The position numbers and the translations under genes were made by a program. A stretch of DNA of 64,000 nucleotides, taken from the NCBI RefSeq assembly GCF_002796605.1, contig NZ_CP024923.1:1922001-1986000 (forward strand), given 5' to 3'. This stretch comes from Sphingomonas psychrotolerans. GTDB lineage: Bacteria > Pseudomonadota > Alphaproteobacteria > Sphingomonadales > Sphingomonadaceae. This document shows positions 1 through 64,000 of the stretch, piece after piece; within the stretch, counting starts at the first letter, position 1, and the number at the start of each line of letters is the position of its first letter. The notes beneath the pieces are model-generated. The model worked only from the letters and a program-made list of their open reading frames with translations, did not search any database and had not been told where the DNA came from.

Positions 1-748
<748 letters not shown>

Positions 749-756
749 TACATCAA

Positions 757-782
757 CTCCCCTCCCTGCTTGGGGGGAGGGG
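757..782. repeat. CCCTCCC/GGGAGGG palindrome, copy 1
   Basis: A short GC-rich palindrome (CCCTCCC, loop, GGGGAGGG) lies between katG and fliX. Similar palindromes occur directly after stop codons at 8977, 12557 and 61117. It lacks a T-run on either strand, so it is a small dispersed repeat rather than an obvious terminator. Confidence 0.5.
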
Positions 783-793
783 AAAAGTAGAAA

Positions 794-1210
794 TCAGGCC
801 TGAACGTCGAACTTCGCGAGTTCGACGCGGACGCGCAGATCGATGTCGGACAGGATGCCGGCCAGCACCGGATCGTCCGACGGCTCCAGATTTTCCGACC
901 ATTCGACGATCTCGCGCAGCCGCTCGACACTGGGCGTCCCGGTCGCCAGCTCCTTGTGGAGCTTGTCGAGCGCGTTGATGCCGCGCTCGGCATCCACCGC
1001 CTGCTTGCGGCGCCGCTCGATCGAGGGATCGGCGGCTGCGAGCGTCACCAACATCGCCACCGACGGCACGGGCTGGTTCGGGCCGGCGCCCTGCATCGGC
1101 ATCGGCCGCGCGACGGCCTCCTCTTCGGCCACCGGAAAGCCGGGCGCGGTCTTGGGCAGCGCCGCCAGCAGGCTGCGTGCCATCAGCGGCGTAAGGCTGT
1201 CGATGCGCAC
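794..1210 (-). CDS. fliX: FliX-like class II flagellar assembly regulator
   Basis: This 138-residue protein has the FliX layout: a proline-rich, poorly conserved N-terminal half, then a helical region with a KLHKELATG segment and the C-terminal signature SDIDLRVRVELAKF. In Caulobacter, FliX couples assembly of the early basal body to FlbD activity and binds FlbD directly. It starts with GTG at 1210, preceded by GAGGAC. It is divergent from flgI, the same arrangement as in Caulobacter. Because the FlbD encoded here has degenerate ATPase motifs, FliX may control its DNA binding rather than ATP-driven activation; that is inference. Confidence 0.8.
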   Translation of the reverse strand: MRIDSLTPLMARSLLAALPKTAPGFPVAEEEAVARPMPMQGAGPNQPVPSVAMLVTLAAADPSIERRRKQAVDAERGINALDKLHKELATGTPSVERLREIVEWSENLEPSDDPVLAGILSDIDLRVRVELAKFDVQA

Positions 1211-1250
1211 GAAATCAGGTCCTCTCGGCCCGCATTGGCCACCTTTCCTC

Positions 1251-1256
1251 TATAAG
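1251..1256 (+). promoter_or_regulatory. YCTATAAT-type box upstream of flgI (TATAAG variant)
   Basis: CTCTATAAG lies 38 bases before the flgI start, in the fliX-flgI divergent gap. It is one of twelve boxes of the form YCTATAAT seen upstream of flagellar and neighbouring regulatory genes. I see no -35 hexamer. Confidence 0.5.
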
Positions 1257-1293
1257 AAAGTTACCGCGGTTTTTCCACTTAGTCTGAGGGTTT

Positions 1294-2397
1294 ATGCAGC
1301 GCATCGCCGCTTCGTTCCTGCTCCCGCTGCTGGCGTTGGTCGCCAGCCCGTATGCGCTTGCGCAGACGCGGATCAAAGACATCGTCGATGTCGAGAATGT
1401 CCGCGAGAACCAGCTCGTCGGTTATGGCCTCGTCGTCGGCCTCGCCGGCACCGGTGACCGCATGCGCAACGCACCCTTCACCGAGGAATCGATGCAGGCG
1501 ATGCTCGAGCGCATGGGCGTCAACATCCGCGGCACCAACATGCGCACGCAGAACGTCGCGGCGGTCTCGATCACCGCGACCATGCCGCCCTTCTCGCGCT
1601 CGGGATCGCGGATCGACGTCCAGGTCTCGGCACTGGGCGACGCGTCCAGCCTGCAGGGCGGCACGCTGATCGCGTCGTCGCTACGCGCTCTCGACGGCGA
1701 GATCTACGCTGTCGCGCAGGGCCAGGTCGCCGTTTCCGGCTTCAAGGGCCAGGGCGCCGCCGCGAGCGTCAGCCGCGGCGTGACCACATCGGCGCGCGTC
1801 GCCGGCGGTGCCATCGTCGAGCGCGAAGTGCCCTATTCGCTGCAATCGGCGACCAGCCTCAAGCTCGCCCTCAAGAACCCCGATTTCGCCACCGCCGATC
1901 GCATCGCCGGCGCGATCAACGGCAAATATCCAGGTAGCGCGCAAGTGCTCGATCCGGGCACGGTGCAACTCCAGCCGACCACCAACTTCGTCGGCAACGT
2001 CATCGATCTCGTCACCCGCGTCGGCGACCTCGAGATCAAGGTCGACCAACCGGCACGCGTCGTCATCAACGAAGCCTCGGGCACCGTCGTGATGAACGCC
2101 GATGTGCGGATCACGCCTGTCGCGATCGCGCAGGGCGGCCTGACCATCACGGTTTCCGAACGCCCGCAGGTCTCGCAGCCCGCGCCGCTGTCGGACGGCC
2201 AGACCACCGTCGTTCCGCGCACCCAGGTGCAGGTCGACGACGGCAACGGCGCCAGCCTCGCTTTGGTCAACGGCGCCTCGCTCCAGTCGCTGGTCAGCGG
2301 ACTCAACACGCTCGGCGTGTCCCCGCGGGACCTGATCACCATCCTTCAGGCCGTAAAGAGCGCCGGTGCGCTCCAGGCCGAGATCGAGGTCCAGTAA
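1294..2397 (+). CDS. flgI: Flagellar P-ring protein FlgI
   Basis: This 367-residue protein forms the P ring in the peptidoglycan layer around the rod. A Sec signal peptide covers residues 1-24 (hydrophobic core SFLLPLLALVASP, cleavage after ALAQ or one residue earlier), followed by the family's mature start TRIKDIVDVENVRENQLVGYG. Length and the NPDFATADRIAGAIN block are typical. It is the first gene of a tight flgI-flgJ-flgN-like operon: its TAA overlaps the next ATG by one base (TAATG). FlgA, the P-ring chaperone, is encoded at 20.2 kb. Confidence 0.97.
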   Translation: MQRIAASFLLPLLALVASPYALAQTRIKDIVDVENVRENQLVGYGLVVGLAGTGDRMRNAPFTEESMQAMLERMGVNIRGTNMRTQNVAAVSITATMPPFSRSGSRIDVQVSALGDASSLQGGTLIASSLRALDGEIYAVAQGQVAVSGFKGQGAAASVSRGVTTSARVAGGAIVEREVPYSLQSATSLKLALKNPDFATADRIAGAINGKYPGSAQVLDPGTVQLQPTTNFVGNVIDLVTRVGDLEIKVDQPARVVINEASGTVVMNADVRITPVAIAQGGLTITVSERPQVSQPAPLSDGQTTVVPRTQVQVDDGNGASLALVNGASLQSLVSGLNTLGVSPRDLITILQAVKSAGALQAEIEVQ

Positions 2398-2684
2398 TGA
2401 ACGAACTCAACGCCCTCTCAGCGACCGCGGCTGCCGCTCCCGTCCGCAAGGTCGACCCGAAGAACGCCGAAACCGCCAAGGAATTCGAAGCGATGTTCCT
2501 CGGCCAGATGACCAAGATGATGCTCGAAAGCGTCGACAAGGGCGAGATCAACGGCGGCGCCGGCGAAGAGATGTTCAAGGGCGTGCTGGCCGAGAAGCTC
2601 GGCACCGAGATGGCGAATCGCGGCGGCATCGGCCTTGCACCCGCCGTGCTCGAATCGATCCTCAAGCTCCAGCAGGGAAAATAA
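2397..2684 (+). CDS. flgJ: FlgJ, rod-binding (rod cap) domain only
   Basis: This 95-residue protein corresponds to the N-terminal rod-binding domain of FlgJ (KEFEAMFLGQMTKMMLESV, then GEEMFKGVLAEKLGTEMA). It would cap the growing rod during assembly. The peptidoglycan hydrolase domain of enterobacterial FlgJ is absent, as is usual in alphaproteobacteria. A separate muramidase-like protein at 34895-35944 is the likely partner that opens the cell wall. Start and stop both overlap their neighbours by one base, so translation is coupled. Confidence 0.93.
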   Translation: MNELNALSATAAAAPVRKVDPKNAETAKEFEAMFLGQMTKMMLESVDKGEINGGAGEEMFKGVLAEKLGTEMANRGGIGLAPAVLESILKLQQGK

Positions 2685-3106
2685 TGACCGTTCAGCTCAT
2701 CGACGCGATGATCTCGCTCACTGCCCTCATGGAAGAGGAGAGCGAGAAGCTCGCCCGCAAGGCCTATGTGCCCGAACTCGGCGAAATCGCTAACGCGAAG
2801 CTCCGCCTCACCGGCCGCATCGAAGCCGATTTCGCACGCCTGAAGCGCGAGTCCGCCAATTGGGCGGAGAAGCTCGACGAGGAAAGCCGGCTCCAGCTTT
2901 CCGATGCCAGCCGCAACCTGCGCGACGCATCTGCGGTCAACCAGCAGATCCTGTCGCGCCAGATCGAGCTCTCGGTCGAGATGATGGGCGCGATCGCCGC
3001 CGAGGCGCAGCGCCTCACCGGCACCCGCAGCACCACTTATGGCGCGTGCGGCGGACTGGGTGGCATGGACGCCCCTGCCCCGATCTCGATCAACGCGCGG
3101 CTCTAG
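2684..3106 (+). CDS. FlgN-like export chaperone
   Basis: This helical protein of 140 residues starts MTVQLIDAMISLTALMEEES and continues with a long amphipathic helix rich in charged residues (LAEI/KLRLTGRIEADFARLKRES). Size, composition and position resemble FlgN, the cytosolic chaperone that delivers the hook-filament junction proteins FlgK and FlgL to the export gate. It is the last gene of the flgI operon; its ATG overlaps the flgJ stop codon. Sequence conservation in this family is low, so the assignment rests partly on context. Confidence 0.7.
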   Translation: MTVQLIDAMISLTALMEEESEKLARKAYVPELGEIANAKLRLTGRIEADFARLKRESANWAEKLDEESRLQLSDASRNLRDASAVNQQILSRQIELSVEMMGAIAAEAQRLTGTRSTTYGACGGLGGMDAPAPISINARL

Positions 3107-3220
3107 GCGAAATCGCCGCCGGCATTCTGCGTTGAAGCGGTGCTTGCGGCCGATTAGACGAAATCACTTCGACGATGTATGCTGATCTACGGAGTCCTTC
3201 ATGGGTTCCGGAGATCGGTG

Positions 3221-3427
3221 ATGAAGCTCCTGCAACTGCCGCGTTGTCTGTTCGGACTGCACCAACGCGACAGGCGCCGCGCCCGGCATGACGGCCCGTT
3301 CGTGCGCAGCCACTGCATCGGCTGCGGCAGGGCCATGGTCAAGGACAGTCGCGGCTGGCACCTGGACGATGCCGCGGCGCCCGACGCAGGCGAGCGAGCA
3401 GCTTCTTCCGGAACCGACGGCGGATAA
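3221..3427 (+). CDS. Small CxxC protein, unknown function
   Basis: This 68-residue basic protein has a Shine-Dalgarno GGAGAT five bases before ATG. Its core contains one CIGC pair in the context SHCIGCGRAMVKDSRGWHL, reminiscent of half a zinc ribbon. The N-terminus (MKLLQLPRCLFGLHQRDRR) is amphipathic and arginine-rich. I do not recognise a named family. It lies between the flgI operon and a frame-broken secreted ORF and has no YCTATAAT box. Confidence 0.5.
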   Translation: MKLLQLPRCLFGLHQRDRRRARHDGPFVRSHCIGCGRAMVKDSRGWHLDDAAAPDAGERAASSGTDGG

Positions 3428-3497
3428 TGTTGAGCGCGGCGCGAAGGCCGCCTCTGCCCCGGATGCAGACGTTGTGACACCTGTTACATTCGGTGCG

Positions 3498-3943
3498 GTG
3501 GGCAAATCAATCAGCGCTACAATAGCCGCGCACCCTCTCGCACGCGCCGGCAGGCCGTCGTGCGCGGCATTGGCACTTGGCCTACTTGCGATATCGAGTT
3601 CGCCCTGTGGGGCGCAGTCGATCGACGAATTGCAGGAACTTCAGGCAGGCACGCAGCGCGCGGTGCAAGAGCTCGACAAGGCGGATATGGAGCTGCTCCG
3701 GTTGCTGGCGAAGATACCGCCGGACTCCCATGGCTACGACTTCCCGATCGCGACAAAATAATTGCCAAGGGCCAATTCGTCGAAATGTGCCTGGGGCGGC
3801 GCTATTCGGCGAGACTGGAGGTCGTGGCCGGGGCCAGTGCCTGTATCTCTGCCGCACTCAAAAAGGCGCCGGAGGAACAGCCGGGTCCCGATTGTCTGGA
3901 GGCGCTTACGCCTTTGAAGCTCGACCCGGATTTCCAAGCATGA
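3498..3943 (+). pseudogene. Secreted protein gene split by a frameshift near 3755
   Basis: One reading frame encodes a signal-peptide-like segment (CAALALGLLAISSSPCGAQ), then a coiled stretch SIDELQELQAGTQRAVQELD, and stops at 3761 after PIATK. The frame one base back continues smoothly as IIAKGQFVEMCLGRRYSARL to a stop at 3943, with similar G/C third positions. The join falls on a run of four A's (ACAAAATAA), so the gene is either broken, mis-sequenced, or read by -1 slippage. A GTG at 3498 is a plausible start. The family is unknown. Confidence 0.35.
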
Positions 3944-3979
3944 GTCGAGCGACCGCTTTCCACTCTACCCGGTCCGAAA

Positions 3980-4387
3980 TCAGCCGCCGCGGCCGCCCAC
4001 CGCGGTTTTCAGCATCGACATCTGCTTGCGGTACAGCCCGGTCATCGCCTGGAAGTCGGCCTGGATCTCGCCCATCTTGAGCAATTGGTCTTCGAGCGTC
4101 ACATTGTTGCCGTCGGGCTTGGTCTCGGTGATGTCCTTGTCGAAGATCAGCCCGCTGCCCGCCGGCTGGATCGCGCCGAGGCTCTTCATCCGTTCGGTCA
4201 GCTGCACCCGCGGCGCGGCAACCACGCCACTGCCGCCGATCAGCGCCGCGAAGCTCGGCTCGGAGACCTCGCGGGCCTTGTAGCCCGGTGTCTCGCTGTT
4301 CGCGATGTTCTGCGCGACGACGCGCTGCCGCTCGGACAGGTTCTGCATCCGGGTGCGCAAGCCGTCGAGGATCGGGGGCGTATTCAT
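3980..4387 (-). CDS. flgB: Flagellar proximal rod protein FlgB
   Basis: This 135-residue protein has the rod-family N-terminal motif: SERQRVVAQNIANSETPGYK places the ANxxNxxTPGYK signature near residues 22-34. The C-terminal helix ends FQAMTGLYRKQMSMLKTAV. FlgB forms the cell-proximal rod above the MS ring. It starts six bases after the stop of the large beta-propeller gene and is probably co-transcribed with it. In most alphaproteobacteria flgB is followed by flgC and fliE; here the next DNA holds only the unrelated + strand ORFs, so flgC and fliE must lie elsewhere. Confidence 0.93.
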   Translation of the reverse strand: MNTPPILDGLRTRMQNLSERQRVVAQNIANSETPGYKAREVSEPSFAALIGGSGVVAAPRVQLTERMKSLGAIQPAGSGLIFDKDITETKPDGNNVTLEDQLLKMGEIQADFQAMTGLYRKQMSMLKTAVGGRGG

Positions 4388-4392
4388 GACGA

Positions 4393-7170
4393 TCAGAATC
4401 CCAGAGTGGAGGAGGCGCCGGAATTGAGCCGGTTCAGCGCCGCCTGGTAATTGGCCAGCTGCGCGCTCTCGCGCGCAGTCGATTGGGTGCCGGTGATGGG
4501 TTTCTTGACCCCGTCGGCGAGCCTCGCCTTCCCGTCGTCCCAATAAAGCGAGCGATAGGCGGTCTGCGTCATCGAGATCCCCTCTTCGATCTTCTTCATT
4601 GCGATCTTCGCGTTGTCGAGAGTTGAGAGGCTCAGCGCCTCGCTGAGGTCCATGCCGAAATTGCCACCCGGGCGGACCTTGGGTGCGCCGCTCGGCAGCA
4701 TCGCCTGCGTGGCGATCCGCTGCGGCTCGATACCCAGCTTGGCGAGCGCGTCGGTATCGGTGCCGCCGGGGATGAGCTCGAGATCGTGGCCGGGCTTCAT
4801 CGTTACGCGCAGCTGCTGGACGCCGTCGAGCATGGTCGCGGTGACCGTGCCCTTGGAGGCGCCGATCATTCCCTGCACCCGCGCGGCAATCGTCTTGAGC
4901 GTGTCGCCCGCCTCGATCGAGACCTTGCGGACCGCGCCGCTATCGGCCTTGATCGAGAAAAAGTCGCCCGCGCGCAAAGTCGTCTGGGTGGTCAGCTTGT
5001 CCGACACTGCGGGATTGATCGTGCCGCGGCCGAAGCCGAGCGCGGAGATCGCATTCGCGCCGCCCTTGTCGGCGGCGATGCGGACCGGCTCGGTACGCAG
5101 CAGCGCCTGGCCGAACTGGCTGGTGCTCGCGATCGCGCCGGTGGCGGCGTCGATCCGCGCGACGAAGCCGTCGGTCGGCCCACGGCGCGGCGCGGCGAGA
5201 TCGCCGGTGGTGCGGCCGCCGGCATAAAGTTCGTTGCCGAGGAAGGCGACGCTGTCGACCTGATCGTCGGCCGCGGAGCCGAGATAGGTCACGCTGGCGC
5301 CCGACAAACCGGCATCGATCCGCGCGACGAAACCGTCGCGATCGGCGCTCTTCGTGTTGACCTGCGCGCCGGTGAGCGCCGAGCTGGTCGCGCCGCCGAC
5401 CGCGATGGTGCCGTCGGCAGCCACCGCGATCGCGCGGACATCGGCGGTGCCGAGATTGATGCTGGCGAGATCGGTCGACAGCGACGATGCGCTCATCTTG
5501 CGCACCGAGGCGTTGCCGCCCTGGCTGACCACGGCCAGCAGATTGCCGTCCTGATCCATCGCGAGGGCGTTGATCGAGTCGGAGCCCGCGCCGGCGATGG
5601 TGCGGCGCTCCGCGAGCTTGCCCGTGGCATCGATCCGCGCGACGAAGGCGTCGCCGCCGCCGCTGGCGGAGCGCCCGCCGACATATACCGAGCCATCGGC
5701 GCCGACCGCCACGGCCTTGGCAGCATCGGTACCGACCGAGCGGATGACGGTCGAGAATTTCTCGTCGCCATTGGCGGCATATTTGGCGACGACCATGTCG
5801 CCATCGGCCGAAGTCGCGCCGTTGAAGCTGCCGGTAACGGTGCCCGCGACGACGATGCTGCCATCGGCGCCGATCGACACTGCGGCGCCGGTCGAGGAAC
5901 CACTGGCGCCGAGGCTGCGCTGCCAGACGACATTGCCCACCCCGTCCATCTTGGTGAGGAAGAGGTTGTTGTCGCCGTCGGACTGGTTGGCGCCGAGATC
6001 GCCCGCTGTAGTGCCGACGACATAGCTGTTGCCCTGCCCGTCGGTGACCATCGCGGCAGCGTCGGTCTTGGCGTAGACGTTGCTCGTCTTGGTCGTGCTG
6101 GTCTTGACCTTGCCGTCCATGTCGGTGGCCGTGGTGGTGATCGTGGTGGTCTTGCCCGCCATCGTGTTCTGCGCGGTCGCCTCGCGGTCGAGCGCCGAGA
6201 TCGTGCCCATCGACACCTTGGTATTGGTGCCGGTGGGATCGTTGAGGCGAAACACCTGCGTCGCGGTGGGCGCGTCGAGCGCGGTCTGCCCGGTCGCAAC
6301 TACCAGTGAATCCTTGGCGCCGATCTGGTCGAGCGACACTTGCTCGAGGCCGTCGGGCGTCTCGAGCTTCAGCGCCCATTTGCCGTCGCTATAGACCGGC
6401 TCGAACCGCGCCGACCAGCGCGTAACCGGCTCGCCCTTGGCGTCGAGCCTAGGCGTTCCATCGGTGTTGTAGACCAATGTCGAGCTGATCGCGCTGTTGA
6501 GCTGAGACACCAGCGAGTTGAGCGTCGGCGGCTGGGTGCCTTGCGACAGATCGACGGTGAACGTCTCATTGAGCGTCCCGCGGCCGACCTTGACGGTGAA
6601 CTGCTCCTGCCCGGTGAGATTGGGAAGTGGGTCCGAGCGCAGCTTGACCAGCCCCTCGCCCTGGGTCTCATAGGCCCTGGTTGCGGCGAGCTTGCTGGAC
6701 TGCGCGCTCGAGGCGGGCTTGCCGAAGGAGAGGTTCACCTTGTCGGACGGCGCGGTGGTCAGATAGGCCTGCAGGTCCGCGAGGCCCTTGGCGAAGGACT
6801 TCTCATATTGGGCGCGCTGCGCCGTGGAGGCGGTCTTCACGGTGGCTGCCTCGGCGAGGACGCGCAGCTTTTCGAGCGCCTTATAGGCAGTGAAGCTGGT
6901 CTTGAGGTCGTCGGGCAGGATCTGGGTGCCGCTGTTCGTCTTGTCGATGATCGTCTTCGACGCGAGGATCGACGCGAGCTGGGCCGATACCGAAGTCCCC
7001 TTGGTCGGTTCCTTCCACGGCGGGGTGGTCGCGGCGAGCGTGAACTGCGCCTTGGCGAGGCGGACAGCCTTGCTGTCATACGGGATCGCAGTGAAGGCCG
7101 TCGAGAAGACCGAAGAGTCTCCCGTCAACAGGCTCAACCCCATGAGGCTACCTGATAAATTAACTGTCAT
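4393..7170 (-). CDS. Large flagellar-cluster protein with SBBP beta-propeller repeats (possibly FlaEY-like)
   Basis: This 925-residue protein has no signal peptide. Residues 1-150 are helical. Next come a segment EQFTVKVGRGTLNETFTVDL and a TLNSLVSQLNSAI helix, like the flagellin/FliD hook-IN motif. From about 330 to 700 there are at least five SBBP-type propeller blades, each with a DGxGNxYVVG strand and an FVARIDATG strand. A second hook-IN-like segment follows (FSIKADSGAVRKVSIEAGD), then a helical C-terminus. It starts at ATG 7170 opposite fliG and is followed directly by flgB. Large Caulobacter FlaEY is a possible relative; I recall its size only and cannot confirm homology. It may be a secreted filament- or hook-associated protein. 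Confidence 0.7.
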   Translation of the reverse strand: MTVNLSGSLMGLSLLTGDSSVFSTAFTAIPYDSKAVRLAKAQFTLAATTPPWKEPTKGTSVSAQLASILASKTIIDKTNSGTQILPDDLKTSFTAYKALEKLRVLAEAATVKTASTAQRAQYEKSFAKGLADLQAYLTTAPSDKVNLSFGKPASSAQSSKLAATRAYETQGEGLVKLRSDPLPNLTGQEQFTVKVGRGTLNETFTVDLSQGTQPPTLNSLVSQLNSAISSTLVYNTDGTPRLDAKGEPVTRWSARFEPVYSDGKWALKLETPDGLEQVSLDQIGAKDSLVVATGQTALDAPTATQVFRLNDPTGTNTKVSMGTISALDREATAQNTMAGKTTTITTTATDMDGKVKTSTTKTSNVYAKTDAAAMVTDGQGNSYVVGTTAGDLGANQSDGDNNLFLTKMDGVGNVVWQRSLGASGSSTGAAVSIGADGSIVVAGTVTGSFNGATSADGDMVVAKYAANGDEKFSTVIRSVGTDAAKAVAVGADGSVYVGGRSASGGGDAFVARIDATGKLAERRTIAGAGSDSINALAMDQDGNLLAVVSQGGNASVRKMSASSLSTDLASINLGTADVRAIAVAADGTIAVGGATSSALTGAQVNTKSADRDGFVARIDAGLSGASVTYLGSAADDQVDSVAFLGNELYAGGRTTGDLAAPRRGPTDGFVARIDAATGAIASTSQFGQALLRTEPVRIAADKGGANAISALGFGRGTINPAVSDKLTTQTTLRAGDFFSIKADSGAVRKVSIEAGDTLKTIAARVQGMIGASKGTVTATMLDGVQQLRVTMKPGHDLELIPGGTDTDALAKLGIEPQRIATQAMLPSGAPKVRPGGNFGMDLSEALSLSTLDNAKIAMKKIEEGISMTQTAYRSLYWDDGKARLADGVKKPITGTQSTARESAQLANYQAALNRLNSGASSTLGF

Positions 7171-7197
7171 CGGATCCGCACCTTTCCCCCATGCTCC

Positions 7198-7203
7198 TAT
7201 AAT
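7198..7203. promoter_or_regulatory. Symmetric YCTATAATAG box in the fliG / beta-propeller divergent gap
   Basis: GCTCCTATAATAGACG reads as CCTATAAT on the + strand (towards fliG) and as TCTATTAT on the - strand (towards the beta-propeller gene and flgB). The near-symmetry could serve both directions from one site. No -35 hexamer is evident on either strand. Confidence 0.5.
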
Positions 7204-7261
7204 AGACGAGACTGCGTACTTTCCCGTGCGTAGCTCCGCATTTTTCTGCGAGGGGTCCAGA

Positions 7262-8296
7262 ATGAGCTTGATGGCGCCGATTGCCGAGCCGGTCGAACTG
7301 AAGAAGTACAGCGGTCCGCAGCGCGCGGCAGCGCTGATGCTGGCGCTGGGCAAGCAGCATGGCGCGCCGATCTGGGAGCAGCTGACCACGGACGAGATCA
7401 AGGAGCTTTCCTCCACGATCGCCGGGCTCGGCCGCATTCCGTCGCAGGTGGTCGAGCATCTGCTCATCCAGTTCACTGGCGAAGTCGCATCGATGGCCTC
7501 GCTCCACGGCAGCTACGAGACCACCGAGCGGCTGCTCGGCGGGATCCTGGGGAGCGACAAGGTCAAGGAGATCATGGAAGACATCCGCGGTCCTTCGGGC
7601 CGCACGATGTGGGACAAGCTCTCCAACGTCAGCGAGTCCGTGCTCGCCGGCGCGCTCAAGCACGAATATCCGCAGACCGTCGCCGTGATCCTTTCCAAGC
7701 TGCGCCCCGATCATGCCGCGCGGGTGATCGCCGAGCTGCCACGCGAATTCTCGGTCGACGTGGTGATGCGCATGCTGCGCATGGAGACCGTCCAGAAGGA
7801 CGTGATCAACCAGGTCGAGGCGACGCTGAAGAGCGAGTTCATGACGAACCTGTCGCGCTCGCAAAAGCGCGATCCGCACGAGGCGATGGCCGAATTGTTC
7901 AACTCGCTCGACCGCTCGACCGAAGAGGCGATGCTGACTGCCCTCGACAACAAGGCGCCGGAAAGCGCCGAGCGTATCCGCGCTCTGATGTTCACTTTCG
8001 AGGATCTCGCCAATCTGTTGCCAGCGGCGATCTCGATCATCGTCCGCAATGCCGACAAGCGCGAAATGGCGCTGGCACTCAAGGGTGCGCCGGATGTGCT
8101 CAAACAGATGTTCTTCGGCGCGATGACCGAGCGCGCGTCCAAGCTGATGCGCGAGGACATGGCGGCGATGGGCCCGATCCGCGCACGCGATTGCGAAGAG
8201 GCGCAGTCCTCGCTCGTCCGGCTGGCCAAGAACCTCGCCGATCGCGGCGAGATCCTGCTCGTCGATCCCAAGTCCGACGATGCGATGATCATTTGA
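7262..8296 (+). CDS. fliG: Flagellar motor switch protein FliG
   Basis: FliG has 344 residues. It couples the stator to the rotor and sits on the MS ring under FliM. The N-terminal domain (YSGPQRAAALMLALG), the middle EHPQ-like patch (KHEYPQTVAVILSKL, residues about 125-139) and a C-terminal charged helix (FEDLANLLPAAISIIVRNADKREMALALKG) are all present in order. The ATG at 7262 follows GAGGGG by five bases. It is paired with fliH and followed by a strong terminator, whereas in Caulobacter fliG follows fliF. Confidence 0.97.
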   Translation: MSLMAPIAEPVELKKYSGPQRAAALMLALGKQHGAPIWEQLTTDEIKELSSTIAGLGRIPSQVVEHLLIQFTGEVASMASLHGSYETTERLLGGILGSDKVKEIMEDIRGPSGRTMWDKLSNVSESVLAGALKHEYPQTVAVILSKLRPDHAARVIAELPREFSVDVVMRMLRMETVQKDVINQVEATLKSEFMTNLSRSQKRDPHEAMAELFNSLDRSTEEAMLTALDNKAPESAERIRALMFTFEDLANLLPAAISIIVRNADKREMALALKGAPDVLKQMFFGAMTERASKLMREDMAAMGPIRARDCEEAQSSLVRLAKNLADRGEILLVDPKSDDAMII

Positions 8297-8297
8297 G

Positions 8298-8972
8298 ATG
8301 GGCATGAACTTCCAGACCGTCGAGCGCTTCGCCTTCGACCGCATCTTCTCGACTCCGGCGAGCGAGAGCGCGACGATCCCGAGCGGCGACATGCTGCTCG
8401 AGATCTCGGCGCTGCGTGCCGAGCTCGCCTTGCTGCGCGCGGACGTGGACGCACAGCTGAACCTTGCCCGCGCCGAAGGCTTCGAGGCCGGGATCGCCCA
8501 GGCGCGCGCCGAGCGCGAAGTCGCGCTGCTCAGCGCGGTCGATGCGCTCCACGCCGGAATCGAGGCGCTCGACGAGCGCTTCGAGGACGTGTCGAAGCGA
8601 GTCAGCGGCGAAGCCACCGAGATCGCGCTCGCCGCCGCCGACATGATGGCCGGCCGCGCGATCGAGACCGCGCCTGCCGAGACGATCGACGCGGCGATCG
8701 GCCGGGCGCTCAGCCAGGTCGCCCGCGGCACCGAACTCGAGATCCGGGTCCATCCCGACCTCATCGAAGCAATCGAGGCGCGCATCGCCGAGCGCCAGTC
8801 CAAGGATCGCCGCAAGCTCAACCTGATGGTGATCGGCGATGTGACCGTCGCGATCGGCGATGCGCTGATCGGCTGGGAACAAGGCGGCCTCGCCCTCGAC
8901 GCGAACGCCCGCCGCCAGGCGGTCATGAACGAGCTCGAGACGCTGCTGCCAACGGCCGCCGGCGCGAACTGA
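8298..8972 (+). CDS. fliH: Flagellar export ATPase regulator FliH
   Basis: This 224-residue protein (the Caulobacter counterpart is called FlbE) has an N-terminal linker, a long central helix (EISALRAELALLRADVDAQLNLARAEGFEAGIAQA) and a C-terminal domain with the LEIRVHPDLIEAIEARI strand-helix typical of FliH/YscL. FliH dimerises, binds and restrains the FliI ATPase, and docks it on the C ring. It begins one base after the fliG stop. FliI and FliJ are encoded 25 kb downstream. Confidence 0.85.
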   Translation: MGMNFQTVERFAFDRIFSTPASESATIPSGDMLLEISALRAELALLRADVDAQLNLARAEGFEAGIAQARAEREVALLSAVDALHAGIEALDERFEDVSKRVSGEATEIALAAADMMAGRAIETAPAETIDAAIGRALSQVARGTELEIRVHPDLIEAIEARIAERQSKDRRKLNLMVIGDVTVAIGDALIGWEQGGLALDANARRQAVMNELETLLPTAAGAN

Positions 8973-8976
8973 CATT

Positions 8977-8996
8977 CCTCTCCCTTTCGGGGAGGG
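8977..8996. repeat. CCTCTCCC/GGGAGGG palindrome, copy 2
   Basis: A short palindrome directly after the fliH stop codon, preceded by the heptamer GACATTC that also precedes the copy at 12557. It is a member of the small CCCTCCC family seen at 757 and 61117. Confidence 0.4.
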
Positions 8997-9010
8997 ATCA
9001 GGGTGGATAG

Positions 9011-9041
9011 AAAAGGCCGGGCTCGATGCCCGGCCTTTTCT
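9011..9041 (+). terminator. Rho-independent terminator of fliG-fliH
   Basis: AAAAGGCCGGGC, a five-base loop TCGAT, then GCCCGGCCTTTTCTTG: a perfect 12-bp stem with a T-rich tail. It separates the fliGH unit from the fliF unit. Confidence 0.88.
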
Positions 9042-9148
9042 TGTTCCACGCATTCCGAAGGCTTCCCGGCCTTCGCCGGGTCGCGCCCACTTCCCGTCCG
9101 CCCTTGCACGGGGGTAAGTTCAAACCACTAGGCAAAAAATTCCCACCC

Positions 9149-9161
9149 GGCACAAACTGCC
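9149..9161. promoter_or_regulatory. FlbD-type palindrome upstream of fliF
   Basis: CGGCACAAACTGCCG fits GGCA-N5-TGCC and ends 14 bases before the TATAAT box at 9176. A degenerate second copy (GGCAAAAAATTCC) begins exactly 18 bases upstream at 9131. Similar palindromes lie upstream of fliL, the flagellin and flgE/flbT. Confidence 0.6.
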
Positions 9162-9175
9162 GCCCCCGGCCCCTC

Positions 9176-9181
9176 TATAAT
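9176..9181 (+). promoter_or_regulatory. YCTATAAT box of the fliF operon
   Basis: CCTCTATAAT lies 51 bases before the TTG start of fliF, directly downstream of the FlbD-type palindrome, which would occupy the usual -35 position. Confidence 0.6.
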
Positions 9182-9231
9182 TCACTCATGGAGGCATTTC
9201 CGCCTTCGCAGGTCGACACCACGGGGCGGCA

Positions 9232-10851
9232 TTGGAAGCGATCAAGAATTTTGCCGGGCAGCTAGGCCCGAAGCGACTGATGCTGATGGGGGGTGTGGCG
9301 CTTGCGCTGTTCGCCGCCCTGGCTTTTGTCGCGACGCGCGGCTCCGATCCGCAGATGGGGTATCTCTACACCGATCTCGATCCGTCCGCCGCGGCGACGA
9401 TCACCGAGAAGCTCAAGGGGCAGAATGTCGAGTATCGGCTTTCGGCCGACGGCACTTCGGTGATGGCGCCGCAGGACAAGCTCGCCGAGCTGCGCATGTC
9501 GCTGGCCGGCGAAAAGCTGGGCGGCAAGATCGGCTATGAGGTGCTCGACGAGGAGCAGCCTTTCGGCGTTTCCGCCAGCCGCGCCAAGATGAACGAGAAT
9601 CGCGCCGTCGAAGGCGAGCTCTCCAAATCGATCCAGACCATCCAGAACGTCAGCGCCGCGCGCGTCCACATCGTGATGCCCGAGCGCGCGATGTTCGCCG
9701 CAGAGAGCCGCAAGGCGACTGCCGCGGTGACCGTAAAGACCAAGGGCCGCCTTTCTTCCGAGCAGATCGCCTCGATCCGCTATCTCGTCTCCTCTTCGGT
9801 CCCCGAGCTATCGCCCGAAGCCGTATCGGTCGTCGACCAGACGGGCGCCTTGCTCGCCCGCGCCGGCGAAGCCGGTTCGGTCGGCGGCGCCGATGCCGAC
9901 GAACGCCAGCAGGCGGTCGAGAACAAGCTGCGGGAGGAAGTCGAGGCATTGCTCGAGCCGATCGTCGGCCAGGGCAAGGTCCGCGCCGAAGTCTCCGCGC
10001 AGATCGATCGCGATCAGACCCGCGAGGAATCCAACCTCTTCGATCCCGACAAGCAAGTGATTTCGCGCCAGGTCAGCGTCGAGAATGGCGAGCAGAATAC
10101 CGAGCAGGATGCTGGGCCGAAGACCGCGTCGGTGGGCAATCAGCTTCCCGAAACCCAGGCGCAGCCGCCGGGCGCCCCGGGCACCGGCCGCCAGTCGCGC
10201 AGCAACCAGACCTCGGAAGACACCACCTACGACAACAGCTCGACCAAGACGGTCACGATGCGCGGTCCCGGCAAGGTCACTCGCCTCACCGTCGCGGTGA
10301 TGGTCGACGGTGGCGAGAAAGGCCTGCCCCAGCCGCAGATGCAGCGCATCCAGCGCCTCGTCGAGAATGCGGTCGGCATGGATGCCGAGCGCGGCGACAG
10401 CGTAGTCGTAGAGAGCATGCGCTTCGCCAATGACGACAGCCTCGCCGACAAGGAAACCGGCATCCTCTCGAGCCTTCCGCTGGACCGGATCTGGGGTCTC
10501 CTCCAGATCCTGATCATCGGCGTGGTCGGACTGATCGCGCTCAGGATGATCAAGCCCAAGCTCATGCCGCAATCTGCAGTGGCCGCGCTCCAGGGCCCGG
10601 CCGGCGAAACGCCGATCACCGGTCAATCGCCCGAGATGCTCGCGCTCGCCGAGCGCGCCGCCGACGGCGACGAAGACGCGATGAAGAAGCTCGAGTCGAT
10701 GAACGCCGATCAGCCGCTGCTCGATCAGGAGATCGCGCTCGCCCAGGTCGACGGCCGCATCAAGCTCTCCGCCCTCAAGCGCATTGGCGATGCGATCCAT
10801 GCGAGCCCGCCCGAAGCGGCCTCGGTGATCCGCCAGTGGATGAACACGTAA
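9232..10851 (+). CDS. fliF: Flagellar MS-ring protein FliF
   Basis: FliF has 539 residues and forms the inner-membrane MS ring on which the rest of the flagellum assembles. Two membrane segments are visible (residues about 17-34, MLMGGVALALFAALAFVA, and about 423-443, IWGLLQILIIGVVGLIALRM). Between them are the ring-building motifs SSVPELSPEAVSVVDQTGALL and a variable Gln/Pro-rich loop. The C-terminal tail that binds FliG is present. The start is TTG at 9232 after GGGGCGG; the residue pattern before the first membrane segment supports it, and an ATG at 9189 is out of frame. It heads a fliF-fliN-flbD-flhA operon. Confidence 0.95.
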   Translation: MEAIKNFAGQLGPKRLMLMGGVALALFAALAFVATRGSDPQMGYLYTDLDPSAAATITEKLKGQNVEYRLSADGTSVMAPQDKLAELRMSLAGEKLGGKIGYEVLDEEQPFGVSASRAKMNENRAVEGELSKSIQTIQNVSAARVHIVMPERAMFAAESRKATAAVTVKTKGRLSSEQIASIRYLVSSSVPELSPEAVSVVDQTGALLARAGEAGSVGGADADERQQAVENKLREEVEALLEPIVGQGKVRAEVSAQIDRDQTREESNLFDPDKQVISRQVSVENGEQNTEQDAGPKTASVGNQLPETQAQPPGAPGTGRQSRSNQTSEDTTYDNSSTKTVTMRGPGKVTRLTVAVMVDGGEKGLPQPQMQRIQRLVENAVGMDAERGDSVVVESMRFANDDSLADKETGILSSLPLDRIWGLLQILIIGVVGLIALRMIKPKLMPQSAVAALQGPAGETPITGQSPEMLALAERAADGDEDAMKKLESMNADQPLLDQEIALAQVDGRIKLSALKRIGDAIHASPPEAASVIRQWMNT

Positions 10852-10861
10852 GGAAATGACG

Positions 10862-11212
10862 ATGGCTACCGAACCCCACGACATCATCCCCGCAGATTCC
10901 GAAGAGGCGAGCGGCCCCGTGTTCGAAGATTTCGAGCCCTTTGCCACCGGCGATCATGCCGTTGCCGGCTCCGAAGGCCTCGAGGCGGTCCATGACGTGC
11001 CCGTCAAGGTCCAGGCAGTGCTCGGCCGCGCGCGTATGCCCGTCGGCGAGCTGCTGCACCTGACCGCGGGCACCGTGGTCGAGCTCGATCGCCGCGTCGG
11101 CGAGCCGGTCGACATCTTCGTCAACGATCGCCTGATCGCGCGCGGTGAAGTCGTGCTGATCGACAACGCGCTCGGCGTGACGCTCACTGAAATCGTTCGT
11201 CAGGACCGTTGA
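10862..11212 (+). CDS. fliN: Flagellar motor switch protein FliN
   Basis: This 116-residue protein has an acidic N-terminus and the C-terminal SpoA domain: VPVKVQAVLGRARMPVGELLHLTAGTVVELD through VFVND-like and GEVVLIDNALGVTLTEIV. With FliG and FliM it forms the C ring. ATG 10862 is preferred over ATG 10856 because AAGGAA lies at proper distance only from the former. The stop overlaps the flbD start (TGATG), so FlbD is translationally coupled to a structural switch protein, as in Caulobacter. Confidence 0.94.
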   Translation: MATEPHDIIPADSEEASGPVFEDFEPFATGDHAVAGSEGLEAVHDVPVKVQAVLGRARMPVGELLHLTAGTVVELDRRVGEPVDIFVNDRLIARGEVVLIDNALGVTLTEIVRQDR

Positions 11213-12546
11213 TGCCCGGAACTATCCGTATGATCCTCGTCGGCGCACCGGGCAGCGAATTCCGTCGCGCCGCGGAGATGGCGCGCGACGCCGGCGCCGA
11301 CGTGGCGATGGCCGATACGCCGGCGCAGGCGCTCGACTTTCTCCGCGAAGGCGGCGGCGACATGGTGATGATCGACGTCGACGCCGACATTGCCGGCTTC
11401 ATGGCGAGCATCCGCGCCGAACGTTTCACCATTCCCGTGCTCGCCTGCGGCATCCAGGCCTCGGCCGAGCGCGCAGTGGCTGCGATCCGCGCCGGCGCCC
11501 GCGACTATGTTCCGCTGCCCCCGCAGCGCGAGCTGATCGCCGCGGCGATCGCTTCGGTGATCGAGCGCAAGGCACCAGTCCGCATCGGCGATCACCCCGC
11601 CCTCGCCCGCGCTTTCGCGCTCGCCACTGCCGTGGCGCCGACAGCCGCTCCCATCCTCGTCACCGGCGAGAAAGGTAGCGGCAAGGAAGTCATGGCGCGC
11701 GCGATCCACGAAGCGTCGGGCCGTGCCAATCCGCTCCATGTCGTCGAATGCGCCGGTATCGGCGCCGATGTGCTCGAATCCGAGCTGTTCGGGCATGAAA
11801 CCGGAGCCTTTCCCGGCGCGGTCGCACGGCGCATCGGCCGGCTCGAAACCGCGGGCGGCGGCACGATCTTCCTGCGCGAAGTCGGCAGCCTCGCTCCCGC
11901 CATCCAGGCGCGCTTGCTCTCGGCGCTCCAGGAACAACGCTTCACCCGCATCGGCGGCGACGAACTGGTACCCTTTCGCGCGCGGCTGATCGCCTCGACC
12001 GGCATGGACCTCGAAGCCGCGGTCCATACCGGCAGCTTCCGCGCCGACCTGCTCGTCCGCCTCGGCCTCGTCCGTGTCGAGGTTCCGCCGCTGCGCGCGC
12101 GCGGCGGCGATCTGGCGCAGCTCGCCACGCATTTCGCCGAACGGCTCTCCGAAGCCGACGGCATCGTCGTCCGTCCGTTCAGCGACGCGACGCTGGTGCT
12201 GCTCTCGCGCTATGCGTGGCCGGGCAACATCCGCGAGCTCGAGGATTGCATTCACCGCGCTGTCCTGCTCGCGAAGGGGACCGCGATCGAGCCGGACGAC
12301 CTCGTCCGCTCGGACGGCACCCGCCTGCTCGACCTCGAGCTCGCCGAACCCGGCGGGCTGCAGATCGAGAGCCTTGTCGGCCGCACCGTCGAGGAGGTCG
12401 AGCGCGAGCTGATCCTCCACACGCTGGAGCGGTGCCACGGCAACCGCACCTCGGCGTCGAACATCCTCGGCATCTCGGTGCGCACGATGCGCAACAAGCT
12501 GCGCACCTTCATCGAGGCCGGCATCGCCGTCGCCCCGGCGCCGTAA
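11212..12546 (+). CDS. flbD: FlbD flagellar regulator with degenerate sigma-54 activator motifs
   Basis: The protein has 444 residues. It has a receiver-like N-terminus (1-115), an AAA+ domain (about 125-340) and a Fis-type HTH (EEVERELILHTLERCHGNRTSA onward, about 395-440). Walker A is intact (GEKGSGKE, 152-159). The sigma-54 contact loop GAFTGA reads GAFPGA (198-203). The Walker B motif reads FLREVG (220-225), with Arg for the catalytic Asp. Sensor I reads STGMD, with Gly for Asn. Gene order (fliN-flbD-flhA) identifies it as FlbD. The changes suggest it binds DNA but cannot remodel sigma-54 polymerase, as with Rhodobacter NtrC, which works with sigma-70. The changes are directly visible; the loss of function is inference. 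Confidence 0.9.
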   Translation: MPGTIRMILVGAPGSEFRRAAEMARDAGADVAMADTPAQALDFLREGGGDMVMIDVDADIAGFMASIRAERFTIPVLACGIQASAERAVAAIRAGARDYVPLPPQRELIAAAIASVIERKAPVRIGDHPALARAFALATAVAPTAAPILVTGEKGSGKEVMARAIHEASGRANPLHVVECAGIGADVLESELFGHETGAFPGAVARRIGRLETAGGGTIFLREVGSLAPAIQARLLSALQEQRFTRIGGDELVPFRARLIASTGMDLEAAVHTGSFRADLLVRLGLVRVEVPPLRARGGDLAQLATHFAERLSEADGIVVRPFSDATLVLLSRYAWPGNIRELEDCIHRAVLLAKGTAIEPDDLVRSDGTRLLDLELAEPGGLQIESLVGRTVEEVERELILHTLERCHGNRTSASNILGISVRTMRNKLRTFIEAGIAVAPAP

Positions 12547-12556
12547 CACCGACATT

Positions 12557-12577
12557 CTCCCTCCCTGATGGGGAGGG
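12557..12577. repeat. CTCCCT/GGGAGGG palindrome, copy 3
   Basis: Lies in the flbD-flhA gap, preceded by GACATTC as at 8977. It has no T-run and sits inside an apparent operon, so it is not a simple terminator. Confidence 0.4.
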
Positions 12578-12609
12578 CTTCAGAAGCCGCAATCGAACAG
12601 GGTCCGCAC

Positions 12610-14691
12610 ATGCCCCCCGCCGTCCTCAACATCTTGAACCGCCTCGGCCTGAACCGCGACCTCGCGCTCGCCGCTTCGGTCATCGCGATCATCGGCATGC
12701 TGATCCTGCCGATGCCGGGCTGGCTGCTCGATCTCGGCCTCGCTTTGTCGATCACGATCGCCGTGATGATCCTGATGACGTCGCTGTTCATCGAGAAGCC
12801 GCTGGAACTCAGCGCCTTCCCGACGATCCTGCTGATCGCGACGATGTTCCGGCTGGGCCTCAACCTTGCCTCGACCCGCCTGATCCTGACGCATGGCCAT
12901 GAGGGCCATGGCGCGGCGGGCGGCGTGATCGGGGCGTTCGGCGAGTTCCTGATGGGTGGCGAGGTCATCATCGGCCTCACCATCTTCATGATCCTGATCG
13001 TCATCAACTTCGTGGTGATCACCAAGGGCGCGGGCCGCATTGCCGAAGTCGCCGCGCGCTTCAGCCTCGATGCGATGCCGGGCAAGCAGATGGCGATCGA
13101 CGCGGATCTCTCCGCCGGCATGATCAGCGAGGAGCAGGCGCGCGAGCGCCGCGCCGAGATCGAGGCCGAGAGCGGCTTCTACGGCTCGATGGACGGTGCC
13201 TCGAAATTCGTGAAGGGCGACGCGATCGCCGCCTTGCTGATCACCGCAGTCAACATCCTCGTCGGCCTGACGATCGGCATCACGTCGCACGGCCTGCCGA
13301 TCGGCGAGGCCTTCCACACCTATACCGTGCTCACCGTCGGCGAGGGTCTGGTCAGCCAGATCCCGGCGCTGATCATCTCGATCGCCGCGGGTCTGCTCGT
13401 CTCCAAGGGCGGCATCAAGGGCAAGACCGGCACGACTTTGGGCGACCAGCTCGGCCGCTACCCCAAGGCCTTCGGCATGGTCGCGGTCCTGATGGGCGCA
13501 CTGGCGCTGATGCCCGGCCTGCCCTTCCTGCCCTTCGCCAGCTTCGCTGCCGCTGCCGGCTATGCCGCGTGGAAGATGAGCCAGAACATGCGGGCCAAGG
13601 CGGCGCGCGAAATTGCCGTCGCCGTGCAGGAACAGGCCCGCGAGGCCGTGGTCGAGCAGCCCATCTCGCAGACGCTGGCGCTCGACGCGGTGCGCATCGA
13701 GATCGGCTATGCGCTGCTGCCGATGATCAACGACGACCAGCGCGAGCCGCGCCTCGACGATCAGGTCCGCGCGCTGCGCCGCCAGATGGCCACCGATTTC
13801 GGCTTCGTCCTCCCCTCGGTCCGAATCATCGACAATATGGGCCTCAAGCCCAATGAATATGTCATCACGATCAAGGAGACCGAGGCGGCCCGCGGCGAGA
13901 TCAAGCTCGAGAAATTGCTGCTGATCAATCCGGGCGGCGGTCCGGTCGGCATGCCCGGCGAACTGACCAAGGAGCCGGTATTCGGCCTGCCCGCTTTGTG
14001 GATCGATCGCGAGCTGCGCGACGAGGCCGGCTTCCGGGGGCTGACCGTGGTCGATTGCGGCACGATCATCACCACGCATCTGACCGAATTGGTCAAGGAC
14101 AACATCGCCGATCTGCTCTCCTACACCGAGACGCAAAAGCTGCTGACCGAAGTCCACAAGGACGCCGAGAAGCTCGTCGCCGACATCGTCCCTTCGAAGG
14201 TCTCGATCTCGAGCGTCCAGCGCATCCTGCAGAATTTGCTGTCGGAAGGCATCTCGATCCGCGACATCCCGACGATCCTCGAAGGCATCGCCGAGGCCGC
14301 GCCCCTGACCGCCAATCTGACCCAGATGACCGAGCATGTCCGCGGCCGGCTCGCCCGCCAGATCAGCGCGTCGCAGGTTCGCGGCGAGGCGATCCCGGTA
14401 GTGACGCTCTCGTCCGAATGGGATCAGGCGTTTGCGGAATCGATCCTCGGCCAAGGCGACGATCGCCAGCTCGCGATGGCGCCCTCCTCGCTCCAGCGCT
14501 TCATCGCCTCGGTGCGCGAGACCTATGACCGGCTGGCGCAGGACGGCGAGATCCCTTGCCTGCTCACCAGCCCGTCGATCCGGCCGTTCGTGCGCTCGAT
14601 CATCGAGCGCGTTCGACCCGCGACGGTGGTGCTGTCGCAGAACGAGATCCACGCGCGTGCACGCATTCGGGCGCTCGGCACGATCGGTTGA
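12610..14691 (+). CDS. flhA: Flagellar export gate protein FlhA
   Basis: FlhA has 693 residues and forms the nonameric export ring of the flagellar type III secretion apparatus. The N-terminal half carries about eight membrane helices and the FHIPEP-type block between them (MFRLGLNLASTRLIL, then VVITKGAGRIAEVAARFSLDAMPGKQMAIDADL). The cytoplasmic C-terminal half has the expected subdomains. ATG 12610 after CAGGGTCC gives the normal family length; an in-frame ATG at 12568 would add 14 unrelated residues. FlhB, FliP, FliQ and FliR are not in the window. Confidence 0.96.
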   Translation: MPPAVLNILNRLGLNRDLALAASVIAIIGMLILPMPGWLLDLGLALSITIAVMILMTSLFIEKPLELSAFPTILLIATMFRLGLNLASTRLILTHGHEGHGAAGGVIGAFGEFLMGGEVIIGLTIFMILIVINFVVITKGAGRIAEVAARFSLDAMPGKQMAIDADLSAGMISEEQARERRAEIEAESGFYGSMDGASKFVKGDAIAALLITAVNILVGLTIGITSHGLPIGEAFHTYTVLTVGEGLVSQIPALIISIAAGLLVSKGGIKGKTGTTLGDQLGRYPKAFGMVAVLMGALALMPGLPFLPFASFAAAAGYAAWKMSQNMRAKAAREIAVAVQEQAREAVVEQPISQTLALDAVRIEIGYALLPMINDDQREPRLDDQVRALRRQMATDFGFVLPSVRIIDNMGLKPNEYVITIKETEAARGEIKLEKLLLINPGGGPVGMPGELTKEPVFGLPALWIDRELRDEAGFRGLTVVDCGTIITTHLTELVKDNIADLLSYTETQKLLTEVHKDAEKLVADIVPSKVSISSVQRILQNLLSEGISIRDIPTILEGIAEAAPLTANLTQMTEHVRGRLARQISASQVRGEAIPVVTLSSEWDQAFAESILGQGDDRQLAMAPSSLQRFIASVRETYDRLAQDGEIPCLLTSPSIRPFVRSIIERVRPATVVLSQNEIHARARIRALGTIG

Positions 14692-14714
14692 GACCGTTCG
14701 CGCAACAATCATCC

Positions 14715-14720
14715 TATAAT
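14715..14720 (+). promoter_or_regulatory. YCTATAAT box of fliK-flgD
   Basis: ATCCTATAATG sits 24 bases after the flhA stop and 40 before fliK. No -35 hexamer is evident. Confidence 0.55.
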
Positions 14721-14759
14721 GAAAAGCGGCCCCTTGCGGGTCGAGCAAGAGGCGACCGG

Positions 14760-16274
14760 ATGCAGATCAACCCCTTCGGCTTTCCGCTTGGCGCGGGGAT
14801 GCAATCCGCGCCGGCAAATGGCGCCGTGAGCCTCGGTTTCGTCGATGCGCTCGGGCTCGCCCTCGACGGCGGTGCTGCGCAGCAGCCGATGGCCCTCAAG
14901 GCCTCGGTCACGCCGCCTGCGAATTTCGGTCCGAAGCTGGCGCAGACTTTGCTCGAACAGGCCCAGCTCGCGGCACCGGCCCAGCCGATGCCGGCGCCCG
15001 GCATATTGCCCGGCCTCCAGCAGCCGACTTCGCTTTCCGAGCTGATGGCCACCGCGGCCAGGCTGCCCGTCGCTGAACCGGCGCCGGCTGCCGCGATCGA
15101 TACAGTCATGGTCGAGCTGCCCGTTGTCGCAGCCGAGACCGATCCGAGTGCGGTCGCGCCCGAAATTACCACGCCCGCCCCCACGCCGCTTGCGGCGGCG
15201 CCCCCCACCACCGCCGCGCCGGCCCCGGCGCCAATCGCACCCGCGACCACGACGCCTGCCGCGCCGGCGCCTGTGGCAGCGCCGGCAGTCCCGATCCAGG
15301 GCGATATCGAACTGCAGCCTGACGGCGATACCCCGCCGAACGCGCCGGCGACCGCTGCGCCTGCGGAGAACCCACCGTCGTCAAAGCCGCAAAAGACGGT
15401 GCGCAGTCGCGCTGCTGCGGCGGAGGCGGATCCCGTGACGCTGATCGATGCCAATCCGGCAGTCCCGACGGCGGCGCTCGCGATCAACGCCGTGCCGCAG
15501 CCGATCCTTCCGCAGCAGGCCACACCGCGCGAAGCTTCGACAAGCGCGCCTGGCGGGTCCACCGTATCGAAAACCGGCAAGGTCGCCGCCTTGGCCGCGC
15601 CGGGGCAGGATGCCGCGCAAGCTGCACCCGGCACCGGCACCGGCACCGCGGACTTCGCGCGCGCCGTCGCGATGAAGAGCGATTCCACCGGTTCGCAGTC
15701 GAACCCCGACGGCCAGCCGCAGCCCGAAATCATGCCCGCGGCTACCGCCAGGGTCGAGGCAGCCGCACCGATCCTGCCGCAGCCTGCCGTTGGCTCAGCC
15801 CCCGTCGATCCGGCCCGCGCAACGGCCCCCGTCTCCGCTGAGCCGGTAATCGAGGCCCGCGCCGGGCATCTCGGCCATTCGCTTGGCGTCGAGATTGCGC
15901 GGAAGGTGGAACTGGGCGAGGAAACGCTGCGCATCCGCCTCAATCCTGTCGAACTCGGCCGGATCGAAGTGACTCTCGCCTTTGACGACAAGGGCAGTCT
16001 GCAAGCGACCGTCCGCACCGATAGCGCGCAGGCGATGGACCTGCTGCGTCAGGATGCACCCGATCTCGCGCGCACGCTCGACCAGGCCGGCGTCCGCACC
16101 GACGCGCAGAGCTTCCGCTTCGAGAATCGCGGCGGCGACGGTGGCGGTCAGCAGGCCCAGCAGCAGCAATCGCAAAATCGCGGCCGGTTCGCATCGTCCG
16201 ATGACGACGCAGCCCTCGCCGAACCCATTTATCGCCCGGTCCGCAGCGACGGACAGGTCGACCTTCTCGCCTGA
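14760..16274 (+). CDS. fliK: Flagellar hook-length control protein FliK
   Basis: This 504-residue protein has a long Ala/Pro-rich, low-complexity ruler region (about 90-370). The C-terminal hook domain follows, with EETLRIRLNPVELGRIEV and LLRQDAPDLARTLDQAGV. FliK is exported intermittently, measures hook length and switches export from hook to filament proteins by acting on FlhB. Sequence outside the C-terminal domain is not conserved in the family. It is followed by flgD after nine bases, matching the common fliK-flgD pairing. Confidence 0.9.
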   Translation: MQINPFGFPLGAGMQSAPANGAVSLGFVDALGLALDGGAAQQPMALKASVTPPANFGPKLAQTLLEQAQLAAPAQPMPAPGILPGLQQPTSLSELMATAARLPVAEPAPAAAIDTVMVELPVVAAETDPSAVAPEITTPAPTPLAAAPPTTAAPAPAPIAPATTTPAAPAPVAAPAVPIQGDIELQPDGDTPPNAPATAAPAENPPSSKPQKTVRSRAAAAEADPVTLIDANPAVPTAALAINAVPQPILPQQATPREASTSAPGGSTVSKTGKVAALAAPGQDAAQAAPGTGTGTADFARAVAMKSDSTGSQSNPDGQPQPEIMPAATARVEAAAPILPQPAVGSAPVDPARATAPVSAEPVIEARAGHLGHSLGVEIARKVELGEETLRIRLNPVELGRIEVTLAFDDKGSLQATVRTDSAQAMDLLRQDAPDLARTLDQAGVRTDAQSFRFENRGGDGGGQQAQQQQSQNRGRFASSDDDAALAEPIYRPVRSDGQVDLLA

Positions 16275-16283
16275 GGAACAGCC

Positions 16284-16940
16284 ATGACCACCGTGACCAC
16301 CACTGCGTCGACCACGACCGACACAAAGGCCGCCGCCGCTTCGTCGAAGCTCAACGCCGATTTCGACATGTTCCTCAAGCTGCTCACCACGCAGATGCAG
16401 AACCAGGATCCGCTCGATCCGATGGACACCGCGCAATACACCCAGCAGCTGGTGCAATATTCGCAGGTCGAGCAGTCGATCGAGCAGACCTCGACACTCA
16501 AGTCGCTGCTCGCCGCGTTCGGCACCCAGAATTTGATGCAGGCCTCCGCGATGATCGGCGCGCAGGTCGAAACCAACTCGCCCGTTTCGGGCCTCAGCGC
16601 AGCCACCCCGGCGCAGTGGACCTGGTCGGCACCGCGCAATGTCGCGTCGATGACCGCGACGATCAAGGACGAGAAGGGCAAGATCATCGACACCTTCCCG
16701 ATCGACGCGACCGGCGCCGCCGGCGCCTTCACCTGGGACGGCACTACCAAGGCCGGCAAGAAGGTCGAACCGGGCCTCTACAAGCTCGAGCTCGCCGGCA
16801 AGGACGCGTCGGGCACCGCAGTGACCGCGACCGCCCACGCTTATGGCAAGGTCAGCGACGTCGAATTGTCGAACGGTGTCGTCCAGGTCACCATCAACGG
16901 GAACAAGGTCCCGACTGGCGATCTGCTGCGCATCGGCTGA
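16284..16940 (+). CDS. flgD: Hook cap protein FlgD
   Basis: This 218-residue protein has the N-terminal signature DMFLKLLTTQMQNQDPLDPMD and QYTQQLVQYSQVEQ, followed by a FlgD Ig-like/tudor region (FTWDGTTKAGKKVEPGLYKLEL). FlgD caps the growing hook and directs FlgE assembly; it is lost from the finished flagellum. It is co-transcribed with fliK and followed by a clear terminator. Confidence 0.95.
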   Translation: MTTVTTTASTTTDTKAAAASSKLNADFDMFLKLLTTQMQNQDPLDPMDTAQYTQQLVQYSQVEQSIEQTSTLKSLLAAFGTQNLMQASAMIGAQVETNSPVSGLSAATPAQWTWSAPRNVASMTATIKDEKGKIIDTFPIDATGAAGAFTWDGTTKAGKKVEPGLYKLELAGKDASGTAVTATAHAYGKVSDVELSNGVVQVTINGNKVPTGDLLRIG

Positions 16941-16965
16941 GCCGGCGCGTCTCTTCCGCCTTGAT

Positions 16966-17004
16966 GGCGCCGGAGCGGCATCCCCGTCCCGGCGCTTTCT
17001 TTTT
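16966..17004 (+). terminator. Rho-independent terminator after flgD
   Basis: GCGCCGG and CCGGCGC pair across a 15-base loop, followed by TTTCTTTTT. It ends the fliK-flgD unit. Confidence 0.8.
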
Positions 17005-17085
17005 GCCCGGATGATGTCGCTTCCGTACAAGCACTTAGCGGGGATTCCCCGCCCTTGTGCAGCAGTCCTTCACTCGCGGCCCGTC

Positions 17086-17091
17086 TATAAT
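17086..17091 (+). promoter_or_regulatory. YCTATAAT box with no downstream + strand gene
   Basis: CGTCTATAATG fits the flagellar box, but the next clear protein gene is on the opposite strand. A terminator lies about 105 bases downstream, so the box probably drives a short RNA. Confidence 0.5.
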
Positions 17092-17097
17092 GAAGAT

Positions 17098-17231
17098 AGA
17101 GAGACGGGTGGGCGTTCCGATCCCCTCTGCGATCCGCTCGTCTCTTCTCCCCCTTTGAAGGCCGCCTTTCCCCCGCGGCCCGAAACGACAAGAGCCAGGC
17201 TGGTCCGCGACCCGCCTGGCTCTTCCGTTTT
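17098..17231 (+). ncRNA. Candidate flagellar small RNA of about 135 nt
   Basis: The region between the flgD terminator and the terminator at 17191 holds no convincing protein gene. It begins about seven bases after a YCTATAAT box, contains an internal hairpin (AGAGACG near 17099-17106 pairs with CGTCTCT near 17140) with C-rich single strands between, and ends in a 10-bp terminator stem. That is the layout of a stand-alone bacterial sRNA. The start and end are predicted, not observed. This and the flgD terminator explain most of the 341-base gap between flgD and the next gene. Confidence 0.45.
17191..17231 (+). terminator. Terminator of the candidate small RNA
   Basis: AGAGCCAGGC pairs perfectly with GCCTGGCTCT across 13 bases, followed by TCCGTTTT. 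On the opposite strand it could also end transcription of the gene whose stop is at 17282, but the tail there is poorer in T. Confidence 0.75.
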
Positions 17232-17281
17232 GCGCCCCACGCGCTGAACCTACTAAACTTGAGGAGTGGCGAGCCGAGGGC

Positions 17282-17611
17282 TCAGCTGGCGACGGATAAC
17301 AGTACCGGCCGGCCGGCATCCCGCGGGAGCTGGATCAGCTCGGCCGAGGTGGCGACTTGCACGGTGAAATCGTCGAGCGCGCAGCCGGCGACCGCGTTTG
17401 GCGCGGTCAGCATCGCGATGCAATCGGAGACAGAGGGATCTTCGCGCGGCCCGATCGTATCGAGCACATCCGAAAGCGCCATCCCGGCCTGCAGCGCCTT
17501 GTCCGCGGCGGCACTCCACAGCGCCTGCGCATCCTCCACGTTCAGCGTCAGCGTCACCGTGAAGGTCTTGCCGGCGGTCTCAGAAACGTGGCCGATGTCG
17601 CGAAGATTCAT
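17282..17611 (-). CDS. Conserved-looking hypothetical protein in the flagellin neighbourhood
   Basis: This 109-residue protein begins MNLRDIGHVSETAGKTFTV; ATG at 17611 follows AAGGG. The middle part (LNVEDAQALWSAAADKAL) is helical and the C-terminal half beta-rich. There is no signal peptide or membrane segment. I do not recognise the family. It is in the same direction as the next gene and the flagellin. Codon use matches its neighbours. Confidence 0.6.
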   Translation of the reverse strand: MNLRDIGHVSETAGKTFTVTLTLNVEDAQALWSAAADKALQAGMALSDVLDTIGPREDPSVSDCIAMLTAPNAVAGCALDDFTVQVATSAELIQLPRDAGRPVLLSVAS

Positions 17612-17738
17612 GCCTAAGACCCTTGTTCTTTTTCGACCCTGTTCGATCGTCCCAATGCCTCAGCAAAGTGCCGTGCCGTAGTCCGGGGATGCCCCGATAC
17701 GTAAAGTTACCGGTATCGGTGACGCCCCTGTGACCGCT

Positions 17739-18140
17739 TTAGTGAACCCGCGCTTCGGCGCGACGCGCGAGTTCGCGCGCATGTGCCGCAACGAGACACA
17801 ATTCAGCGTAGAGCCGGTCCCAGAACGGCGCCGGGATTTCGAGCCTGGCATTCCCCTGCTGGGTCAGCTCCAGCGCGGCGCGCGGCTCGAGCCCCAGTTC
17901 GAAGCGCGTGCCGAACGTGCCGTCGACATGCTCCTCGGGAAGCGAATGCGGCACGGCGAGCCGTGCCGACATGATGTAGCCCGCGAGTACATCGGTGCCA
18001 TATCCGTCGAGCAGGATGCGTGGCTGGCCGACCACGTCCGGCCGCTCAAGCACGACGAGCGCCCCCGAGGGATGCTCCTCGACGCTGACGCGCAGCTTGC
18101 CGCCAAAGGCGTCGGTGATTTCTCGGATACGTGGGAACAA
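17739..18140 (-). CDS. Hypothetical protein controlled by a flagellar-type box
   Basis: This 133-residue protein starts at TTG 18140 after AAGGAG. It has an N-terminal mixed alpha/beta region (KLRVSVEEHPSGALVVLERPD) and a C-terminal amphipathic helix (FWDRLYAELCLVAAHARELA). It occupies the position next to flagellin where FliW or FlaF is found in other bacteria, but it does not carry the sequence features I associate with either. A CTATAAT box lies about 20 bases upstream. Confidence 0.6.
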   Translation of the reverse strand: MFPRIREITDAFGGKLRVSVEEHPSGALVVLERPDVVGQPRILLDGYGTDVLAGYIMSARLAVPHSLPEEHVDGTFGTRFELGLEPRAALELTQQGNARLEIPAPFWDRLYAELCLVAAHARELARRAEARVH

Positions 18141-18160
18141 GGGACTATCTCCTTGCCATC

Positions 18161-18166
18161 ATTATA
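18161..18166 (-). promoter_or_regulatory. YCTATAAT box upstream of the 133-residue hypothetical gene
   Basis: On the minus strand the sequence reads CATCTATAATG, ending 20 bases before the TTG start of the gene at 18140. Confidence 0.5.
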
Positions 18167-18232
18167 GATGGCTCAACCATTTGGGCGGCGGAGATCCGCG
18201 GATTTCGTTGCGTTTGGTGCAAGCGGCGCGCA

Positions 18233-18266
18233 CAAAAAAGAGGCCGGGACGTTGCCGTCCCGGCCT
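18233..18266 (-). terminator. Rho-independent terminator of the flagellin gene
   Basis: On the minus strand AGGCCGGGAC, loop GGCAAC, GTCCCGGCCT is followed by CTTTTTTG. It is a strong isolated terminator 40 bases after the flagellin stop. Confidence 0.92.
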
Positions 18267-18307
18267 CTCTCTGTCGTCAGGTAAGCTTCCAGGGAAAAAG
18301 CTTGACC

Positions 18308-19168
18308 TTAACGGAACAGCGACGTGATGGTCTGCGGCGCCTGATTGGCGATCGACAGAGCCTGCACACCGAGCTGCTGCTTGACCTGCAGCGCCTGCAA
18401 GCGAGCCGATTCCTTGGCGAGATCGGCGTCGACGAGATTGCCGATGCCTGCCTCGATGGTGTCAGACAGCTTGCTGGTGAAGGTCGACTGAGCGTCGATC
18501 TTGCGCGATGCCGCGCCGAGCGTGCTCAGGGTCCCCTTCAGGTTTTCCTGAGTCGTGGTCAGCGTGTCGATCATAGCCTGGGCTGCGCCCTGGCTGCTGA
18601 TGTTGCCGCTGGCCGCAACGGTCACGACGGCGCCACCAAGGTCGAGACCCTGGTTTGCAACGCTGAGCGAGTCCGGATTCCAGGTCGTCGCCGAGCTGGT
18701 GTCCGAATCCTTCAGCGACTGCAGAGCGCTGACGCTACCGCCGCCCGAAGCCTTCAGCAGGTTGGTGCCGTTGAAGTCGGACGAGTTCACGATCGTGGTG
18801 ATCTGATCGCGCAGAGCCACGAAGTCGCTGTTGTACGCATCGCGGGTAGCCGTATCGATGCCCGCGTCGGCAGCCTGATAGGCCTTGGCCTTCATCTGGT
18901 TGACGACGTCGGAGATCTGCTCGGCACCTGCAACCGCCACGTCGGTCACGCTCTTGGCGCGGCTCAGCGACGAGGAAACGGCCTTGAGGCCGCCCATGTC
19001 GCCGCGAAGGCCCTGTGCGATCGTGAACGAAGCCGAGTCGTCCTTGGTCGAAGACACGTTCAGGCCGGTGTTGATGCGGCTCTGAACCTGCGACATGCCC
19101 TTGTTCGTCTCGGTGAGGCTCTGGAGAGCCGCCATCGCGCCGGTGTTGGTGTTGACAGAGAAACCCAT
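18308..19168 (-). CDS. fliC: Flagellin
   Basis: This 286-residue filament protein has conserved N-terminal D0/D1 helices (MGFSVNTNTGAMAALQSL, then RINTGLNVSSTKDDSASF) and C-terminal D1/D0 helices ending in LQVKQQLGVQALSIANQAP. The variable middle is very short, as in Caulobacter flagellins. Only one flagellin gene is present here. ATG 19168 follows AAGGAAA. It is monocistronic with its own terminator. Its leader is over 100 bases long and an FlbD-type palindrome lies further upstream, so both transcription and, by analogy with Caulobacter FlbT, mRNA stability may be controlled. Confidence 0.97.
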   Translation of the reverse strand: MGFSVNTNTGAMAALQSLTETNKGMSQVQSRINTGLNVSSTKDDSASFTIAQGLRGDMGGLKAVSSSLSRAKSVTDVAVAGAEQISDVVNQMKAKAYQAADAGIDTATRDAYNSDFVALRDQITTIVNSSDFNGTNLLKASGGGSVSALQSLKDSDTSSATTWNPDSLSVANQGLDLGGAVVTVAASGNISSQGAAQAMIDTLTTTQENLKGTLSTLGAASRKIDAQSTFTSKLSDTIEAGIGNLVDADLAKESARLQALQVKQQLGVQALSIANQAPQTITSLFR

Positions 19169-19298
19169 GATAATTTCCTTCTTGGACAAGAGCCGCTTCT
19201 GCGGCCCGGATCGGAAGCGCCGATCCGCGACCTGGCGCCTTCGCGCCCTGCAAGTTCATCATGGGAAGATTTCTGCGACCAACCAAATTACCGGCGAA

Positions 19299-19327
19299 AT
19301 TATGTTGGTTAGCAGCGTGTTAATTCT
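19299..19327 (-). promoter_or_regulatory. Candidate flagellin promoter region
   Basis: Two minus-strand -10-like hexamers are present: CATAAT (19304-19299) and TAGAAT (19327-19322). The first lies 30 bases downstream of the FlbD-type palindrome, the same spacing as for flbT. Either gives a leader of about 120-145 nt. A convincing FliA-type promoter is not visible. Confidence 0.4.
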
Positions 19328-19331
19328 AGTA

Positions 19332-19350
19332 CTAGGCAAGTTTTGCCTAG
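19332..19350. promoter_or_regulatory. FlbD-type palindrome upstream of flagellin
   Basis: CTAGGCAAGTTTTGCCTAG has perfect 8-bp arms and contains the core GGCA-N5-TGCC. It is the best copy of the palindrome in the window. Confidence 0.65.
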
Positions 19351-19373
19351 TCGTTTTCAATTGAACAAAGAAA

Positions 19374-19405
19374 AGGGGAGGACAGGTTGCCCTGCCCTCC
19401 CCAAA
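19374..19405 (-). terminator. Terminator after flgH
   Basis: On the minus strand GGGGAGGGCAGG and CCTGTCCTCCCC pair with one mismatch, followed by TTTTCTTTG. It ends the flgF-flgG-flgA-flgH unit before the flagellin promoter region. Confidence 0.8.
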
Positions 19406-19432
19406 ATTCTCACCTCGAGCGGCGGCCGTTGC

Positions 19433-20188
19433 TCAGAACGGGAACAGGGCGTCGTAGATCTGCTGACCCCAGCGCGCCTGCTGCGCATCGGTGAGCTGGC
19501 CCTTTCCGCCATAGATCACGCGCGCCTCGGCGATCTGCGAATGCTGGATCGAATTGTCGCGGGAGATGTCCTCGGGGCGGATGATGCCGGTGACCAGCAA
19601 TTCGCGCATCTCGAAATTGACGCGGACTTCCTGCTTGCCACGGATCATCAGATTGCCGTTGGGCAGCACCTGGGTGACGATCGCCGCCATCGTCATGTTG
19701 ATCGTCTCGGAGCGCGCCGTGGTGCCGCCGCCCGAATATTTCGAGCCGGAATCGGTCTCGAACACCTTCGCCGCGTCGCCGCCGACCAGCTTGGCGACCG
19801 GCGCGATACCGAGCAGATTGCCGAGGCCGCCCGTCTCCGTACCGCCGCGCGAGCGCGAGGTGTTGTTGCCGAGGTCGGCCTTGTCCTGAATATTGATCTT
19901 GATCGTCAGGATGTCGCCCATCTTGGCTGCACGCTGATCGCGGAAGAACGCGCCGGCGCCGGTGCGGAACAGCGACGCGGTCGGCGCCGCCGCAGGCTGC
20001 TGCATTGCCGCGGCCGAACGGCCCCCGCTGCGATCCGACGGCATCGCCAGCGACGCTTCGAATTCGGGCGTCGCCACCGGATCCATTCCCGAAAGCTTGG
20101 GTGCCTTGCCGACCTGCTGGAGGCGTCCGACCGCGCCGCAGCCGGACAGCGTGGCGCCGAGCGCCACGAGAAGAATGACCTTACGCAT
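19433..20188 (-). CDS. flgH: Flagellar L-ring lipoprotein FlgH
   Basis: This 251-residue protein forms the outer-membrane L ring. The signal peptide ends in the lipobox LSGC (cysteine 17). The family blocks FFRDQRAAKMGDILTI and QVLPNGNLMIRGKQEVRVN and the C-terminal RWGQQIYDALFPF are all present. It is the last gene of the flgF-flgG-flgA-flgH operon, 18 bases after flgA. Confidence 0.97.
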   Translation of the reverse strand: MRKVILLVALGATLSGCGAVGRLQQVGKAPKLSGMDPVATPEFEASLAMPSDRSGGRSAAAMQQPAAAPTASLFRTGAGAFFRDQRAAKMGDILTIKINIQDKADLGNNTSRSRGGTETGGLGNLLGIAPVAKLVGGDAAKVFETDSGSKYSGGGTTARSETINMTMAAIVTQVLPNGNLMIRGKQEVRVNFEMRELLVTGIIRPEDISRDNSIQHSQIAEARVIYGGKGQLTDAQQARWGQQIYDALFPF

Positions 20189-20206
20189 GTGTATTCCCTC
20201 TACGAA

Positions 20207-20634
20207 TTACGGTGCGGCGATCCGGACGGAGCCGGAGCCATCGATCGTTCCATCGAGCGTGCGGTTGGTGGTGGTGGTCACCACCCGCACCATTTCGCCC
20301 TGCCCGCCGCCGTTCAGCGCACGGCCCGAGGACGTGATCACCAGCGCGCCCGAGACGATGCGGATCGTCACCGGCTCGCCGCGCCGCACGAGCTGCGGCT
20401 TCATGAGGTCGGAGCGCCGCACGATATTGCCCGCGGTCAGGTTGCGCGCGGCTTCCATGCCCGACGCGTCGTCGGCCGAAAGCGCACCGCGTGCCGCCGC
20501 CGGCGCACGGGCTTCGCTGTCGAAGTCGCCGCGCTCGAGCCGGGTGCCCTTTTCGATCGGGTGCGAAAGGACGGCGACCTGCACGTCCTCGGCCGGCCCG
20601 GCGCCGAGCAGCATCAGTGCGAGCAGCACGCTCA

Positions 20635-20635
<1 letters not shown>
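20207..20635 (-). CDS. flgA: FlgA, P-ring assembly chaperone
   Basis: This 142-residue periplasmic protein has a short signal peptide (MSVLLALMLLGAGPAE) and the SAF-like domain KGTRLERGDF. The C-terminal block is VTIRIVSGALVITSSGRALNGG, where FlgA proteins usually have VxxGxAxxxGxxGdxVxV. It helps FlgI polymerise into the P ring. It is shorter than enterobacterial FlgA (about 220 residues), as is usual in alphaproteobacteria. ATG overlaps the flgG stop by one base. Confidence 0.88.
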
Positions 20636-21417
<782 letters not shown>

Positions 21418-21440
21418 TTAATTGGGTCCTTTCAGGAATA

Positions 21441-22181
21441 TCAGCCGACGCGGCCGAGCCGGTCGATCGCCTTCTTGCGAAGGTCGGACATGCTTTCGTT
21501 GAGGTTCGTGCTCGTCTGGTAGGCGCGCAGGATCTCGACCATGTCGGTGGTCTCGACGATCGCGTTGACGTTCGATCCCTCGACGCCCCCCGACCTGAAT
21601 TTGGTCTCGGCGGCGGTGAGCTCACGCCCGTTGCTGCCGTTCATCATGCCGTCGCCGCGCGGATCGAGGCTGGCCTCGTCGAACACGGTCACGGTCAGGC
21701 GGCCGAGCGGGCCGTCGGGGCCCATCACGCTGCCGTCCGGGGCGATGCTCAGCCGGCCGGCGCTCTCGGGCGGAACCGTGATCGGCTTGCCGCCTTCGCC
21801 GAGGATCTTCTGCCCGCCCGAAGTGGCAAGCTCGCCGCTCTGCAACACCTTGATATAGCCTGCCCGCGTGTACGCGGTGCCGCCGCCGGGCGCCTCGACG
21901 CTCAGATAGCCCTGTCCCTCGATCATCACGTCGAGCGGATTGTCGGTCACCTGGAAACCACCCGAAGAGGGATCGTGCATCGCGCCGTAGTCGAGCACGT
22001 ACGACGTCTTCTTCGCGTCGGGCGTGACCGTGGTCTCGCCCTGTTCGATATATTCACGAAACACGGGTCGTTCGCGCTTGAATCCCACCGTGTTCATGTT
22101 GGCGAGATTGTTGGCGGCAACATCGAGCCGGCGTCGAAGCGCCTGTTCCTGGCTCAGCAATACATAAGATGAGATGTCCAC
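21441..22181 (-). CDS. flgF: Proximal rod protein FlgF
   Basis: This 246-residue rod protein begins MDISSYVLLSQEQALRRRLD and carries ANNLANMNTVGFKRERPVF, with the C-terminal NAIVETTDMVEILRAYQTS. It starts at GTG 22181 after GAAGGGA. It is the first gene of the flgFGAH operon, divergent from fliL across a region with an FlbD-type palindrome and a symmetric TATAATAG box. Confidence 0.95.
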   Translation of the reverse strand: MDISSYVLLSQEQALRRRLDVAANNLANMNTVGFKRERPVFREYIEQGETTVTPDAKKTSYVLDYGAMHDPSSGGFQVTDNPLDVMIEGQGYLSVEAPGGGTAYTRAGYIKVLQSGELATSGGQKILGEGGKPITVPPESAGRLSIAPDGSVMGPDGPLGRLTVTVFDEASLDPRGDGMMNGSNGRELTAAETKFRSGGVEGSNVNAIVETTDMVEILRAYQTSTNLNESMSDLRKKAIDRLGRVG

Positions 22182-22210
22182 CGGACGGTCCCTTCAGAAA
22201 TTTGTCGCTA

Positions 22211-22223
22211 GGCAGAAATTGCC
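22211..22223. promoter_or_regulatory. FlbD-type palindrome between flgF and fliL
   Basis: CTAGGCAGAAATTGCCGGG contains GGCA-N5-TGCC and ends 12 bases before the fliL TATAAT box. It lies 30 bases upstream of the flgF start on the other strand. Confidence 0.62.
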
Positions 22224-22235
22224 GGGTGACCATCC

Positions 22236-22241
22236 TATAAT
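22236..22241. promoter_or_regulatory. Symmetric YCTATAATAG box in the fliL / flgF gap
   Basis: ATCCTATAATAGAAG reads as CCTATAAT towards fliL and TTCTATTAT towards flgF. Confidence 0.55.
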
Positions 22242-22298
22242 AGAAGCAAATCAGCCGGCGCGGTTGCCGGTACGTTGATTTCGAAAGGTGCCAGGGAA

Positions 22299-22835
22299 AT
22301 GTCGTCACCCGAGATCGTCGAGGAAGGTGCCGAGGGCGAAACGCCCGCGGCGCCGAAGTCGAAGAAGAAGCTTATCATTATAGGAGCCGCTGCAGGCGTG
22401 CTGGTGCTCGGCGCCAGCGGCGGCGCTGCGATGATGCTTTCCGGCGGGTCGACCAAGGCCGAGGCTACGGCCGAAGGGCATGGCGAAGCCGCGGCCGAGA
22501 GCGAAAGCGGCCATGGCGCGGAGGCGGGCAAGGAAGCTTTTGTCGACGTGCCGGCGATCGTGGTGAACCTGCGCTCGCCCGACGGCGCCTCGCGCTTCCT
22601 CAAGATCCACTTCATGATCGTGCCGGGCCCGAAGGGCACGCCGGAAGGCATCAAGGACAAGCTGCCGCTGATCCTCGACGCCTATCAGCCCTTCCTGCGC
22701 GAACTGCGCCCCGAGGATCTCGCCGGTTCGGCCGCGGTCTTCCGCATCAAGGAAGAGATGCTGGTCCGCGCCACCGAAAAGACCGGCCCTGGCGTGATCA
22801 AGGACATTCTCATTCAGGACCTCGTCCAGCAATGA
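22299..22835 (+). CDS. fliL: FliL, flagellar basal-body-associated membrane protein
   Basis: This 178-residue protein has a cytoplasmic N-terminus with a lysine run, a single membrane segment (IIIGAAAGVLVLGASGGAAMM, about residues 27-48), an acidic linker and a periplasmic SPFH-like domain ending VIKDILIQDLVQQ. FliL surrounds the stator and supports motor torque. It is first in a fliL-fliM-DUF6468-MotE-like operon with each stop overlapping the next start. A second FliL-like protein is encoded at 25491-25910. Confidence 0.9.
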   Translation: MSSPEIVEEGAEGETPAAPKSKKKLIIIGAAAGVLVLGASGGAAMMLSGGSTKAEATAEGHGEAAAESESGHGAEAGKEAFVDVPAIVVNLRSPDGASRFLKIHFMIVPGPKGTPEGIKDKLPLILDAYQPFLRELRPEDLAGSAAVFRIKEEMLVRATEKTGPGVIKDILIQDLVQQ

Positions 22836-23854
22836 TCGATCTAGACGATTTCGACCTTCCCGAGCCCCCCGTCGCGCCGATGGGCGCCGATGGCGATGTC
22901 CGCTTCGACCAATCCGACATCGACGCGCTGTTCGGCGATTTCGACGGTCCGGTCGCGAAGAAGAAGGGCCTCCGCGCGGTCATCGAGTCCGCAGTCATCA
23001 GCCACGAGCGTCTGCCGATGCTCGAAGTGGTCTGCGACCGCATGGTTCGCGCCTTTGCCAGCTCGATGCGCAGCCTCACCACCGACGCGATCGACGTCAG
23101 CCTCGAGAACGTCACTTCGATCCGCTTCGGCGAATTCATGAACCGCGTGATGCTGCCGGCGATGGTCGGTGTGTTCAAGGTTCAGGAATGGGAGAGCTTC
23201 GGCCTCGTCACGGTCGAATCGAGCCTGATCTATGCCGTGGTCGATGCGCTGCTCGGCGGTCGCGGCGGCGGTGCGCCGACGCTGATCGACGGCCGCGCCT
23301 TCACCACCATCGAGACCGCATTGGTCTCGCGGATGCTCGGGCTCGCACTCAAGGACTTCTCGACTGCGTTCGAGCCGATCGAGCCGATCAACATCGATCT
23401 CGAGCGTATCGAGAGCAATCCGCGCTTTGCCGCGATCGCCGGCACGTCGAACATCTGCGCGATCGCCACTTTCCGCGTCGACATGCTCGGCCGCGGCGGC
23501 GAGTTCACCATGGTGTTCCCGTATGCGACGCTCGAGCCGGTCCGCCACAAATTGCTCCAGCGCTTCATGGGCGAAAAGAGCGGCCGCGACAGCATCTGGG
23601 AGGCCCATATGGCCTCCGAGATCCGTAAGACCAATGTCAGCGTCAACGTCGTCCTCGGCGAAAAGGCCATGCCCATCGCCGAGCTGAAGGCGCTCGAGGT
23701 CGGCCAGACCATCGCGCTGCACAAGAGCCCCGACGACGCGCTCGACCTCGCCTGCGGCGGCGTCACGCTTGCCCAGGCCCAGATCGGCCAGCGCCGCGGC
23801 AAGGTTGCCGTGCGCCTGATCAACGATGTTTCCCAGGGAAAGATGAAATCATGA
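22832..23854 (+). CDS. fliM: Flagellar motor switch protein FliM
   Basis: This 340-residue protein is the C-ring middle component. The N-terminal CheY-P-binding peptide is recognisable as SDIDALFGDF (consensus LSQxEIDALL). The CheC-like middle domain contains FGEFMNRVMLP and YAVVDALLGG, and a C-terminal SpoA domain follows (VSVNVVLGEKAMPIAELKALEVGQTI). The start overlaps the fliL stop by four bases. Confidence 0.97.
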   Translation: MIDLDDFDLPEPPVAPMGADGDVRFDQSDIDALFGDFDGPVAKKKGLRAVIESAVISHERLPMLEVVCDRMVRAFASSMRSLTTDAIDVSLENVTSIRFGEFMNRVMLPAMVGVFKVQEWESFGLVTVESSLIYAVVDALLGGRGGGAPTLIDGRAFTTIETALVSRMLGLALKDFSTAFEPIEPINIDLERIESNPRFAAIAGTSNICAIATFRVDMLGRGGEFTMVFPYATLEPVRHKLLQRFMGEKSGRDSIWEAHMASEIRKTNVSVNVVLGEKAMPIAELKALEVGQTIALHKSPDDALDLACGGVTLAQAQIGQRRGKVAVRLINDVSQGKMKS

Positions 23855-24240
23855 GCTTCGCCATTCTCGCCAATGCACTGACGATGATCCTGTGCATGGC
23901 CGTGCTCGTGCAGAGCGTCCGCATGATGCGCAGCCTGCGCACCGTAAAGGACGGCGCGCTCACCGAAGTAGTGACGGCGCTCGAAAAGGCCACCGCCGGT
24001 GCCCGCTCGGTTCTCTCGGAGATGAAGGCCACGCTCACCGACAGCGCCCAGCACGCGCGTCTCGTCGACCAGGCCCGCGGCCTGCGCGATGAGCTTTCGG
24101 ACATGATCGGCATCGCCGACGCCGCTTGCGAGCGCGTCGTCAACGCCGTGGGCCTCGCCAATTCAGTCCGCTCGGCCGAGGCGGATGCCGAGGCTGAAGC
24201 TGAAGAGGCCGAAGCCAAGCCCGAAGCCGAGCTCGCTTGA
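23851..24240 (+). CDS. Small membrane-anchored flagellar accessory protein (DUF6468-like)
   Basis: This 129-residue protein has an N-terminal membrane helix (FAILANALTMILCMAVLVQS), a helical cytoplasmic or periplasmic region with DGALTEVVTALEKATAGARSVL and a C-terminal acidic Glu/Ala tail. An ORF of this type follows fliM in many alphaproteobacteria and is usually annotated DUF6468. Its function is not established. It overlaps fliM by four bases and the next gene by one, so it is part of the fliL-fliM transcript. Confidence 0.72.
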   Translation: MSFAILANALTMILCMAVLVQSVRMMRSLRTVKDGALTEVVTALEKATAGARSVLSEMKATLTDSAQHARLVDQARGLRDELSDMIGIADAACERVVNAVGLANSVRSAEADAEAEAEEAEAKPEAELA

Positions 24241-24803
24241 TGGCCCGCCCCTCTCTCCTCCTGATGACCGCCGCCGCTTCGGCGCTCGCGATCGTCGCCA
24301 ATGCCTCGACGATCGCGTCGACCGCGACCCAGAACAACGCATCGAAGACCCGGCTCGGCAGCTCGATCGATCAGGACATCGCCGAGCGTGACACCGCCGC
24401 CGCGCGCCGCAAGCGCGGCCTAGACTTGCGCGAGCAGGCGACCAAGGCGGCGCAGGCGCGCCTCCAGGCCGATCTCGAGGTACGCCAGAAGGAAGGTCAG
24501 GGCGCCGCTGCGCCCGGGGGTACCGCCAGCGGCGTCGCCGAGGCGCCCGAGGCGCAGTTCGACGAGCTCGCACGCATCTATCAGGCGATGAAGCCCAAGG
24601 CCGCCGCAGTGGTCTTTGAACAGCTCGACATGGAAGTGCAGATGAAGGTCGCGCAGCGCATGCGCGAGCGCTCGACTGCGATGGTCATGGCCGCGATGAC
24701 CCCCAAGGCCGCCGCCGCATTGAGCATGGCGCTGGCGCGGAAATCGGCGCGCATCGCAGCCGTCACGCCGCCACCGCAGGGGGGGCCGCGCGCGCGAAAG
24801 TAA
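24240..24803 (+). CDS. MotE-like periplasmic protein
   Basis: This 187-residue protein has a signal peptide or membrane anchor (SLLLMTAAASALAIVANAS), a charged coiled-coil region and a C-terminal MgtE-N-like domain with LARIYQAMKPKAAAVVFEQL and AQRMRERSTAMVMAAMTPKAAA. This is the layout of MotE, which in rhizobia acts as the chaperone of the periplasmic motor protein MotC. Whether it does that here is inference; a large periplasmic helical-repeat protein is encoded at 26254-28023. The stop of the preceding gene overlaps its ATG. Confidence 0.75.
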   Translation: MARPSLLLMTAAASALAIVANASTIASTATQNNASKTRLGSSIDQDIAERDTAAARRKRGLDLREQATKAAQARLQADLEVRQKEGQGAAAPGGTASGVAEAPEAQFDELARIYQAMKPKAAAVVFEQLDMEVQMKVAQRMRERSTAMVMAAMTPKAAAALSMALARKSARIAAVTPPPQGGPRARK

Positions 24804-24899
24804 GGCGTTTCCACGCCACAGCCGCTCGCTCCGAAACCCGGCGAACGACACCAAACGATCCGCTTATGGGCGTTGGTTGCCAGGCTCCCTCTCTGTGGC

Positions 24900-25322
24900 T
24901 CAGCCTTGCTGTTCAGGATGTCCGATCTCTTCCGGCGGCTCGCTAGAGTGCGGCTGATTGATCACTGCTTCGATCCGGTATCCCTCAGGATCGATCACGA
25001 AGGCCGCATAATAATGGTCTCCGTAGTCGGGACGAGGGCCCGGCGGCCCATTGCATCGTCCGCCATGCTGCAGCGCGGCTGCATGGAAGCGCGCGACATG
25101 CTCCGGTTCGGTTGCCGCAAAGGCCAGATGAAAGCCCTCTCCGGGGACGTTTACGCTGTCCTCGAGATTAAGGAGCAGCAGGTCGCCCTGCCCCGCATAT
25201 CCGTAGCCTACGGATTCATCACCGGTGAAGACGCGCGCATAGCCAAGGGGGGCGAGTACGGCATCATAGAAGGTCGCCGCGCGATCGAGATCGGTTACGG
25301 CAATCGAGAGGTGATGTAGCAT
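24900..25322 (-). CDS. VOC-family (glyoxalase/bleomycin-resistance-like) protein
   Basis: This 140-residue protein starts MLHHLSIAVTDLDRAATFYD and ends its domain with YYAAFVIDPEGYRIEAVI, the two halves of a beta-alpha-beta-beta-beta fold. Metal-ligand candidates are His3 or His4 and the Glu of RIEAV. The substrate cannot be told. It is an unrelated housekeeping-type insertion within the flagellar cluster, convergent with the MotE-like gene and without a flagellar box. Confidence 0.88.
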   Translation of the reverse strand: MLHHLSIAVTDLDRAATFYDAVLAPLGYARVFTGDESVGYGYAGQGDLLLLNLEDSVNVPGEGFHLAFAATEPEHVARFHAAALQHGGRCNGPPGPRPDYGDHYYAAFVIDPEGYRIEAVINQPHSSEPPEEIGHPEQQG

Positions 25323-25490
25323 AGGTAGGTCTGGTTCCCGGCGGGAGCGTGAGAGCGCCCTGCCGTCGCGTCTAACGGCAACCCTTCCTCTCCGCGAGCC
25401 ACAAGCCGACAAGCTGCTGTCCACCAATAGCGGACGCAGGCTCCAGTGTCAGGAAATCCGGGCACGACCTGCTACGGCTCGCCGCAAGGA

Positions 25491-25910
25491 TCAGTTATGC
25501 GCGGCGGCGATCTCGACGATCAGCACCCGGGTCAGCCCCGGTTCGGCGGCCTTCAGCGCGGCGTTCATATCGTGATTGAGCCGCCCGGCATCGACCGCAC
25601 GCATGCCCGAGGCATTGAGCCGGGCGAATTCGAGCGCGGTGGCCACGGTCGTCTCGCGTAGCGCGGGCATCTCGGCGGTCGCCTTGGCGGCGGTCGCGGC
25701 GTCGTGCGCCTCGAGCACCAGCTTGAAGCGCATGTTGCCGGCGACGCGATCGGCCTCGATGATGGGCACGATCACTTCTTCCATCGAGACGAGGTTGAGC
25801 CCGCTGGCGTCGGCGCCATCACCCCCGCCGCCGCCGGACGCCTGCGCCCCGCCGCCCGGGAAGGGCACCAGCGCCGTCATCAGCGCAAGCGTGGCCAGAC
25901 CTCTACGCAC
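25491..25910 (-). CDS. Secreted FliL-like protein
   Basis: This 139-residue protein has a signal peptide ending near GGGAQA and a glycine-rich linker. Its domain resembles the periplasmic part of FliL: a strand EEVIVPIIEADRVAGNMRF, then a helix-rich centre and a closing TRVLIVEIAAAHN. It differs from FliL in having a cleavable signal rather than a membrane anchor. It starts at GTG 25910 and is divergent from the next two genes across a symmetric TATAATAG box, which suggests it belongs to the flagellar regulon. Its function is unknown. Confidence 0.6.
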   Translation of the reverse strand: MRRGLATLALMTALVPFPGGGAQASGGGGGDGADASGLNLVSMEEVIVPIIEADRVAGNMRFKLVLEAHDAATAAKATAEMPALRETTVATALEFARLNASGMRAVDAGRLNHDMNAALKAAEPGLTRVLIVEIAAAHN

Positions 25911-25956
25911 AATCGAAACTCCATGGCTCGGGCGGTCGAGTGCGCCCCCATGCCTC

Positions 25957-25962
25957 TATAAT
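25957..25962. promoter_or_regulatory. Symmetric YCTATAATAG box before the TPR unit
   Basis: CCTCTATAATAGAATG reads YCTATAAT towards 25991 and TTCTATTAT towards the divergent FliL-like gene. Confidence 0.5.
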
Positions 25963-25990
25963 AGAATGAAATGAGCCAGAAGGTGTCCCA

Positions 25991-26254
25991 GTGAGTCACG
26001 ATCAACGCCCTGGACGGATGCGCGTCGTCAAGGATCCGTCAGAATCCGACCGCCGTCGCGGCAACGCGGTCGCGGTCGACGTCGACCCGAATTCGTTCGA
26101 AGTCAGCGGCGGCGCGGCGACTGCGTTTGCCGAAAATCCCGGCGCCGCTGCCGGCAAGGGCACCCTTCCCCTGCTCCCCGCCGGGCTGTTCCTGCTGGCC
26201 TGCGCGGCGGGCGGCGTGCTGGTCGCGGTCATTCGTCCGCTGGGCCTCGGCTGA
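25991..26254 (+). CDS. Small single-pass membrane protein
   Basis: This 87-residue protein has a polar, arginine-rich N-terminus (MSHDQRPGRMRVVKDPSESD) and a single C-terminal membrane segment (LLPAGLFLLACAAGGVLVAV). It starts with GTG after GAAGGTG. Its stop overlaps the ATG of the periplasmic repeat protein, and a YCTATAAT box precedes it. By position it may be a membrane partner of the large periplasmic protein, as MotB or PomB-associated factors are elsewhere. I do not recognise a family. Confidence 0.65.
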   Translation: MSHDQRPGRMRVVKDPSESDRRRGNAVAVDVDPNSFEVSGGAATAFAENPGAAAGKGTLPLLPAGLFLLACAAGGVLVAVIRPLGLG

Positions 26255-28023
26255 TGCGGACCGCACTCATCGCCTTGCTCGCCGGTGCCGCCACCGTCAC
26301 GCCGCATGCGGCCGCTCCCGAAGCCACGCCTGCGAATACGCCCGGGGTCAACGCCGCACCTGCCACGCTCCCTCCCTTTGCGGCTGAACTCGCGCAGCTG
26401 CCGATGATCACCGGCGCGTCGAGTTGGCATGGCGAGACCGGCGACGCCGGCTGGGCGCTGCTCGCCGCCTCGCGCCCGGACAACCGTCAGCTGCGCCGAT
26501 GGAACTATGCGCTCGGCCTGATCGGCGAAGGCCGCGGCGCAGATGCGCTCGGCGTGCTCGACGTGATGCAAACGAGCGACCGCGATCTCGGCCTCGTCGC
26601 CCCCTTCCTGCTGGCCCGCGGCGTCGCGCTGACTCTGGTCGAACGCGATGAGGATGCCGTATCGGCGCTCGCCGCCGCCGACCTCGCCGTCAACCCGGAG
26701 GCCTGTGCGTGGCGGATGCGCGCGCTCGCCCATGCCGGCGATCCGCAGGCTGCGGTCCGTCAGGTAAATTGCGCGCTCCCCGCGATCAACGGCCGCAGCC
26801 CCGAGGCGCGCACGCCGTTCGTGCTCGCCGCCGCCGCCGCCGCGATCGACGCCGGCCAGCCGCGGCCGGCCCTCGCTTGGCTCAATCTGTTCAGCGATCA
26901 TAACCCGCAGGCCAATGTCCTGCGCGGCCGCGCGCTCCTCGTTGCCGGCGATCCGCAGGCCGGCAAGCTTCGTCTCGAACGCGCGGCCTTGGCCGGCGGC
27001 ATCGAGATCAAGGCGCAGGCGAAGCTCGGCACGATCGAGGCCGGCCTCGCTCTGCACAATCTTGCCCCGGCCGAGGCACTCAAGCAGCTCGACGCGCTGC
27101 GCTTCGGCTGGCGCGGGGGTGCGATCGAGCAGCGCGCGCTCGAGATCCAGCTGCGTGTCGCCAACGAGGCGCATGACCTGCGCGGCCAGCTCCGTGCCGG
27201 CGCCGCGCTGATCCGCTATTTCAAGCTCGGCATGAAGGCCGCGCCGATGCTCGCCGAGTTGCAGGCGGCGCTCTCCGCAGCGCTCGCGCCCGACAGCGGC
27301 GTCGCTTTGCCCGAGGCCGCCGGCCTCTATTGGGATTATCGCGAGCTGGCTCCCGCCGGTGCCGAAGGCGATGCGCTGGTGCTCCGTCTCGCCATCCGGT
27401 TGCAGGATGCGTCGCTCTACGCCCGCGCCGCCGAACTGCTGCAATATCAGCTCACCCAGCGCGCACAGGACGTGGCGCAAGGTCCGCTCTCGGTGAAGGT
27501 GGCGGCGCTCCATATCCTTTCGGGCCGCCCCGACCGGGCACTCGACGCGATCCGCACCACCGAGCAGCCTAGTTATTCGGACGCGATGCGGTACGATCGC
27601 AAGCGCGTCGAGGCCGTAGCGCTGCTTCGGCTCGGCAAGATGGACGCCGCAATGGCCGCGCTCGACGGCTTGCCCGACGCGCACACGATCCGCGCCGAGA
27701 TGCACTGGCAGGTCAAGGACTGGGGCAGCTTCGTCACTGAAAACACCCTCTCCGCCCCCAGAGGCGTTCTGAGCGAACCTGCGCAGGCGGCAATCCTCCG
27801 TCAGGCCGTCGCGCTCGCAATGCTTGGCCGCGAAGATCAGCTCGAGCTGTTGCGCACGCGTTATGCCGCCGCGTTCAAGGCCTTGCCCAGCGGACAGGCA
27901 TTCGACGTGTTGACTCGTGATGTCGGCAGTATCGATCCCGCCGCGATCGGCGCGGCGATGGCCGCAATCCCGCAAGCCAGCCCCGCCGGCTCGACCGGCG
28001 ACCTGCTCGACGCGGCTTCGTAA
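26254..28023 (+). CDS. Large periplasmic helical-repeat (TPR-like) protein of the flagellar cluster
   Basis: This 589-residue protein has a signal peptide (residues 1-20) and then an alpha-solenoid of Ala/Leu-rich helix pairs throughout, for example RQLRRWNYALGLIGEGRGAD and LLARGVALTLVERDEDAVSAL. It could be the counterpart of the periplasmic motor protein MotC of rhizobia, given the MotE-like protein nearby, or another motor-associated scaffold. That link is inference from context and fold only. It is translationally coupled to the preceding small membrane protein. Confidence 0.7.
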   Translation: MRTALIALLAGAATVTPHAAAPEATPANTPGVNAAPATLPPFAAELAQLPMITGASSWHGETGDAGWALLAASRPDNRQLRRWNYALGLIGEGRGADALGVLDVMQTSDRDLGLVAPFLLARGVALTLVERDEDAVSALAAADLAVNPEACAWRMRALAHAGDPQAAVRQVNCALPAINGRSPEARTPFVLAAAAAAIDAGQPRPALAWLNLFSDHNPQANVLRGRALLVAGDPQAGKLRLERAALAGGIEIKAQAKLGTIEAGLALHNLAPAEALKQLDALRFGWRGGAIEQRALEIQLRVANEAHDLRGQLRAGAALIRYFKLGMKAAPMLAELQAALSAALAPDSGVALPEAAGLYWDYRELAPAGAEGDALVLRLAIRLQDASLYARAAELLQYQLTQRAQDVAQGPLSVKVAALHILSGRPDRALDAIRTTEQPSYSDAMRYDRKRVEAVALLRLGKMDAAMAALDGLPDAHTIRAEMHWQVKDWGSFVTENTLSAPRGVLSEPAQAAILRQAVALAMLGREDQLELLRTRYAAAFKALPSGQAFDVLTRDVGSIDPAAIGAAMAAIPQASPAGSTGDLLDAAS

Positions 28024-28039
28024 AAGCACCCCTGAACAT

Positions 28040-28172
28040 CGTCACCCCGGCCGAAGTGCCGGGGTCCACGTCTCCGCAGGCGAGGCACTCTGAGGACGCG
28101 CTGCTACGTAGCCGCGCCTCTCGAGGGTCTCGCCCAATGGCGAAGTGGCCCCGGCACTCGGCCGGGGTGACG
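28040..28172. repeat. REP/BIME-like inverted repeat, copy 1
   Basis: Two arms of about 28 bases (28040-28069 and 28145-28172) are inverted copies of a sequence built on GTCACCCCGGCC and GCCGGGGTCCAC. They flank about 75 bases of spacer between two convergent genes. The same arms occur at 62984-63090, so this is a dispersed element, not a one-off terminator. Confidence 0.75.
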
Positions 28173-28201
28173 GTGGATAGCGCCGGCGTTCGAAAACGCG
28201 A

Positions 28202-29110
28202 TTAGCGGATGTAGTTGACCAGGCTCAGGTCCGACAGCTGCGAAAACACCGAATAGCTCGCCTGCAGCATCGTCTTCTGCTGCGCGAGATCGAGCGCGAC
28301 CTGGCCCAGATCGGCATCCTCGTTGGTCTCGATGACGCTCTCGAGCAGCAACGCACGTTGCTGGCCGCGCGTGGTCAGCGTCTCGACCTGGTTCTGTTTG
28401 CGACCATTGTCCGCATTGACTGCCCGCAGGCTGTCGATCCCCGTGCCGAGCTGACCTACCGCCTGCTTGAGCGCATCGAGCTGCGCGTCGGTCGGCTTGG
28501 CGCCGATTGCGCCGGCCTGAGCGATCGTCTTGAATGCTGCGTACAAGTCCTTGCCCACTGCGCTGGCGGTGATGCCATAGGTCACGTCGACGCCGTCGGC
28601 GACGCGCGCGGTCGAACGGACGCCGTCGTCCTGGAACGCGTCGGCGACGTTGGTCGTGGCGACATCGGCAAGCGTATCCGGCGTGAACGGATTGCTGCCG
28701 GTCTGCGAGCCGGCGAACAGCGGCGCGCCGCCTTCGCCGCCGTTGAGCGAGCTGCGATACTGGCTGAACGCGGTCTCGACCGCTTCCTGCAGTCCGGCGG
28801 CGTCGCCGGTGCCGATCGCCTTGAGGATGTCGGTCTTGAGATCGCCCACTGCCTTCTCGATGCCGTCGAGATGGCCCTGGTAGAGAGACAGCGTCGTCTC
28901 GACCCGCTTCGACACGGTCGATTGCGCGCCCTGACGAGCCAGCAGGCTGTGGGCCGAGAGGTTACGCACCGTCTCGGTGCCGAGATCGGCGAAGTCGGCC
29001 GCCTTCTTGCCGGTCGAAAGCTGTTGCTGGGTGATCGCCAGCTTCTCCTGCGCGCGCTGGATTGCGCCCGACATCGTACGCTGGAGCGGAATGGAGGCTA
29101 CGCGAGTCAT
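28202..29110 (-). CDS. flgL: Hook-filament junction protein FlgL
   Basis: This 302-residue protein has a flagellin-like N-terminal helix (SGAIQRAQEKLAITQQQLSTGKK) and C-terminal helix (GQVALDLAQQKTMLQASYSVFSQL). The central region is variable. FlgL joins the FlgK layer to the filament. It lies 11 bases after flgK in the flgE-flgK-flgL operon. Confidence 0.93.
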   Translation of the reverse strand: MTRVASIPLQRTMSGAIQRAQEKLAITQQQLSTGKKAADFADLGTETVRNLSAHSLLARQGAQSTVSKRVETTLSLYQGHLDGIEKAVGDLKTDILKAIGTGDAAGLQEAVETAFSQYRSSLNGGEGGAPLFAGSQTGSNPFTPDTLADVATTNVADAFQDDGVRSTARVADGVDVTYGITASAVGKDLYAAFKTIAQAGAIGAKPTDAQLDALKQAVGQLGTGIDSLRAVNADNGRKQNQVETLTTRGQQRALLLESVIETNEDADLGQVALDLAQQKTMLQASYSVFSQLSDLSLVNYIR

Positions 29111-29121
29111 TCTGTTTCCGA

Positions 29122-31221
29122 TCAGACCATGTTGAGCAAGGTGTCGTACATTTCCGACGCCGTGGAGATTATCCGCGCGGCGGCGGAATAGCTGTTCTGC
29201 AGGATCACCATTTGCGCCAGCTCCTCGTCGATGTTGACGCCCGAGAAGCTGTCGCGGCGGTTGATCGCATCGTCGCGCCGCGCGGCGGAGTCGAGCAGAT
29301 TGTCCTCCGCCTGGCTCGCCTCGAGTCCGGCGCGGCCGAGCAGCAGGCTCGAGAAGCGCTCGACCGTGGCGGTGCCGTCCTTGCCGAGGTCGATTCCGGT
29401 GGCCAGCTTGTCGACGAACGCAGTCGCACCGCGCGTATCGCCCGCGCCGAGCGCCTTTGCGCCCACCGCCGCCGTCTCCTGAAACCGCGCGAGCGGAAGC
29501 TTGGTGGGGTTGGCGAGCACTTCGGGACGCACTTGCGCATTTTGCAGCCCGCTCGACGCACCGGTCAGGCCGAGCATCGCGGTGAAGCCGCGTCCGGTGC
29601 CGAAGCGGTCGGTCGAGTCCGAGGGGACCGAAAGTGTCGCACCCGACAGGGCACCCGCCGGCTCGAAGCGCATGCGACCACGATCGTCGAGGCTGAAATC
29701 GCCGAAATCGCCTAACGGGCTGGCATTGAGTTCGGACACAAGATCGCCGACATTACCGCCCGACGCCGGGCTGAGCGTGTAGCTGGTCAGCGCGCGGCCG
29801 GTGGCGTCGCGCAGCACGACTTGCGCAGTCTCGCCGGTGGCGAAGCCATGCGCGTCGCCCGGGACGAGCCCCGAGGGGACCAGCGAGCTCGAATCGCTGC
29901 GGACCATGTCGTTCAGGCCGAAATATTGCGAGACGCCGACCCCGGCGCGCGCGCTTGGGCTGGCCTGGTTCTGCGCGACGACCACACCGTTGCCGGCGCC
30001 GTTCGCCTTGATGCTCAGCTTGCCGTCGGTGAAACTCGCAGTGGCCGCGCCGCCAAGGCCGGTGTTGATCGCCGTGACCATGTCGTCGATCGTCGCCCCG
30101 GCGGGCATCGCGCTGAAATCCACACTGGTCTTGGCGACCAGCGTCCCGTCCGCCTTGGTCACCGCAAAGGTCGCAGCGCCGGTGAAGCCCAGCCGGTCGC
30201 TGCCGACCAATCCGGTCTGGCGGCCGTCGAGGCTCACGGGAGGCGGCACGGTGCTGCCTGCGTTGGAGACCGAATTGAGTGCCTCGGACAGTCCGGAGAA
30301 GAGCACGCCCATCTGTTCGGAAAAGGCCGGAAGGGCGCGATCGCGCAAGTCGAGCAATCCGCCCAGCTTGCCGCCGACAGCCGCGGAATCGAGCTTCTCG
30401 CCCGTCGCCGCACCCATCGCGCCACTGTCTTCGGCAAAGCGGATTTCGATTGTCGGATAGGTGGCCTGCGAAGTGCCGCCGCCTCCGCCATTCGGATAGG
30501 AAAGCTGGCGCAGCCTTTTGTCGAGCAGCACACCGCCATTGGCGGTCTCGATCGAGACGCGGCCGTCGGGCTGGTCGCGGACATTGACTGCGATCAGTCC
30601 GCTCAGTTCCTCGATCGCGCTCATCCGCTGATCCGCGGCCCCGCCGATATTCTTGCCGAGCCCGGTCGCCGCCGAAACGGTGCCGTTGAGATCGTGGATG
30701 CGCTTGAGCAGGCTGTTGATCTTGTCGACCGAATAGCCAACCTCGGATTCAACGTCGCCGCGCAGCCCGTTCACGTCGGTCTGGATCTGCTGCATCGAAT
30801 CGATCGCGTCCTGCACGTCGGACGTGAAAACCGCGACGGTCTGCGCCGAGGATTGCGACCCGGTCATCGCCACCGCAGAGGCAGTGACTGCGTCGAGCCG
30901 CGCCGGCAGGCCCGAAGTCGCGCCCGGCTGGCCGAGCAGTGCCTGGAGCCGATCAAGATAGCCTGCCGTGACGTCCGCGCGGCCATAATCGCCTGCGCGG
31001 CGATAGACATTGGCTTCGAGAAAGCGGTCGGCGACGCGGCTGGGCTCGCCCACCACGACGCCGGCCACCTGGCCCGAGACCACGCCGGTGGTGAGGTTGA
31101 CGCGCTCGCGCGCATACCCCGACACGCCGACATTGGCGATGTTGTTCGAAACCGAGCGGAGTCCGGCCTGGGCTGCTGCCAGGCCGGAAACCGCGGATCC
31201 GAGAATGTGATTGAGCGACAT
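29122..31221 (-). CDS. flgK: Hook-associated protein FlgK
   Basis: This 699-residue protein begins MSLNHILGSAVSGLAAAQAG and continues with the rod/hook motif SNNIANVGVSGYARERVN. The C-terminal helix is ELAQMVILQNSYSAAARIISTA. It is longer than Salmonella FlgK (about 550 residues) because of an expanded central region (about 330-560). FlgK is the first of the two junction layers between hook and filament. It starts 25 bases after the flgE stop. Confidence 0.95.
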   Translation of the reverse strand: MSLNHILGSAVSGLAAAQAGLRSVSNNIANVGVSGYARERVNLTTGVVSGQVAGVVVGEPSRVADRFLEANVYRRAGDYGRADVTAGYLDRLQALLGQPGATSGLPARLDAVTASAVAMTGSQSSAQTVAVFTSDVQDAIDSMQQIQTDVNGLRGDVESEVGYSVDKINSLLKRIHDLNGTVSAATGLGKNIGGAADQRMSAIEELSGLIAVNVRDQPDGRVSIETANGGVLLDKRLRQLSYPNGGGGGTSQATYPTIEIRFAEDSGAMGAATGEKLDSAAVGGKLGGLLDLRDRALPAFSEQMGVLFSGLSEALNSVSNAGSTVPPPVSLDGRQTGLVGSDRLGFTGAATFAVTKADGTLVAKTSVDFSAMPAGATIDDMVTAINTGLGGAATASFTDGKLSIKANGAGNGVVVAQNQASPSARAGVGVSQYFGLNDMVRSDSSSLVPSGLVPGDAHGFATGETAQVVLRDATGRALTSYTLSPASGGNVGDLVSELNASPLGDFGDFSLDDRGRMRFEPAGALSGATLSVPSDSTDRFGTGRGFTAMLGLTGASSGLQNAQVRPEVLANPTKLPLARFQETAAVGAKALGAGDTRGATAFVDKLATGIDLGKDGTATVERFSSLLLGRAGLEASQAEDNLLDSAARRDDAINRRDSFSGVNIDEELAQMVILQNSYSAAARIISTASEMYDTLLNMV

Positions 31222-31246
31222 CGCTTAGGTCTCGGATATTGGAGGA

Positions 31247-32548
31247 TTAACGCTTCAGGTCGCTCACTTCGCGAAGCATGTCGTCGACCGTGGTGATGAT
31301 CTTCGACGATGCGCTATAGGCCCGCTGGAAACGGATCATGTTGGTGAACTCGCCCGCCAGATCGACGGTCGAGGCCTCCAGCGAGTTGGAAGCGATGCTG
31401 CCCGCGCCGAGCTGGCCCGGCGCATTGAGCGTCATGCCGCCCGAGGCGCGGCTGATCGTATAGGCATTGCCCGACACGCGCGTGAGCCCGTCCGGGTTCT
31501 GGAAGGTCGCGATCGGCAACTGAAACACCGAACGGCTCGAGCCGTCGGAGAAGATCGCGTTGACCACGCCCTGCTTGTCGATCTCGACCGACGAGAGGTT
31601 GCCGAGCATGCCGCCGTCGACGTTCGACGAGATCAGCGAGCTTTCGTCGCCGGACTGGGTGATGCCATCGATGCCGTCGTCGCTGCCGATCGCCAGCGTG
31701 ATCGGCACCGAACCGGCAGCGTTGGTCCAGGTGACGTTGAGCGGGGCGAACAATGCCGGGCTCGAACCGGTCCGGTCGAGGCTGCCGTCGCCGTTGAACC
31801 TGATCGTGCCGCTGGCGAGCAGGCCATTGGCGGCGGTGACGTCGCTGGCCGGATTGGCATAGACTTCGCTCTGCCAGGTGTTCGGGCCGGTCTTGATGAA
31901 GCCCATCGTCACGCGGTGCGTGCCACCCTGCGCATCCGACACGTCGAACGAGCGCGAGAATTGCGGCGTGACCGTGCCCGAGGCCATGTTACCGGCGGTA
32001 TAGGCGCCGGCGTAGGTCGTGGTGGTCGACTGCAGGTTCATGCGCGCCTGGATGCGCGTGGTCGGCGAAGCGGTGCCGACCAGGTCGCTCACCCGCACCG
32101 GCTCGAGCGCGCCGATGCTGCCGGTGTTGGTATAGTCGCCGGTGGCGTCGAGGGGCCAGCCATAGAGATAGAGACCGGCGGGATTGCGGAGGAAGCCTTC
32201 CTCGTCCGGACGGAATGCGCCTGCGCGGGTATAGGCAACGTCGCCGCTCGAGTCCGAAGTGGCACGCGTCACGAAGAAGCCGCCGCCGTCGATCGCGAGA
32301 TCGGTGCTGCTGCCCGAAGCCTGGAGCAGGCCCTGCTTCGACACCATCGACATCGGCGCCGCGGCGACGCCGCCGGCCGAATAGTTGCTCTTGGCGCGGC
32401 CGTCGGTGACCATGGTGCGGAACTGGGCTTCGACGCCCTTGTAGCCGACGGTGTTGATGTTGGTGATGTTGTCGGCGACGGTCGCCATTGCGCTCGACTG
32501 AGCGCTGAGGCCGGATACACCGGCGTAGAGAGCGGAATAAAGGCTCAA
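31247..32548 (-). CDS. flgE: Flagellar hook protein FlgE
   Basis: This 433-residue hook subunit has N-terminal SLYSALYAGVSGLSAQSSAM and the motif ADNITNINTVGYKGVEAQF. The C-terminal helix is VDLAGEFTNMIRFQRAYSAS. TTG 32548 is the best start because AGGAG lies eight bases upstream; an upstream in-frame GTG lacks such a site. It heads the flgE-flgK-flgL operon, divergent from flbT. Confidence 0.96.
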   Translation of the reverse strand: MSLYSALYAGVSGLSAQSSAMATVADNITNINTVGYKGVEAQFRTMVTDGRAKSNYSAGGVAAAPMSMVSKQGLLQASGSSTDLAIDGGGFFVTRATSDSSGDVAYTRAGAFRPDEEGFLRNPAGLYLYGWPLDATGDYTNTGSIGALEPVRVSDLVGTASPTTRIQARMNLQSTTTTYAGAYTAGNMASGTVTPQFSRSFDVSDAQGGTHRVTMGFIKTGPNTWQSEVYANPASDVTAANGLLASGTIRFNGDGSLDRTGSSPALFAPLNVTWTNAAGSVPITLAIGSDDGIDGITQSGDESSLISSNVDGGMLGNLSSVEIDKQGVVNAIFSDGSSRSVFQLPIATFQNPDGLTRVSGNAYTISRASGGMTLNAPGQLGAGSIASNSLEASTVDLAGEFTNMIRFQRAYSASSKIITTVDDMLREVSDLKR

Positions 32549-32599
32549 GTCATACACTCCTGACGACGCCCGCGGATCGATCGCGCAGGCCACAGCTGT

Positions 32600-32605
32600 A
32601 TTCTA
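32600..32605 (-). promoter_or_regulatory. Candidate flgE -10 box (CCTAGAAT variant)
   Basis: On the minus strand TCCTCCTAGAATAC lies 28 bases downstream of the FlbD-type palindrome and about 52 before the flgE start. It differs from YCTATAAT by one base. Confidence 0.4.
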
Positions 32606-32633
32606 GGAGGACCGCAGACCGAACCAAATGCCC

Positions 32634-32646
32634 GGCAAAATTTGCC
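32634..32646. promoter_or_regulatory. FlbD-type palindrome between flgE and flbT
   Basis: CCCGGCAAAATTTGCCTACC contains GGCA-N5-TGCC. It lies 28 bases from the flgE box on one side and 30 bases from the flbT box on the other, so one site could control both. Confidence 0.62.
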
Positions 32647-32676
32647 TACCAAAAAACCTGTCGGCCGCGTCGCTCC

Positions 32677-32682
32677 TATAAT
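32677..32682 (+). promoter_or_regulatory. YCTATAAT box of the flbT-fliI-fliJ unit
   Basis: GCTCCTATAATG ends 30 bases before the flbT start. Confidence 0.58.
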
Positions 32683-32712
32683 GGGAGAAACGCATACGAA
32701 AGGTTTGTCCCC

Positions 32713-33105
32713 ATGCTCCGCATCACGCTTCGCGACGGCGAGAAGGCGATCGTCAACGGCGCCGTCCTGCGCGCGGTCGGCCGCACGCAGATCGCGGTCG
32801 AGAACCAGGTGTCGATCCTGCGCGGCCGCGAAGTCATGCAGCCCGAGGAAGCCACCACCCCGGCGCGCCAGCTCTATTTCACTGCGATGCTCGCTTATAT
32901 CGATCCGGCCAATCGCAGCCAGCACCAGGACAATATCGTCACGCTGATCGGCAATCTGGTCGCCACGCTCACTGCTCCCGAGGCGCGGACTGCCTGCATC
33001 GGCTTCGCGCACGACATCGCCCAAGGCGAATATTACAAGGCGCTCTCGGCCGCGCGCGAGCTGATCGGCTTCGAGGACGTCGTAACCGAAGCTCAGGCCG
33101 CGTAA
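32713..33105 (+). CDS. flbT: FlbT, flagellin mRNA regulator
   Basis: This 130-residue protein carries the FlbT signatures LRITLRDGEKAIVNGAVLRA, VENQVSILRGREVMQPEEAT and TPARQLYFTAMLAYIDP. In Caulobacter, FlbT binds the flagellin mRNA leader and speeds its decay until the hook is finished, opposed by FlaF. No flaF is visible in the window. It is the first gene of flbT-fliI-fliJ-muramidase. The long leader of the flagellin mRNA at 19.2 kb fits the same mechanism. Confidence 0.93.
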   Translation: MLRITLRDGEKAIVNGAVLRAVGRTQIAVENQVSILRGREVMQPEEATTPARQLYFTAMLAYIDPANRSQHQDNIVTLIGNLVATLTAPEARTACIGFAHDIAQGEYYKALSAARELIGFEDVVTEAQAA

Positions 33106-33117
33106 GGACCGCTGCGC

Positions 33118-34473
33118 GTGCAGACTCTCCCCAGCGCCGCCCGCGCGATCCGCAATATGGTGCCCGACCGCCGCTTCGGCAGCGTCGTCGCGGTTCGCGG
33201 CGCGCTGATCGAAGTGGAGGGGCTCGCCGGAGTCGCGCAGATCGGCAGCCGCGTCGAAATCCAGGGCTCCAGCGGCAAAGTCGAGGCCGAAGTCACTGCG
33301 CTCGACCGCAACGTCGCGCTCTGCCTTCCCTTTGTCGATCCGCAAGGCGTCGGTCTCGGTTCGCGTGCCGAACTCGCCGCCGGCCAGTTCAGCATCCGCC
33401 CGTCGACCGCATGGCTCGGCCGCATGATCAACGGTCTCGGCCGCCCGGTCGACGGTCTCGGCGCGCTTCACAACGGCGCCGATCCGCAGCCGATCAAGGC
33501 CTCGCCCCCCGCCGCTTCCAACCGCGCGCGCGTCGGTCGCCGCATCGAAACCGGCGTGCGAACGCTCGACCTGTTCGCGCCGCTCTGCGTCGGCCAGCGG
33601 CTCGGCCTGTTCGCCGGCTCGGGTGTCGGCAAGTCGGTCCTCCTCTCGATGCTTGCGCGCTGGACCGAGTGCGACGTCGCCGTCATCGGCCTGATCGGCG
33701 AACGCGGCCGCGAGGTTCAGGAATTCATCGAGGACGATCTCGGCCCCGAGGGCATGGCCCGCTCGGTCGTCGTCGTCGCCACCTCGGACGAGCCCGCACT
33801 GATGCGCCGCCAGGCCGCATGGACTACCCTCGCCGTCGCCGAGCATTTCCGCGATCAGGGTCTGAACGTCCTCTGCCTGATGGATTCGGTCACTCGCTTC
33901 GCGATGGCACAGCGCGAGATCGGCCTCGCCTCGGGCGAGCCGCCTGCCACCAAGGGTTATACCCCAACCGTTTTCGCCGAATTGCCCCGCCTGCTCGAGC
34001 GCGCCGGCCCTGGCGAGCCCGGCAAGGGCATGATCACCGGCCTGTTCACTGTCCTCGTCGACGGCGACGACCATAACGAGCCCATCGCCGATGCGGTTCG
34101 CGGCATCCTCGACGGCCACGTCGTGATGCGCCGCGCAATCGCCGAGCGCGGCCGCTATCCAGCGATCGACGTGCTCAAATCGGTGTCGCGTACCCTGCCC
34201 CATTGCATGAACGACGAGCAGAACGCGACGCGCATCGCCGCGCGCAAATTGCTGTCCACCTATGCCGATATGGAAGAGATGGTCCGCCTCGGCGCCTATA
34301 AAGCCGGCTCGTCCGAAGAAGTCGATCGCGCGGTGGCACTCGCTCCGCAGATCGAGGCGCTGATCAACCAGGGCAAGAACGAGCGCGGCAACGCCGATGC
34401 CGGCTTCGCCGCTCTCGCGGAAATCCTGGGCAGCGAGCTCTTCGCCGCCGAGCCTCTCGGGATCGCCGCATGA
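33118..34473 (+). CDS. fliI: Flagellar export ATPase FliI
   Basis: This 451-residue protein has Walker A GLFAGSGVGKSVLLSML (about residues 160-176), the FliI/F1-beta block GLIGERGREVQEF and Walker B VLCLMDSVTRFAMAQREIGL. FliI energises unloading of export substrates at the base of the flagellar secretion apparatus. It starts with GTG after AAGGA. It is followed by fliJ with a four-base overlap. Confidence 0.97.
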   Translation: MQTLPSAARAIRNMVPDRRFGSVVAVRGALIEVEGLAGVAQIGSRVEIQGSSGKVEAEVTALDRNVALCLPFVDPQGVGLGSRAELAAGQFSIRPSTAWLGRMINGLGRPVDGLGALHNGADPQPIKASPPAASNRARVGRRIETGVRTLDLFAPLCVGQRLGLFAGSGVGKSVLLSMLARWTECDVAVIGLIGERGREVQEFIEDDLGPEGMARSVVVVATSDEPALMRRQAAWTTLAVAEHFRDQGLNVLCLMDSVTRFAMAQREIGLASGEPPATKGYTPTVFAELPRLLERAGPGEPGKGMITGLFTVLVDGDDHNEPIADAVRGILDGHVVMRRAIAERGRYPAIDVLKSVSRTLPHCMNDEQNATRIAARKLLSTYADMEEMVRLGAYKAGSSEEVDRAVALAPQIEALINQGKNERGNADAGFAALAEILGSELFAAEPLGIAA

Positions 34474-34898
34474 CTCCGTTCGACACAGCACTGCGCGTCC
34501 ACCGCCGCGAAGTCGACGCCGTCAAGGTATCGATCAGCGTCGAGGTCGAGCGCATCACCACGCTCGAAGCCCAGACCCGCGCACATGACGCCACGCTGCG
34601 CGAGGAACGCGCGCTCGCTTCCGCTCTTCCTTTCGCCAGCGACGCATGGACCGCGCGGATGAAGGCCCAACGCGCCCGCCTCGACGAGGCAGCCTATCTC
34701 GCCCAGGCCCGGCTCGTCCGACTGCGCGACAAGGCCATCGAAGCCTATGGCACGATGCGCGCGATCGAAGGCGCGGCCGAACGCTACGAGGACGAGGCCG
34801 AACGCACCATTGCGCTCGCCGAACAGAGCGCGATCGACGACATCGCCGCCGCCCGCTTCCTGCGCGCCCGCGCCGTCAGCAAGCGTCGCCCGGCATGA
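34470..34898 (+). CDS. fliJ: FliJ-like export coiled-coil protein
   Basis: This 142-residue protein is predicted to be one antiparallel coiled coil (TALRVHRREVDAVKVSISVE to YEDEAERTIALAEQSAIDD). FliJ is the central stalk of the FliI ring and escorts chaperones to FlhA. Sequence identity within this family is low; position directly behind fliI is the main support. The start overlaps the fliI stop and its stop overlaps the next start. Confidence 0.85.
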   Translation: MTPFDTALRVHRREVDAVKVSISVEVERITTLEAQTRAHDATLREERALASALPFASDAWTARMKAQRARLDEAAYLAQARLVRLRDKAIEAYGTMRAIEGAAERYEDEAERTIALAEQSAIDDIAAARFLRARAVSKRRPA

Positions 34899-35944
34899 TC
34901 AATCCGACGCAACTCGCCGCTCTCTCTCCGCAGAAGCGCGCGCAAGTCATCTATGCGGAGGCACAGTCGCAGCTCTCGAGCCGGCTGTGGCGCGCCGCGC
35001 TCGGCGACGGCGACAGCAAAGACGCGCGCGACGCCTCGCCCTTCGGCGGCAACAATATGAACATGGATTCGCTGCTCGGCCTGCTCGGCGGCCGCGAAAG
35101 CATGGCCGGCGCGCAGGCGCCCTGCGCCTGCCATTGCGCATGCAACTGCCACAAGCCGGCCGACGCGGCTCCGGTCAGTCAGCCGGCCAAAGTCGGTATC
35201 GGCACCACCGGCGCCGGCACGATCGATCCCGACGAGCCGCGCACCGCTTATACGCCCGTGCGATTGTCGACCGGCGATGGCGCGGCGGGCAGCAACGGCA
35301 ACCTCCAGCTCGGCGCCAATGCGCGCTACGCCGGCACCTTCGCAATGGCCGAAGCGCGCACCGGCATCCCCGCCTCCGCGCTGGCCGCGATCGTCGATGC
35401 CGAAGCCGCCAAGACCGGCGACGGCAGCTGGAACACCCATTCGCGCAACCCGCGCTCGAGCGCCGCCGGGCTCGGCCAGTTCCTCAGCGGTACCTGGCAG
35501 GATCTGGCACAGACCCAGGGCACCTGGCTCAACACGTATGCCGCCGATCGCGGCTGGCTCGACGGCCGTGGGCGGCTCCAGACCGGCAACCGCGCCGAAC
35601 TGCTCGCATTGCGCTATGATCCGCAGGCTTCGATCCTCGGCGTCGCCGATCTCGCCAAATGCAATCTCGATCGGCTCGAACAGGTCGGGGTCCGGGTCCG
35701 CACCGATGCCGAGACGCTCGCCAAAGCCGCCTATCTCGGCCACCATCTCGGGCTTGGCGACGCCAGGAAGTTCCTGAGCGGCGGGATCGACGCGGGCCGC
35801 GCCCGCATGCTCCTTTCGGCCCAGATCGGGTCGTCGGCGGCCGAGCAGCGCATCGCCAGCACGGGCAACGCCACCCAGGCGCATCGCCAGTGGCTGCTGG
35901 GCTTCATCGATCGGAAAATTCGCCCCGACGCGTTCGCGGCGTAG
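34895..35944 (+). CDS. Putative flagellar muramidase with a Cys/His cluster
   Basis: This 349-residue protein has a helical N-terminus (1-70), a tight cluster CACHCACNCH (about residues 79-88) and a lysozyme-like domain from about 145 (FAMAEARTGIPASALAAIVD, AEAAKTGDGSWNTHSRN, then AAGLGQFLSGTWQDL). Glu within IVDAEAAK is the candidate catalytic acid. It probably supplies the wall-cutting activity that FlgJ lacks here, by analogy with Rhodobacter SltF. I see no classical signal peptide, so export through the flagellar apparatus is possible. It is the last gene of the flbT operon, overlapping fliJ by four bases. Confidence 0.75.
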   Translation: MINPTQLAALSPQKRAQVIYAEAQSQLSSRLWRAALGDGDSKDARDASPFGGNNMNMDSLLGLLGGRESMAGAQAPCACHCACNCHKPADAAPVSQPAKVGIGTTGAGTIDPDEPRTAYTPVRLSTGDGAAGSNGNLQLGANARYAGTFAMAEARTGIPASALAAIVDAEAAKTGDGSWNTHSRNPRSSAAGLGQFLSGTWQDLAQTQGTWLNTYAADRGWLDGRGRLQTGNRAELLALRYDPQASILGVADLAKCNLDRLEQVGVRVRTDAETLAKAAYLGHHLGLGDARKFLSGGIDAGRARMLLSAQIGSSAAEQRIASTGNATQAHRQWLLGFIDRKIRPDAFAA

Positions 35945-35953
35945 ATTTCTTCC

Positions 35954-35959
35954 TATAAC
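35954..35959 (+). promoter_or_regulatory. YCTATAAC box upstream of the sigma factor gene
   Basis: TTCCTATAACG lies 10 bases after the muramidase stop and 216 before the sigma gene ATG. The 230-base gap also holds two copies of CGTAGATTTCT (35939 and 36018), which could mark a binding site. I see no other gene in the gap. Confidence 0.4.
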
Positions 35960-36174
35960 GAAATCACTGTTTACCATGCGCCATGGCGCGGTTAGCAACC
36001 CGTAAACCATTGTAGATCGTAGATTTCTGCGGGTTCCGCCCCACCTACGGGCCATCCCCACTGCGTAATTTTACATATAGGAGCGGTTTACATCCGTTAA
36101 AGGATTAACTGGCATCAGTGTCCCTGTCGAAAGGGCAGCCTCAGGGCGGCCTCCACGAAACAGGGGATTGCAAA

Positions 36175-37224
36175 ATGTCGAAGATCACGATCGCGCTCGA
36201 AGCCGCCGTTGCCACCGTCATCGAAAACACGCCCGCCGACGGCAACCGCAGCAATCGTCAGCGCGTGTATGTCGATCGTGCCTTCGCCCAGATCCTCAAG
36301 CTGATCGCCCCGCGCATCCGCCACTTCATCCGCCAGTACGGCCTGGTCGCCCATTGGGACGATGCCGAGCAGTGCTGCGCCATCGCCGTTCACCGCGCGA
36401 TCGAGGCCTATGACCCCGCCAAGGCGCAGTTCACCACTTTCGTGAACTGGCAGATCCGCGGCGAGCTCCAGAGCCTCCGCTTCCGCCTGATGACCGATCA
36501 GCGCCCCTCGGCGAAGAAGGTCGAGGCGACCACCGTGTCGCTCAACGCGCTCTCCGTCGGCATGGACGGCGAGGAAATGTCGCCCGAGACGCTGATCGAG
36601 GACGAGGACGCCCTCGCCCGGACCGAAGCCGCCGCATCGGACTATCTCTCGGAAGGCGCGATCGCCTCGCTGGTCGACGCCTATGTCGATCACCTCCGCA
36701 AGGTCGGCATCGAGGCGCTCCGCCGCCGTCCCCGTCCGAAGCGTGAGGAAGCCGCTCTCCGCCGCGAAGGCCCGCGTCTCCGCACCGCCACCTACGGCAT
36801 CGATCCCGCCGAGCTCGAGAAGCTCGAAGCCAAATTGAGCCGCGACCGCGACATCGTCGTCCGCCGCGTGTTCCAGGCCTCGACCCTCGACGATCTCTCG
36901 CTCGAGACCGGCGTCACCAAGGAGCGCGTCCGTCAGATCACCAAGCGCGCCGCCAAGACGCTCGCCGAAATCGCCGCTGCCGATCCGCGCTTCGCCGTGA
37001 TGGCGGAATATGGCCGCGCCGCGACCAAGCGCCGCCAGCCGGCACCGGCGACCACCTCGCTGCTGCCCGATGCCGATCAGCCGCACAACCGCCTCGCCAG
37101 CGTCCGCGCCATCCAGCCGGCCGAGCTGAACGTCGCGCTGGCCGCCCCGGTCGAGAGCGTCGAGCGCGTCGAGGCGGTGCTCATCGCTCAGGCCGCTGCC
37201 CCTTCGACCGCCATTCTGCACTAA
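36175..37224 (+). CDS. Divergent sigma-70-family factor encoded in the flagellar cluster
   Basis: This 349-residue protein has region 2 at about 34-108 (core-binding YVDRAFAQILKLIAPRIRHF, -10 recognition FTTFVNWQIRGELQSL) and region 4 at about 215-270, with the HTH TLDDLSLETGVTKERVRQITKRA. The long linker between them (110-215) has an arginine-rich stretch and no clear region 3, and about 75 residues follow region 4. It is not RpoD, FliA, RpoH or an ECF factor by size or motif order, though region 2.4 (QIRGEL) recalls FliA (RIRGAM). ATG 36175 follows AGGGGAT; an upstream in-frame GTG at 36118 is less likely. Its targets may be the YCTATAAT promoters; that is inference. Confidence 0.85.
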   Translation: MSKITIALEAAVATVIENTPADGNRSNRQRVYVDRAFAQILKLIAPRIRHFIRQYGLVAHWDDAEQCCAIAVHRAIEAYDPAKAQFTTFVNWQIRGELQSLRFRLMTDQRPSAKKVEATTVSLNALSVGMDGEEMSPETLIEDEDALARTEAAASDYLSEGAIASLVDAYVDHLRKVGIEALRRRPRPKREEAALRREGPRLRTATYGIDPAELEKLEAKLSRDRDIVVRRVFQASTLDDLSLETGVTKERVRQITKRAAKTLAEIAAADPRFAVMAEYGRAATKRRQPAPATTSLLPDADQPHNRLASVRAIQPAELNVALAAPVESVERVEAVLIAQAAAPSTAILH

Positions 37225-37258
37225 TTTCGCCAGACCACCCGCACATCCGTATTCTTCC

Positions 37259-37264
37259 TATAAT
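37259..37264 (+). promoter_or_regulatory. YCTATAAT box upstream of the gene at 37290
   Basis: TTCTTCCTATAATG ends 25 bases before the start codon, a spacing close to that of flbT. Confidence 0.55.
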
Positions 37265-37289
37265 GTAGGCAGATAGCTGGAGAGGCTCT

Positions 37290-37805
37290 ATGTACGGCGA
37301 GATCGAGATGGGCGAAGGCACGCATGGCGGCTGGGCAATGATGCCTCGTCCCAATCGCCGCCTGACTGCGCTGGCCCGCGAAGTGGCGCGCTGCGCGCTG
37401 CCGCTGCTGCCCGAAGGCGCGGGCCTGTTCATGGGTCTCGAGACCGATGCGGCCGGCGCCATTCACCTGCTCTGGTGGCGCTCGGACGATTTCGCCAAGG
37501 TCGCCGAGATCAGCGCCTCGCCCGCGGGTTTTTGCGCAGTCGACACCGAAGAAGGTGCGCTTCAGGAAGCCGCGGCCGAACTCCTCGAATATCTCGCCGG
37601 CCGCTGGCCGAGCCCCCCCGCGGGTTTCGGTGTGATCACCGATGGCGCCGGCGTGGCGTTCGCCCCCGATCACCCCGCGCCTTCGGCGTCTGGCTGGCTG
37701 CTCCGCCAAGCGACCGGCAGCGCCCCGCTGCTCGCGATCGTGGCGCTCGATCCGTCCGGCCCCTGCGCATTGCTCGCCCAGCGACGGGAAAGCTCGCTCC
37801 ATTAA
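37290..37805 (+). CDS. Hypothetical protein carrying a flagellar-type promoter box
   Basis: This 171-residue protein starts MYGEIEMGEGTHGGWAMM after GGAGAGG. It is a soluble alpha/beta protein: a helix RLTALAREVARCALPLLPEG, strands AAGAIHLLWWRSDDF, then an acidic region EEGALQEAAAELLEYLAGRW. I recognise no family. It lies directly after the sigma factor gene but has its own box. A role in flagellar control or export is suggested only by position and promoter. Confidence 0.6.
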   Translation: MYGEIEMGEGTHGGWAMMPRPNRRLTALAREVARCALPLLPEGAGLFMGLETDAAGAIHLLWWRSDDFAKVAEISASPAGFCAVDTEEGALQEAAAELLEYLAGRWPSPPAGFGVITDGAGVAFAPDHPAPSASGWLLRQATGSAPLLAIVALDPSGPCALLAQRRESSLH

Positions 37806-37927
37806 GTTTGGATTCAAGTTCCACTAAACGGACGCTCATTCTATTAAAGGATACGGCGTTAACCTTGCATTATTCTTGTTTCGCTTCATGAGGGTTCACA
37901 AGCGGCATTAGTCCGCGGAGGACCGGC

Positions 37928-39043
37928 ATGGCGATGGCAAAGGGGAAGGGAAAGCGGCAGGGCGGCGCCCGCGCAGCGACCGGCGTTGTGCCGGTCGACA
38001 TGCATCGCTGCTTCGTCTTCCCCAATCGCATGCGTGAGCAGCGCCGCGCAGCCGGGCATGTCAGGCTGCTGCGCCTTGCCTCGACGATCCCCGACATCCC
38101 CTATATCCGCCTGTCCAAGATCGAGCGCGGCGAAGTGGTTCCGCGCGCCGAGGAAATCCGTCGCATCGCCGCGGCGCTCGCCATCGCGCCTGCCGATTTG
38201 CTGCTCGACGTCGACGCGCCCGGCTTCGACATTGCGTTGTGGGCCGAGCCGTTCCTCGACGGCACGCCAAACGATCTCGCAGAAGAGCACTTCGCCGTGC
38301 TGCTCGCGGCGGCGTTGCGCGCGCGGCGCGTCGGCGATCCGGCGCTGACCATCGCCGCAATCGAACGCGATTACGGCCTCGCCCCGGTCAATTTGTCGCG
38401 CATCGAAAACGCGCAGAAAACGTTCGCTCGCTGGAATGCCGCCACGCAACACACCTTGTACCAGCTTTTCCGCGTCCCCGACGAGACCGAGCTGCGCCAG
38501 TCCGTCGCCGCGCTGCACGCCAGCGGCGCGCTGGACGACTTCTTCGCTCACATCGCCAGCCCTGCCGCCCGCCACGAGCGGACGCGCGCCCGGATCGCCG
38601 AGATCTCGGCCGCGCTTCAGACCAGTGACGCGGTTCCCGATCCGGTCGTGGCGCCGCTGCCGGTGACGGGTGCAGTGTCGATCAGGCTGGTCCCGGTGCT
38701 CGGCGCCCCGCTCGCGCAGGGGCTGATCGCCGATACGCCGACGCCCGAGAAAGCCGAAGCGCCGCACGCCGCTGGCCCGCGCGCCTTCGGGCTCAAGGTC
38801 TGCCGCGCCACGCTCGGCGGCGGCCTTCCCGGCCAGGCCGTGGTGATCGTCGACCCCGATCGCTTCCCCTCCCCCGGCAGCCTCGCGGCACTGCGCGAGG
38901 AAGCGGGATGGCGGCTGCTCTCGGTCGGGTCCGATCGCGACGGACGCATGATCGGCTATAGCAGCAATCCCGAGCTCGAGATCGTCCTCGACGATTGCGA
39001 TCCCGCGCGCCTCGCCGCCCTGGTCGGCGCGATCTTTCCTTGA
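37928..39043 (+). CDS. Regulator with an XRE-type HTH, a second HTH-like domain and a S24/LexA-like C-terminus
   Basis: The 371-residue protein has a basic N-terminus and an XRE HTH at about 33-100 (MREQRRAAGHVRLLRLAS, then YIRLSKIERGEVVPRAEEI). A second HTH-like unit follows at about 125-185 (AIERDYGLAPVNLSRIENAQ). From about 245 it has a beta-rich domain (IRLVPVLGAPLAQGLI, later LPGQAVVIVDPDRFPSPG) resembling the S24 fold of phage-type repressors. I cannot place a Ser-Lys dyad, so self-cleavage is doubtful. ATG 37928 follows GGAGG. Cytoplasmic DNA binder; target unknown, but the context points to flagellar or c-di-GMP control. Confidence 0.72.
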   Translation: MAMAKGKGKRQGGARAATGVVPVDMHRCFVFPNRMREQRRAAGHVRLLRLASTIPDIPYIRLSKIERGEVVPRAEEIRRIAAALAIAPADLLLDVDAPGFDIALWAEPFLDGTPNDLAEEHFAVLLAAALRARRVGDPALTIAAIERDYGLAPVNLSRIENAQKTFARWNAATQHTLYQLFRVPDETELRQSVAALHASGALDDFFAHIASPAARHERTRARIAEISAALQTSDAVPDPVVAPLPVTGAVSIRLVPVLGAPLAQGLIADTPTPEKAEAPHAAGPRAFGLKVCRATLGGGLPGQAVVIVDPDRFPSPGSLAALREEAGWRLLSVGSDRDGRMIGYSSNPELEIVLDDCDPARLAALVGAIFP

Positions 39044-39084
39044 AGCCGCAAATACGCTCGCGCCCAAAGCCCTGAATAACCTCC

Positions 39085-39090
39085 TATAAA
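39085..39090 (+). promoter_or_regulatory. YCTATAAT-type box upstream of the GGDEF-EAL gene (TATAAA)
   Basis: CCTCCTATAAAG lies 37 bases before the ATG at 39127. Confidence 0.45.
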
Positions 39091-39126
39091 GTATGTTGGA
39101 GGCATCGCGCCTCAGGGAGTTAGGCA

Positions 39127-40722
39127 ATGAAGGGCTGGCTGCGGCGGTGGTTCGTCAGCTATCGGGACTATGTGATCATTGTTGCCCCGGTGGCGGCGAT
39201 GCTGCTGCTCGGCGCCCTGCTCGATCTGAGCGAGAGCTTCCATGCCTTCGCCATCCAGCACGAACGCTGGCAGCTCGACGAGATCTTTCCCGCTTTCTGC
39301 ATCGCCGGCCTGCTCTACATGGTGCTGCTCGTCGGCCGGACGCGGGGGCTGCGGCACGAACTGCTGCGGCGCCAGCGCGCCGAGGGCGAAGCCAATCAGC
39401 TCGCCCGAAATGATTCGCTCACCGGCCTCGCCAATCGCCGCACCTTGGTGGCCCATATCGCGGACCGCGCGGCCAGGCTCGCGCCCGCGACCGAGATCAG
39501 CGTCTTCGTGCTCGATCTCGATCGTTTCAAGCCGGTCAACGACACCTATGGCCATGAAGGCGGCGACGCCGTGCTCGTCACGATCGCGCGCCGGCTGGAA
39601 CAGCTGACGGGCGAGTCCGGGCTGGTCGCGCGGATCGGTGGCGACGAATTCGCCTGCGTTCTCGAATATCCGGCAGGCTCGCTCGAACCGGTCGAGACCG
39701 CCGAGGCGATCCTGGCGTTGGTCGCCAGGCCGGTCCAGTTGCGCGGCGGGCTCGCCGAAGTCAGCGCCTCGGTCGGCCTGGTCACGTGCGCTTCCGGCGC
39801 ATCGGACGCCGAAGAGATGCTGCGCGCCGCCGATTTCGCGATGTACCACGCCAAGCGATCGGGCCGTTCGAACTATTGCGTCTTCGCGGCGGAGATCGAG
39901 GCCGAGATGCGCGAACGCGCCGAGCTCGAGCTCGACATGCACGCCGGCATCCATCGTGGTGAGTTCGTCCCTTATTTCCAGCCGATCGTGATGCTCGCTT
40001 CGGGCGAGATGATCGGCTTCGAGGCGCTCGCCCGCTGGAACCATCCGACGCGCGGGCTGATCGGCCCCGATCTGTTCATCCCGATCGCCGAGGATGCAGG
40101 GATGATCCAGGATCTCGGCTTCGCCGTGCTGCGCCGCGCCTGTATCGAGGCACGGCGATGGCCGCAGCATCTGACCTTGTCGGTCAATATTTCGCCGCTC
40201 CAGCTCAACGATCCGTGGCTCCCCCAGCGCATCCTCCAGGTGCTGTGCACCACCGGCTTCGCCCCTGCCCGACTGATCGTAGAGATCACCGAGACTCGTT
40301 TGGTCGAGGATATCGAGGCGGCGCGCGTGATCCTCCTCTCGCTGCGCAATGCCGGCATCCAGATCGCGCTCGACGATTTCGGCACCGGCTATGCCAGCCT
40401 CAAGCATCTGCGCGAGTTGCAGTTCAACCGGATCAAGATCGATCGCAGCTTCGTCCAGGACATGCGCGCCGGCGACAACGGCCAGATCGTCCGCGCCATC
40501 CTGAGCCTCAGCGAAGGCCTCGGCCTTCCGGTCACCGCCGAAGGCATCGAGACCGACGAGAGCGCGGTGCTGCTCGCAGGTCTCGGCTGCGAGTTTGGCC
40601 AGGGCTTCCTCTACAGCCACGCGGTCGAGGCCGAAGCGGCGCTCGAAATGGCGCGCGCGGCGCATCATCTCGGCCACGACGCGCCGGCCATGCCGCCCGA
40701 GGCCCGCTCCGCCACGCCGTGA
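39127..40722 (+). CDS. Membrane GGDEF-EAL protein (c-di-GMP turnover)
   Basis: This 531-residue protein has two membrane segments (about 15-33 and 56-74), a GGDEF domain (about 95-255; GGDEF motif intact in [11 protein letters not shown]) and an EAL domain (about 265-510). The EAL domain has [56 protein letters not shown] and AEGIETDE, so all metal and catalytic positions are present. It could make or degrade c-di-GMP; an I-site RxxD is not evident. A flagellar-type box lies upstream, which suggests it tunes motility together with flagellar genes. Confidence 0.93.
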
Positions 40723-40753
40723 CAACGCCCGCCGCCATGCTAAGGCGTGGCGC

Positions 40754-41425
40754 ATGGGCAAAGCTGCTTGCTTCTACGCAGTCGAGGGGGTCGACGGATC
40801 CGGCAAGTCGGGCATCGTGACCTGTATCCTCGCGCATCTGACGAACCAGGGCATTCCGGCGATCGCCACGCGCGAGCCAGGCGGCACGCCGCAGGGCGAA
40901 AGGATCCGCGCGCTCTTGCTGTCGGGTGCCGACGATGCGTGGGATCAGCAATCCGAGCTGCTGATGATGACCGCCGCCCGCGTCGAGCATGTCCGCCGAG
41001 TGATCCTGCCGTCGCTCGCGCAGGGCATCTCGGTGGTGTCGGACCGCTATGTCGGCTCGACCATCGCCTATCAGGGCGCCGGCCGGGGCATGACCGACGC
41101 CTATATCCGCCACCTCCACAAGGAAGCGGTCGGCGATGTCTGGCCCGACCTGGTCGTCGTCCTCGATCTCGATCCGGCGATCGGCCTCGCGCGGAGCCGG
41201 CAGCGGCTCAGCGCCGGCGCGATCGACGAGGGCCGGTTCGAGACGCTCGACGTGGATTTCCACCGCCGCATCCGCCAATCCTATCTCGATCAGGCCAGGC
41301 GCGACCCCAGCCGCCACGTCGTGGTCGACGCGCGCGGCACTCCCGAGGAAGTGCGCGCGCGCGCGATTGATGCGATCGACGCGTGGCGCGCCGGCCAGGC
41401 CATCACCCCACCACGAACGTCGTAG
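40754..41425 (+). CDS. tmk: Thymidylate kinase-like protein
   Basis: This 223-residue P-loop kinase has Walker [14 protein letters not shown], the [13 protein letters not shown] block and the DRY motif [17 protein letters not shown]. It would phosphorylate dTMP to dTDP in the cytoplasm. The usual neighbours of housekeeping tmk (holB, dacA) are absent, so this could be a second copy. Its 3' end overlaps the convergent DUF4198 gene by 23 bases. No ribosome-binding site is obvious; spacing from the GGDEF-EAL gene is 31 bases. Confidence 0.9.
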
Positions 41426-42029
41426 TCGTGATCCGATGGACTGCGTCCACTGCGCCGCCCGGTAGCGTCGCCGCGCCCTCTTTCTGCGTCGCGGACAGGA
41501 GATAGCGTCCCTTCTCGCGCACCGGCACCTCGATCGCACCTGCCGCATCCGCGACCATCGTCTTCGACCATTTGTCAGGCGTGATCACCACCACCTTTGC
41601 CCCCGCGACCGGCTTGCTGTCGCGCGTCACTACGAAGCGGCCCGAACTCGCGGCCGCCGGCACGATCTCGAACGGCAGCAAGGCGCGCGGATCGCTGCGG
41701 CCGGCGCGGGCATAATAGACCACGCCTTCCTTCTTCCCTTCGGCGTCCCACGGCGCGAAGACATTGTCGTCCCAGGCGCGCACGTCGCCCGCCGGCGCCG
41801 CGGCTTCGAGATAGCCGGCCTTGCGCACCAGTGCCGCATCGCCGCCCGAAAGCAGCTTCGGCGCCTTGAGCTTGACGAATTCCGGATCCCCGCCTTCGGG
41901 AAGCGGATCGCCCGGCTCCCCCAGATAGATCCGCACCGGGCCGTTGCCGTCGCGCTCGATCCACACTTCGTGCGCCTGCGCCGCACCTGCAAAGCCGAGC
42001 ATCAGAGCCGCCAATATCAGTCGCTTCAT
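41403..42029 (-). CDS. Periplasmic DUF4198-family protein
   Basis: This 208-residue protein has a Sec signal peptide ([16 protein letters not shown]) and the mature start [18 protein letters not shown]. Its beta-rich domain contains [20 protein letters not shown] (carboxypeptidase regulatory-like strand). DUF4198 proteins occur with metal-uptake systems. Here it is the last gene behind the siderophore receptor, DUF3649, PepSY and DUF3325 genes, so a role in periplasmic iron handling is likely. Confidence 0.82.
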
Positions 42030-42060
42030 CGCTTCCCTCCAGAATGTGCCGGCACGCAGA

Positions 42061-42351
42061 TCACGAACGCCGGTCGGTGCGTCGCCACGCCGGCGACAAA
42101 TTGAGTGCCAGAAACACGATGCCGGCCGCGAGCATCAGCATGCCCGCCCACAGGATCGGACCAAAGACCGCGCCATAAGCCATGATGGCCGGAGGAAAGG
42201 CTGCGATGATCGACACCCATGCGGCAAGCCGCATCCGCCGCCGCGTGCCGACATCGGGGCGCCGGCCGAGACGACGCTGATGGTGCTCGTCGGTGGCGAG
42301 CGCGAACAGCAGGAACCCCGCAAGCGCCAGGAGCAGCGTGATCAGACTCAT
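42061..42351 (-). CDS. DUF3325-family small membrane protein
   Basis: This 96-residue protein has three predicted membrane helices: ITLLLALAGFLLFALAT, LAAWVSIIAAFPPAIMAYGAV and LWAGMLMLAAGIVFLALNL. Such ORFs accompany PepSY proteins in proteobacterial siderophore loci. The start overlaps the PepSY stop by four bases. Confidence 0.82.
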   Translation of the reverse strand: MSLITLLLALAGFLLFALATDEHHQRRLGRRPDVGTRRRMRLAAWVSIIAAFPPAIMAYGAVFGPILWAGMLMLAAGIVFLALNLSPAWRRTDRRS

Positions 42352-43934
42352 TCCGCCGGCTCCAGCACCGGCGCCGATTGCTCGACCACTTGCCGCCGTG
42401 GTTTTCGCGCCGCCGGGCGATAGCGGCCGACGCGCGCCGCGATCGCGACGAACCCCAGTCCGAAGCCCAGGATCACGGCATCGGTCCCCGCCATCAGCCA
42501 GTCCCCGCGCGCGATCGTCGCGGCGATTCCCTGTTCGGTGGCGGCGAGATTGTAGAACGGGATCGCCGCCAGCAGGATCCCGGTGGTGCCGAGCACGATC
42601 GTCCAGGCGATCTGCGGCCGCCGGACGAGCGCGAGGAGCAGCGCCGCCAGCCAGGCGAGGAACAGGACATGGACTTCCCACTCCCCCCGCCCCTTCATCG
42701 CCACCGGCAGCAGCCGGTTCGCCCACAGCATCGCCGCGATCCCGAGCGGGAAGCCGGCTATTACTGCGACGTTGAACCGCTCGACCAGGCGGAAGCCGAA
42801 ATGCGGCCGCGCGGGATCGGGCAATTTCTCGCGCCTTTTGACCGTCCACAGCACCAGCCCGCTCGCCACCATCACGCTACCCGCCACGCCGCACAGGAAA
42901 TAGATCCAGCGCATCCCATAATCGGCGAAGCGCCCCGCATGCAGCCCGATCATCGCGCCCGCGGTTACGGACGCCCCGCCCGGGGCCGGCGATTGCCAGA
43001 CCAATTTGCCGGTCGCGCCTTCATAGGTCAGGCTCGGGGTGCGCGCAGAGAGCATCGACGACGAACTACGGCTGATCGTCACGCGCGCCGCCGCGTCGCC
43101 GGGCAAGGCCACGTCGATAAAGCCCGCCGGTGCGCCCAGCCGGCGCTCGGCGTCCTGCACGATCGACGTCAGCGGCACCATGGGCATGCGCTGCCCGGTC
43201 CGCTCCACTTCGGGCGCCTCGGGAAACAGCGTCTCGAACATCTTCGCATCGTCGCTGTAATTGGCGACCACCGCCCACGGCATCAGCATCGCCATCAGCG
43301 TGACGAGGCCGGTATAGGTGATCATCAGATGGAAGGGCAGCGCCAGCACCGCACTGGCATTGTGCCCGTCTAGCCACGAGCGCTGCCCCTTCGCACGCCG
43401 CAGCGTGAAGAAATCCCTGAAGATTTTCTTGTGCGTCACGATCCCGCTCAGGATCGCGACCAGCATCATCATCGTCGCGAAGCCGACCAGCCAGCGCGCC
43501 CAGATCACCGGCATGTAATAAAGGTCGAAATGAAAGCGATAGAAGAACTCGCCGCCCCGTGTCTCGCGCACCGTGGCGGGCTCGCCATCGGAGCCGATCA
43601 GCGCCTGGTTGTTGCGCCGTCCGCGCCGCCGCGGTGGTTCGCCCTTCTTCGGCTCGGGCTGCCAGAAGATCTGCGTCCCGGGACTGCGCGCGTTCGGCAT
43701 CGGAATGAACCAACTCTTCGCGTCGGGCGCCTTCCTGTCGAGAAAGCGCTGTGCGCCGGCGAGCACCTGCATCGGTTGCTCGACCCGCGCCAGTTCGGGC
43801 CGCATCCAGCGGTTCAATCCCTCGCGATAAAAGGCGATCGTGCCCGCGACGAACACCGCGAACAGCAGCCAGCCGAGCAGCAGCCCGGACCAGGTGTGCA
43901 GGAACGCCTGCGATTGGCGAAAGCCCTTGTTCAC
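42348..43934 (-). CDS. PepSY-type inner-membrane protein (iron uptake)
   Basis: This 528-residue protein begins with GTG in a GTGA overlap. The N-terminal membrane helix follows LHTWSGLLLGWLLFAVFVAG, the PepSY_TM hallmark. Further helices lie at about 160-180, 205-230, 350-375 and in the C-terminal third. Conserved His residues in FLHTWSG and MIGLHAGRF could bind haem or metal. Members of this family reduce or process ferric siderophores at the inner membrane. It is embedded in a TonB-receptor operon, which supports that role. Confidence 0.9.
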   Translation of the reverse strand: MNKGFRQSQAFLHTWSGLLLGWLLFAVFVAGTIAFYREGLNRWMRPELARVEQPMQVLAGAQRFLDRKAPDAKSWFIPMPNARSPGTQIFWQPEPKKGEPPRRRGRRNNQALIGSDGEPATVRETRGGEFFYRFHFDLYYMPVIWARWLVGFATMMMLVAILSGIVTHKKIFRDFFTLRRAKGQRSWLDGHNASAVLALPFHLMITYTGLVTLMAMLMPWAVVANYSDDAKMFETLFPEAPEVERTGQRMPMVPLTSIVQDAERRLGAPAGFIDVALPGDAAARVTISRSSSSMLSARTPSLTYEGATGKLVWQSPAPGGASVTAGAMIGLHAGRFADYGMRWIYFLCGVAGSVMVASGLVLWTVKRREKLPDPARPHFGFRLVERFNVAVIAGFPLGIAAMLWANRLLPVAMKGRGEWEVHVLFLAWLAALLLALVRRPQIAWTIVLGTTGILLAAIPFYNLAATEQGIAATIARGDWLMAGTDAVILGFGLGFVAIAARVGRYRPAARKPRRQVVEQSAPVLEPAE

Positions 43935-44245
43935 AGCCGCCCCGTCGCTTCGATCGACGCCCACGCAGTCGCGCCGGCAACGGCGCCGAGCAATGCCAGC
44001 GTCCACACCGCCCGCCAGCCGCTGCGCGCCGCGAAGGCCCACATCGCCGCGGCCGCGCAGATCACGAACGCGACCAAGGTGGCGATCACCGTCGCCTCGG
44101 AGCGCGCGCCCGGGATCACTCGGGCGAGCGCCATCGCCCACAGGCTGCCGACGGCATAGCCCAGCGGGATCGCCGCGAGCACGCGCAGCGCCATGTCGCC
44201 GCGCCGTGCCCAGGGCTTGCCGGAAAGGCGGCCGGCGCCGCTCAT
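43931..44245 (-). CDS. DUF3649-family small membrane protein
   Basis: This 104-residue protein has three membrane helices (LRVLAAIPLGYAVGSLWAMA, ATVIATLVAFVICAAAAMWA, VWTLALLGAVAGATAWASI). It is typical of the small partner encoded between a ferrisiderophore receptor and a PepSY protein. Overlaps both neighbours by four bases. Confidence 0.82.
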   Translation of the reverse strand: MSGAGRLSGKPWARRGDMALRVLAAIPLGYAVGSLWAMALARVIPGARSEATVIATLVAFVICAAAAMWAFAARSGWRAVWTLALLGAVAGATAWASIEATGRL

Positions 44246-46536
44246 TCGAACGTGAACCGGATCGTGCCGAACACGCTGCGCGGGGCGCCGTAATAATTAC
44301 CGCGCCCGGTTGCCGAGATACGCGCGTAGTAATTGCGGTCGAGCAGATTGTTGGCGTTGATCGAGAGCGCAATCTGCTCGCTCAGCTTGTAGCCCGCGCG
44401 CAGGTCGACCACGGCATAGGCGCCTTGGCGCACGATCGTGGAGATCACCGGCTGGTTCGCCGCGTTGATGTAGAACGGGTTGCCACCATAGGTCGCGTCG
44501 AACCAAGTAACGCCGCCGCCGAGGCTGAAGCCCCGCAATGCCCCATCGATCGGCGCATAGTTGGTGAACAGCTTCACCATATGCTCCGGAATGATCGGAG
44601 TGAGCGGGATGCCTTCGAACGCAGTGGTCGCGTTCTCAAGATATTTGGTCTTGGTGTAGGTATACCCACCGTTGATGCGCCACCCCGGCAGGATCTCGCC
44701 GCCGATCTCCGCCTCGATTCCGTGTGCGCGGACCTTGCCGACCTGCAGATAGACGGTGGCGTCGTCGGGATCGTTGAACAGGCGGTTGGTCTGCTCGATC
44801 TGATAGGCGGCGAGCGAGAGCAGCAGCGTGTCATCCATCAGCGACAATTTGGTGCCGGCTTCGAACTGCGCGCCGATCAGGGGCAACACGTCCGAACCAT
44901 CGGGCTTGCGACGGCCACTGGGCGCCGCCTGGGGCGAGAAGCTGTCGGCATAACTGACATAGAAATTGAGATTGTCGGTCGCGTCCCAGACCACGCCGGC
45001 ATAGGGCGTGAACCGGCCCTCGATCCCCTGGCGGGTGCGGTTCCCGCGCGTCGGCAGCAACACTTGGTTGTTGCTCTCCCACCAGGTCAGGCGGCCGCCG
45101 CCGGTGATTGTCAGTCCCTCGAGCGGCGACAGGCGCAGTTGGCCGTATAGGCCATATTGCTCGACCACGGTGTTGGTGCCGCCATAGACCTGAAGCACGC
45201 AATTCGCGGGCGCCGGCACGATCGGCGTGCTGGTCGCTGGGCATGTCGCGCCCGAACCCTGCACCGGATAATAATTGAGCGGACCATAGGGATCGAGCGG
45301 CGGCTCGGCAGGCGACACCGGATCGAACACGTTGATCCGCGCATAATTGGACAGGCGGGTGTAATAGCTGTCGTAATCCTGCGCCTGATAGTCCGCGCCG
45401 AGGATCAGCGTCTGGTCGCGCCCGAACAGCGGGAAGCTGCCGATGCCATTGAAATCGAACGCAGTGGTCTTGGCGTAGCTGTCGCCGCGATAGGCAATAT
45501 GGTTGGTCACGCCGTTGTTAGGTGCGCCGGTGGCCGGAGGGTTCGAAGGCGTGGTGACTGCCTGACTGCCGATATAACTGTAGACGTCGATCCGCTCGAC
45601 ATCGCTGTAAAGGCCGCTCGCGCGCAGCGTCCAGCGGTCGCTGATCCGGTGCGTCAGATCGGCATAAGCGGTCCAGGTGTCCGAGCGGAATCTATTCCAG
45701 TCCGCGCCGAGATAGGTCGAACGATCGACGTTGAGCAGCCGCCCCTCCCCGCCGGTCGTCGTACCGGCATAGCCCGGCAGACCGGACTGGATCGCGGGCT
45801 GATAGCGGTCATAATTGCCGCCGACGGTGAAAGTCGTGTCGGGACCGAGTTCGACCGACAGCGTGCCGAACGCGGCGAGGCGGAAGCGGTGCGCGACATC
45901 GAAGAACTGGTCCTGATCCTGCACCATCATGCCGCCGCGGACGCCGACGCCAGCGCCGAGTGGTGCCGAGACGTCGAGTTCGCCACGGAAATTGTTCCAG
46001 CTGCCGGCGCCGGCGCTCGCCTGTACGCGGAGGCCGTCGAGCGGGCGCTTGCGGACCAGGTTGATGCTGCCCGCCGGATTTCCCGACCCGCTGAAGAGGC
46101 CCGCCGGGCCGCGCAGCACTTCCAGCCGCTCGTAGAAGAACAGGTCGGGCACGACCGACGGGAAGTTGAACGCCAGCGTCGGCACGCCGTCGACCAGATA
46201 GTTGTTGATCACGAAACCGCGCGAGAAATACGACGGATCCTCGCTGCCGACGCCGTTGACGGTGATGCCGTTGGTGGCGGTCAGCGCATCCTCGAGCGTC
46301 TGGAGGTTCTGCGCCTCGATCTGTTCGCGGTCGATGACGGTAATGGTGTTGGGGACGTCCTTGAGCGGAGTGACGGTCTTGCCGACTTCCTGGCCATAGC
46401 TCTTGCCGACCACGATGATGTCCTCGGACCGCTGCTGTGTGGCATCGTCGGCGGGAACCGGATCCTCCTTCGCATAGGCAGGAAATGCGAAAGCGGCAGC
46501 AGCAACACTGGCCAGCAACAGGTTCACAATACGCAA
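44242..46536 (-). CDS. TonB-dependent siderophore receptor
   Basis: This 764-residue outer-membrane receptor has a signal peptide (LLASVAAAAFAFPAYA) and a plug domain with LKDVPNTITVIDREQIEAQN and the LRGPAGLFSGSGNPAGSINLV block. A barrel follows, ending in the typical C-terminal aromatic GTIRFTFE. There is no N-terminal STN signalling domain. The start TTG 46536 follows AAGGGG; an upstream GTG in frame at 46572 lacks a site. It heads a five-gene iron operon and has a Fur-box-like sequence about 50 bases upstream. The ligand cannot be told. Confidence 0.93.
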   Translation of the reverse strand: MRIVNLLLASVAAAAFAFPAYAKEDPVPADDATQQRSEDIIVVGKSYGQEVGKTVTPLKDVPNTITVIDREQIEAQNLQTLEDALTATNGITVNGVGSEDPSYFSRGFVINNYLVDGVPTLAFNFPSVVPDLFFYERLEVLRGPAGLFSGSGNPAGSINLVRKRPLDGLRVQASAGAGSWNNFRGELDVSAPLGAGVGVRGGMMVQDQDQFFDVAHRFRLAAFGTLSVELGPDTTFTVGGNYDRYQPAIQSGLPGYAGTTTGGEGRLLNVDRSTYLGADWNRFRSDTWTAYADLTHRISDRWTLRASGLYSDVERIDVYSYIGSQAVTTPSNPPATGAPNNGVTNHIAYRGDSYAKTTAFDFNGIGSFPLFGRDQTLILGADYQAQDYDSYYTRLSNYARINVFDPVSPAEPPLDPYGPLNYYPVQGSGATCPATSTPIVPAPANCVLQVYGGTNTVVEQYGLYGQLRLSPLEGLTITGGGRLTWWESNNQVLLPTRGNRTRQGIEGRFTPYAGVVWDATDNLNFYVSYADSFSPQAAPSGRRKPDGSDVLPLIGAQFEAGTKLSLMDDTLLLSLAAYQIEQTNRLFNDPDDATVYLQVGKVRAHGIEAEIGGEILPGWRINGGYTYTKTKYLENATTAFEGIPLTPIIPEHMVKLFTNYAPIDGALRGFSLGGGVTWFDATYGGNPFYINAANQPVISTIVRQGAYAVVDLRAGYKLSEQIALSINANNLLDRNYYARISATGRGNYYGAPRSVFGTIRFTFE

Positions 46537-46586
46537 CGCAACGACCCCTTTTCTTGATTCGTTGCGGCGCACTAATATTAAAGCTG

Positions 46587-46607
46587 TTGCGAGTCACTAT
46601 CAATAAC
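46587..46607 (-). promoter_or_regulatory. Fur-box-like sequence upstream of the siderophore receptor
   Basis: TTGCGAGTCACTATCAATAA resembles half-conserved Fur sites of the form TTGCxAxTxATTATCA. It is the only such site in the 305-base gap between the receptor and xylX. The rest of that gap holds the xylX promoter. Confidence 0.45.
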
Positions 46608-46758
46608 GCTGCAGAGAGCTGCATATATGCTCGCGCCGGGGGCTAATTGGGACGGCCGCTGTGTCGCCCCGGCGGCGCGCCAGGGCGATCCTCGCCGGGC
46701 GGATTGGACAGCGTTCTCGAATTATCTGACATATGGCGGCTCGCGCGGCGCTGCCGGC

Positions 46759-46798
46759 TTGACAGCGCTTCCAGCGCAACCCAATGGTAGCGCTATCA
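46759..46798 (+). promoter_or_regulatory. xylX promoter with LacI-type operator
   Basis: TTGACA at 46759 is followed 17 bases later by a weak -10. The palindrome TGGTAGCGCTATCA at 46785-46798 overlaps the -10 and probable start. The reverse complement of the same 14-mer overlaps the GH3 promoter at 58651. A LacI-family repressor bound here would block transcription. Confidence 0.72.
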
Positions 46799-46841
46799 GA
46801 ACCGAAACCCTGCAAGGCGAGGGATCTTGGAAGCCTCTACG

Positions 46842-47954
46842 ATGGAATTGCTGCCTGTCGATCACGCACAGGCGACCCTGGTCGGGCGCGTCCTGCTCGA
46901 TGCCGGGCCCACGCCCGTGCTGGTCCGCGGCGGGGATGTGCTCGACGTCTCCGGCACCGCCCCGACCGCCGCCGATCTGCTCGATCGCGACGATCTCGCC
47001 GGCGTCACCGGTCCCCGGATCTGCGGCGTCGCGGCACTCGGAACTGCCGACGGGCCCCGCCTGCTCGCCCCCGTCGACCTTCAGGTGATCAAGGCCTGCG
47101 GCGTCACTTTCGCACTCTCGGCAATCGAGCGGGTGATCGAGGAACGTGCCCGCGGCGACGCCGACAAGGCATCGGAAATCCGCGGCGATCTCGAGGCGAA
47201 GGTGGGATCCGGCATCCGCTCGGTCGTCCCCGGCAGCACCGGGGCCGCCAGCCTCAAGACCGCCTTGATCGACGCCGGCATGTGGTCGCAATATCTCGAA
47301 GTCGCGATCGGCCCCGATGCGGAGGTGTTCACCAAGGCGCCGGTCCTCTCCGCGGTCGGCTGGGGCGACGATGTCGGCATCCGCTCGGACAGCGACTGGA
47401 ACAATCCCGAACCCGAAGTCGTGCTGATCGTCGACAGCAAGGGCAATCCTCGCGGCGCCACGCTCGGCAACGACGTGAACTTGCGCGATTTCGAGGGGCG
47501 CAGCGCTCTTCTCCTCGGCAAGGCCAAGGACAATAACGCCTCGACCGCGCTCGGCCCTTTCATCCGCCTGTTCGACGCGAGCTTCACGATGGACGATGTC
47601 CGCTCCGCCGTGGTCGACCTCCAGATCGAAGGACCCGAGGGCTATCGCCTCTCGGGCACCAACAAGATGAGCGAGATCAGCCGCGATCCGACCGATCTCG
47701 TCCGCCAGGCGCTGAGCGAGCACCAATATCCCGACGGCTTCGCCTTGTTCCTCGGCACGCTGTTCGCGCCGGTGCAGGATCGCGACCATCCGGGCCGCGG
47801 CTTCACGCACAAGGAAGGCGACATGGTTCGCATCGCCACGCCGAAGCTCGGCGCATTGGTCAATCGCGTCACCACCTCGAAGGCTGCACCGCCCTGGGAG
47901 TTCGGCATCCGCGACCTGATGCGCAACCTCGTGGCGCGCGGCCTGCTCGCGTGA
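46842..47954 (+). CDS. xylX: 2-keto-3-deoxy-D-xylonate dehydratase (FAH family)
   Basis: This 370-residue protein belongs to the fumarylacetoacetate-hydrolase superfamily. The active-site and metal region includes WNNPEPEVVLIVDSKG, GATLGNDVNLRDFEGRSAL and LGKAKDNNASTALGPFIRL. In the Caulobacter Weimberg pathway XylX converts 2-keto-3-deoxyxylonate to alpha-ketoglutarate semialdehyde. Neighbouring xylB and xylC and the distant xylD support that substrate; an L-arabinose analogue is the main alternative. ATG 46842 follows GGAAG; TTG 46827 in frame is less likely. Confidence 0.87.
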   Translation: MELLPVDHAQATLVGRVLLDAGPTPVLVRGGDVLDVSGTAPTAADLLDRDDLAGVTGPRICGVAALGTADGPRLLAPVDLQVIKACGVTFALSAIERVIEERARGDADKASEIRGDLEAKVGSGIRSVVPGSTGAASLKTALIDAGMWSQYLEVAIGPDAEVFTKAPVLSAVGWGDDVGIRSDSDWNNPEPEVVLIVDSKGNPRGATLGNDVNLRDFEGRSALLLGKAKDNNASTALGPFIRLFDASFTMDDVRSAVVDLQIEGPEGYRLSGTNKMSEISRDPTDLVRQALSEHQYPDGFALFLGTLFAPVQDRDHPGRGFTHKEGDMVRIATPKLGALVNRVTTSKAAPPWEFGIRDLMRNLVARGLLA

Positions 47955-48041
47955 AAATTTCCTTCACTAGCGAATCGACTCCCCCTCTTCATGGCAACCA
48001 TGCTCACGCGCTCCGCGCGCTCCCAGGAACCCGCCCGCTCC

Positions 48042-48839
48042 ATGTCCGAAGCTGATCCCACGCACTCGCCGCTCGCACGCGATCAGCGAGCCACTTATCC
48101 CAGTCTTCGTGGCAAACGCGTGCTGGTCACAGGCGGCGGCTCGGGGATCGGCGCCGGCATGGTCGAGGGCTTTGTCCGCCAGGACGCGCAGGTCACCTTC
48201 TTCGACATCGCCGAGGAAGATTCATCGGCCCTGGTCGAGAGCCTGAAGGATGCGGATATCCCGCCGGTCTTCCAGCGCCTCGACCTTACCGACGTCGCCG
48301 CGATCCAGTCCGCGATCCATGCGCTGATCGACGAGCATGGCGCCTTCGACGTGCTGATCAACAACGCCGCCAACGACGATCGCCACACGATCGAGCAGGT
48401 CACCCCCGAATATTGGGACAATCGGATCGCAGTGAACCTGCGCCACCTGTTCTTCGCCGCGCAGGCGGTGATACCGGGGATGAAGGCGCAGGGCGGCGGC
48501 GTGATCGTCAACCTCGGCTCGATCTCGTGGCATCTCGCGCTCGAGGAACTCACGCTCTACCAGACCTGCAAGGCGGGCATCGAGGGCCTGACCCGCAGCT
48601 TCGCGCGCGAGCTCGGCCCGCACAATATCCGCTCGGTCTGCATCGTCCCCGGCAACGTCAAGACGCCGCGCCAGATGCAATGGTACACCCCCGAGGGCGA
48701 GGCCGAGATCGTCAAGGCGCAGTGCCTCGAGGGTCGCCTCCTCCCCGACGACATCGCCGCGATGGCATTGTTCCTTGCCTCGGACGACGCCCGGCTGGTA
48801 ACGGGCCACGAATATTTCGTGGACGCAGGATGGCGATGA
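48042..48839 (+). CDS. xylB: D-xylose 1-dehydrogenase (SDR family)
   Basis: This 265-residue short-chain dehydrogenase has the NAD-binding motif TGGGSGIGAG, the NNAxNDDRH block and a catalytic region with SISWHLALEELTLYQTCKAG (Ser, Tyr, Lys). The WYTPEGEAEIVKAQCLEGR stretch and closing GHEYFVDAGWR are very close to what I recall of Caulobacter XylB. It oxidises D-xylose to xylonolactone. ATG 48042 is chosen; ATG 47991 in frame has no ribosome-binding site. It is followed by xylC after one base. Confidence 0.9.
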   Translation: MSEADPTHSPLARDQRATYPSLRGKRVLVTGGGSGIGAGMVEGFVRQDAQVTFFDIAEEDSSALVESLKDADIPPVFQRLDLTDVAAIQSAIHALIDEHGAFDVLINNAANDDRHTIEQVTPEYWDNRIAVNLRHLFFAAQAVIPGMKAQGGGVIVNLGSISWHLALEELTLYQTCKAGIEGLTRSFARELGPHNIRSVCIVPGNVKTPRQMQWYTPEGEAEIVKAQCLEGRLLPDDIAAMALFLASDDARLVTGHEYFVDAGWR

Positions 48840-48840
48840 G

Positions 48841-49731
48841 ATGAGCAAAGTGGCGATTTCCGAGCCGGTCAGCATCTGGCAGCTCGGGGCGCCGCTCGGC
48901 GAAGGCCCGGTCTGGGTCGAGCGCGACCAGGCACTCTGGTTCGTCGACATCAAGAGCCACAAGATCCACCGCCTCGATCCGGCAAACGGCGCGACCCGCA
49001 GCTGGGATTCCCCCGGCCAGATCGGCTTCATCCTGCCGATCGCGAGCGGCGGCTTCGTCGCCGGCCTGCAGACCGGGCTCAGCAGGTTCGACGAGCGCGA
49101 CGGCAGCTTCACCCATATCTGCGCGCCCGAGCCCGAAAAGCCCGGCAATCGCCTCAACGACGCGACCGTCGATCCGCAGGGCCGCCTGTGGTTCGGCAGC
49201 ATGGACGACAGCGAAGAAACCATCAGCGGCGCGATCTATCGCCTCGGCGATGACGGCCATTGCATCGCGACCAGCCCGCTGGTGGCGATCACCAACGGCC
49301 CCGCAGTCAGCCCCGACGGCAAGATACTCTACCACGTCGATACGCTGGGCGGAGTGATCTACGCCTGCGACGTCGACTCCGCCGGCATGCTGGTCAACCG
49401 CCGCGAATTCGTCCGCATTCCCTATGGCGAGGGTTTTCCCGACGGCCCCACGGTCGACAGCGAAGGCTGCGTCTGGGTCGGTCTCTATGCCGGCTGGGGC
49501 GTGCGCCGCTATTCGCCGGCCGGCGAACTGCTCGAGGAAGTCAAGTTTCCGGTCAGCGCGATCACCAAGATCGCGTTCGGCGGCCCCGACCTCAAGACCG
49601 TGTTCGCGACCACCGCCAACAAGCACATCGCCCCCGCCGATCTGGCGAAGGAGCCCCATGCCGGCGACCTGTTCCGCTTCGAAGTCAGCGTCCCCGGCCA
49701 GCGCGGCGTGCTGATCCGCGAAGGCGTCTGA
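48841..49731 (+). CDS. xylC: Xylonolactonase (SMP-30/gluconolactonase family)
   Basis: This 296-residue six-bladed propeller lactonase has the metal-ligand regions LGEGPVWVE (Glu), RLNDATVDPQGRLWFGSMD (Asn, Asp), ITNGPAVSPDGKILYHVDT (Asn) and FPDGPTVDSEGCVWVGL (Asp). It hydrolyses xylonolactone to xylonate, the second step of the Weimberg pathway. It is co-transcribed with xylX and xylB. Confidence 0.9.
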   Translation: MSKVAISEPVSIWQLGAPLGEGPVWVERDQALWFVDIKSHKIHRLDPANGATRSWDSPGQIGFILPIASGGFVAGLQTGLSRFDERDGSFTHICAPEPEKPGNRLNDATVDPQGRLWFGSMDDSEETISGAIYRLGDDGHCIATSPLVAITNGPAVSPDGKILYHVDTLGGVIYACDVDSAGMLVNRREFVRIPYGEGFPDGPTVDSEGCVWVGLYAGWGVRRYSPAGELLEEVKFPVSAITKIAFGGPDLKTVFATTANKHIAPADLAKEPHAGDLFRFEVSVPGQRGVLIREGV

Positions 49732-49774
49732 CCCGCGCCTTATTGCGATAGATTAGCAATAAAGCTGCGAATGA

Positions 49775-50269
49775 TTAGCAATCCATCGTCGCTTCGAGCT
49801 TCTTGAGCAAGGTCGAAAGCACCCATTGCTCCTTGTCGGCAAGCCCGGCCAGCAGTCGCGCCTGAAGCGCCATTTCGCTCCGAAACGCCTGCTCGACCAG
49901 CCCCCTGCCCTTGGGCGACAGTTCGACGAAAACGCTGCGTTTATCGTCGCTTGCGGCAGGGCGCCGGATCATCCGCGCGACCTCCAGCCTGTTGAGCCGC
50001 GCAGTCAGCCCGCCCGACGATATGCCCAGCGCGCGATAGAGTTCGGTCGGCCGCATCCGATGCGGCGGCGGCGCGGCGCGCAGGGTCGCGAGCACGTCAT
50101 AGCCGCCTCCGTCGATGCCATGCTGCGCGAGCAGCGGCTCGACCGCGAGCCGCGCCTTGAGCGCGATCCGCCGCACCCGCCCCAGCACCGAAAGCCCGCG
50201 CGTATCGACATCGGGCATCGCCGCCGACCATAAGGTGATCAACTGGTCGACAGGGTCGGTTTCGGCCAT
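49775..50269 (-). CDS. MarR-family transcriptional regulator
   Basis: This 164-residue winged-helix protein has helix GGYDVLATLRAAPPPHRMRP, the recognition region TELYRALGISSGGLTARLNR and the wing RPAASDDKRSVFVELSPKG. The upstream region contains palindromes built on TCTCGACGTCGAGA, probably its own operator. The controlled partner may be the NTF2-like gene on the other side. No link to xylose genes is visible. Confidence 0.92.
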   Translation of the reverse strand: MAETDPVDQLITLWSAAMPDVDTRGLSVLGRVRRIALKARLAVEPLLAQHGIDGGGYDVLATLRAAPPPHRMRPTELYRALGISSGGLTARLNRLEVARMIRRPAASDDKRSVFVELSPKGRGLVEQAFRSEMALQARLLAGLADKEQWVLSTLLKKLEATMDC

Positions 50270-50293
50270 GCTATCTCGCCATCAAGACATATA

Positions 50294-50364
50294 TCTCGAC
50301 GTCGAGAAACTCGACGAAAAGATGGATGCCTCCAAGATAAGACACTTATCTCGAAGTCAAGTTA
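50294..50364. promoter_or_regulatory. MarR operator region
   Basis: A perfect palindrome TCTCGACGTCGAGA lies at 50294-50307, and a related copy TATCTCGAAGTCAAGTTA at 50347-50364. Two sites of one pattern directly upstream of a marR gene are typical of autoregulation. No other gene lies in the 290-base gap. Confidence 0.65.
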
Positions 50365-50559
50365 TTTGTCTCGCGGGCAAAAGGTCTGGCTGCTCGCTAT
50401 TTGTGGGTTTTGCGGCCGCCAGAACTCTATTTCTCCGTGTTTTTAGTCCTTTGGCAAGCATTTTCCGCTGCCCCGACCTCCACCCGCCAAGGCCGGTCAA
50501 TCGCCTTGTCACTCCTCTCCCCCTCGCTAAGCTCGGCCCGCAAACAGCGGAGGAAAAGG

Positions 50560-51009
50560 ATGACGCCGGTCCTCGTTAACGGCATCGCGCTCGTCGCCGG
50601 GCTCTTCGCCGCGGTCCCGGCGGCGCAGACCACGGCGCCACGACAACTGCTCGCTGCCGCCGACAGGTTCGATCGCGCCCAGCTCAGCAAGGATGCCGCC
50701 GCACTCGATCACATGGTCTCCGACGATCTGGTGTTCATCGAAGCGAGCGGAACACGTTCGAACAAGCAGACCTTCATCGCCGGCTGGACCGCCCCCGGCG
50801 ACAGCTTCGATCCGGTCACTCTGGTCGACCGCCGCCTCGTGCCGCTCGGCCGTGAAGCCTTTCTGGTCACCGCCGAGGCCCGGCTCACCGGAATCTCGGA
50901 CGGAAAGCGCTTCGTCAGCGCCATCCGCTTCACCGATATTTTCCGGTGGATCGACGGACGTTGGCAGGCGGTGCACATCCAGGTGACGCGCCTCCCCACG
51001 GGCAAATGA
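50560..51009 (+). CDS. Secreted NTF2-like (DUF4440) protein
   Basis: This 149-residue protein has a signal peptide (GIALVAGLFAAVPAAQ) and an NTF2-like fold: helix RQLLAAADRFDRAQLSKDAAAL, then LDHMVSDDLVFIEASGT and a closing strand RWQAVHIQVTRLP. ATG 50560 follows GGAGGAAAA. The family includes enzymes and binding proteins; no catalytic residues can be named. It faces away from marR across the operator region, so it is a candidate target of MarR. Confidence 0.82.
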   Translation: MTPVLVNGIALVAGLFAAVPAAQTTAPRQLLAAADRFDRAQLSKDAAALDHMVSDDLVFIEASGTRSNKQTFIAGWTAPGDSFDPVTLVDRRLVPLGREAFLVTAEARLTGISDGKRFVSAIRFTDIFRWIDGRWQAVHIQVTRLPTGK

Positions 51010-51090
51010 GACGGCCGCGCGCGCGTACACCCCTCACCCGGTCGCTATCGACGGAGGCCGGTACCACGCAACGCCCTTGCCTCGGCGTCA

Positions 51091-51108
51091 CTTTTGCCTA
51101 GGCAAAAG
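51091..51108. promoter_or_regulatory. Perfect 18-bp palindrome at the start of the gene at 51112
   Basis: CTTTTGCCTAGGCAAAAG is a perfect inverted repeat that ends four bases before the ATG. It covers the only possible ribosome-binding stretch (AAAAGG). Its arms are the half-sites of the FlbD-type palindrome in inverted order. Confidence 0.5.
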
Positions 51109-51111
51109 GTC

Positions 51112-51369
51112 ATGGACTTCGACGACCAGCTCCGCCGCTATTTCGGCACTGCCGACCCAGCCACGCTCAGCCCCGACACGCTCGCCGACGGCACCGATCG
51201 CATCCGCGTCGATCTCGGCCTCGAAAAGGACCGCAACCGCCGCTTCGCGCTCTGGGCGCTGCTCCACATCCTCGGCAACGCGCCCGATCTCGACGTGGCG
51301 TTCAAGGACGAAGCCGACCGCGAAGCCGCGCGCAACTTCATGGACCTGATGGCCGGCGATCAGGCGTGA
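51112..51369 (+). CDS. Small acidic hypothetical protein
   Basis: This 85-residue protein starts MDFDDQLRRYFGTADPATLS. It is helical (RNRRFALWALLHILGNAPDL) and has an acidic C-terminus. It is not secreted. The family is not recognised, though the composition suggests a conserved cytoplasmic protein. A perfect palindrome overlaps its translation start region. Confidence 0.6.
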   Translation: MDFDDQLRRYFGTADPATLSPDTLADGTDRIRVDLGLEKDRNRRFALWALLHILGNAPDLDVAFKDEADREAARNFMDLMAGDQA

Positions 51370-51405
51370 GGTCGCCACCGCGCTCCCATGCGCGGTGAAC
51401 CGTCA

Positions 51406-53235
51406 TCAGGGCCGTTTGGACGCGATCCAGCGCGCGATCTTCTGCTCGAGGATGTTCAGCGGCAACGCGCCGGTCATCAGCACCTGCGCGTGGAATTCCT
51501 TTAGATCGAATTTGGCACCCAGCGCCTTCTCCGCCCTGGCACGCAGCTCGAGGATCTTGAGCTGCCCGATCTTGTAGGCGAGCGCCTGCCCCGGCATCGC
51601 AATGTAACGCTCGACTTCGCTGGTCGCGTCGGTGCGCCCCATCGAGCTGTTGTCGAGCATGTATTTGATCGCCTGGTCGCGGGTCCAGCCCTTCGCGTGG
51701 ATGCCCGAATCGACGACGAGACGCATCGCGCGCAGCATCTCGTCGTTGAGGCCGCCGAAGCGCTGATAGGGGTCCGTTTCCATGCCGAGTTCGTCCCAGA
51801 GCGTCTCGGCGTAGAGCGCCCAGCCCTCGGCATAAGCGGTGTTGCCGCCGAAGCGCATGAAGTTGGGGAGCGCTTCATTCTCCTGCGCCAGGCTGATCTG
51901 GAAATGATGCCCCGGCGCACCTTCGTGCAGATAGAGCGTCTCCTGTCCCCAGGTCGATCGCGAGGGCAGATCATAGGTGTTGTAGTAGAAGACGCCGGGC
52001 CGCGACCCGTCGGGCGCGCCTTGCATGTACGAGCCGCCGGCATCGTTCTTCTCGCGATATTCGGGAACCGGGCGTATCTCGAGCCTGGTCTTGGGCAAGG
52101 TCGAGAAGATAGTGCCAACCCGGGCGTCGACGCGCTTGCCGATCGCGTAATATTCGTCGCGCAGCGCTTCCTTGCTCGCCGGGCGGAACTTGCCGTCGGT
52201 GCGGAGGAATTCGAAGAAATCCTGCAGGTTCCCCTTGAAGCCGGTCTGGTTCTTGACCGTCTCCATCTCGCGGTGGATGCGCGCGACTTCGCTGAGCCCG
52301 AGCTTGTGCACGTCGTCGGCGGACAGCTTGAGGGTGGTGTTCTCCTCGATCAGGAAAGAATAGAGCGCCGGTCCGCCCTTCATATGAACGAGGCCGACGC
52401 CCTCGCGCGCTGCCGGCAGATATTCCTTGGCGAGAAAGTCGCGCAGGCGCTGATAGGCCGGATGGATCTCGTCGCGGATCACCGCCGCGGTCTCGGCGCG
52501 CAGCCGCGCCTGGTCAGCCGCGGGAATGTCGGCCGGGAATGCCTTGAGCGGCGCATACAGAGTCGATCCCTCGACGCCTTGGGCAAGCTGAAGATCGAGC
52601 TGGTCGGTGACGTTCCGCACGACCAGCTTTGGCTGGACGACGCCCGACTTCATCCCCTGGCGAAAGCGCTCGATCGCCGCGTCGATGAACCACGCATAGC
52701 GATGGTGGCGGCTGATGCTGTCCTGATAGTCCTTCACCGTCTTGTACGGCGCCGCGCTCTGCCCCGAGGCGAGATCGGGATAGAAGACGTGGAGGCCGGT
52801 GAAGTGATCGATCGGGCGGACGACGGTGAGCGGCAGAATCTCGGCGCTCAACGAACGCAGCGCGAGCTCGGTCTGCCATTTGAAGATGTCATAGGCGAGC
52901 TGGTCGGTAGGCGACAGCGCCGCGCGATCGATCCGGCCAAGCGCGGCGAGGTCCTTCTCGCCCGCCGCGCGCTCCGCATCGAAATAGGCGTCGCTGATAT
53001 TGTCGCCGAGCTGGTCGGCGTAGCGCATGTCGCCGCGGAACAGCGCCTCGATCGGATTGCGGCGCAGATTGTCCTCGTCGCTCTCCTTGAAGAGCGCGTG
53101 GAGCGCTGCCGACGCTTCCGCCTGCGTCGGGGCGGCGGCCACGTTCGGCGCGACGGGAGCCTCGATGCCGTTCGCAGTCGCAGAGGCAGAGACGAGAGCC
53201 GCTGCGGATGCGGCGATGAAAAGGTGAACGCGCAA
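51406..53235 (-). CDS. DUF885-family secreted protein (probable metallopeptidase fold)
   Basis: This 609-residue protein has a signal peptide (LFIAASAAALVSASATANG). The family hallmark is LHEGAPGHHFQISLAQE (HExxxHH) with a downstream Glu in AYAEGWALYAE, which resembles a zinc-peptidase site. Length is typical of DUF885. Its substrate is unknown. The likely start is TTG 53235, with GGGAG nine bases upstream; an in-frame ATG at 53277 would give a 14-residue extension before the signal peptide. Confidence 0.88.
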   Translation of the reverse strand: MRVHLFIAASAAALVSASATANGIEAPVAPNVAAAPTQAEASAALHALFKESDEDNLRRNPIEALFRGDMRYADQLGDNISDAYFDAERAAGEKDLAALGRIDRAALSPTDQLAYDIFKWQTELALRSLSAEILPLTVVRPIDHFTGLHVFYPDLASGQSAAPYKTVKDYQDSISRHHRYAWFIDAAIERFRQGMKSGVVQPKLVVRNVTDQLDLQLAQGVEGSTLYAPLKAFPADIPAADQARLRAETAAVIRDEIHPAYQRLRDFLAKEYLPAAREGVGLVHMKGGPALYSFLIEENTTLKLSADDVHKLGLSEVARIHREMETVKNQTGFKGNLQDFFEFLRTDGKFRPASKEALRDEYYAIGKRVDARVGTIFSTLPKTRLEIRPVPEYREKNDAGGSYMQGAPDGSRPGVFYYNTYDLPSRSTWGQETLYLHEGAPGHHFQISLAQENEALPNFMRFGGNTAYAEGWALYAETLWDELGMETDPYQRFGGLNDEMLRAMRLVVDSGIHAKGWTRDQAIKYMLDNSSMGRTDATSEVERYIAMPGQALAYKIGQLKILELRARAEKALGAKFDLKEFHAQVLMTGALPLNILEQKIARWIASKRP

Positions 53236-53329
53236 GATAGTGCTCCCGAAAAGAACTGTATTGCTTCGATGCGGCACCTCGCCCTCGCTGACAAGCCCCG
53301 CGCCAGGGCGGAAGCGCTTCGAGCGGACG

Positions 53330-54007
53330 CTATCCGGCCGGCGCCAGCACGGTCACATGGACCTCGCACCGCAGCCGGAACCCCAAATTCTCGTACAATG
53401 CGATCGCGCCGCGATTGTCGGCATAAGCATGCAGGAACGGTGTTTCGCCGCGTTCGGCGATCCGCGCGGCTACCACGCGCATCAGTCCCCCGGCATAGCC
53501 GCGGCCGCGCCAGTCGGGGTGGGTGCAGACGCCGCTGACTTCGGTGAACCCCGCCGGCTTCATCCGCTCGCCGGCCATCGCCACCAGCCGCCCGGAATCG
53601 CGGATGCCGATAAAGTCACCCAGTCGATGTGTGCGTGCGAAGAACGGCCCGGGCTCGGTCAGCGTCGCCAGCGCGAGCATCTCGCCCGCGTCGGCGTCGC
53701 CGAGTTCGACGAAATCGAGATCGCCGGTGCCCGAGAGCGTCTCCGCCACCATCTGCACGCCCATGCGATGCTTCGCCACGCGCGTTCCCGGCACAAGCGG
53801 CAGCGGGTCCTTCTGCAGCACGATCGCCGGGCCGGTGGCGCCGATCAGCGTTCCCAGCGCCGCCAGCGATCCGGGCGCGTGATCGCCGACAGCGGCGAAG
53901 ATCGCATATTCGGGGTCATAGCGCAGCGCCGCCCCCTCCCCATGCGCCAGCGCCTGCTGGCGGGTGCAAAGCGCGGTCCACGCGGGCCCGTCCAACGCGT
54001 GCGTCAT
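53330..54007 (-). CDS. GNAT-family N-acetyltransferase
   Basis: This 225-residue protein has the acetyl-CoA-binding motif of the fold: SGVCTHPDWRGRGYAGGLMRV (V-x-P-x-x-R-G-x-G-x-A). The final strand-helix FLHAYADNRGAIALYENLGF is also characteristic. The N-terminal 120 residues form the variable half. The acceptor is unknown. It lies between DUF885 and xylD, same direction, and is probably not part of sugar metabolism. Confidence 0.88.
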   Translation of the reverse strand: MTHALDGPAWTALCTRQQALAHGEGAALRYDPEYAIFAAVGDHAPGSLAALGTLIGATGPAIVLQKDPLPLVPGTRVAKHRMGVQMVAETLSGTGDLDFVELGDADAGEMLALATLTEPGPFFARTHRLGDFIGIRDSGRLVAMAGERMKPAGFTEVSGVCTHPDWRGRGYAGGLMRVVAARIAERGETPFLHAYADNRGAIALYENLGFRLRCEVHVTVLAPAG

Positions 54008-54080
54008 GTCGCCCAGTCTAGGGTGAAGGCGCGATCTTTCCAACCATCGTTCAGCGACAGCCGGATGACGAAGGCGCGTC

Positions 54081-55856
54081 TCAGTGATTGTGCCGCGGCG
54101 CCTTCTCGCTGGTCCGGCGGTATTTCAGCGCAAAGTCGAGCACTCCGCCCTCGCCCAATTGTCCGGTCTTCTCGCGGTACAATTCCTCCCACGGCGTATT
54201 GCTCTCGGGGATTGGAGGCGCCGGTTCGGTCTTGCGCCGCGCGATCTCGGCTTGCTCGACCAGCGCGTCGCAAGAGCCGGCATTGAGGTCGATGCGGATC
54301 GTGTCGCCGGTCCGTAGCCACGAAAGCCCGCCCCCCACGGCGCTCTCCGGCGAGGCATTGAGGATCGACGGGCTGTCCGAAGTCCCCGATTGACGCCCGT
54401 CGCCCAGGGTCGGCAGGCTCATAATGCCTTGCTGGATGAGGTGATCGGGCGGCTGCATATTGACCACTTCGGCGGAGCCGGGCCAGCCGATCGGACCCGA
54501 GCCGCGGATCACCAATATGCAATCCGCGTCGATCTCGAGCGCGGGGTCGTTGATCCGGTGATGATAATCGTCCGATCCGTCGAACACGATCGCCCGCCCC
54601 TCGAACACGCCTTCGGCGCCCGGACGTGACAGATAGCGCGCGCGGAAATCGTCGGAGATCACGCTGGTCTTCATGATCGCCATGTCGAACAGATTGCCCG
54701 AGAGCACGAGGAACCCGGCCTTTTCCTTGAGCGGCGCATCCCAGGGCAAGATCACCGCGCGGTCGCGGACCTGCGCGGCGGTGATATTCTCCGCCAGCGT
54801 CTTGCCGGTGCAGGTGAGCACATTGCCGTCGAGCGCGCCGTTGGCGAGCATCTCGGTGAGCACTGCGGGGATTCCCCCGGCCCGGTGGAAGCGCTCGGAC
54901 AAAAATTCGCCCGCTGGCTGCATGTTGACGACCAACGGCAGGTCATAGCCCGCGCGCCAGTCGTCCGGCGTGATCTCGATTCCGGCATGCCGCGCCATCG
55001 CGACCAGATGCGGCTGGGCATTGGTCGATCCGCCGATCGCAGTGAGCAACTTGATCGCGTTGAGGAAGCTCGCGCGGCTCAATATCTTCGAGGGCCGCAG
55101 ATCCTCATAGGCCATCTCGACGATCCGTTTGCCGGTCTCGTACGCCATCTGCCCGCGCTCGCGATAGGGCGCCGGGATCATCGCGCAGCCGGGCAGGCTC
55201 ATCCCCAGTCCCTCGGCGATCGAGTTCATCGTCGATGCCGTACCCATGGTATTGCAATGGCCCGAGGATGGCGCGCTCTCCATAGCGCGCTGGAGGAACT
55301 CCTCCTCGTCGATCTCGCCCGCCGCCATTTTGCGCCGGCTGCGCCAGATCACCGTGCCCGATCCGACCAATTCGCCTTCGTGCCAGCCGTCGAGCATCGG
55401 TCCGCCCGACAGCACGATCGCCGGGATGTCGACCGTCGAGGCCGCCATCAGCGACGACGGCGTGGTCTTGTCGCACCCGGTGGTGAGGATCACTGCGTCG
55501 ATCGGATAGCCGTTGAGGATCTCGACCAGCCCCAGATAGGCCAGGTTGCGGTCGAGCGCCGCGGTCGGGCGGCGGCAATTCTCGAAGATCGGGTGCAGCG
55601 GAAACTCCATCGGCACGCCGCCCGCCGCGAGAATGCCCTCGCGCGCGCGCTTGACCGTCTCGAGGTGGATGCGATTGCACGGCGCGATGTCGCTGCCCGA
55701 TTGCGCGATGCCGATGATCGGCTTGCCGCCGCGCAATTCGTCGGGGGTGATGCCGTAGTTCATGAAGCGCTCGAGATAGAGCGCCGCCATGTCGCTGCGG
55801 CCAGGCGCGGCGAACCATTCGCGCGAGCGGAACGGGCGGGCGGGAGTGCGGGTCAT
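54081..55856 (-). CDS. xylD: D-xylonate dehydratase (IlvD/EDD family)
   Basis: This 591-residue dehydratase has the iron-sulfur cysteines in SGSDIAPCNRIH (about residue 60), TTGCDKTTPSSLMA (about 130) and SGHCNTMGTASTM (about 200). It converts xylonate to 2-keto-3-deoxyxylonate, the substrate of XylX. Size matches Caulobacter XylD (about 595). ATG 55856 follows AAGAGG. It is in the same direction as the transporter gene upstream, 75 bases away. Confidence 0.9.
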   Translation of the reverse strand: MTRTPARPFRSREWFAAPGRSDMAALYLERFMNYGITPDELRGGKPIIGIAQSGSDIAPCNRIHLETVKRAREGILAAGGVPMEFPLHPIFENCRRPTAALDRNLAYLGLVEILNGYPIDAVILTTGCDKTTPSSLMAASTVDIPAIVLSGGPMLDGWHEGELVGSGTVIWRSRRKMAAGEIDEEEFLQRAMESAPSSGHCNTMGTASTMNSIAEGLGMSLPGCAMIPAPYRERGQMAYETGKRIVEMAYEDLRPSKILSRASFLNAIKLLTAIGGSTNAQPHLVAMARHAGIEITPDDWRAGYDLPLVVNMQPAGEFLSERFHRAGGIPAVLTEMLANGALDGNVLTCTGKTLAENITAAQVRDRAVILPWDAPLKEKAGFLVLSGNLFDMAIMKTSVISDDFRARYLSRPGAEGVFEGRAIVFDGSDDYHHRINDPALEIDADCILVIRGSGPIGWPGSAEVVNMQPPDHLIQQGIMSLPTLGDGRQSGTSDSPSILNASPESAVGGGLSWLRTGDTIRIDLNAGSCDALVEQAEIARRKTEPAPPIPESNTPWEELYREKTGQLGEGGVLDFALKYRRTSEKAPRHNH

Positions 55857-55931
55857 ATCGTCCTCTTGTCGTGCAGAGGGGCGCGAGCCTCGCGGCCCGC
55901 GCCCCCCTTCAAAGTGTCGGCGCGGCAAGGC

Positions 55932-57347
55932 TCAGCCTTCCATCGCCTCCAGTTCCTTGCCCTTGGTCTCCTGGATGAAACGCTGGACGAGGAAGAAGCT
56001 GATCACCGCGCAGATCGCGTAGAAGCTGTAGCTCGCGGCGAGCCCGATGCCCGCCAGCATGATCGGAAACGCCTGCGCGATCAGATAATTGGCGAACCAC
56101 TGCGCGAAGCCGCACACCGCCAGCGCCGAGCCGCGGATCTGGTTGGGGAACATCTCGCCGAGCATCACCCACATCACCGGGCCCCAGCTGACGTTGAAGA
56201 AGATCACGTAGAGATTGGCGGAGACTACGGCGATCATCCCGCTCTGCCCCGGCAAGACGAGCTTGTCGTCTACCAGCGCGCCCTGGCTGAACGCATAGAC
56301 CATCGCGAACAGGGTGACCGCCATCCCCGCCGAACCGATCAGCAGCAGCGGCTTGCGGCCGATCTTGTCGATCAGGGCGATAGTAAGGAAGCACGCCGCG
56401 ATCGAGACGAAGCCCGAGACGATGTTGATCAGCAGTGAGTCAGCCTCGCTGAAGCCGGCGGCCTGCCACAGGGTCGAGCCGTAATAGAAGATCACGTTGA
56501 TCCCGACGAGCTGCTGGAACACCGCGAGCAGCAGCCCCGCCCAGACGATCGCGCGAATGCCTAGAAAGCCGCGGCCGCCCGCCGGAGTCAGCACGTCGCT
56601 GAGGCGCGGGCGATGGTCCACCGAGAAACTCGCCTGGATCTCGGCGAGCTTGAGCCCGCCCTCTGTCGGGCCGAACAGCGCGGTGAGAACGCGAAGCGCG
56701 TCCGGGTTGCGCCCCTTGGATACCAGATAGCGCGGGCTCTCCGGGATGAAGAACAAGGCGATCAGGAACACCGCGGCCGGCAGCGCCTGCATCAGGTACA
56801 TCCAGCGCCATGCCTCGATCCCGCCCCAGAACGGGTTGGTCGAAGATCCGGCTGCCCCGGCGAGATAGTAATTGACCACGAACGCGGCGGTGAGGCCGGT
56901 GATGATCATGATCTGCTGGACCGTCGTCATCCGCCCGCGGATGTTCGCCGGCGCGACTTCGGAGATGTAAGCTGGCGAGAGCACCGAAGCCGCGCCCACC
57001 GCCATCCCGCCGAGGATCCGGGCGATGACGAAGATGGTGTGGTCGTGCGCGAGCCCCTGAACCAGGGCGCCGACGAGGAACAGGATCGCCGCCAGCCGCA
57101 TGACGTTGCGGCGGCCCATCTTGTCGGCGAGCGTGCCGGCGAAGAACGCGCCGATGAAGCAGCCGATCAGCAGCGAGCCGACGGTGAAGCCCAGCCCGGC
57201 ATCGTCGAGCGCGAACGCCGCCTTGAGCCCCGGCTGGGTGCCGTTCACGGCGCCGCTGTCATATCCGAAAAGCAATCCGCCGATCGTCGCGACTGCGACG
57301 ATGGCGCTGATCAGGCCGATATTGGCCCTCTCGGCGGTCTGGTTCAT
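55932..57347 (-). CDS. xylE: Sugar/H+ symporter (MFS sugar porter family), probably xylose
   Basis: This 471-residue protein has twelve membrane helices. Sugar-porter signatures are present: GYDSGAVNGTQ in helix 1, GTLADKMGRRNVMRLA in the first loop, PESPRYLVSKGR after helix 6, and FNVSWGPVMWVMLGEMFP in helix 10 (QQLVGINVIFYYGS in helix 7). The family carries xylose, glucose or arabinose with protons. ATG 57347 follows AGGAAG. A variant of the xyl operator (TGTTAGCGGTAACG) lies about 45 bases upstream. Substrate is inferred from context. Confidence 0.86.
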   Translation of the reverse strand: MNQTAERANIGLISAIVAVATIGGLLFGYDSGAVNGTQPGLKAAFALDDAGLGFTVGSLLIGCFIGAFFAGTLADKMGRRNVMRLAAILFLVGALVQGLAHDHTIFVIARILGGMAVGAASVLSPAYISEVAPANIRGRMTTVQQIMIITGLTAAFVVNYYLAGAAGSSTNPFWGGIEAWRWMYLMQALPAAVFLIALFFIPESPRYLVSKGRNPDALRVLTALFGPTEGGLKLAEIQASFSVDHRPRLSDVLTPAGGRGFLGIRAIVWAGLLLAVFQQLVGINVIFYYGSTLWQAAGFSEADSLLINIVSGFVSIAACFLTIALIDKIGRKPLLLIGSAGMAVTLFAMVYAFSQGALVDDKLVLPGQSGMIAVVSANLYVIFFNVSWGPVMWVMLGEMFPNQIRGSALAVCGFAQWFANYLIAQAFPIMLAGIGLAASYSFYAICAVISFFLVQRFIQETKGKELEAMEG

Positions 57348-57388
57348 CCCCACTTCCTCTCCTGGTCACCCGTGCGCGACCGGCACAG

Positions 57389-57402
57389 CGTGTTAGCGGT
57401 AA
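57389..57402. promoter_or_regulatory. Variant xyl operator before the transporter gene
   Basis: TGTTAGCGGTAACG resembles TGGTAGCGCTATCA in its first half and central GCG. It lies in the 86-base gap between the regulator gene and the transporter gene. Confidence 0.45.
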
Positions 57403-57433
57403 CGGTGGCCCGGACGCTCAGGAAATGCAAGCG

Positions 57434-58549
57434 CTAGCGCGGCCTGGGACTGCCCGCGGCACCGGCGCCACGACGCCCGTCACTGCGCGCCGCGGCCATG
57501 CCCTTGGGCGGCGCGGAGGATTCGCGGACGATCAGTTCATGATCGAGCACCTGCTCCTCGAGCTTGTCGGTCACCGACGAGCGATGCGCGCGGATGCGGG
57601 CGAGCAGCAGCGCCAGGGCCTCCTCGGCCATCGTCGCGATCGGCTGGCGCACCGTGGTCAGCTCGGGCCAGACGGTGGTGGCGAGCGACGTATCGTCGAA
57701 CCCGACCACGCTCAGATCCTGCGGCACGTGCAGCCCGCGACGATGCGCGACGCCTACCGCGGCCGCGGCCATGTCGTCGTTGCTCGCGAAGATCGCCGTC
57801 GGCGGATCCGCCCGGTCGAGCAGCCGTTCGGCCGCGACGATCCCCGAACGGAAGGTGAAATAGCCCTGCTCCACCGCCGCCGACTTGATGTCGATCCCCG
57901 CCTCTTCGAGCGCGGCGGCGAAGCCGCGATACCGCTCGGCACTCGAGGTCTGGTTGGGATTACCGCGGATGAACCCGATCTTGCGGTGTCCCAGATCCAG
58001 CAAATGCCGGGTCATCGCCGCGGCACCTTCGAAATCGTCGATCCGCACATTGAGGCTGCGCGCCGGCGGCAGTCCCATCGCGACCGACACCCACGGAATC
58101 CCGGCCGCCTCGAGCTCGGCGCGCACCGGCGCCGCTTCGGAGAGCGGCGGCGGCAGGATTACGCCCTCGACGCTGGTCGAGGCGAAGCTCCGCGTCGCCT
58201 CGGCCTGCTCGTCCGGACGCTCGCTCTCGCACGCCTCGAGCACGAGATGGCATCCGGCCCGCCGCGCCGCCGCCAGCGCGCCGATCAGGAATTGCGACAG
58301 ATAGGCAGCCGACGGGTTCGAATAGAGCAATCCGATCTGCGTCGCATCGCCCGCGGCAAGGCTGCGCGCGGCGCTGTTCGGCGAATAATTGAGCTGTGCG
58401 ATCGCGGCGAGCACGGCTTCGCGCGTGGTCTCGCGCACATTGGTGCCGCCGTTGACGACGCGTGACACCGTCATCGCCGACACCCCGGCAACGCGGGCGA
58501 CGTCTTGCACGGTGACCGTCCCGCGGCTTCTTCGGCTAGGCTTGCTCAT
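57434..58549 (-). CDS. xylR: LacI-family regulator of xylose genes
   Basis: This 371-residue repressor has the LacI HTH at its N-terminus (VTVQDVARVAGVSAMTVSRV, hinge helix NSAARSLAAG) and a periplasmic-binding-protein-like sensor domain with PTAIFASNDDMAAAAVGVAH and DLSVVGFDDTSLA. ATG 58549 follows AAAGGACGGGG. It lies between transporter and GH3 genes, and operator-like palindromes flank it. A xylose or xylo-oligosaccharide inducer is inferred. The C-terminal 25 residues are Arg/Ala/Gly-rich and look disordered. Confidence 0.88.
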   Translation of the reverse strand: MSKPSRRSRGTVTVQDVARVAGVSAMTVSRVVNGGTNVRETTREAVLAAIAQLNYSPNSAARSLAAGDATQIGLLYSNPSAAYLSQFLIGALAAARRAGCHLVLEACESERPDEQAEATRSFASTSVEGVILPPPLSEAAPVRAELEAAGIPWVSVAMGLPPARSLNVRIDDFEGAAAMTRHLLDLGHRKIGFIRGNPNQTSSAERYRGFAAALEEAGIDIKSAAVEQGYFTFRSGIVAAERLLDRADPPTAIFASNDDMAAAAVGVAHRRGLHVPQDLSVVGFDDTSLATTVWPELTTVRQPIATMAEEALALLLARIRAHRSSVTDKLEEQVLDHELIVRESSAPPKGMAAARSDGRRGAGAAGSPRPR

Positions 58550-58604
58550 CCCCGTCCTTTGCGCCCGAGGCATAAGATGCGGTTTCGCGGAATGCAATCG
58601 GCAT

Positions 58605-58616
58605 GAAACCGGTTTC
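58605..58616. promoter_or_regulatory. GAAACCGGTTTC palindrome upstream of xylR
   Basis: A perfect 12-bp palindrome with the central CG typical of LacI/GalR operators. It lies 56 bases upstream of the xylR start and 19 before the GH3 operator region. It differs from the TGGTAGCGCTATCA sites, so it may bind another LacI-type protein. Confidence 0.5.
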
Positions 58617-58623
58617 CTTACGG

Positions 58624-58664
58624 TTGACCCCGCTAGCGCCCGGCGATAGCTGATAGCGCTACCA
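58624..58664 (+). promoter_or_regulatory. GH3 promoter with LacI-type operator
   Basis: TTGACC at 58624, a 17-base spacer, then TAGCTG, with TGATAGCGCTACCA at 58651-58664. The layout repeats that of the xylX promoter. Confidence 0.72.
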
Positions 58665-58708
58665 AAACACGTACAAAAGGCGCCCGAGCGCCAGACCAGG
58701 AGAGGCCC

Positions 58709-61108
58709 ATGCTCATTTCCCGCCGGTTCCGCGCCGCGGCGCTCGCCGCCGTCGCTGCGATCGCGCTGACTCCGTCGCTCTTGCCCGCCGCGCATGCGCA
58801 GACGAGCCGCGCCGACAAGCCGCTCTACAAGGACGCCTCCCGGTCGATCGACGCCCGCGTCGAGGATCTGCTCGGCCGCATGACGCTCGAGGAAAAGGTC
58901 CAGCAGATGGTCGCGATCTGGCTCCAGAAGGAGAAGATCCAGACCCCCGACGGCGAGTTCGACGCCGCCAAGGCGAGCCGAAACTTCCCCGACGGCCTCG
59001 GCCAGATCTCGCGCCCTTATGACCGCCGCGCGATCACCCAGGGTCCCGCCGCGGGCGCCGCCGCCGGCACAGTCAACCGCAGCGCCGAAGACACCGCCCG
59101 CTACATCAACGCCGCGCAGAAATGGGCGGTCGAGAAGACCCGGCTCGGCATTCCCTTGATCATGCACGAGGAGGCGCTGCACGGCTATGTCGCCCCCGGC
59201 GCCACCAGCTTCCCGCAGGCGATCGCGCTCGCCAGCACATGGAACCCGAGGCTGCAGGAGCAGATCTTCGCGATCGCCGCGCGCGAGATGCGCGCGCGTG
59301 GCGCCAATCTCGCGCTCGCCCCGGTCGTCGACGTCGCCCGCGATCCGCGCTGGGGCCGGATCGAGGAGACCTATGGCGAAGATCCCTATCTGGTCGGCGA
59401 AATGGGTCTCGCCGCGATTCGCGGCTTCCAGGGCACCACGCTGCCGCTGGCGAAGGACAAGGTCTACGTCACCCTCAAGCACATGACCGGCCACGGCGCG
59501 CCCGAAAGCGGCACCAATATCGGCCCCGCCACCGTCTCCGAACGCACGCTGCGCGAATTCTTCTTCCCGCCCTTCGAGCGCGCGGTGACCGAGCTGCCGG
59601 TGATGTCGGTGATGCCGTCGTATAACGAGATCGACGGAATCCCCAGCCACGCCAATCGCTGGCTGCTCCATGACGTGCTCCGCCAGGAATGGGGCTTCAA
59701 GGGCGTCGTGCTCAGCGACTATTTCGCGATCCGCGAGCTCAACACGCGCCACCACCTCTTCGACAATCTCGGCGACGCCGCGGTCCGCGCGCTCGATGCG
59801 ACGGTCGATTTCGAAACGCCCGATGCAGAGGCTTATGCGCTGCTGCCGCAACTGGTCCGCGAGGGCCGGGTCAGCCAGGCGCAGATCGACGAATCCGTCC
59901 GCCGCATCCTCAAGCTCAAGTTCAACGCCGGGCTGTTCGAAACTCCCTATGTCGATGCGAAGGCCGCGGCCGCCAAGACCGAGACGCCCGATGCGATCGC
60001 GCTCGCCCGCGAAGCCGCGCGGCAGGCGATCGTGCTGCTCAAGAACGATAAGGGTCTGCTCCCGCTCGACGCCGGCAAGATCAAGCGGCTCGCAGTGATC
60101 GGCACCCATGCCAGCGACACCCCGATCGGCGGCTATAGCGACGTGCCGCGCCAGGTGGTCAGCGTGCTCGAGGGGCTCAAGAACGAAGGCAAGGGCAAGT
60201 TCCAGGTCGATTTCGCCGAAGGCGTGAAACTCACCAAGAGCCGCGCCTGGGCCGCCGACGCGGTCGAACTGGTCGACGATGCCACCAACGATCGCCTCCG
60301 CGCCGAGGCAATCGAGACTGCGAAAAGCGCCGACACGATCGTCCTCGTGCTCGGCGACAACGAACAGCTCAGCCGCGAAGCCTGGGCCGACAACCATCTC
60401 GGCGACCGCAACAGCCTTGAGCTGATCGGCCCGCAAAACCAGCTCGCCAAAGAGATCTTCGCGCTCGGCAAGCCGGTGGTCGTGCTGCTGCTCAACGGCC
60501 GGCCGCTGTCGGTCAAATACCTCTCGGAGAACGCGCCCGCGCTGATCGAGGGCTGGTATCTCGGGCAGGAGACCGGCAACGCGGTTGCCGATGTCCTGTT
60601 CGGGCGCGCCAATCCGGGCGGCAAGCTGCCCGTCACGATTGCGCGCGACGTCGGACAGCTGCCGATGTTCTACAATCACAAGCCGAGCGCGCGCCGCGGC
60701 TATCTCTTCGCCGAGACCAGCCCGCTCTACCCGTTCGGCTATGGCCTTTCATACACGACGTTCGAAATGGCCGCCCCGGTGCTCGCGACCCCGACGATCG
60801 GGCGGTACAACAACGTCAAGGTGAGCGTCGACGTGACCAACACCGGCACGCGCGCCGGCGACGAAGTCGTCCAGCTCTATGTCCGCGACGACCTTGCCAG
60901 CGTCACCCGGCCGGTCAAGGAATTGAAGCGCTTCGAGCGGGTGACGCTCAAGCCGGGCGAGAAGAAGACCGTGCGATTCGAACTGACCCCGCGCGATCTG
61001 TCGCTGTGGAACGTCGACATGAAGCGCGTCGTCGAACCGGGGACGTTCACAATCTCGTCGGGTCCGGATTCGGTGAAGCTCAAGAGCACCACGCTGACGG
61101 TGAAATAG
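58709..61108 (+). CDS. GH3 beta-xylosidase/beta-glucosidase
   Basis: This 799-residue glycosidase has a signal peptide ending LLPAAHA and the GH3 N-terminal barrel with LTLEEK-type start (MTLEEKVQQMVAIW), MHEEALHG and APVVDVARDPRWGRIEETYGEDP. The catalytic nucleophile is Asp in VVLSDYFAI. The C-terminal sandwich and a fibronectin-type III domain (NTGTRAGDEVVQLYVRD) follow. Removes terminal xylose or glucose from oligosaccharides in the periplasm. Its promoter has the xyl operator, which favours beta-xylosidase. No distinct specificity motif can be read. Confidence 0.93.
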   Translation: MLISRRFRAAALAAVAAIALTPSLLPAAHAQTSRADKPLYKDASRSIDARVEDLLGRMTLEEKVQQMVAIWLQKEKIQTPDGEFDAAKASRNFPDGLGQISRPYDRRAITQGPAAGAAAGTVNRSAEDTARYINAAQKWAVEKTRLGIPLIMHEEALHGYVAPGATSFPQAIALASTWNPRLQEQIFAIAAREMRARGANLALAPVVDVARDPRWGRIEETYGEDPYLVGEMGLAAIRGFQGTTLPLAKDKVYVTLKHMTGHGAPESGTNIGPATVSERTLREFFFPPFERAVTELPVMSVMPSYNEIDGIPSHANRWLLHDVLRQEWGFKGVVLSDYFAIRELNTRHHLFDNLGDAAVRALDATVDFETPDAEAYALLPQLVREGRVSQAQIDESVRRILKLKFNAGLFETPYVDAKAAAAKTETPDAIALAREAARQAIVLLKNDKGLLPLDAGKIKRLAVIGTHASDTPIGGYSDVPRQVVSVLEGLKNEGKGKFQVDFAEGVKLTKSRAWAADAVELVDDATNDRLRAEAIETAKSADTIVLVLGDNEQLSREAWADNHLGDRNSLELIGPQNQLAKEIFALGKPVVVLLLNGRPLSVKYLSENAPALIEGWYLGQETGNAVADVLFGRANPGGKLPVTIARDVGQLPMFYNHKPSARRGYLFAETSPLYPFGYGLSYTTFEMAAPVLATPTIGRYNNVKVSVDVTNTGTRAGDEVVQLYVRDDLASVTRPVKELKRFERVTLKPGEKKTVRFELTPRDLSLWNVDMKRVVEPGTFTISSGPDSVKLKSTTLTVK

Positions 61109-61116
61109 CCAACCAA

Positions 61117-61147
61117 ATCCTCCCTCGCGAAGCGGGGGAGGATTTTC
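61117..61147 (+). terminator. Terminator after the GH3 gene (also CCCTCCC palindrome copy 4)
   Basis: AATCCTCCC pairs with GGGAGGATT across CGC/GCG, followed by TTTTC. It combines the small CCCTCCC repeat with a terminator tail, between convergent genes. Confidence 0.65.
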
Positions 61148-61151
61148 AGGC

Positions 61152-62966
61152 TCAATCGCCATCCAGCCAGGCCGCCACCCAGAACAACGGCGCGTTCCAG
61201 TTGATCGCCACTTCGTTCATCGAATAGGCATGCACGTCGTCCACCCAGCAGCGCTGCGGCGCGCACTTCCCTCGCATCGTCTTCGCCACATCGTCGCTCA
61301 TCGAGGTGGAATTGGGGCCGCCCGATAGCACGCCGGGCGGCGGCCCCGGCAGCCTTGGATCTAGCGAGTGCGCCCAGAAGCGATGGTGCGGGTTCCTCAG
61401 CGGTCGGGTGCCATAGCCGCTGACATAGGACTGGCCGAGCGGATTGCGGCCGAGAACATAGTCCATCGCCGCCACCACGGCCGCGCGATACTTCGCCGCC
61501 CCGGTCAAATCATACGCCAGCCCGAGCAGCATCGCGCGGTTGAGCAGGCTTGAATTGGAGCCCCACGGATAGCCGCTCGCGACATAGGGTATGCCATAGC
61601 CATTGCCCTTTTCGTCGGCGAGGAAGCGGTCGGCGGCCGCGACGATCGCCTCGCGCAACCGATCGATCTCGGTCTTGGGCAGGGCGTTGCGCGTGGTGGC
61701 CAGCGTGATCGACCCCAAGGTCGCGGTGCTCGGCCATCCGGGCTCGCGCAGTTCCGCGCGAAAGTGCGGCGAGCCGGTCACCGCATCGCGAAATTCCGCC
61801 GCGCCGGTCGTCGCGAGCAGCTCGGCCGCGGCCCAGTAGAATTCGTCCGACACGTCGCCATCGGCATAACCGCCGCTGCCGGTGAAGCTGTTCGTCGCGT
61901 AGACCTGCGGGTTGCGTTTCGCTGCCTGCCACGCGCGTTCGGCGGCGACGAGGCAGCGTGCGGCGAACGCATCGTCCGCGCCGCGCCACAGCCGCGCACA
62001 TTGCGCCGCGGTAGCCGCGAGGTTGAGCGTCGCGGCGGTGGTCGGTGGATAGAGCAGCCGCTCCTCAGGGTCATCCTGCGGCGGCGTCGGCAGCTTCGTC
62101 CAGTTGCGGTCGGCGACCTTCTGGTGCGCCATTCCGCCCGCATCAATCTCGGCGAAATCGGAGGGTTCGGTTTCCCACGCCGGCTTGCCCGCTTTGGCCG
62201 GCCGGGGCGGTCCGGCCGGAACGCGCGCGCGCACGCCGTCGGCGATCTGCATCTTCAGCAGGAACGCCATCTCGAAACGCGCCTCGTCGAGCAGGTCGCT
62301 GACCCGGTTGCCGGCTTCGGGAAGCTTCAGGCTGCCGTCGGCAAAGGCGAGCGGCCGGCGCGCATAGGCGTTGAGCAAGGTCCATAGCGCAATGCCGCCA
62401 TTGACGACGTATTTGCCGTGATCGCCGGCGTCATACCAGCCGCCGGTCACGTCCAGCGCATAGCCGCAGCCGGGCCATTCGATCCCGCGCTCGTCGCGCC
62501 CCGCGAAGCATTTGGCGACTTCCCTGGGATGACCCGCCGGGCGCGCCCATGCGGCACCGACCAGCCGCGCCTCGATCGGCACGCCTGCACGCTGGTGATA
62601 GAAGAAAGCGAGCGCATCCCTCGCCAGCGGCGCATAAACCCCTTCGCGGATCGCGAACGGATCGCTGCGCGAACCGGCGACGACGAGGCGATAGCCCTCG
62701 CCCGGCGTTCGCACCTCGCTGAAGTCGATCCGCTGAACCTCGGCGCCGGACGCGGCATCCGGGCCATAGACCTTGGCCCTGCCCCGTTTCACTTCGCGTC
62801 CGTTCGCGTGGACCAGCACCCATTCGAGCGGCGCGGAGCCGCCCTCGACGATCGCCGTCTTGGCATCGCCCGGTTCGAAGCCGATCTGGTTGAGATGGAT
62901 CGGCAGCGGTGGCGGCATGGCCGCGCCGAGGGTGAGCGCGGTCGCGGCGAGGATTGGGGCACGCAT
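61152..62966 (-). CDS. GH9 endoglucanase-like glycosidase
   Basis: This 604-residue protein has a short signal peptide, an N-terminal Ig-like CelD_N domain (about 25-115, IHLNQIGFEPGDAKTAIV) and an (alpha/alpha)6 catalytic domain. Catalytic positions are visible: GGWYDAGDHGKYVVNGG (general base Asp pair), the NPHHRFWAHS His site and the acid Glu in SMNEVAINWNAP. GH9 enzymes cut beta-1,4-glucan and related chains. Its place next to xylanolytic genes suggests mixed plant-wall use. Transcribed towards the GH3 gene. Confidence 0.92.
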   Translation of the reverse strand: MRAPILAATALTLGAAMPPPLPIHLNQIGFEPGDAKTAIVEGGSAPLEWVLVHANGREVKRGRAKVYGPDAASGAEVQRIDFSEVRTPGEGYRLVVAGSRSDPFAIREGVYAPLARDALAFFYHQRAGVPIEARLVGAAWARPAGHPREVAKCFAGRDERGIEWPGCGYALDVTGGWYDAGDHGKYVVNGGIALWTLLNAYARRPLAFADGSLKLPEAGNRVSDLLDEARFEMAFLLKMQIADGVRARVPAGPPRPAKAGKPAWETEPSDFAEIDAGGMAHQKVADRNWTKLPTPPQDDPEERLLYPPTTAATLNLAATAAQCARLWRGADDAFAARCLVAAERAWQAAKRNPQVYATNSFTGSGGYADGDVSDEFYWAAAELLATTGAAEFRDAVTGSPHFRAELREPGWPSTATLGSITLATTRNALPKTEIDRLREAIVAAADRFLADEKGNGYGIPYVASGYPWGSNSSLLNRAMLLGLAYDLTGAAKYRAAVVAAMDYVLGRNPLGQSYVSGYGTRPLRNPHHRFWAHSLDPRLPGPPPGVLSGGPNSTSMSDDVAKTMRGKCAPQRCWVDDVHAYSMNEVAINWNAPLFWVAAWLDGD

Positions 62967-62983
62967 TGGTAGCCCCCTCACCC

Positions 62984-63090
62984 CGTCACTCCGGCCTTGT
63001 GCCGGGGTCCACCGCGAGGCCGGCAACGGAGAAGCGGCTCATGTCTTGCCGGTGCGGCCTGGTGGATCCCGGCACAAGGCCGGGATGACG
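62984..63090. repeat. REP/BIME-like inverted repeat, copy 2
   Basis: Arms at 62984-63013 and 63061-63090 are inverted copies with about three mismatches. They share GGCC..GTGCCGGGGTCCAC with the element at 28040. It lies between two same-strand glycosidase genes. Confidence 0.75.
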
Positions 63091-63111
63091 ATAAAGGATT
63101 TAGGGAACCGA

Positions 63112-64000
63112 TCATTCCGCCCTCCCCGCGAACACCCCGAACACCGACCCGACAAACCCGCCGGCAGTCTTCGTCGTCAGCGCGTCGGTGGTGTGTTCGG
63201 TCAACGGCCGCCACGCCATCATCGGCACGTCGGGGCTGCCGAGCACCCGCGCATAAGAGAAGATGTAGCGATTGCCGCGCACTTCGATGCGCAGCGCCAG
63301 AGGGTTACCCGGCGCAATCCCGAAGGTGCCGGCATCGAGCGTGGTGACCACCTCGCCCGTCGCCGGCGCGTCGGGGCCTTCGCGACGCTCGAGCGCCACC
63401 ACCAGCCTGCCTTCGATCTGTTTCAGCCCGAGGAAGAACCAGTAATCGTCATTCTGGAGCACGGCGATTCCGGCGCGGTCGCCATCCTTCTCCGGGGCAA
63501 AGCGCACCACCGTCTCGGCGCTGGCATTCTGGTGCTGCTGGCGCCGCGCGAGGAACGAGGGATTGCCCTTGTCGCCCAGCCCCACGCCGCGCGCCTGCAT
63601 CCGCAGTGCGCCGTCCGCCAGCGTGAACCAGTTGCTGCGCGGGTTGCGCAGCATCATCCAATATGGCGCCAGCTTCGCGTCGTCGAACGCGTCGCGCACT
63701 GCAAAACCGCCATTGGTCGGCACCGAAGGCGCGGGCTGTGCCGGCAGATCGGGCCGCGCGTGGGTCCACGGGATCACCTGCCCCGGATCGGTGATCCGCG
63801 GCCAGCCATTCTCCCAGCGCACCGGCATCAGGAAGGTCTCGCGCCCGGTCGAGTAGAAGTCGTCGGCATAAGGTCGCACGGCGAGGAAGGTCGCCCACCA
63901 TTGGCCATCGGGCGTGGTGACGAGCTGCGCGTGCCCCGCGGACGTAATCGGATTGGCGCGATCCCCCGGCAAGCCGCGCTGGGTCAGGATCGGGTTGGTC
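63112..64000 (-). CDS. GH43-type glycosidase, C-terminal part (5' end beyond window)
   Basis: The frame is open to the window end and encodes about 296 residues of a GH43 protein. The remaining catalytic part has SAGHAQLVTTPDGQWWATFLAVRPY (the His of GH43) and FYSTGRETFLMPVRWENGWP. From about residue 110 a C-terminal beta-sandwich starts (FAVRDAFDDAKLAPYWMMLR), with DDYWFFLGLKQIEGRLVVA. Such proteins are beta-xylosidases or alpha-arabinofuranosidases. This fits the xylan context. Confidence 0.9.
   Translation of the reverse strand, partial: TNPILTQRGLPGDRANPITSAGHAQLVTTPDGQWWATFLAVRPYADDFYSTGRETFLMPVRWENGWPRITDPGQVIPWTHARPDLPAQPAPSVPTNGGFAVRDAFDDAKLAPYWMMLRNPRSNWFTLADGALRMQARGVGLGDKGNPSFLARRQQHQNASAETVVRFAPEKDGDRAGIAVLQNDDYWFFLGLKQIEGRLVVALERREGPDAPATGEVVTTLDAGTFGIAPGNPLALRIEVRGNRYIFSYARVLGSPDVPMMAWRPLTEHTTDALTTKTAGGFVGSVFGVFAGRAE

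Follow-up and report, generated by a model that had tools for sequence, protein, structure and literature searches.

A sigma-70-family factor has probably taken over from RpoN in one flagellar cluster of Sphingomonas psychrotolerans

One flagellar cluster of S. psychrotolerans probably has its own dedicated factor of the sigma-70 family, which would act at a single-box promoter, approximately TCCTATAAT, and would have taken over there from RpoN. The window, by which we mean the whole stretch of 64,000 nucleotides analysed, covers C1:1922001-1986000 of a genome that measures 5.04 Mb on two contigs. In its open reading frame list the gene for the factor lies at 36175-37224 on the forward strand and encodes 349 aa; a longer frame from an alternative GTG start at 36118 is possible.

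36175..37224, + strand: sigma-70-family factor P0001, with region 2 at about residues 26-110, region 4 at about 221-268 and a disordered tail at 279-349

The first-pass annotation had described an atypical sigma-70-family protein in a flagellar cluster, in which regions 2 and 4 are recognisable, region 3 is not clear and the tail is 75 residues long. This description holds: Pfam and an AlphaFold2 model agree on regions 2 and 4, and the tail is disordered in the model. With recognisable regions 2 and 4, the protein is a member of the sigma-70 family at the superfamily level. Pfam Sigma70_r4 matched residues 223-263 at 29.0 bits (cut-off 24.1), and Sigma70_r2 matched residues 46-99 at 20.3 bits, below its cut-off of 24, with the two regions in order. 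None of the NCBIfam sigma models scored above its cut-off; the nearest was TIGR02937 (general sigma-70), at 38.0 bits just below 42.9. The score against RpoD_Cterm was 24.6 bits (cut-off 354), which places the protein outside RpoD groups 1 and 2. ECF factors are short proteins with a short linker between regions 2 and 4, and this one has about 120 residues between the two matches and a tail of about 75. Its best-conserved stretch is residues 83-122 (regions 2.3-2.4 and onward, including NWQIRGELQS at 91-100), where 32 of 40 positions were invariant in 24 homologues; the figure for region 4 was 8 of 48.

The AlphaFold2 model, made from a 24-row alignment (mean pLDDT 70, pTM 0.36), has confident helices at about 3-107 and 211-269. 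A long helix at 144-184, confident from about 160, stands at the place of region 3. A FliA-type region 3 domain was not visible in the model, where the stretch 110-160 is of low confidence; pLDDT was below 50 at 110-124, 140-148, 279-297 and 307-349. Foldseek against the PDB ranked sigma-70 chains at the top, none with an E-value of 1e-3 or less, so we claim no structural kinship. The S. psychrotolerans genome gave no second copy of the sigma, the other match being a 45-residue stretch at E 0.18.

Pfam and NCBIfam matches together with position identify flgI, fliG, fliH, fliF, fliN, a FlbD homologue, flhA, fliK, flgD and flagellin in the cluster, and on the same basis flgH, flgA, flgG, flgF, fliL, fliM, flgL, flgK, flgE, flbT, fliI and probably fliJ. 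The product of orf37290 (171 aa) had no match in Pfam or NCBIfam. The genes that matter most for what follows are these.

12568..14691, + strand: flhA of the window type (TIGR01398, 864.9 bits, cut-off 772.1)
18308..19189, - strand: flagellin of the cluster (Pfam Flagellin_N and Flagellin_C)
32713..33105, + strand: flbT (NF001995, 111.5 bits, cut-off 125)
33118..34473, + strand: fliI, which opens the block fliI-fliJ-orf34895-sigma, kept in relatives
34895..35944, + strand: orf34895 (349 aa), which accompanies the sigma in 67 of 80 loci (the best 80 of 134 named loci) and also in the relics of genomes G335 and G154

S. psychrotolerans has two flagellar sets. The second, the type-2 cluster, has FliA, an intact activator with GSFTGA and LLDEI, and sigma-54-like sites. 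A third FlhA-like gene (G000:C1:1695485-1697350) gave a two-piece match with both pieces below the FlhA cut-off, and is probably a different kind of export gate, from type III secretion. It had been noted that the window encodes neither FliA nor RpoN, and genome searches do place both outside it, rpoN at C1:2989267-2989746 and fliA adjoining the second FlhA near C1:3.234 Mb. The accompanying proposal, that the factor replaces sigma-28 and sigma-54, is well supported for the window cluster by linkage, boxes and the decay of FlbD; as a claim about the whole genome it is wrong, because these same genes rule it out. RpoN was present in 25 genomes out of 26, and the one without it has a completeness of 67% (as does G137), so only its use in the window cluster appears to have been lost. 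In 10 other genomes with the sigma, FliA was above the cut-off in six, just under it in G256 (179.8 against 189.6) and not found in G229, G201 and G419.

The YCTATAAT boxes reported in the first-pass annotation are real: TTCYTATAAY, with one mismatch allowed, has 7 sites in the window where 0.79 are expected. YCTATAAT itself occurs 10 times in window positions 1-41000 and 0 times in 41000-64000, and these 10 are among 78 in the whole genome (binomial p 1e-9). The boxes and their variants stand as follows.

1249..1256, + strand: box TCTATAAG, 45 bp before flgI
7196..7203, + strand: box before fliG, which starts at about 7226
9174..9181, + strand: box 58 bp before fliF, kept in 15 of 18 clusters with the sigma
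14713..14720, + strand: box 47 bp before fliK, which starts at about 14760
17084..17091, + strand: box TCTATAAT, near small genes beside flagellin
18161..18168, - strand: box TCTATAAT, 28 bp before an ORF of 133 aa that is also on the - strand
22234..22241, + strand: box 41 bp before fliL, kept in 16 of 17 clusters with the sigma
22377..22384, - strand: box CCTATAAT, about 200 bp upstream of flgF, within the annotated fliL frame
25955..25962, + strand: box TCTATAAT, 299 bp before orf26254
32675..32682, + strand: box 38 bp before flbT, kept in 14 of 17 clusters with the sigma
35952..35959, + strand: box CCTATAAC, 223 bp before the sigma gene
37257..37264, + strand: box 33 bp before orf37290
39083..39090, + strand: box CCTATAAA, 44 bp before a GGDEF-EAL gene

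The window flagellin gene has no YCTATAAT box. Across the clusters with the sigma there were 154 YCTATAAN sites, 71 of them with a recognised cluster gene start at most 320 bp downstream. No -35 hexamer accompanied the boxes: the mean best match to TTGACA was 1.74 of 6 at 57 cluster boxes, against 2.44 at nine control TATAAT sites. Among named loci a loose box lay within 330 bp before flbT in 47 of 65; before the inner operon genes the counts were 3 of 67 for fliI, 0 of 67 for orf34895 and 0 of 64 for flgL. For the sigma gene itself, 28 of 69 named loci had a loose box no more than 330 bp away; in the cluster stretches of relatives, by the recount given below, a box stood before it in 1 of 17, which is the window. 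Its CCTATAAC box would leave a leader of about 200 bases (35960-36174), longer than at the fliF, fliL and flbT boxes, and autoregulation with a long leader is possible. A per-gene recount in relatives with a slightly different pattern (CTAGAAT allowed) gave flgE 4 of 17, flgD 0 of 18, fliI 0 of 17, orf26254 5 of 16 and, within 200 bp upstream, flgF 0 of 17; its rows for fliG (0 of 18) and fliK (1 of 17) are unusable, as the ORF starts were taken too early.

Outside the window we read 65 boxes, a set without C1:3242358, C1:3248149 and C2:54603; most were inside coding frames and 12 were judged intergenic. The downstream ORF was scanned at seven of the 12, giving MotA, a CHASE3-HAMP protein, a Suv3-type helicase and four without a match. 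The motA box is 43 bp before the gene (TIGR03818 above cut-off) and 16 kb ahead of the window. The CHASE3-HAMP gene follows its box by 41 bp, and its product may be either a chemoreceptor or a kinase because its end is missing from the sequence read. At C1:176969 (L111) an intergenic TCTATAAT box has a palindrome-like sequence upstream and is followed by a gene for a 392-aa protein without a Pfam match.

The second line of evidence is the state of FlbD in the same cluster.

11209..12546, + strand: FlbD homologue, with GAFPGA for GAFTGA and FLREV for Walker B LLDEI (NF050807, 476.4 bits, cut-off 750)

Opening of a sigma-54 promoter depends on the acidic residue of Walker B as well as on the GAFTGA loop. 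For GAFTGA this is set out in the accessible part of PMC10274813. The window FlbD has neither the loop nor the Walker B aspartate, which is replaced by arginine with the adjoining glutamate kept, while its Fis-type HTH is intact; as sequences go, this makes it unlikely that RpoN serves the window cluster through FlbD. The pattern extends to relatives. GAFTGA was kept in none of the 18 sigma-positive clusters, against all five sigma-negative clusters with a FlbD (the count omits G153, where the FlbD search gave no hit). Eight of the 18 have a full-length FlbD with GAFPGA, GDFPGA, GAFAAA or a deleted loop, all eight with arginine for the Walker B aspartate. In the other 10 the protein is reduced to 94-168 aa that carry the Fis-type HTH, and the AAA+ domain is gone. 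Four of the five sigma-negative proteins have LLDEI, and the remaining one, from G123, is broken ahead of this motif. With G299 and G123 left out, mean identity in the AAA+ domain was 0.52 for seven full-length sigma-positive proteins against 0.74 for four sigma-negative ones, and in the HTH 0.78 against 0.80. A held-out genome from a different order, G419, labelled to the same class only and examined after the pattern of FlbD and boxes had been found, fits it: its FlbD has GAFEGA and a Walker B of LRDI, and there are 13 boxes in 60 kb.

Upstream of many boxes lies a palindrome that is probably the FlbD site. Its pattern is GGCA-N5-TGCC, searched with one mismatch allowed, and its core is AT-rich.

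9149..9161, no strand: palindrome GGCACAAACTGCC, centred 21 bp upstream of TATAAT in the fliF box and probably a site for FlbD
19335..19347, no strand: palindrome upstream of flagellin, with no YCTATAAT box after it
22211..22223, no strand: palindrome GGCAGAAATTGCC, centred 19 bp upstream of TATAAT in the fliL box and probably a site for FlbD
32634..32646, no strand: palindrome GGCAAAATTTGCC, in the flgE-flbT interval and centred 37 bp upstream of TATAAT in the flbT box

At 106 boxes we counted 48 palindromes where 3.1 were expected from a density that includes the sites themselves. They fall at two distances upstream of TATAAT: 30 sites are 18-22 bp away from it and the other 18 are 34-43 bp away.

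We infer that the sigma itself reads the box. It would bind core RNA polymerase, and its region 2 would recognise approximately TCCTATAAT in a promoter without a recognisable -35 hexamer. FlbD, in which the AAA+ domain is either missing entirely or stripped of its GAFTGA loop and Walker B aspartate, would persist mainly as a DNA-binding HTH on GGCA-(AT-rich 5)-TGCC, 18-22 or 34-43 bp upstream of TATAAT and so roughly where region 4 would make its contact; from over the -35 position it could either recruit or block. Our tentative suggestion, which we hold at somewhat short of an even chance, is a switch of promoter class, in which a new type of sigma with a -10-like box replaced RpoN and FlbD was cut down to a DNA-binding domain that may substitute for the -35 contact. 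The presence of region 4 in the sigma, although no -35 hexamer is seen, is a point against our preferred explanation.

The remnant may instead act on the palindrome as a repressor of early genes, with the sigma still reading the boxes. This is possible if rather doubtful; it has its first half in common with our preferred explanation, and the odds of the two overlap. In Caulobacter, FlbD binds to ftr sites and is a repressor of fliF and an activator of later genes (accessible parts of PMC3930126 and PMC3096577). Four of six sigma-negative clusters (the exceptions are G123 and G153) have a similar palindrome at 71-111 bp before fliF, so the site probably predates the switch, which suits a repressor. 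An activator would be equally consistent with the missing -35 hexamer and with two offsets that differ by about 18 bp.

The sigma is tied to flagellar genes of the window type. In a sample of the order (118 genomes) four matched the sigma at E 1e-10, our own genome and three at 149-155 bits, and in a sample of the class (385 genomes) the only matches were in G000 and G419. The family sample of 298 genomes was richer, with 41 matches, 20 above 300 bits and 21 at 58-231 bits. FlhA of the window type (69-100% identity) occurred in 18 of the 298, all 18 among the 20 strong carriers (Fisher p 6e-27 for co-occurrence, in genomes that are related). Equal frequency in non-flagellated relatives, which the first-pass annotation had named as refuting its proposal, was thus not seen. 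The strong carriers without this FlhA were G335 and G154. Six more family genomes had FlhA at 54-67% identity and no strong sigma, one of them, G153, with a weak linked homologue. The distance from sigma to FlhA was 13-33 kb in 17 of the 18 genomes; the exception is G347, which has a split cluster with the sigma beside flbT-fliI-fliJ. Among the best 80 of 134 named loci, 67 had flagellar neighbours. The other 13 comprise two cut by contig ends, 10 extra copies in assemblies that, by record prefix, also have a cluster copy, and one alone, L047 (IBVSS2), where flagellar neighbours are absent.

That the housekeeping RpoD reads the boxes, helped by the FlbD remnant over the -35 position, with the cluster sigma serving elsewhere or a passenger, is unlikely. 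TATAAT is a -10 of the sigma-70 type, the sigma is also found without flagellar genes, and NtrC proteins without GAFTGA, from Caulobacter and Rhodobacter capsulatus, are active at sigma-70 promoters (accessible part of PMC10274813). The distribution of the boxes speaks for the dedicated sigma. The 3.9 kb of intergenic DNA in the window cluster, as defined by open frames, has 8 boxes (7 if counted as CTATAAT), or 20.6 per 10 kb, whereas 56.9 kb of control intergenic DNA from 20 stretches of 20 kb in the same genome has 2, or 0.35 per 10 kb, a density about 59 times lower. Sigma-positive cluster stretches have 1-10 boxes each (the window 10, ten relatives 59 in total, seven others 2-7 each; the fewest are one in G201 and four in G251). 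Boxes are few in the six sigma-negative clusters, with 0, 0, 0, 0, 3 (G053, GC 48%, expected 1.6) and 2 (G153), and in type-2 clusters, with 0, 0, 0 and 2. T stands at -7 in 82% of the 71 sites with a gene start, whereas in the sphingomonad Novosphingobium aromaticivorans more than 80% of sigma-70 promoters have no conserved -7T (accessible part of PMC8407463). All 18 genomes that have FlhA of the window type also have the sigma in a flagellar locus.

The wider family to which the sigma belongs has other associations. Window-type FlhA was absent from 20 of the 21 weak carriers, so the family at large is not flagellar. Four plasmid records matched the sigma, and the two that were read are one flagellar block and one non-flagellar context. 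The Erythrobacter aureus plasmid keeps the block flgK-flgE-flbT-fliI-(two genes)-sigma. The mobilizable plasmid p1 of Sphingosinicella sp. BN140058 (L264) has a sigma-family copy among RNA ligase and uracil-DNA glycosylase genes, with no annotated flagellar genes within 9 kb. Sphingomonas deserti (L101) has a second sigma copy beside relatives of orf41403, PepSY and TonB-receptor genes, with an HWE histidine kinase upstream; in the window, orf41403 and the PepSY and TonB-receptor genes begin 4 kb past the sigma. In G335 (locus L179) and G154 (locus L180) the pair of sigma and orf34895 is kept, and a stretch of 57 kb around it gave neither boxes nor other flagellar genes of the window type. The retained pair suggests either a non-flagellar function of the pair or recent loss. 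The linked homologue in G153 (G153:C1:841601) is divergent, at 58 bits and 27% identity, and sits in a deeper-branching cluster in which no FlbD was found; the two boxes there are both away from the flagellar genes found. It is possibly an independent or an older case.

Strict sigma-54-like sites number 1 in the window cluster (0.8 expected) and 6 in the type-2 cluster of the same genome (1.4 expected). That RpoN still drives the window cluster through another activator, with the sigma only an added layer, is very improbable, since the 17 sigma-positive clusters other than G122 have 0-2 strict sites (0.4-2.2 expected) against the 6 of the type-2 cluster, even though rpoN is kept in nearly all genomes, the type-2 cluster has its intact activator and G122 has 4 sites (1.6 expected). 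Sigma-negative clusters were not clearly enriched either (5 against 2.8, 0 against 0.2, 1 against 0.6, 5 against 1.6 and 1 against 1.6), so the argument for sigma-54 use in these sister clusters is their FlbD.

The exchange of RpoN for the dedicated sigma was probably a single evolutionary switch. In the FlhA tree all sigma-positive clusters form one clade (support 99/100), so the genome counts are not independent events, and those with truncated FlbD also form one clade (99/96). Distances between sigmas correlated with those of FlhA (Spearman 0.89), FliI (0.88), FlbT (0.60) and FlgK (0.45).

FliA (sigma-28) is the obvious comparison, as a sigma-70-family factor tied to flagellar genes, and motA is among the probable targets of the window sigma. 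The -10 box of FliA is GCCGATAA. The window sigma's box is different, the protein scores 24.6 bits against FliA_WhiG TIGR02479, far below the cut-off of 189.6, it has no clear region 3, and a true FliA is present in another cluster of the same genome. The window cluster resembles the FlbD/sigma-54 control of Caulobacter in having FlbD and FlbT, a FlbD-like palindrome before fliF and no FliA, but its FlbD cannot be a normal sigma-54 activator, whereas Caulobacter FlbD has GAFTGA (accessible part of PMC10274813). Loss of the sigma-54 contact loop with retention of the DNA-binding domain is also seen in the enhancer-binding proteins NtrC of Caulobacter and Rhodobacter capsulatus and VspR. Those proteins are described, in the same part of that source, as active at sigma-70 promoters; here the loss in FlbD accompanies a dedicated sigma, and 10 of the 18 clusters have no AAA+ domain left at all.

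Plant-associated Sphingomonas have two flagellar islands per genome, independently acquired and differentially expressed, according to the accessible part of PMC13015449, and S. psychrotolerans is like them in having two flagellar sets in one genome. A term search of the main text of that paper, as accessible, gave 0 hits each for sigma, fliA and rpoN. For Sphingomonas sp. WG a Caulobacter-like control with FlbD as sigma-54 activator has been proposed (accessible part of PMC8921679). In the open-access literature, a scope that takes in few subscription journals, we found no paper on this sigma or on the loss of GAFTGA from FlbD.

Sigma-54 and sigma-70 promoters differ in their opening mechanism, so the exchange of a whole regulon between them is not expected to be easy. 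Here there are sister clusters with and without the swap, together with stages in the decay of the old activator, FlbD. The finding also offers a testable reason why a single Sphingomonas genome can express its two flagellar sets separately, since each set would be served by a sigma and an activator of its own.
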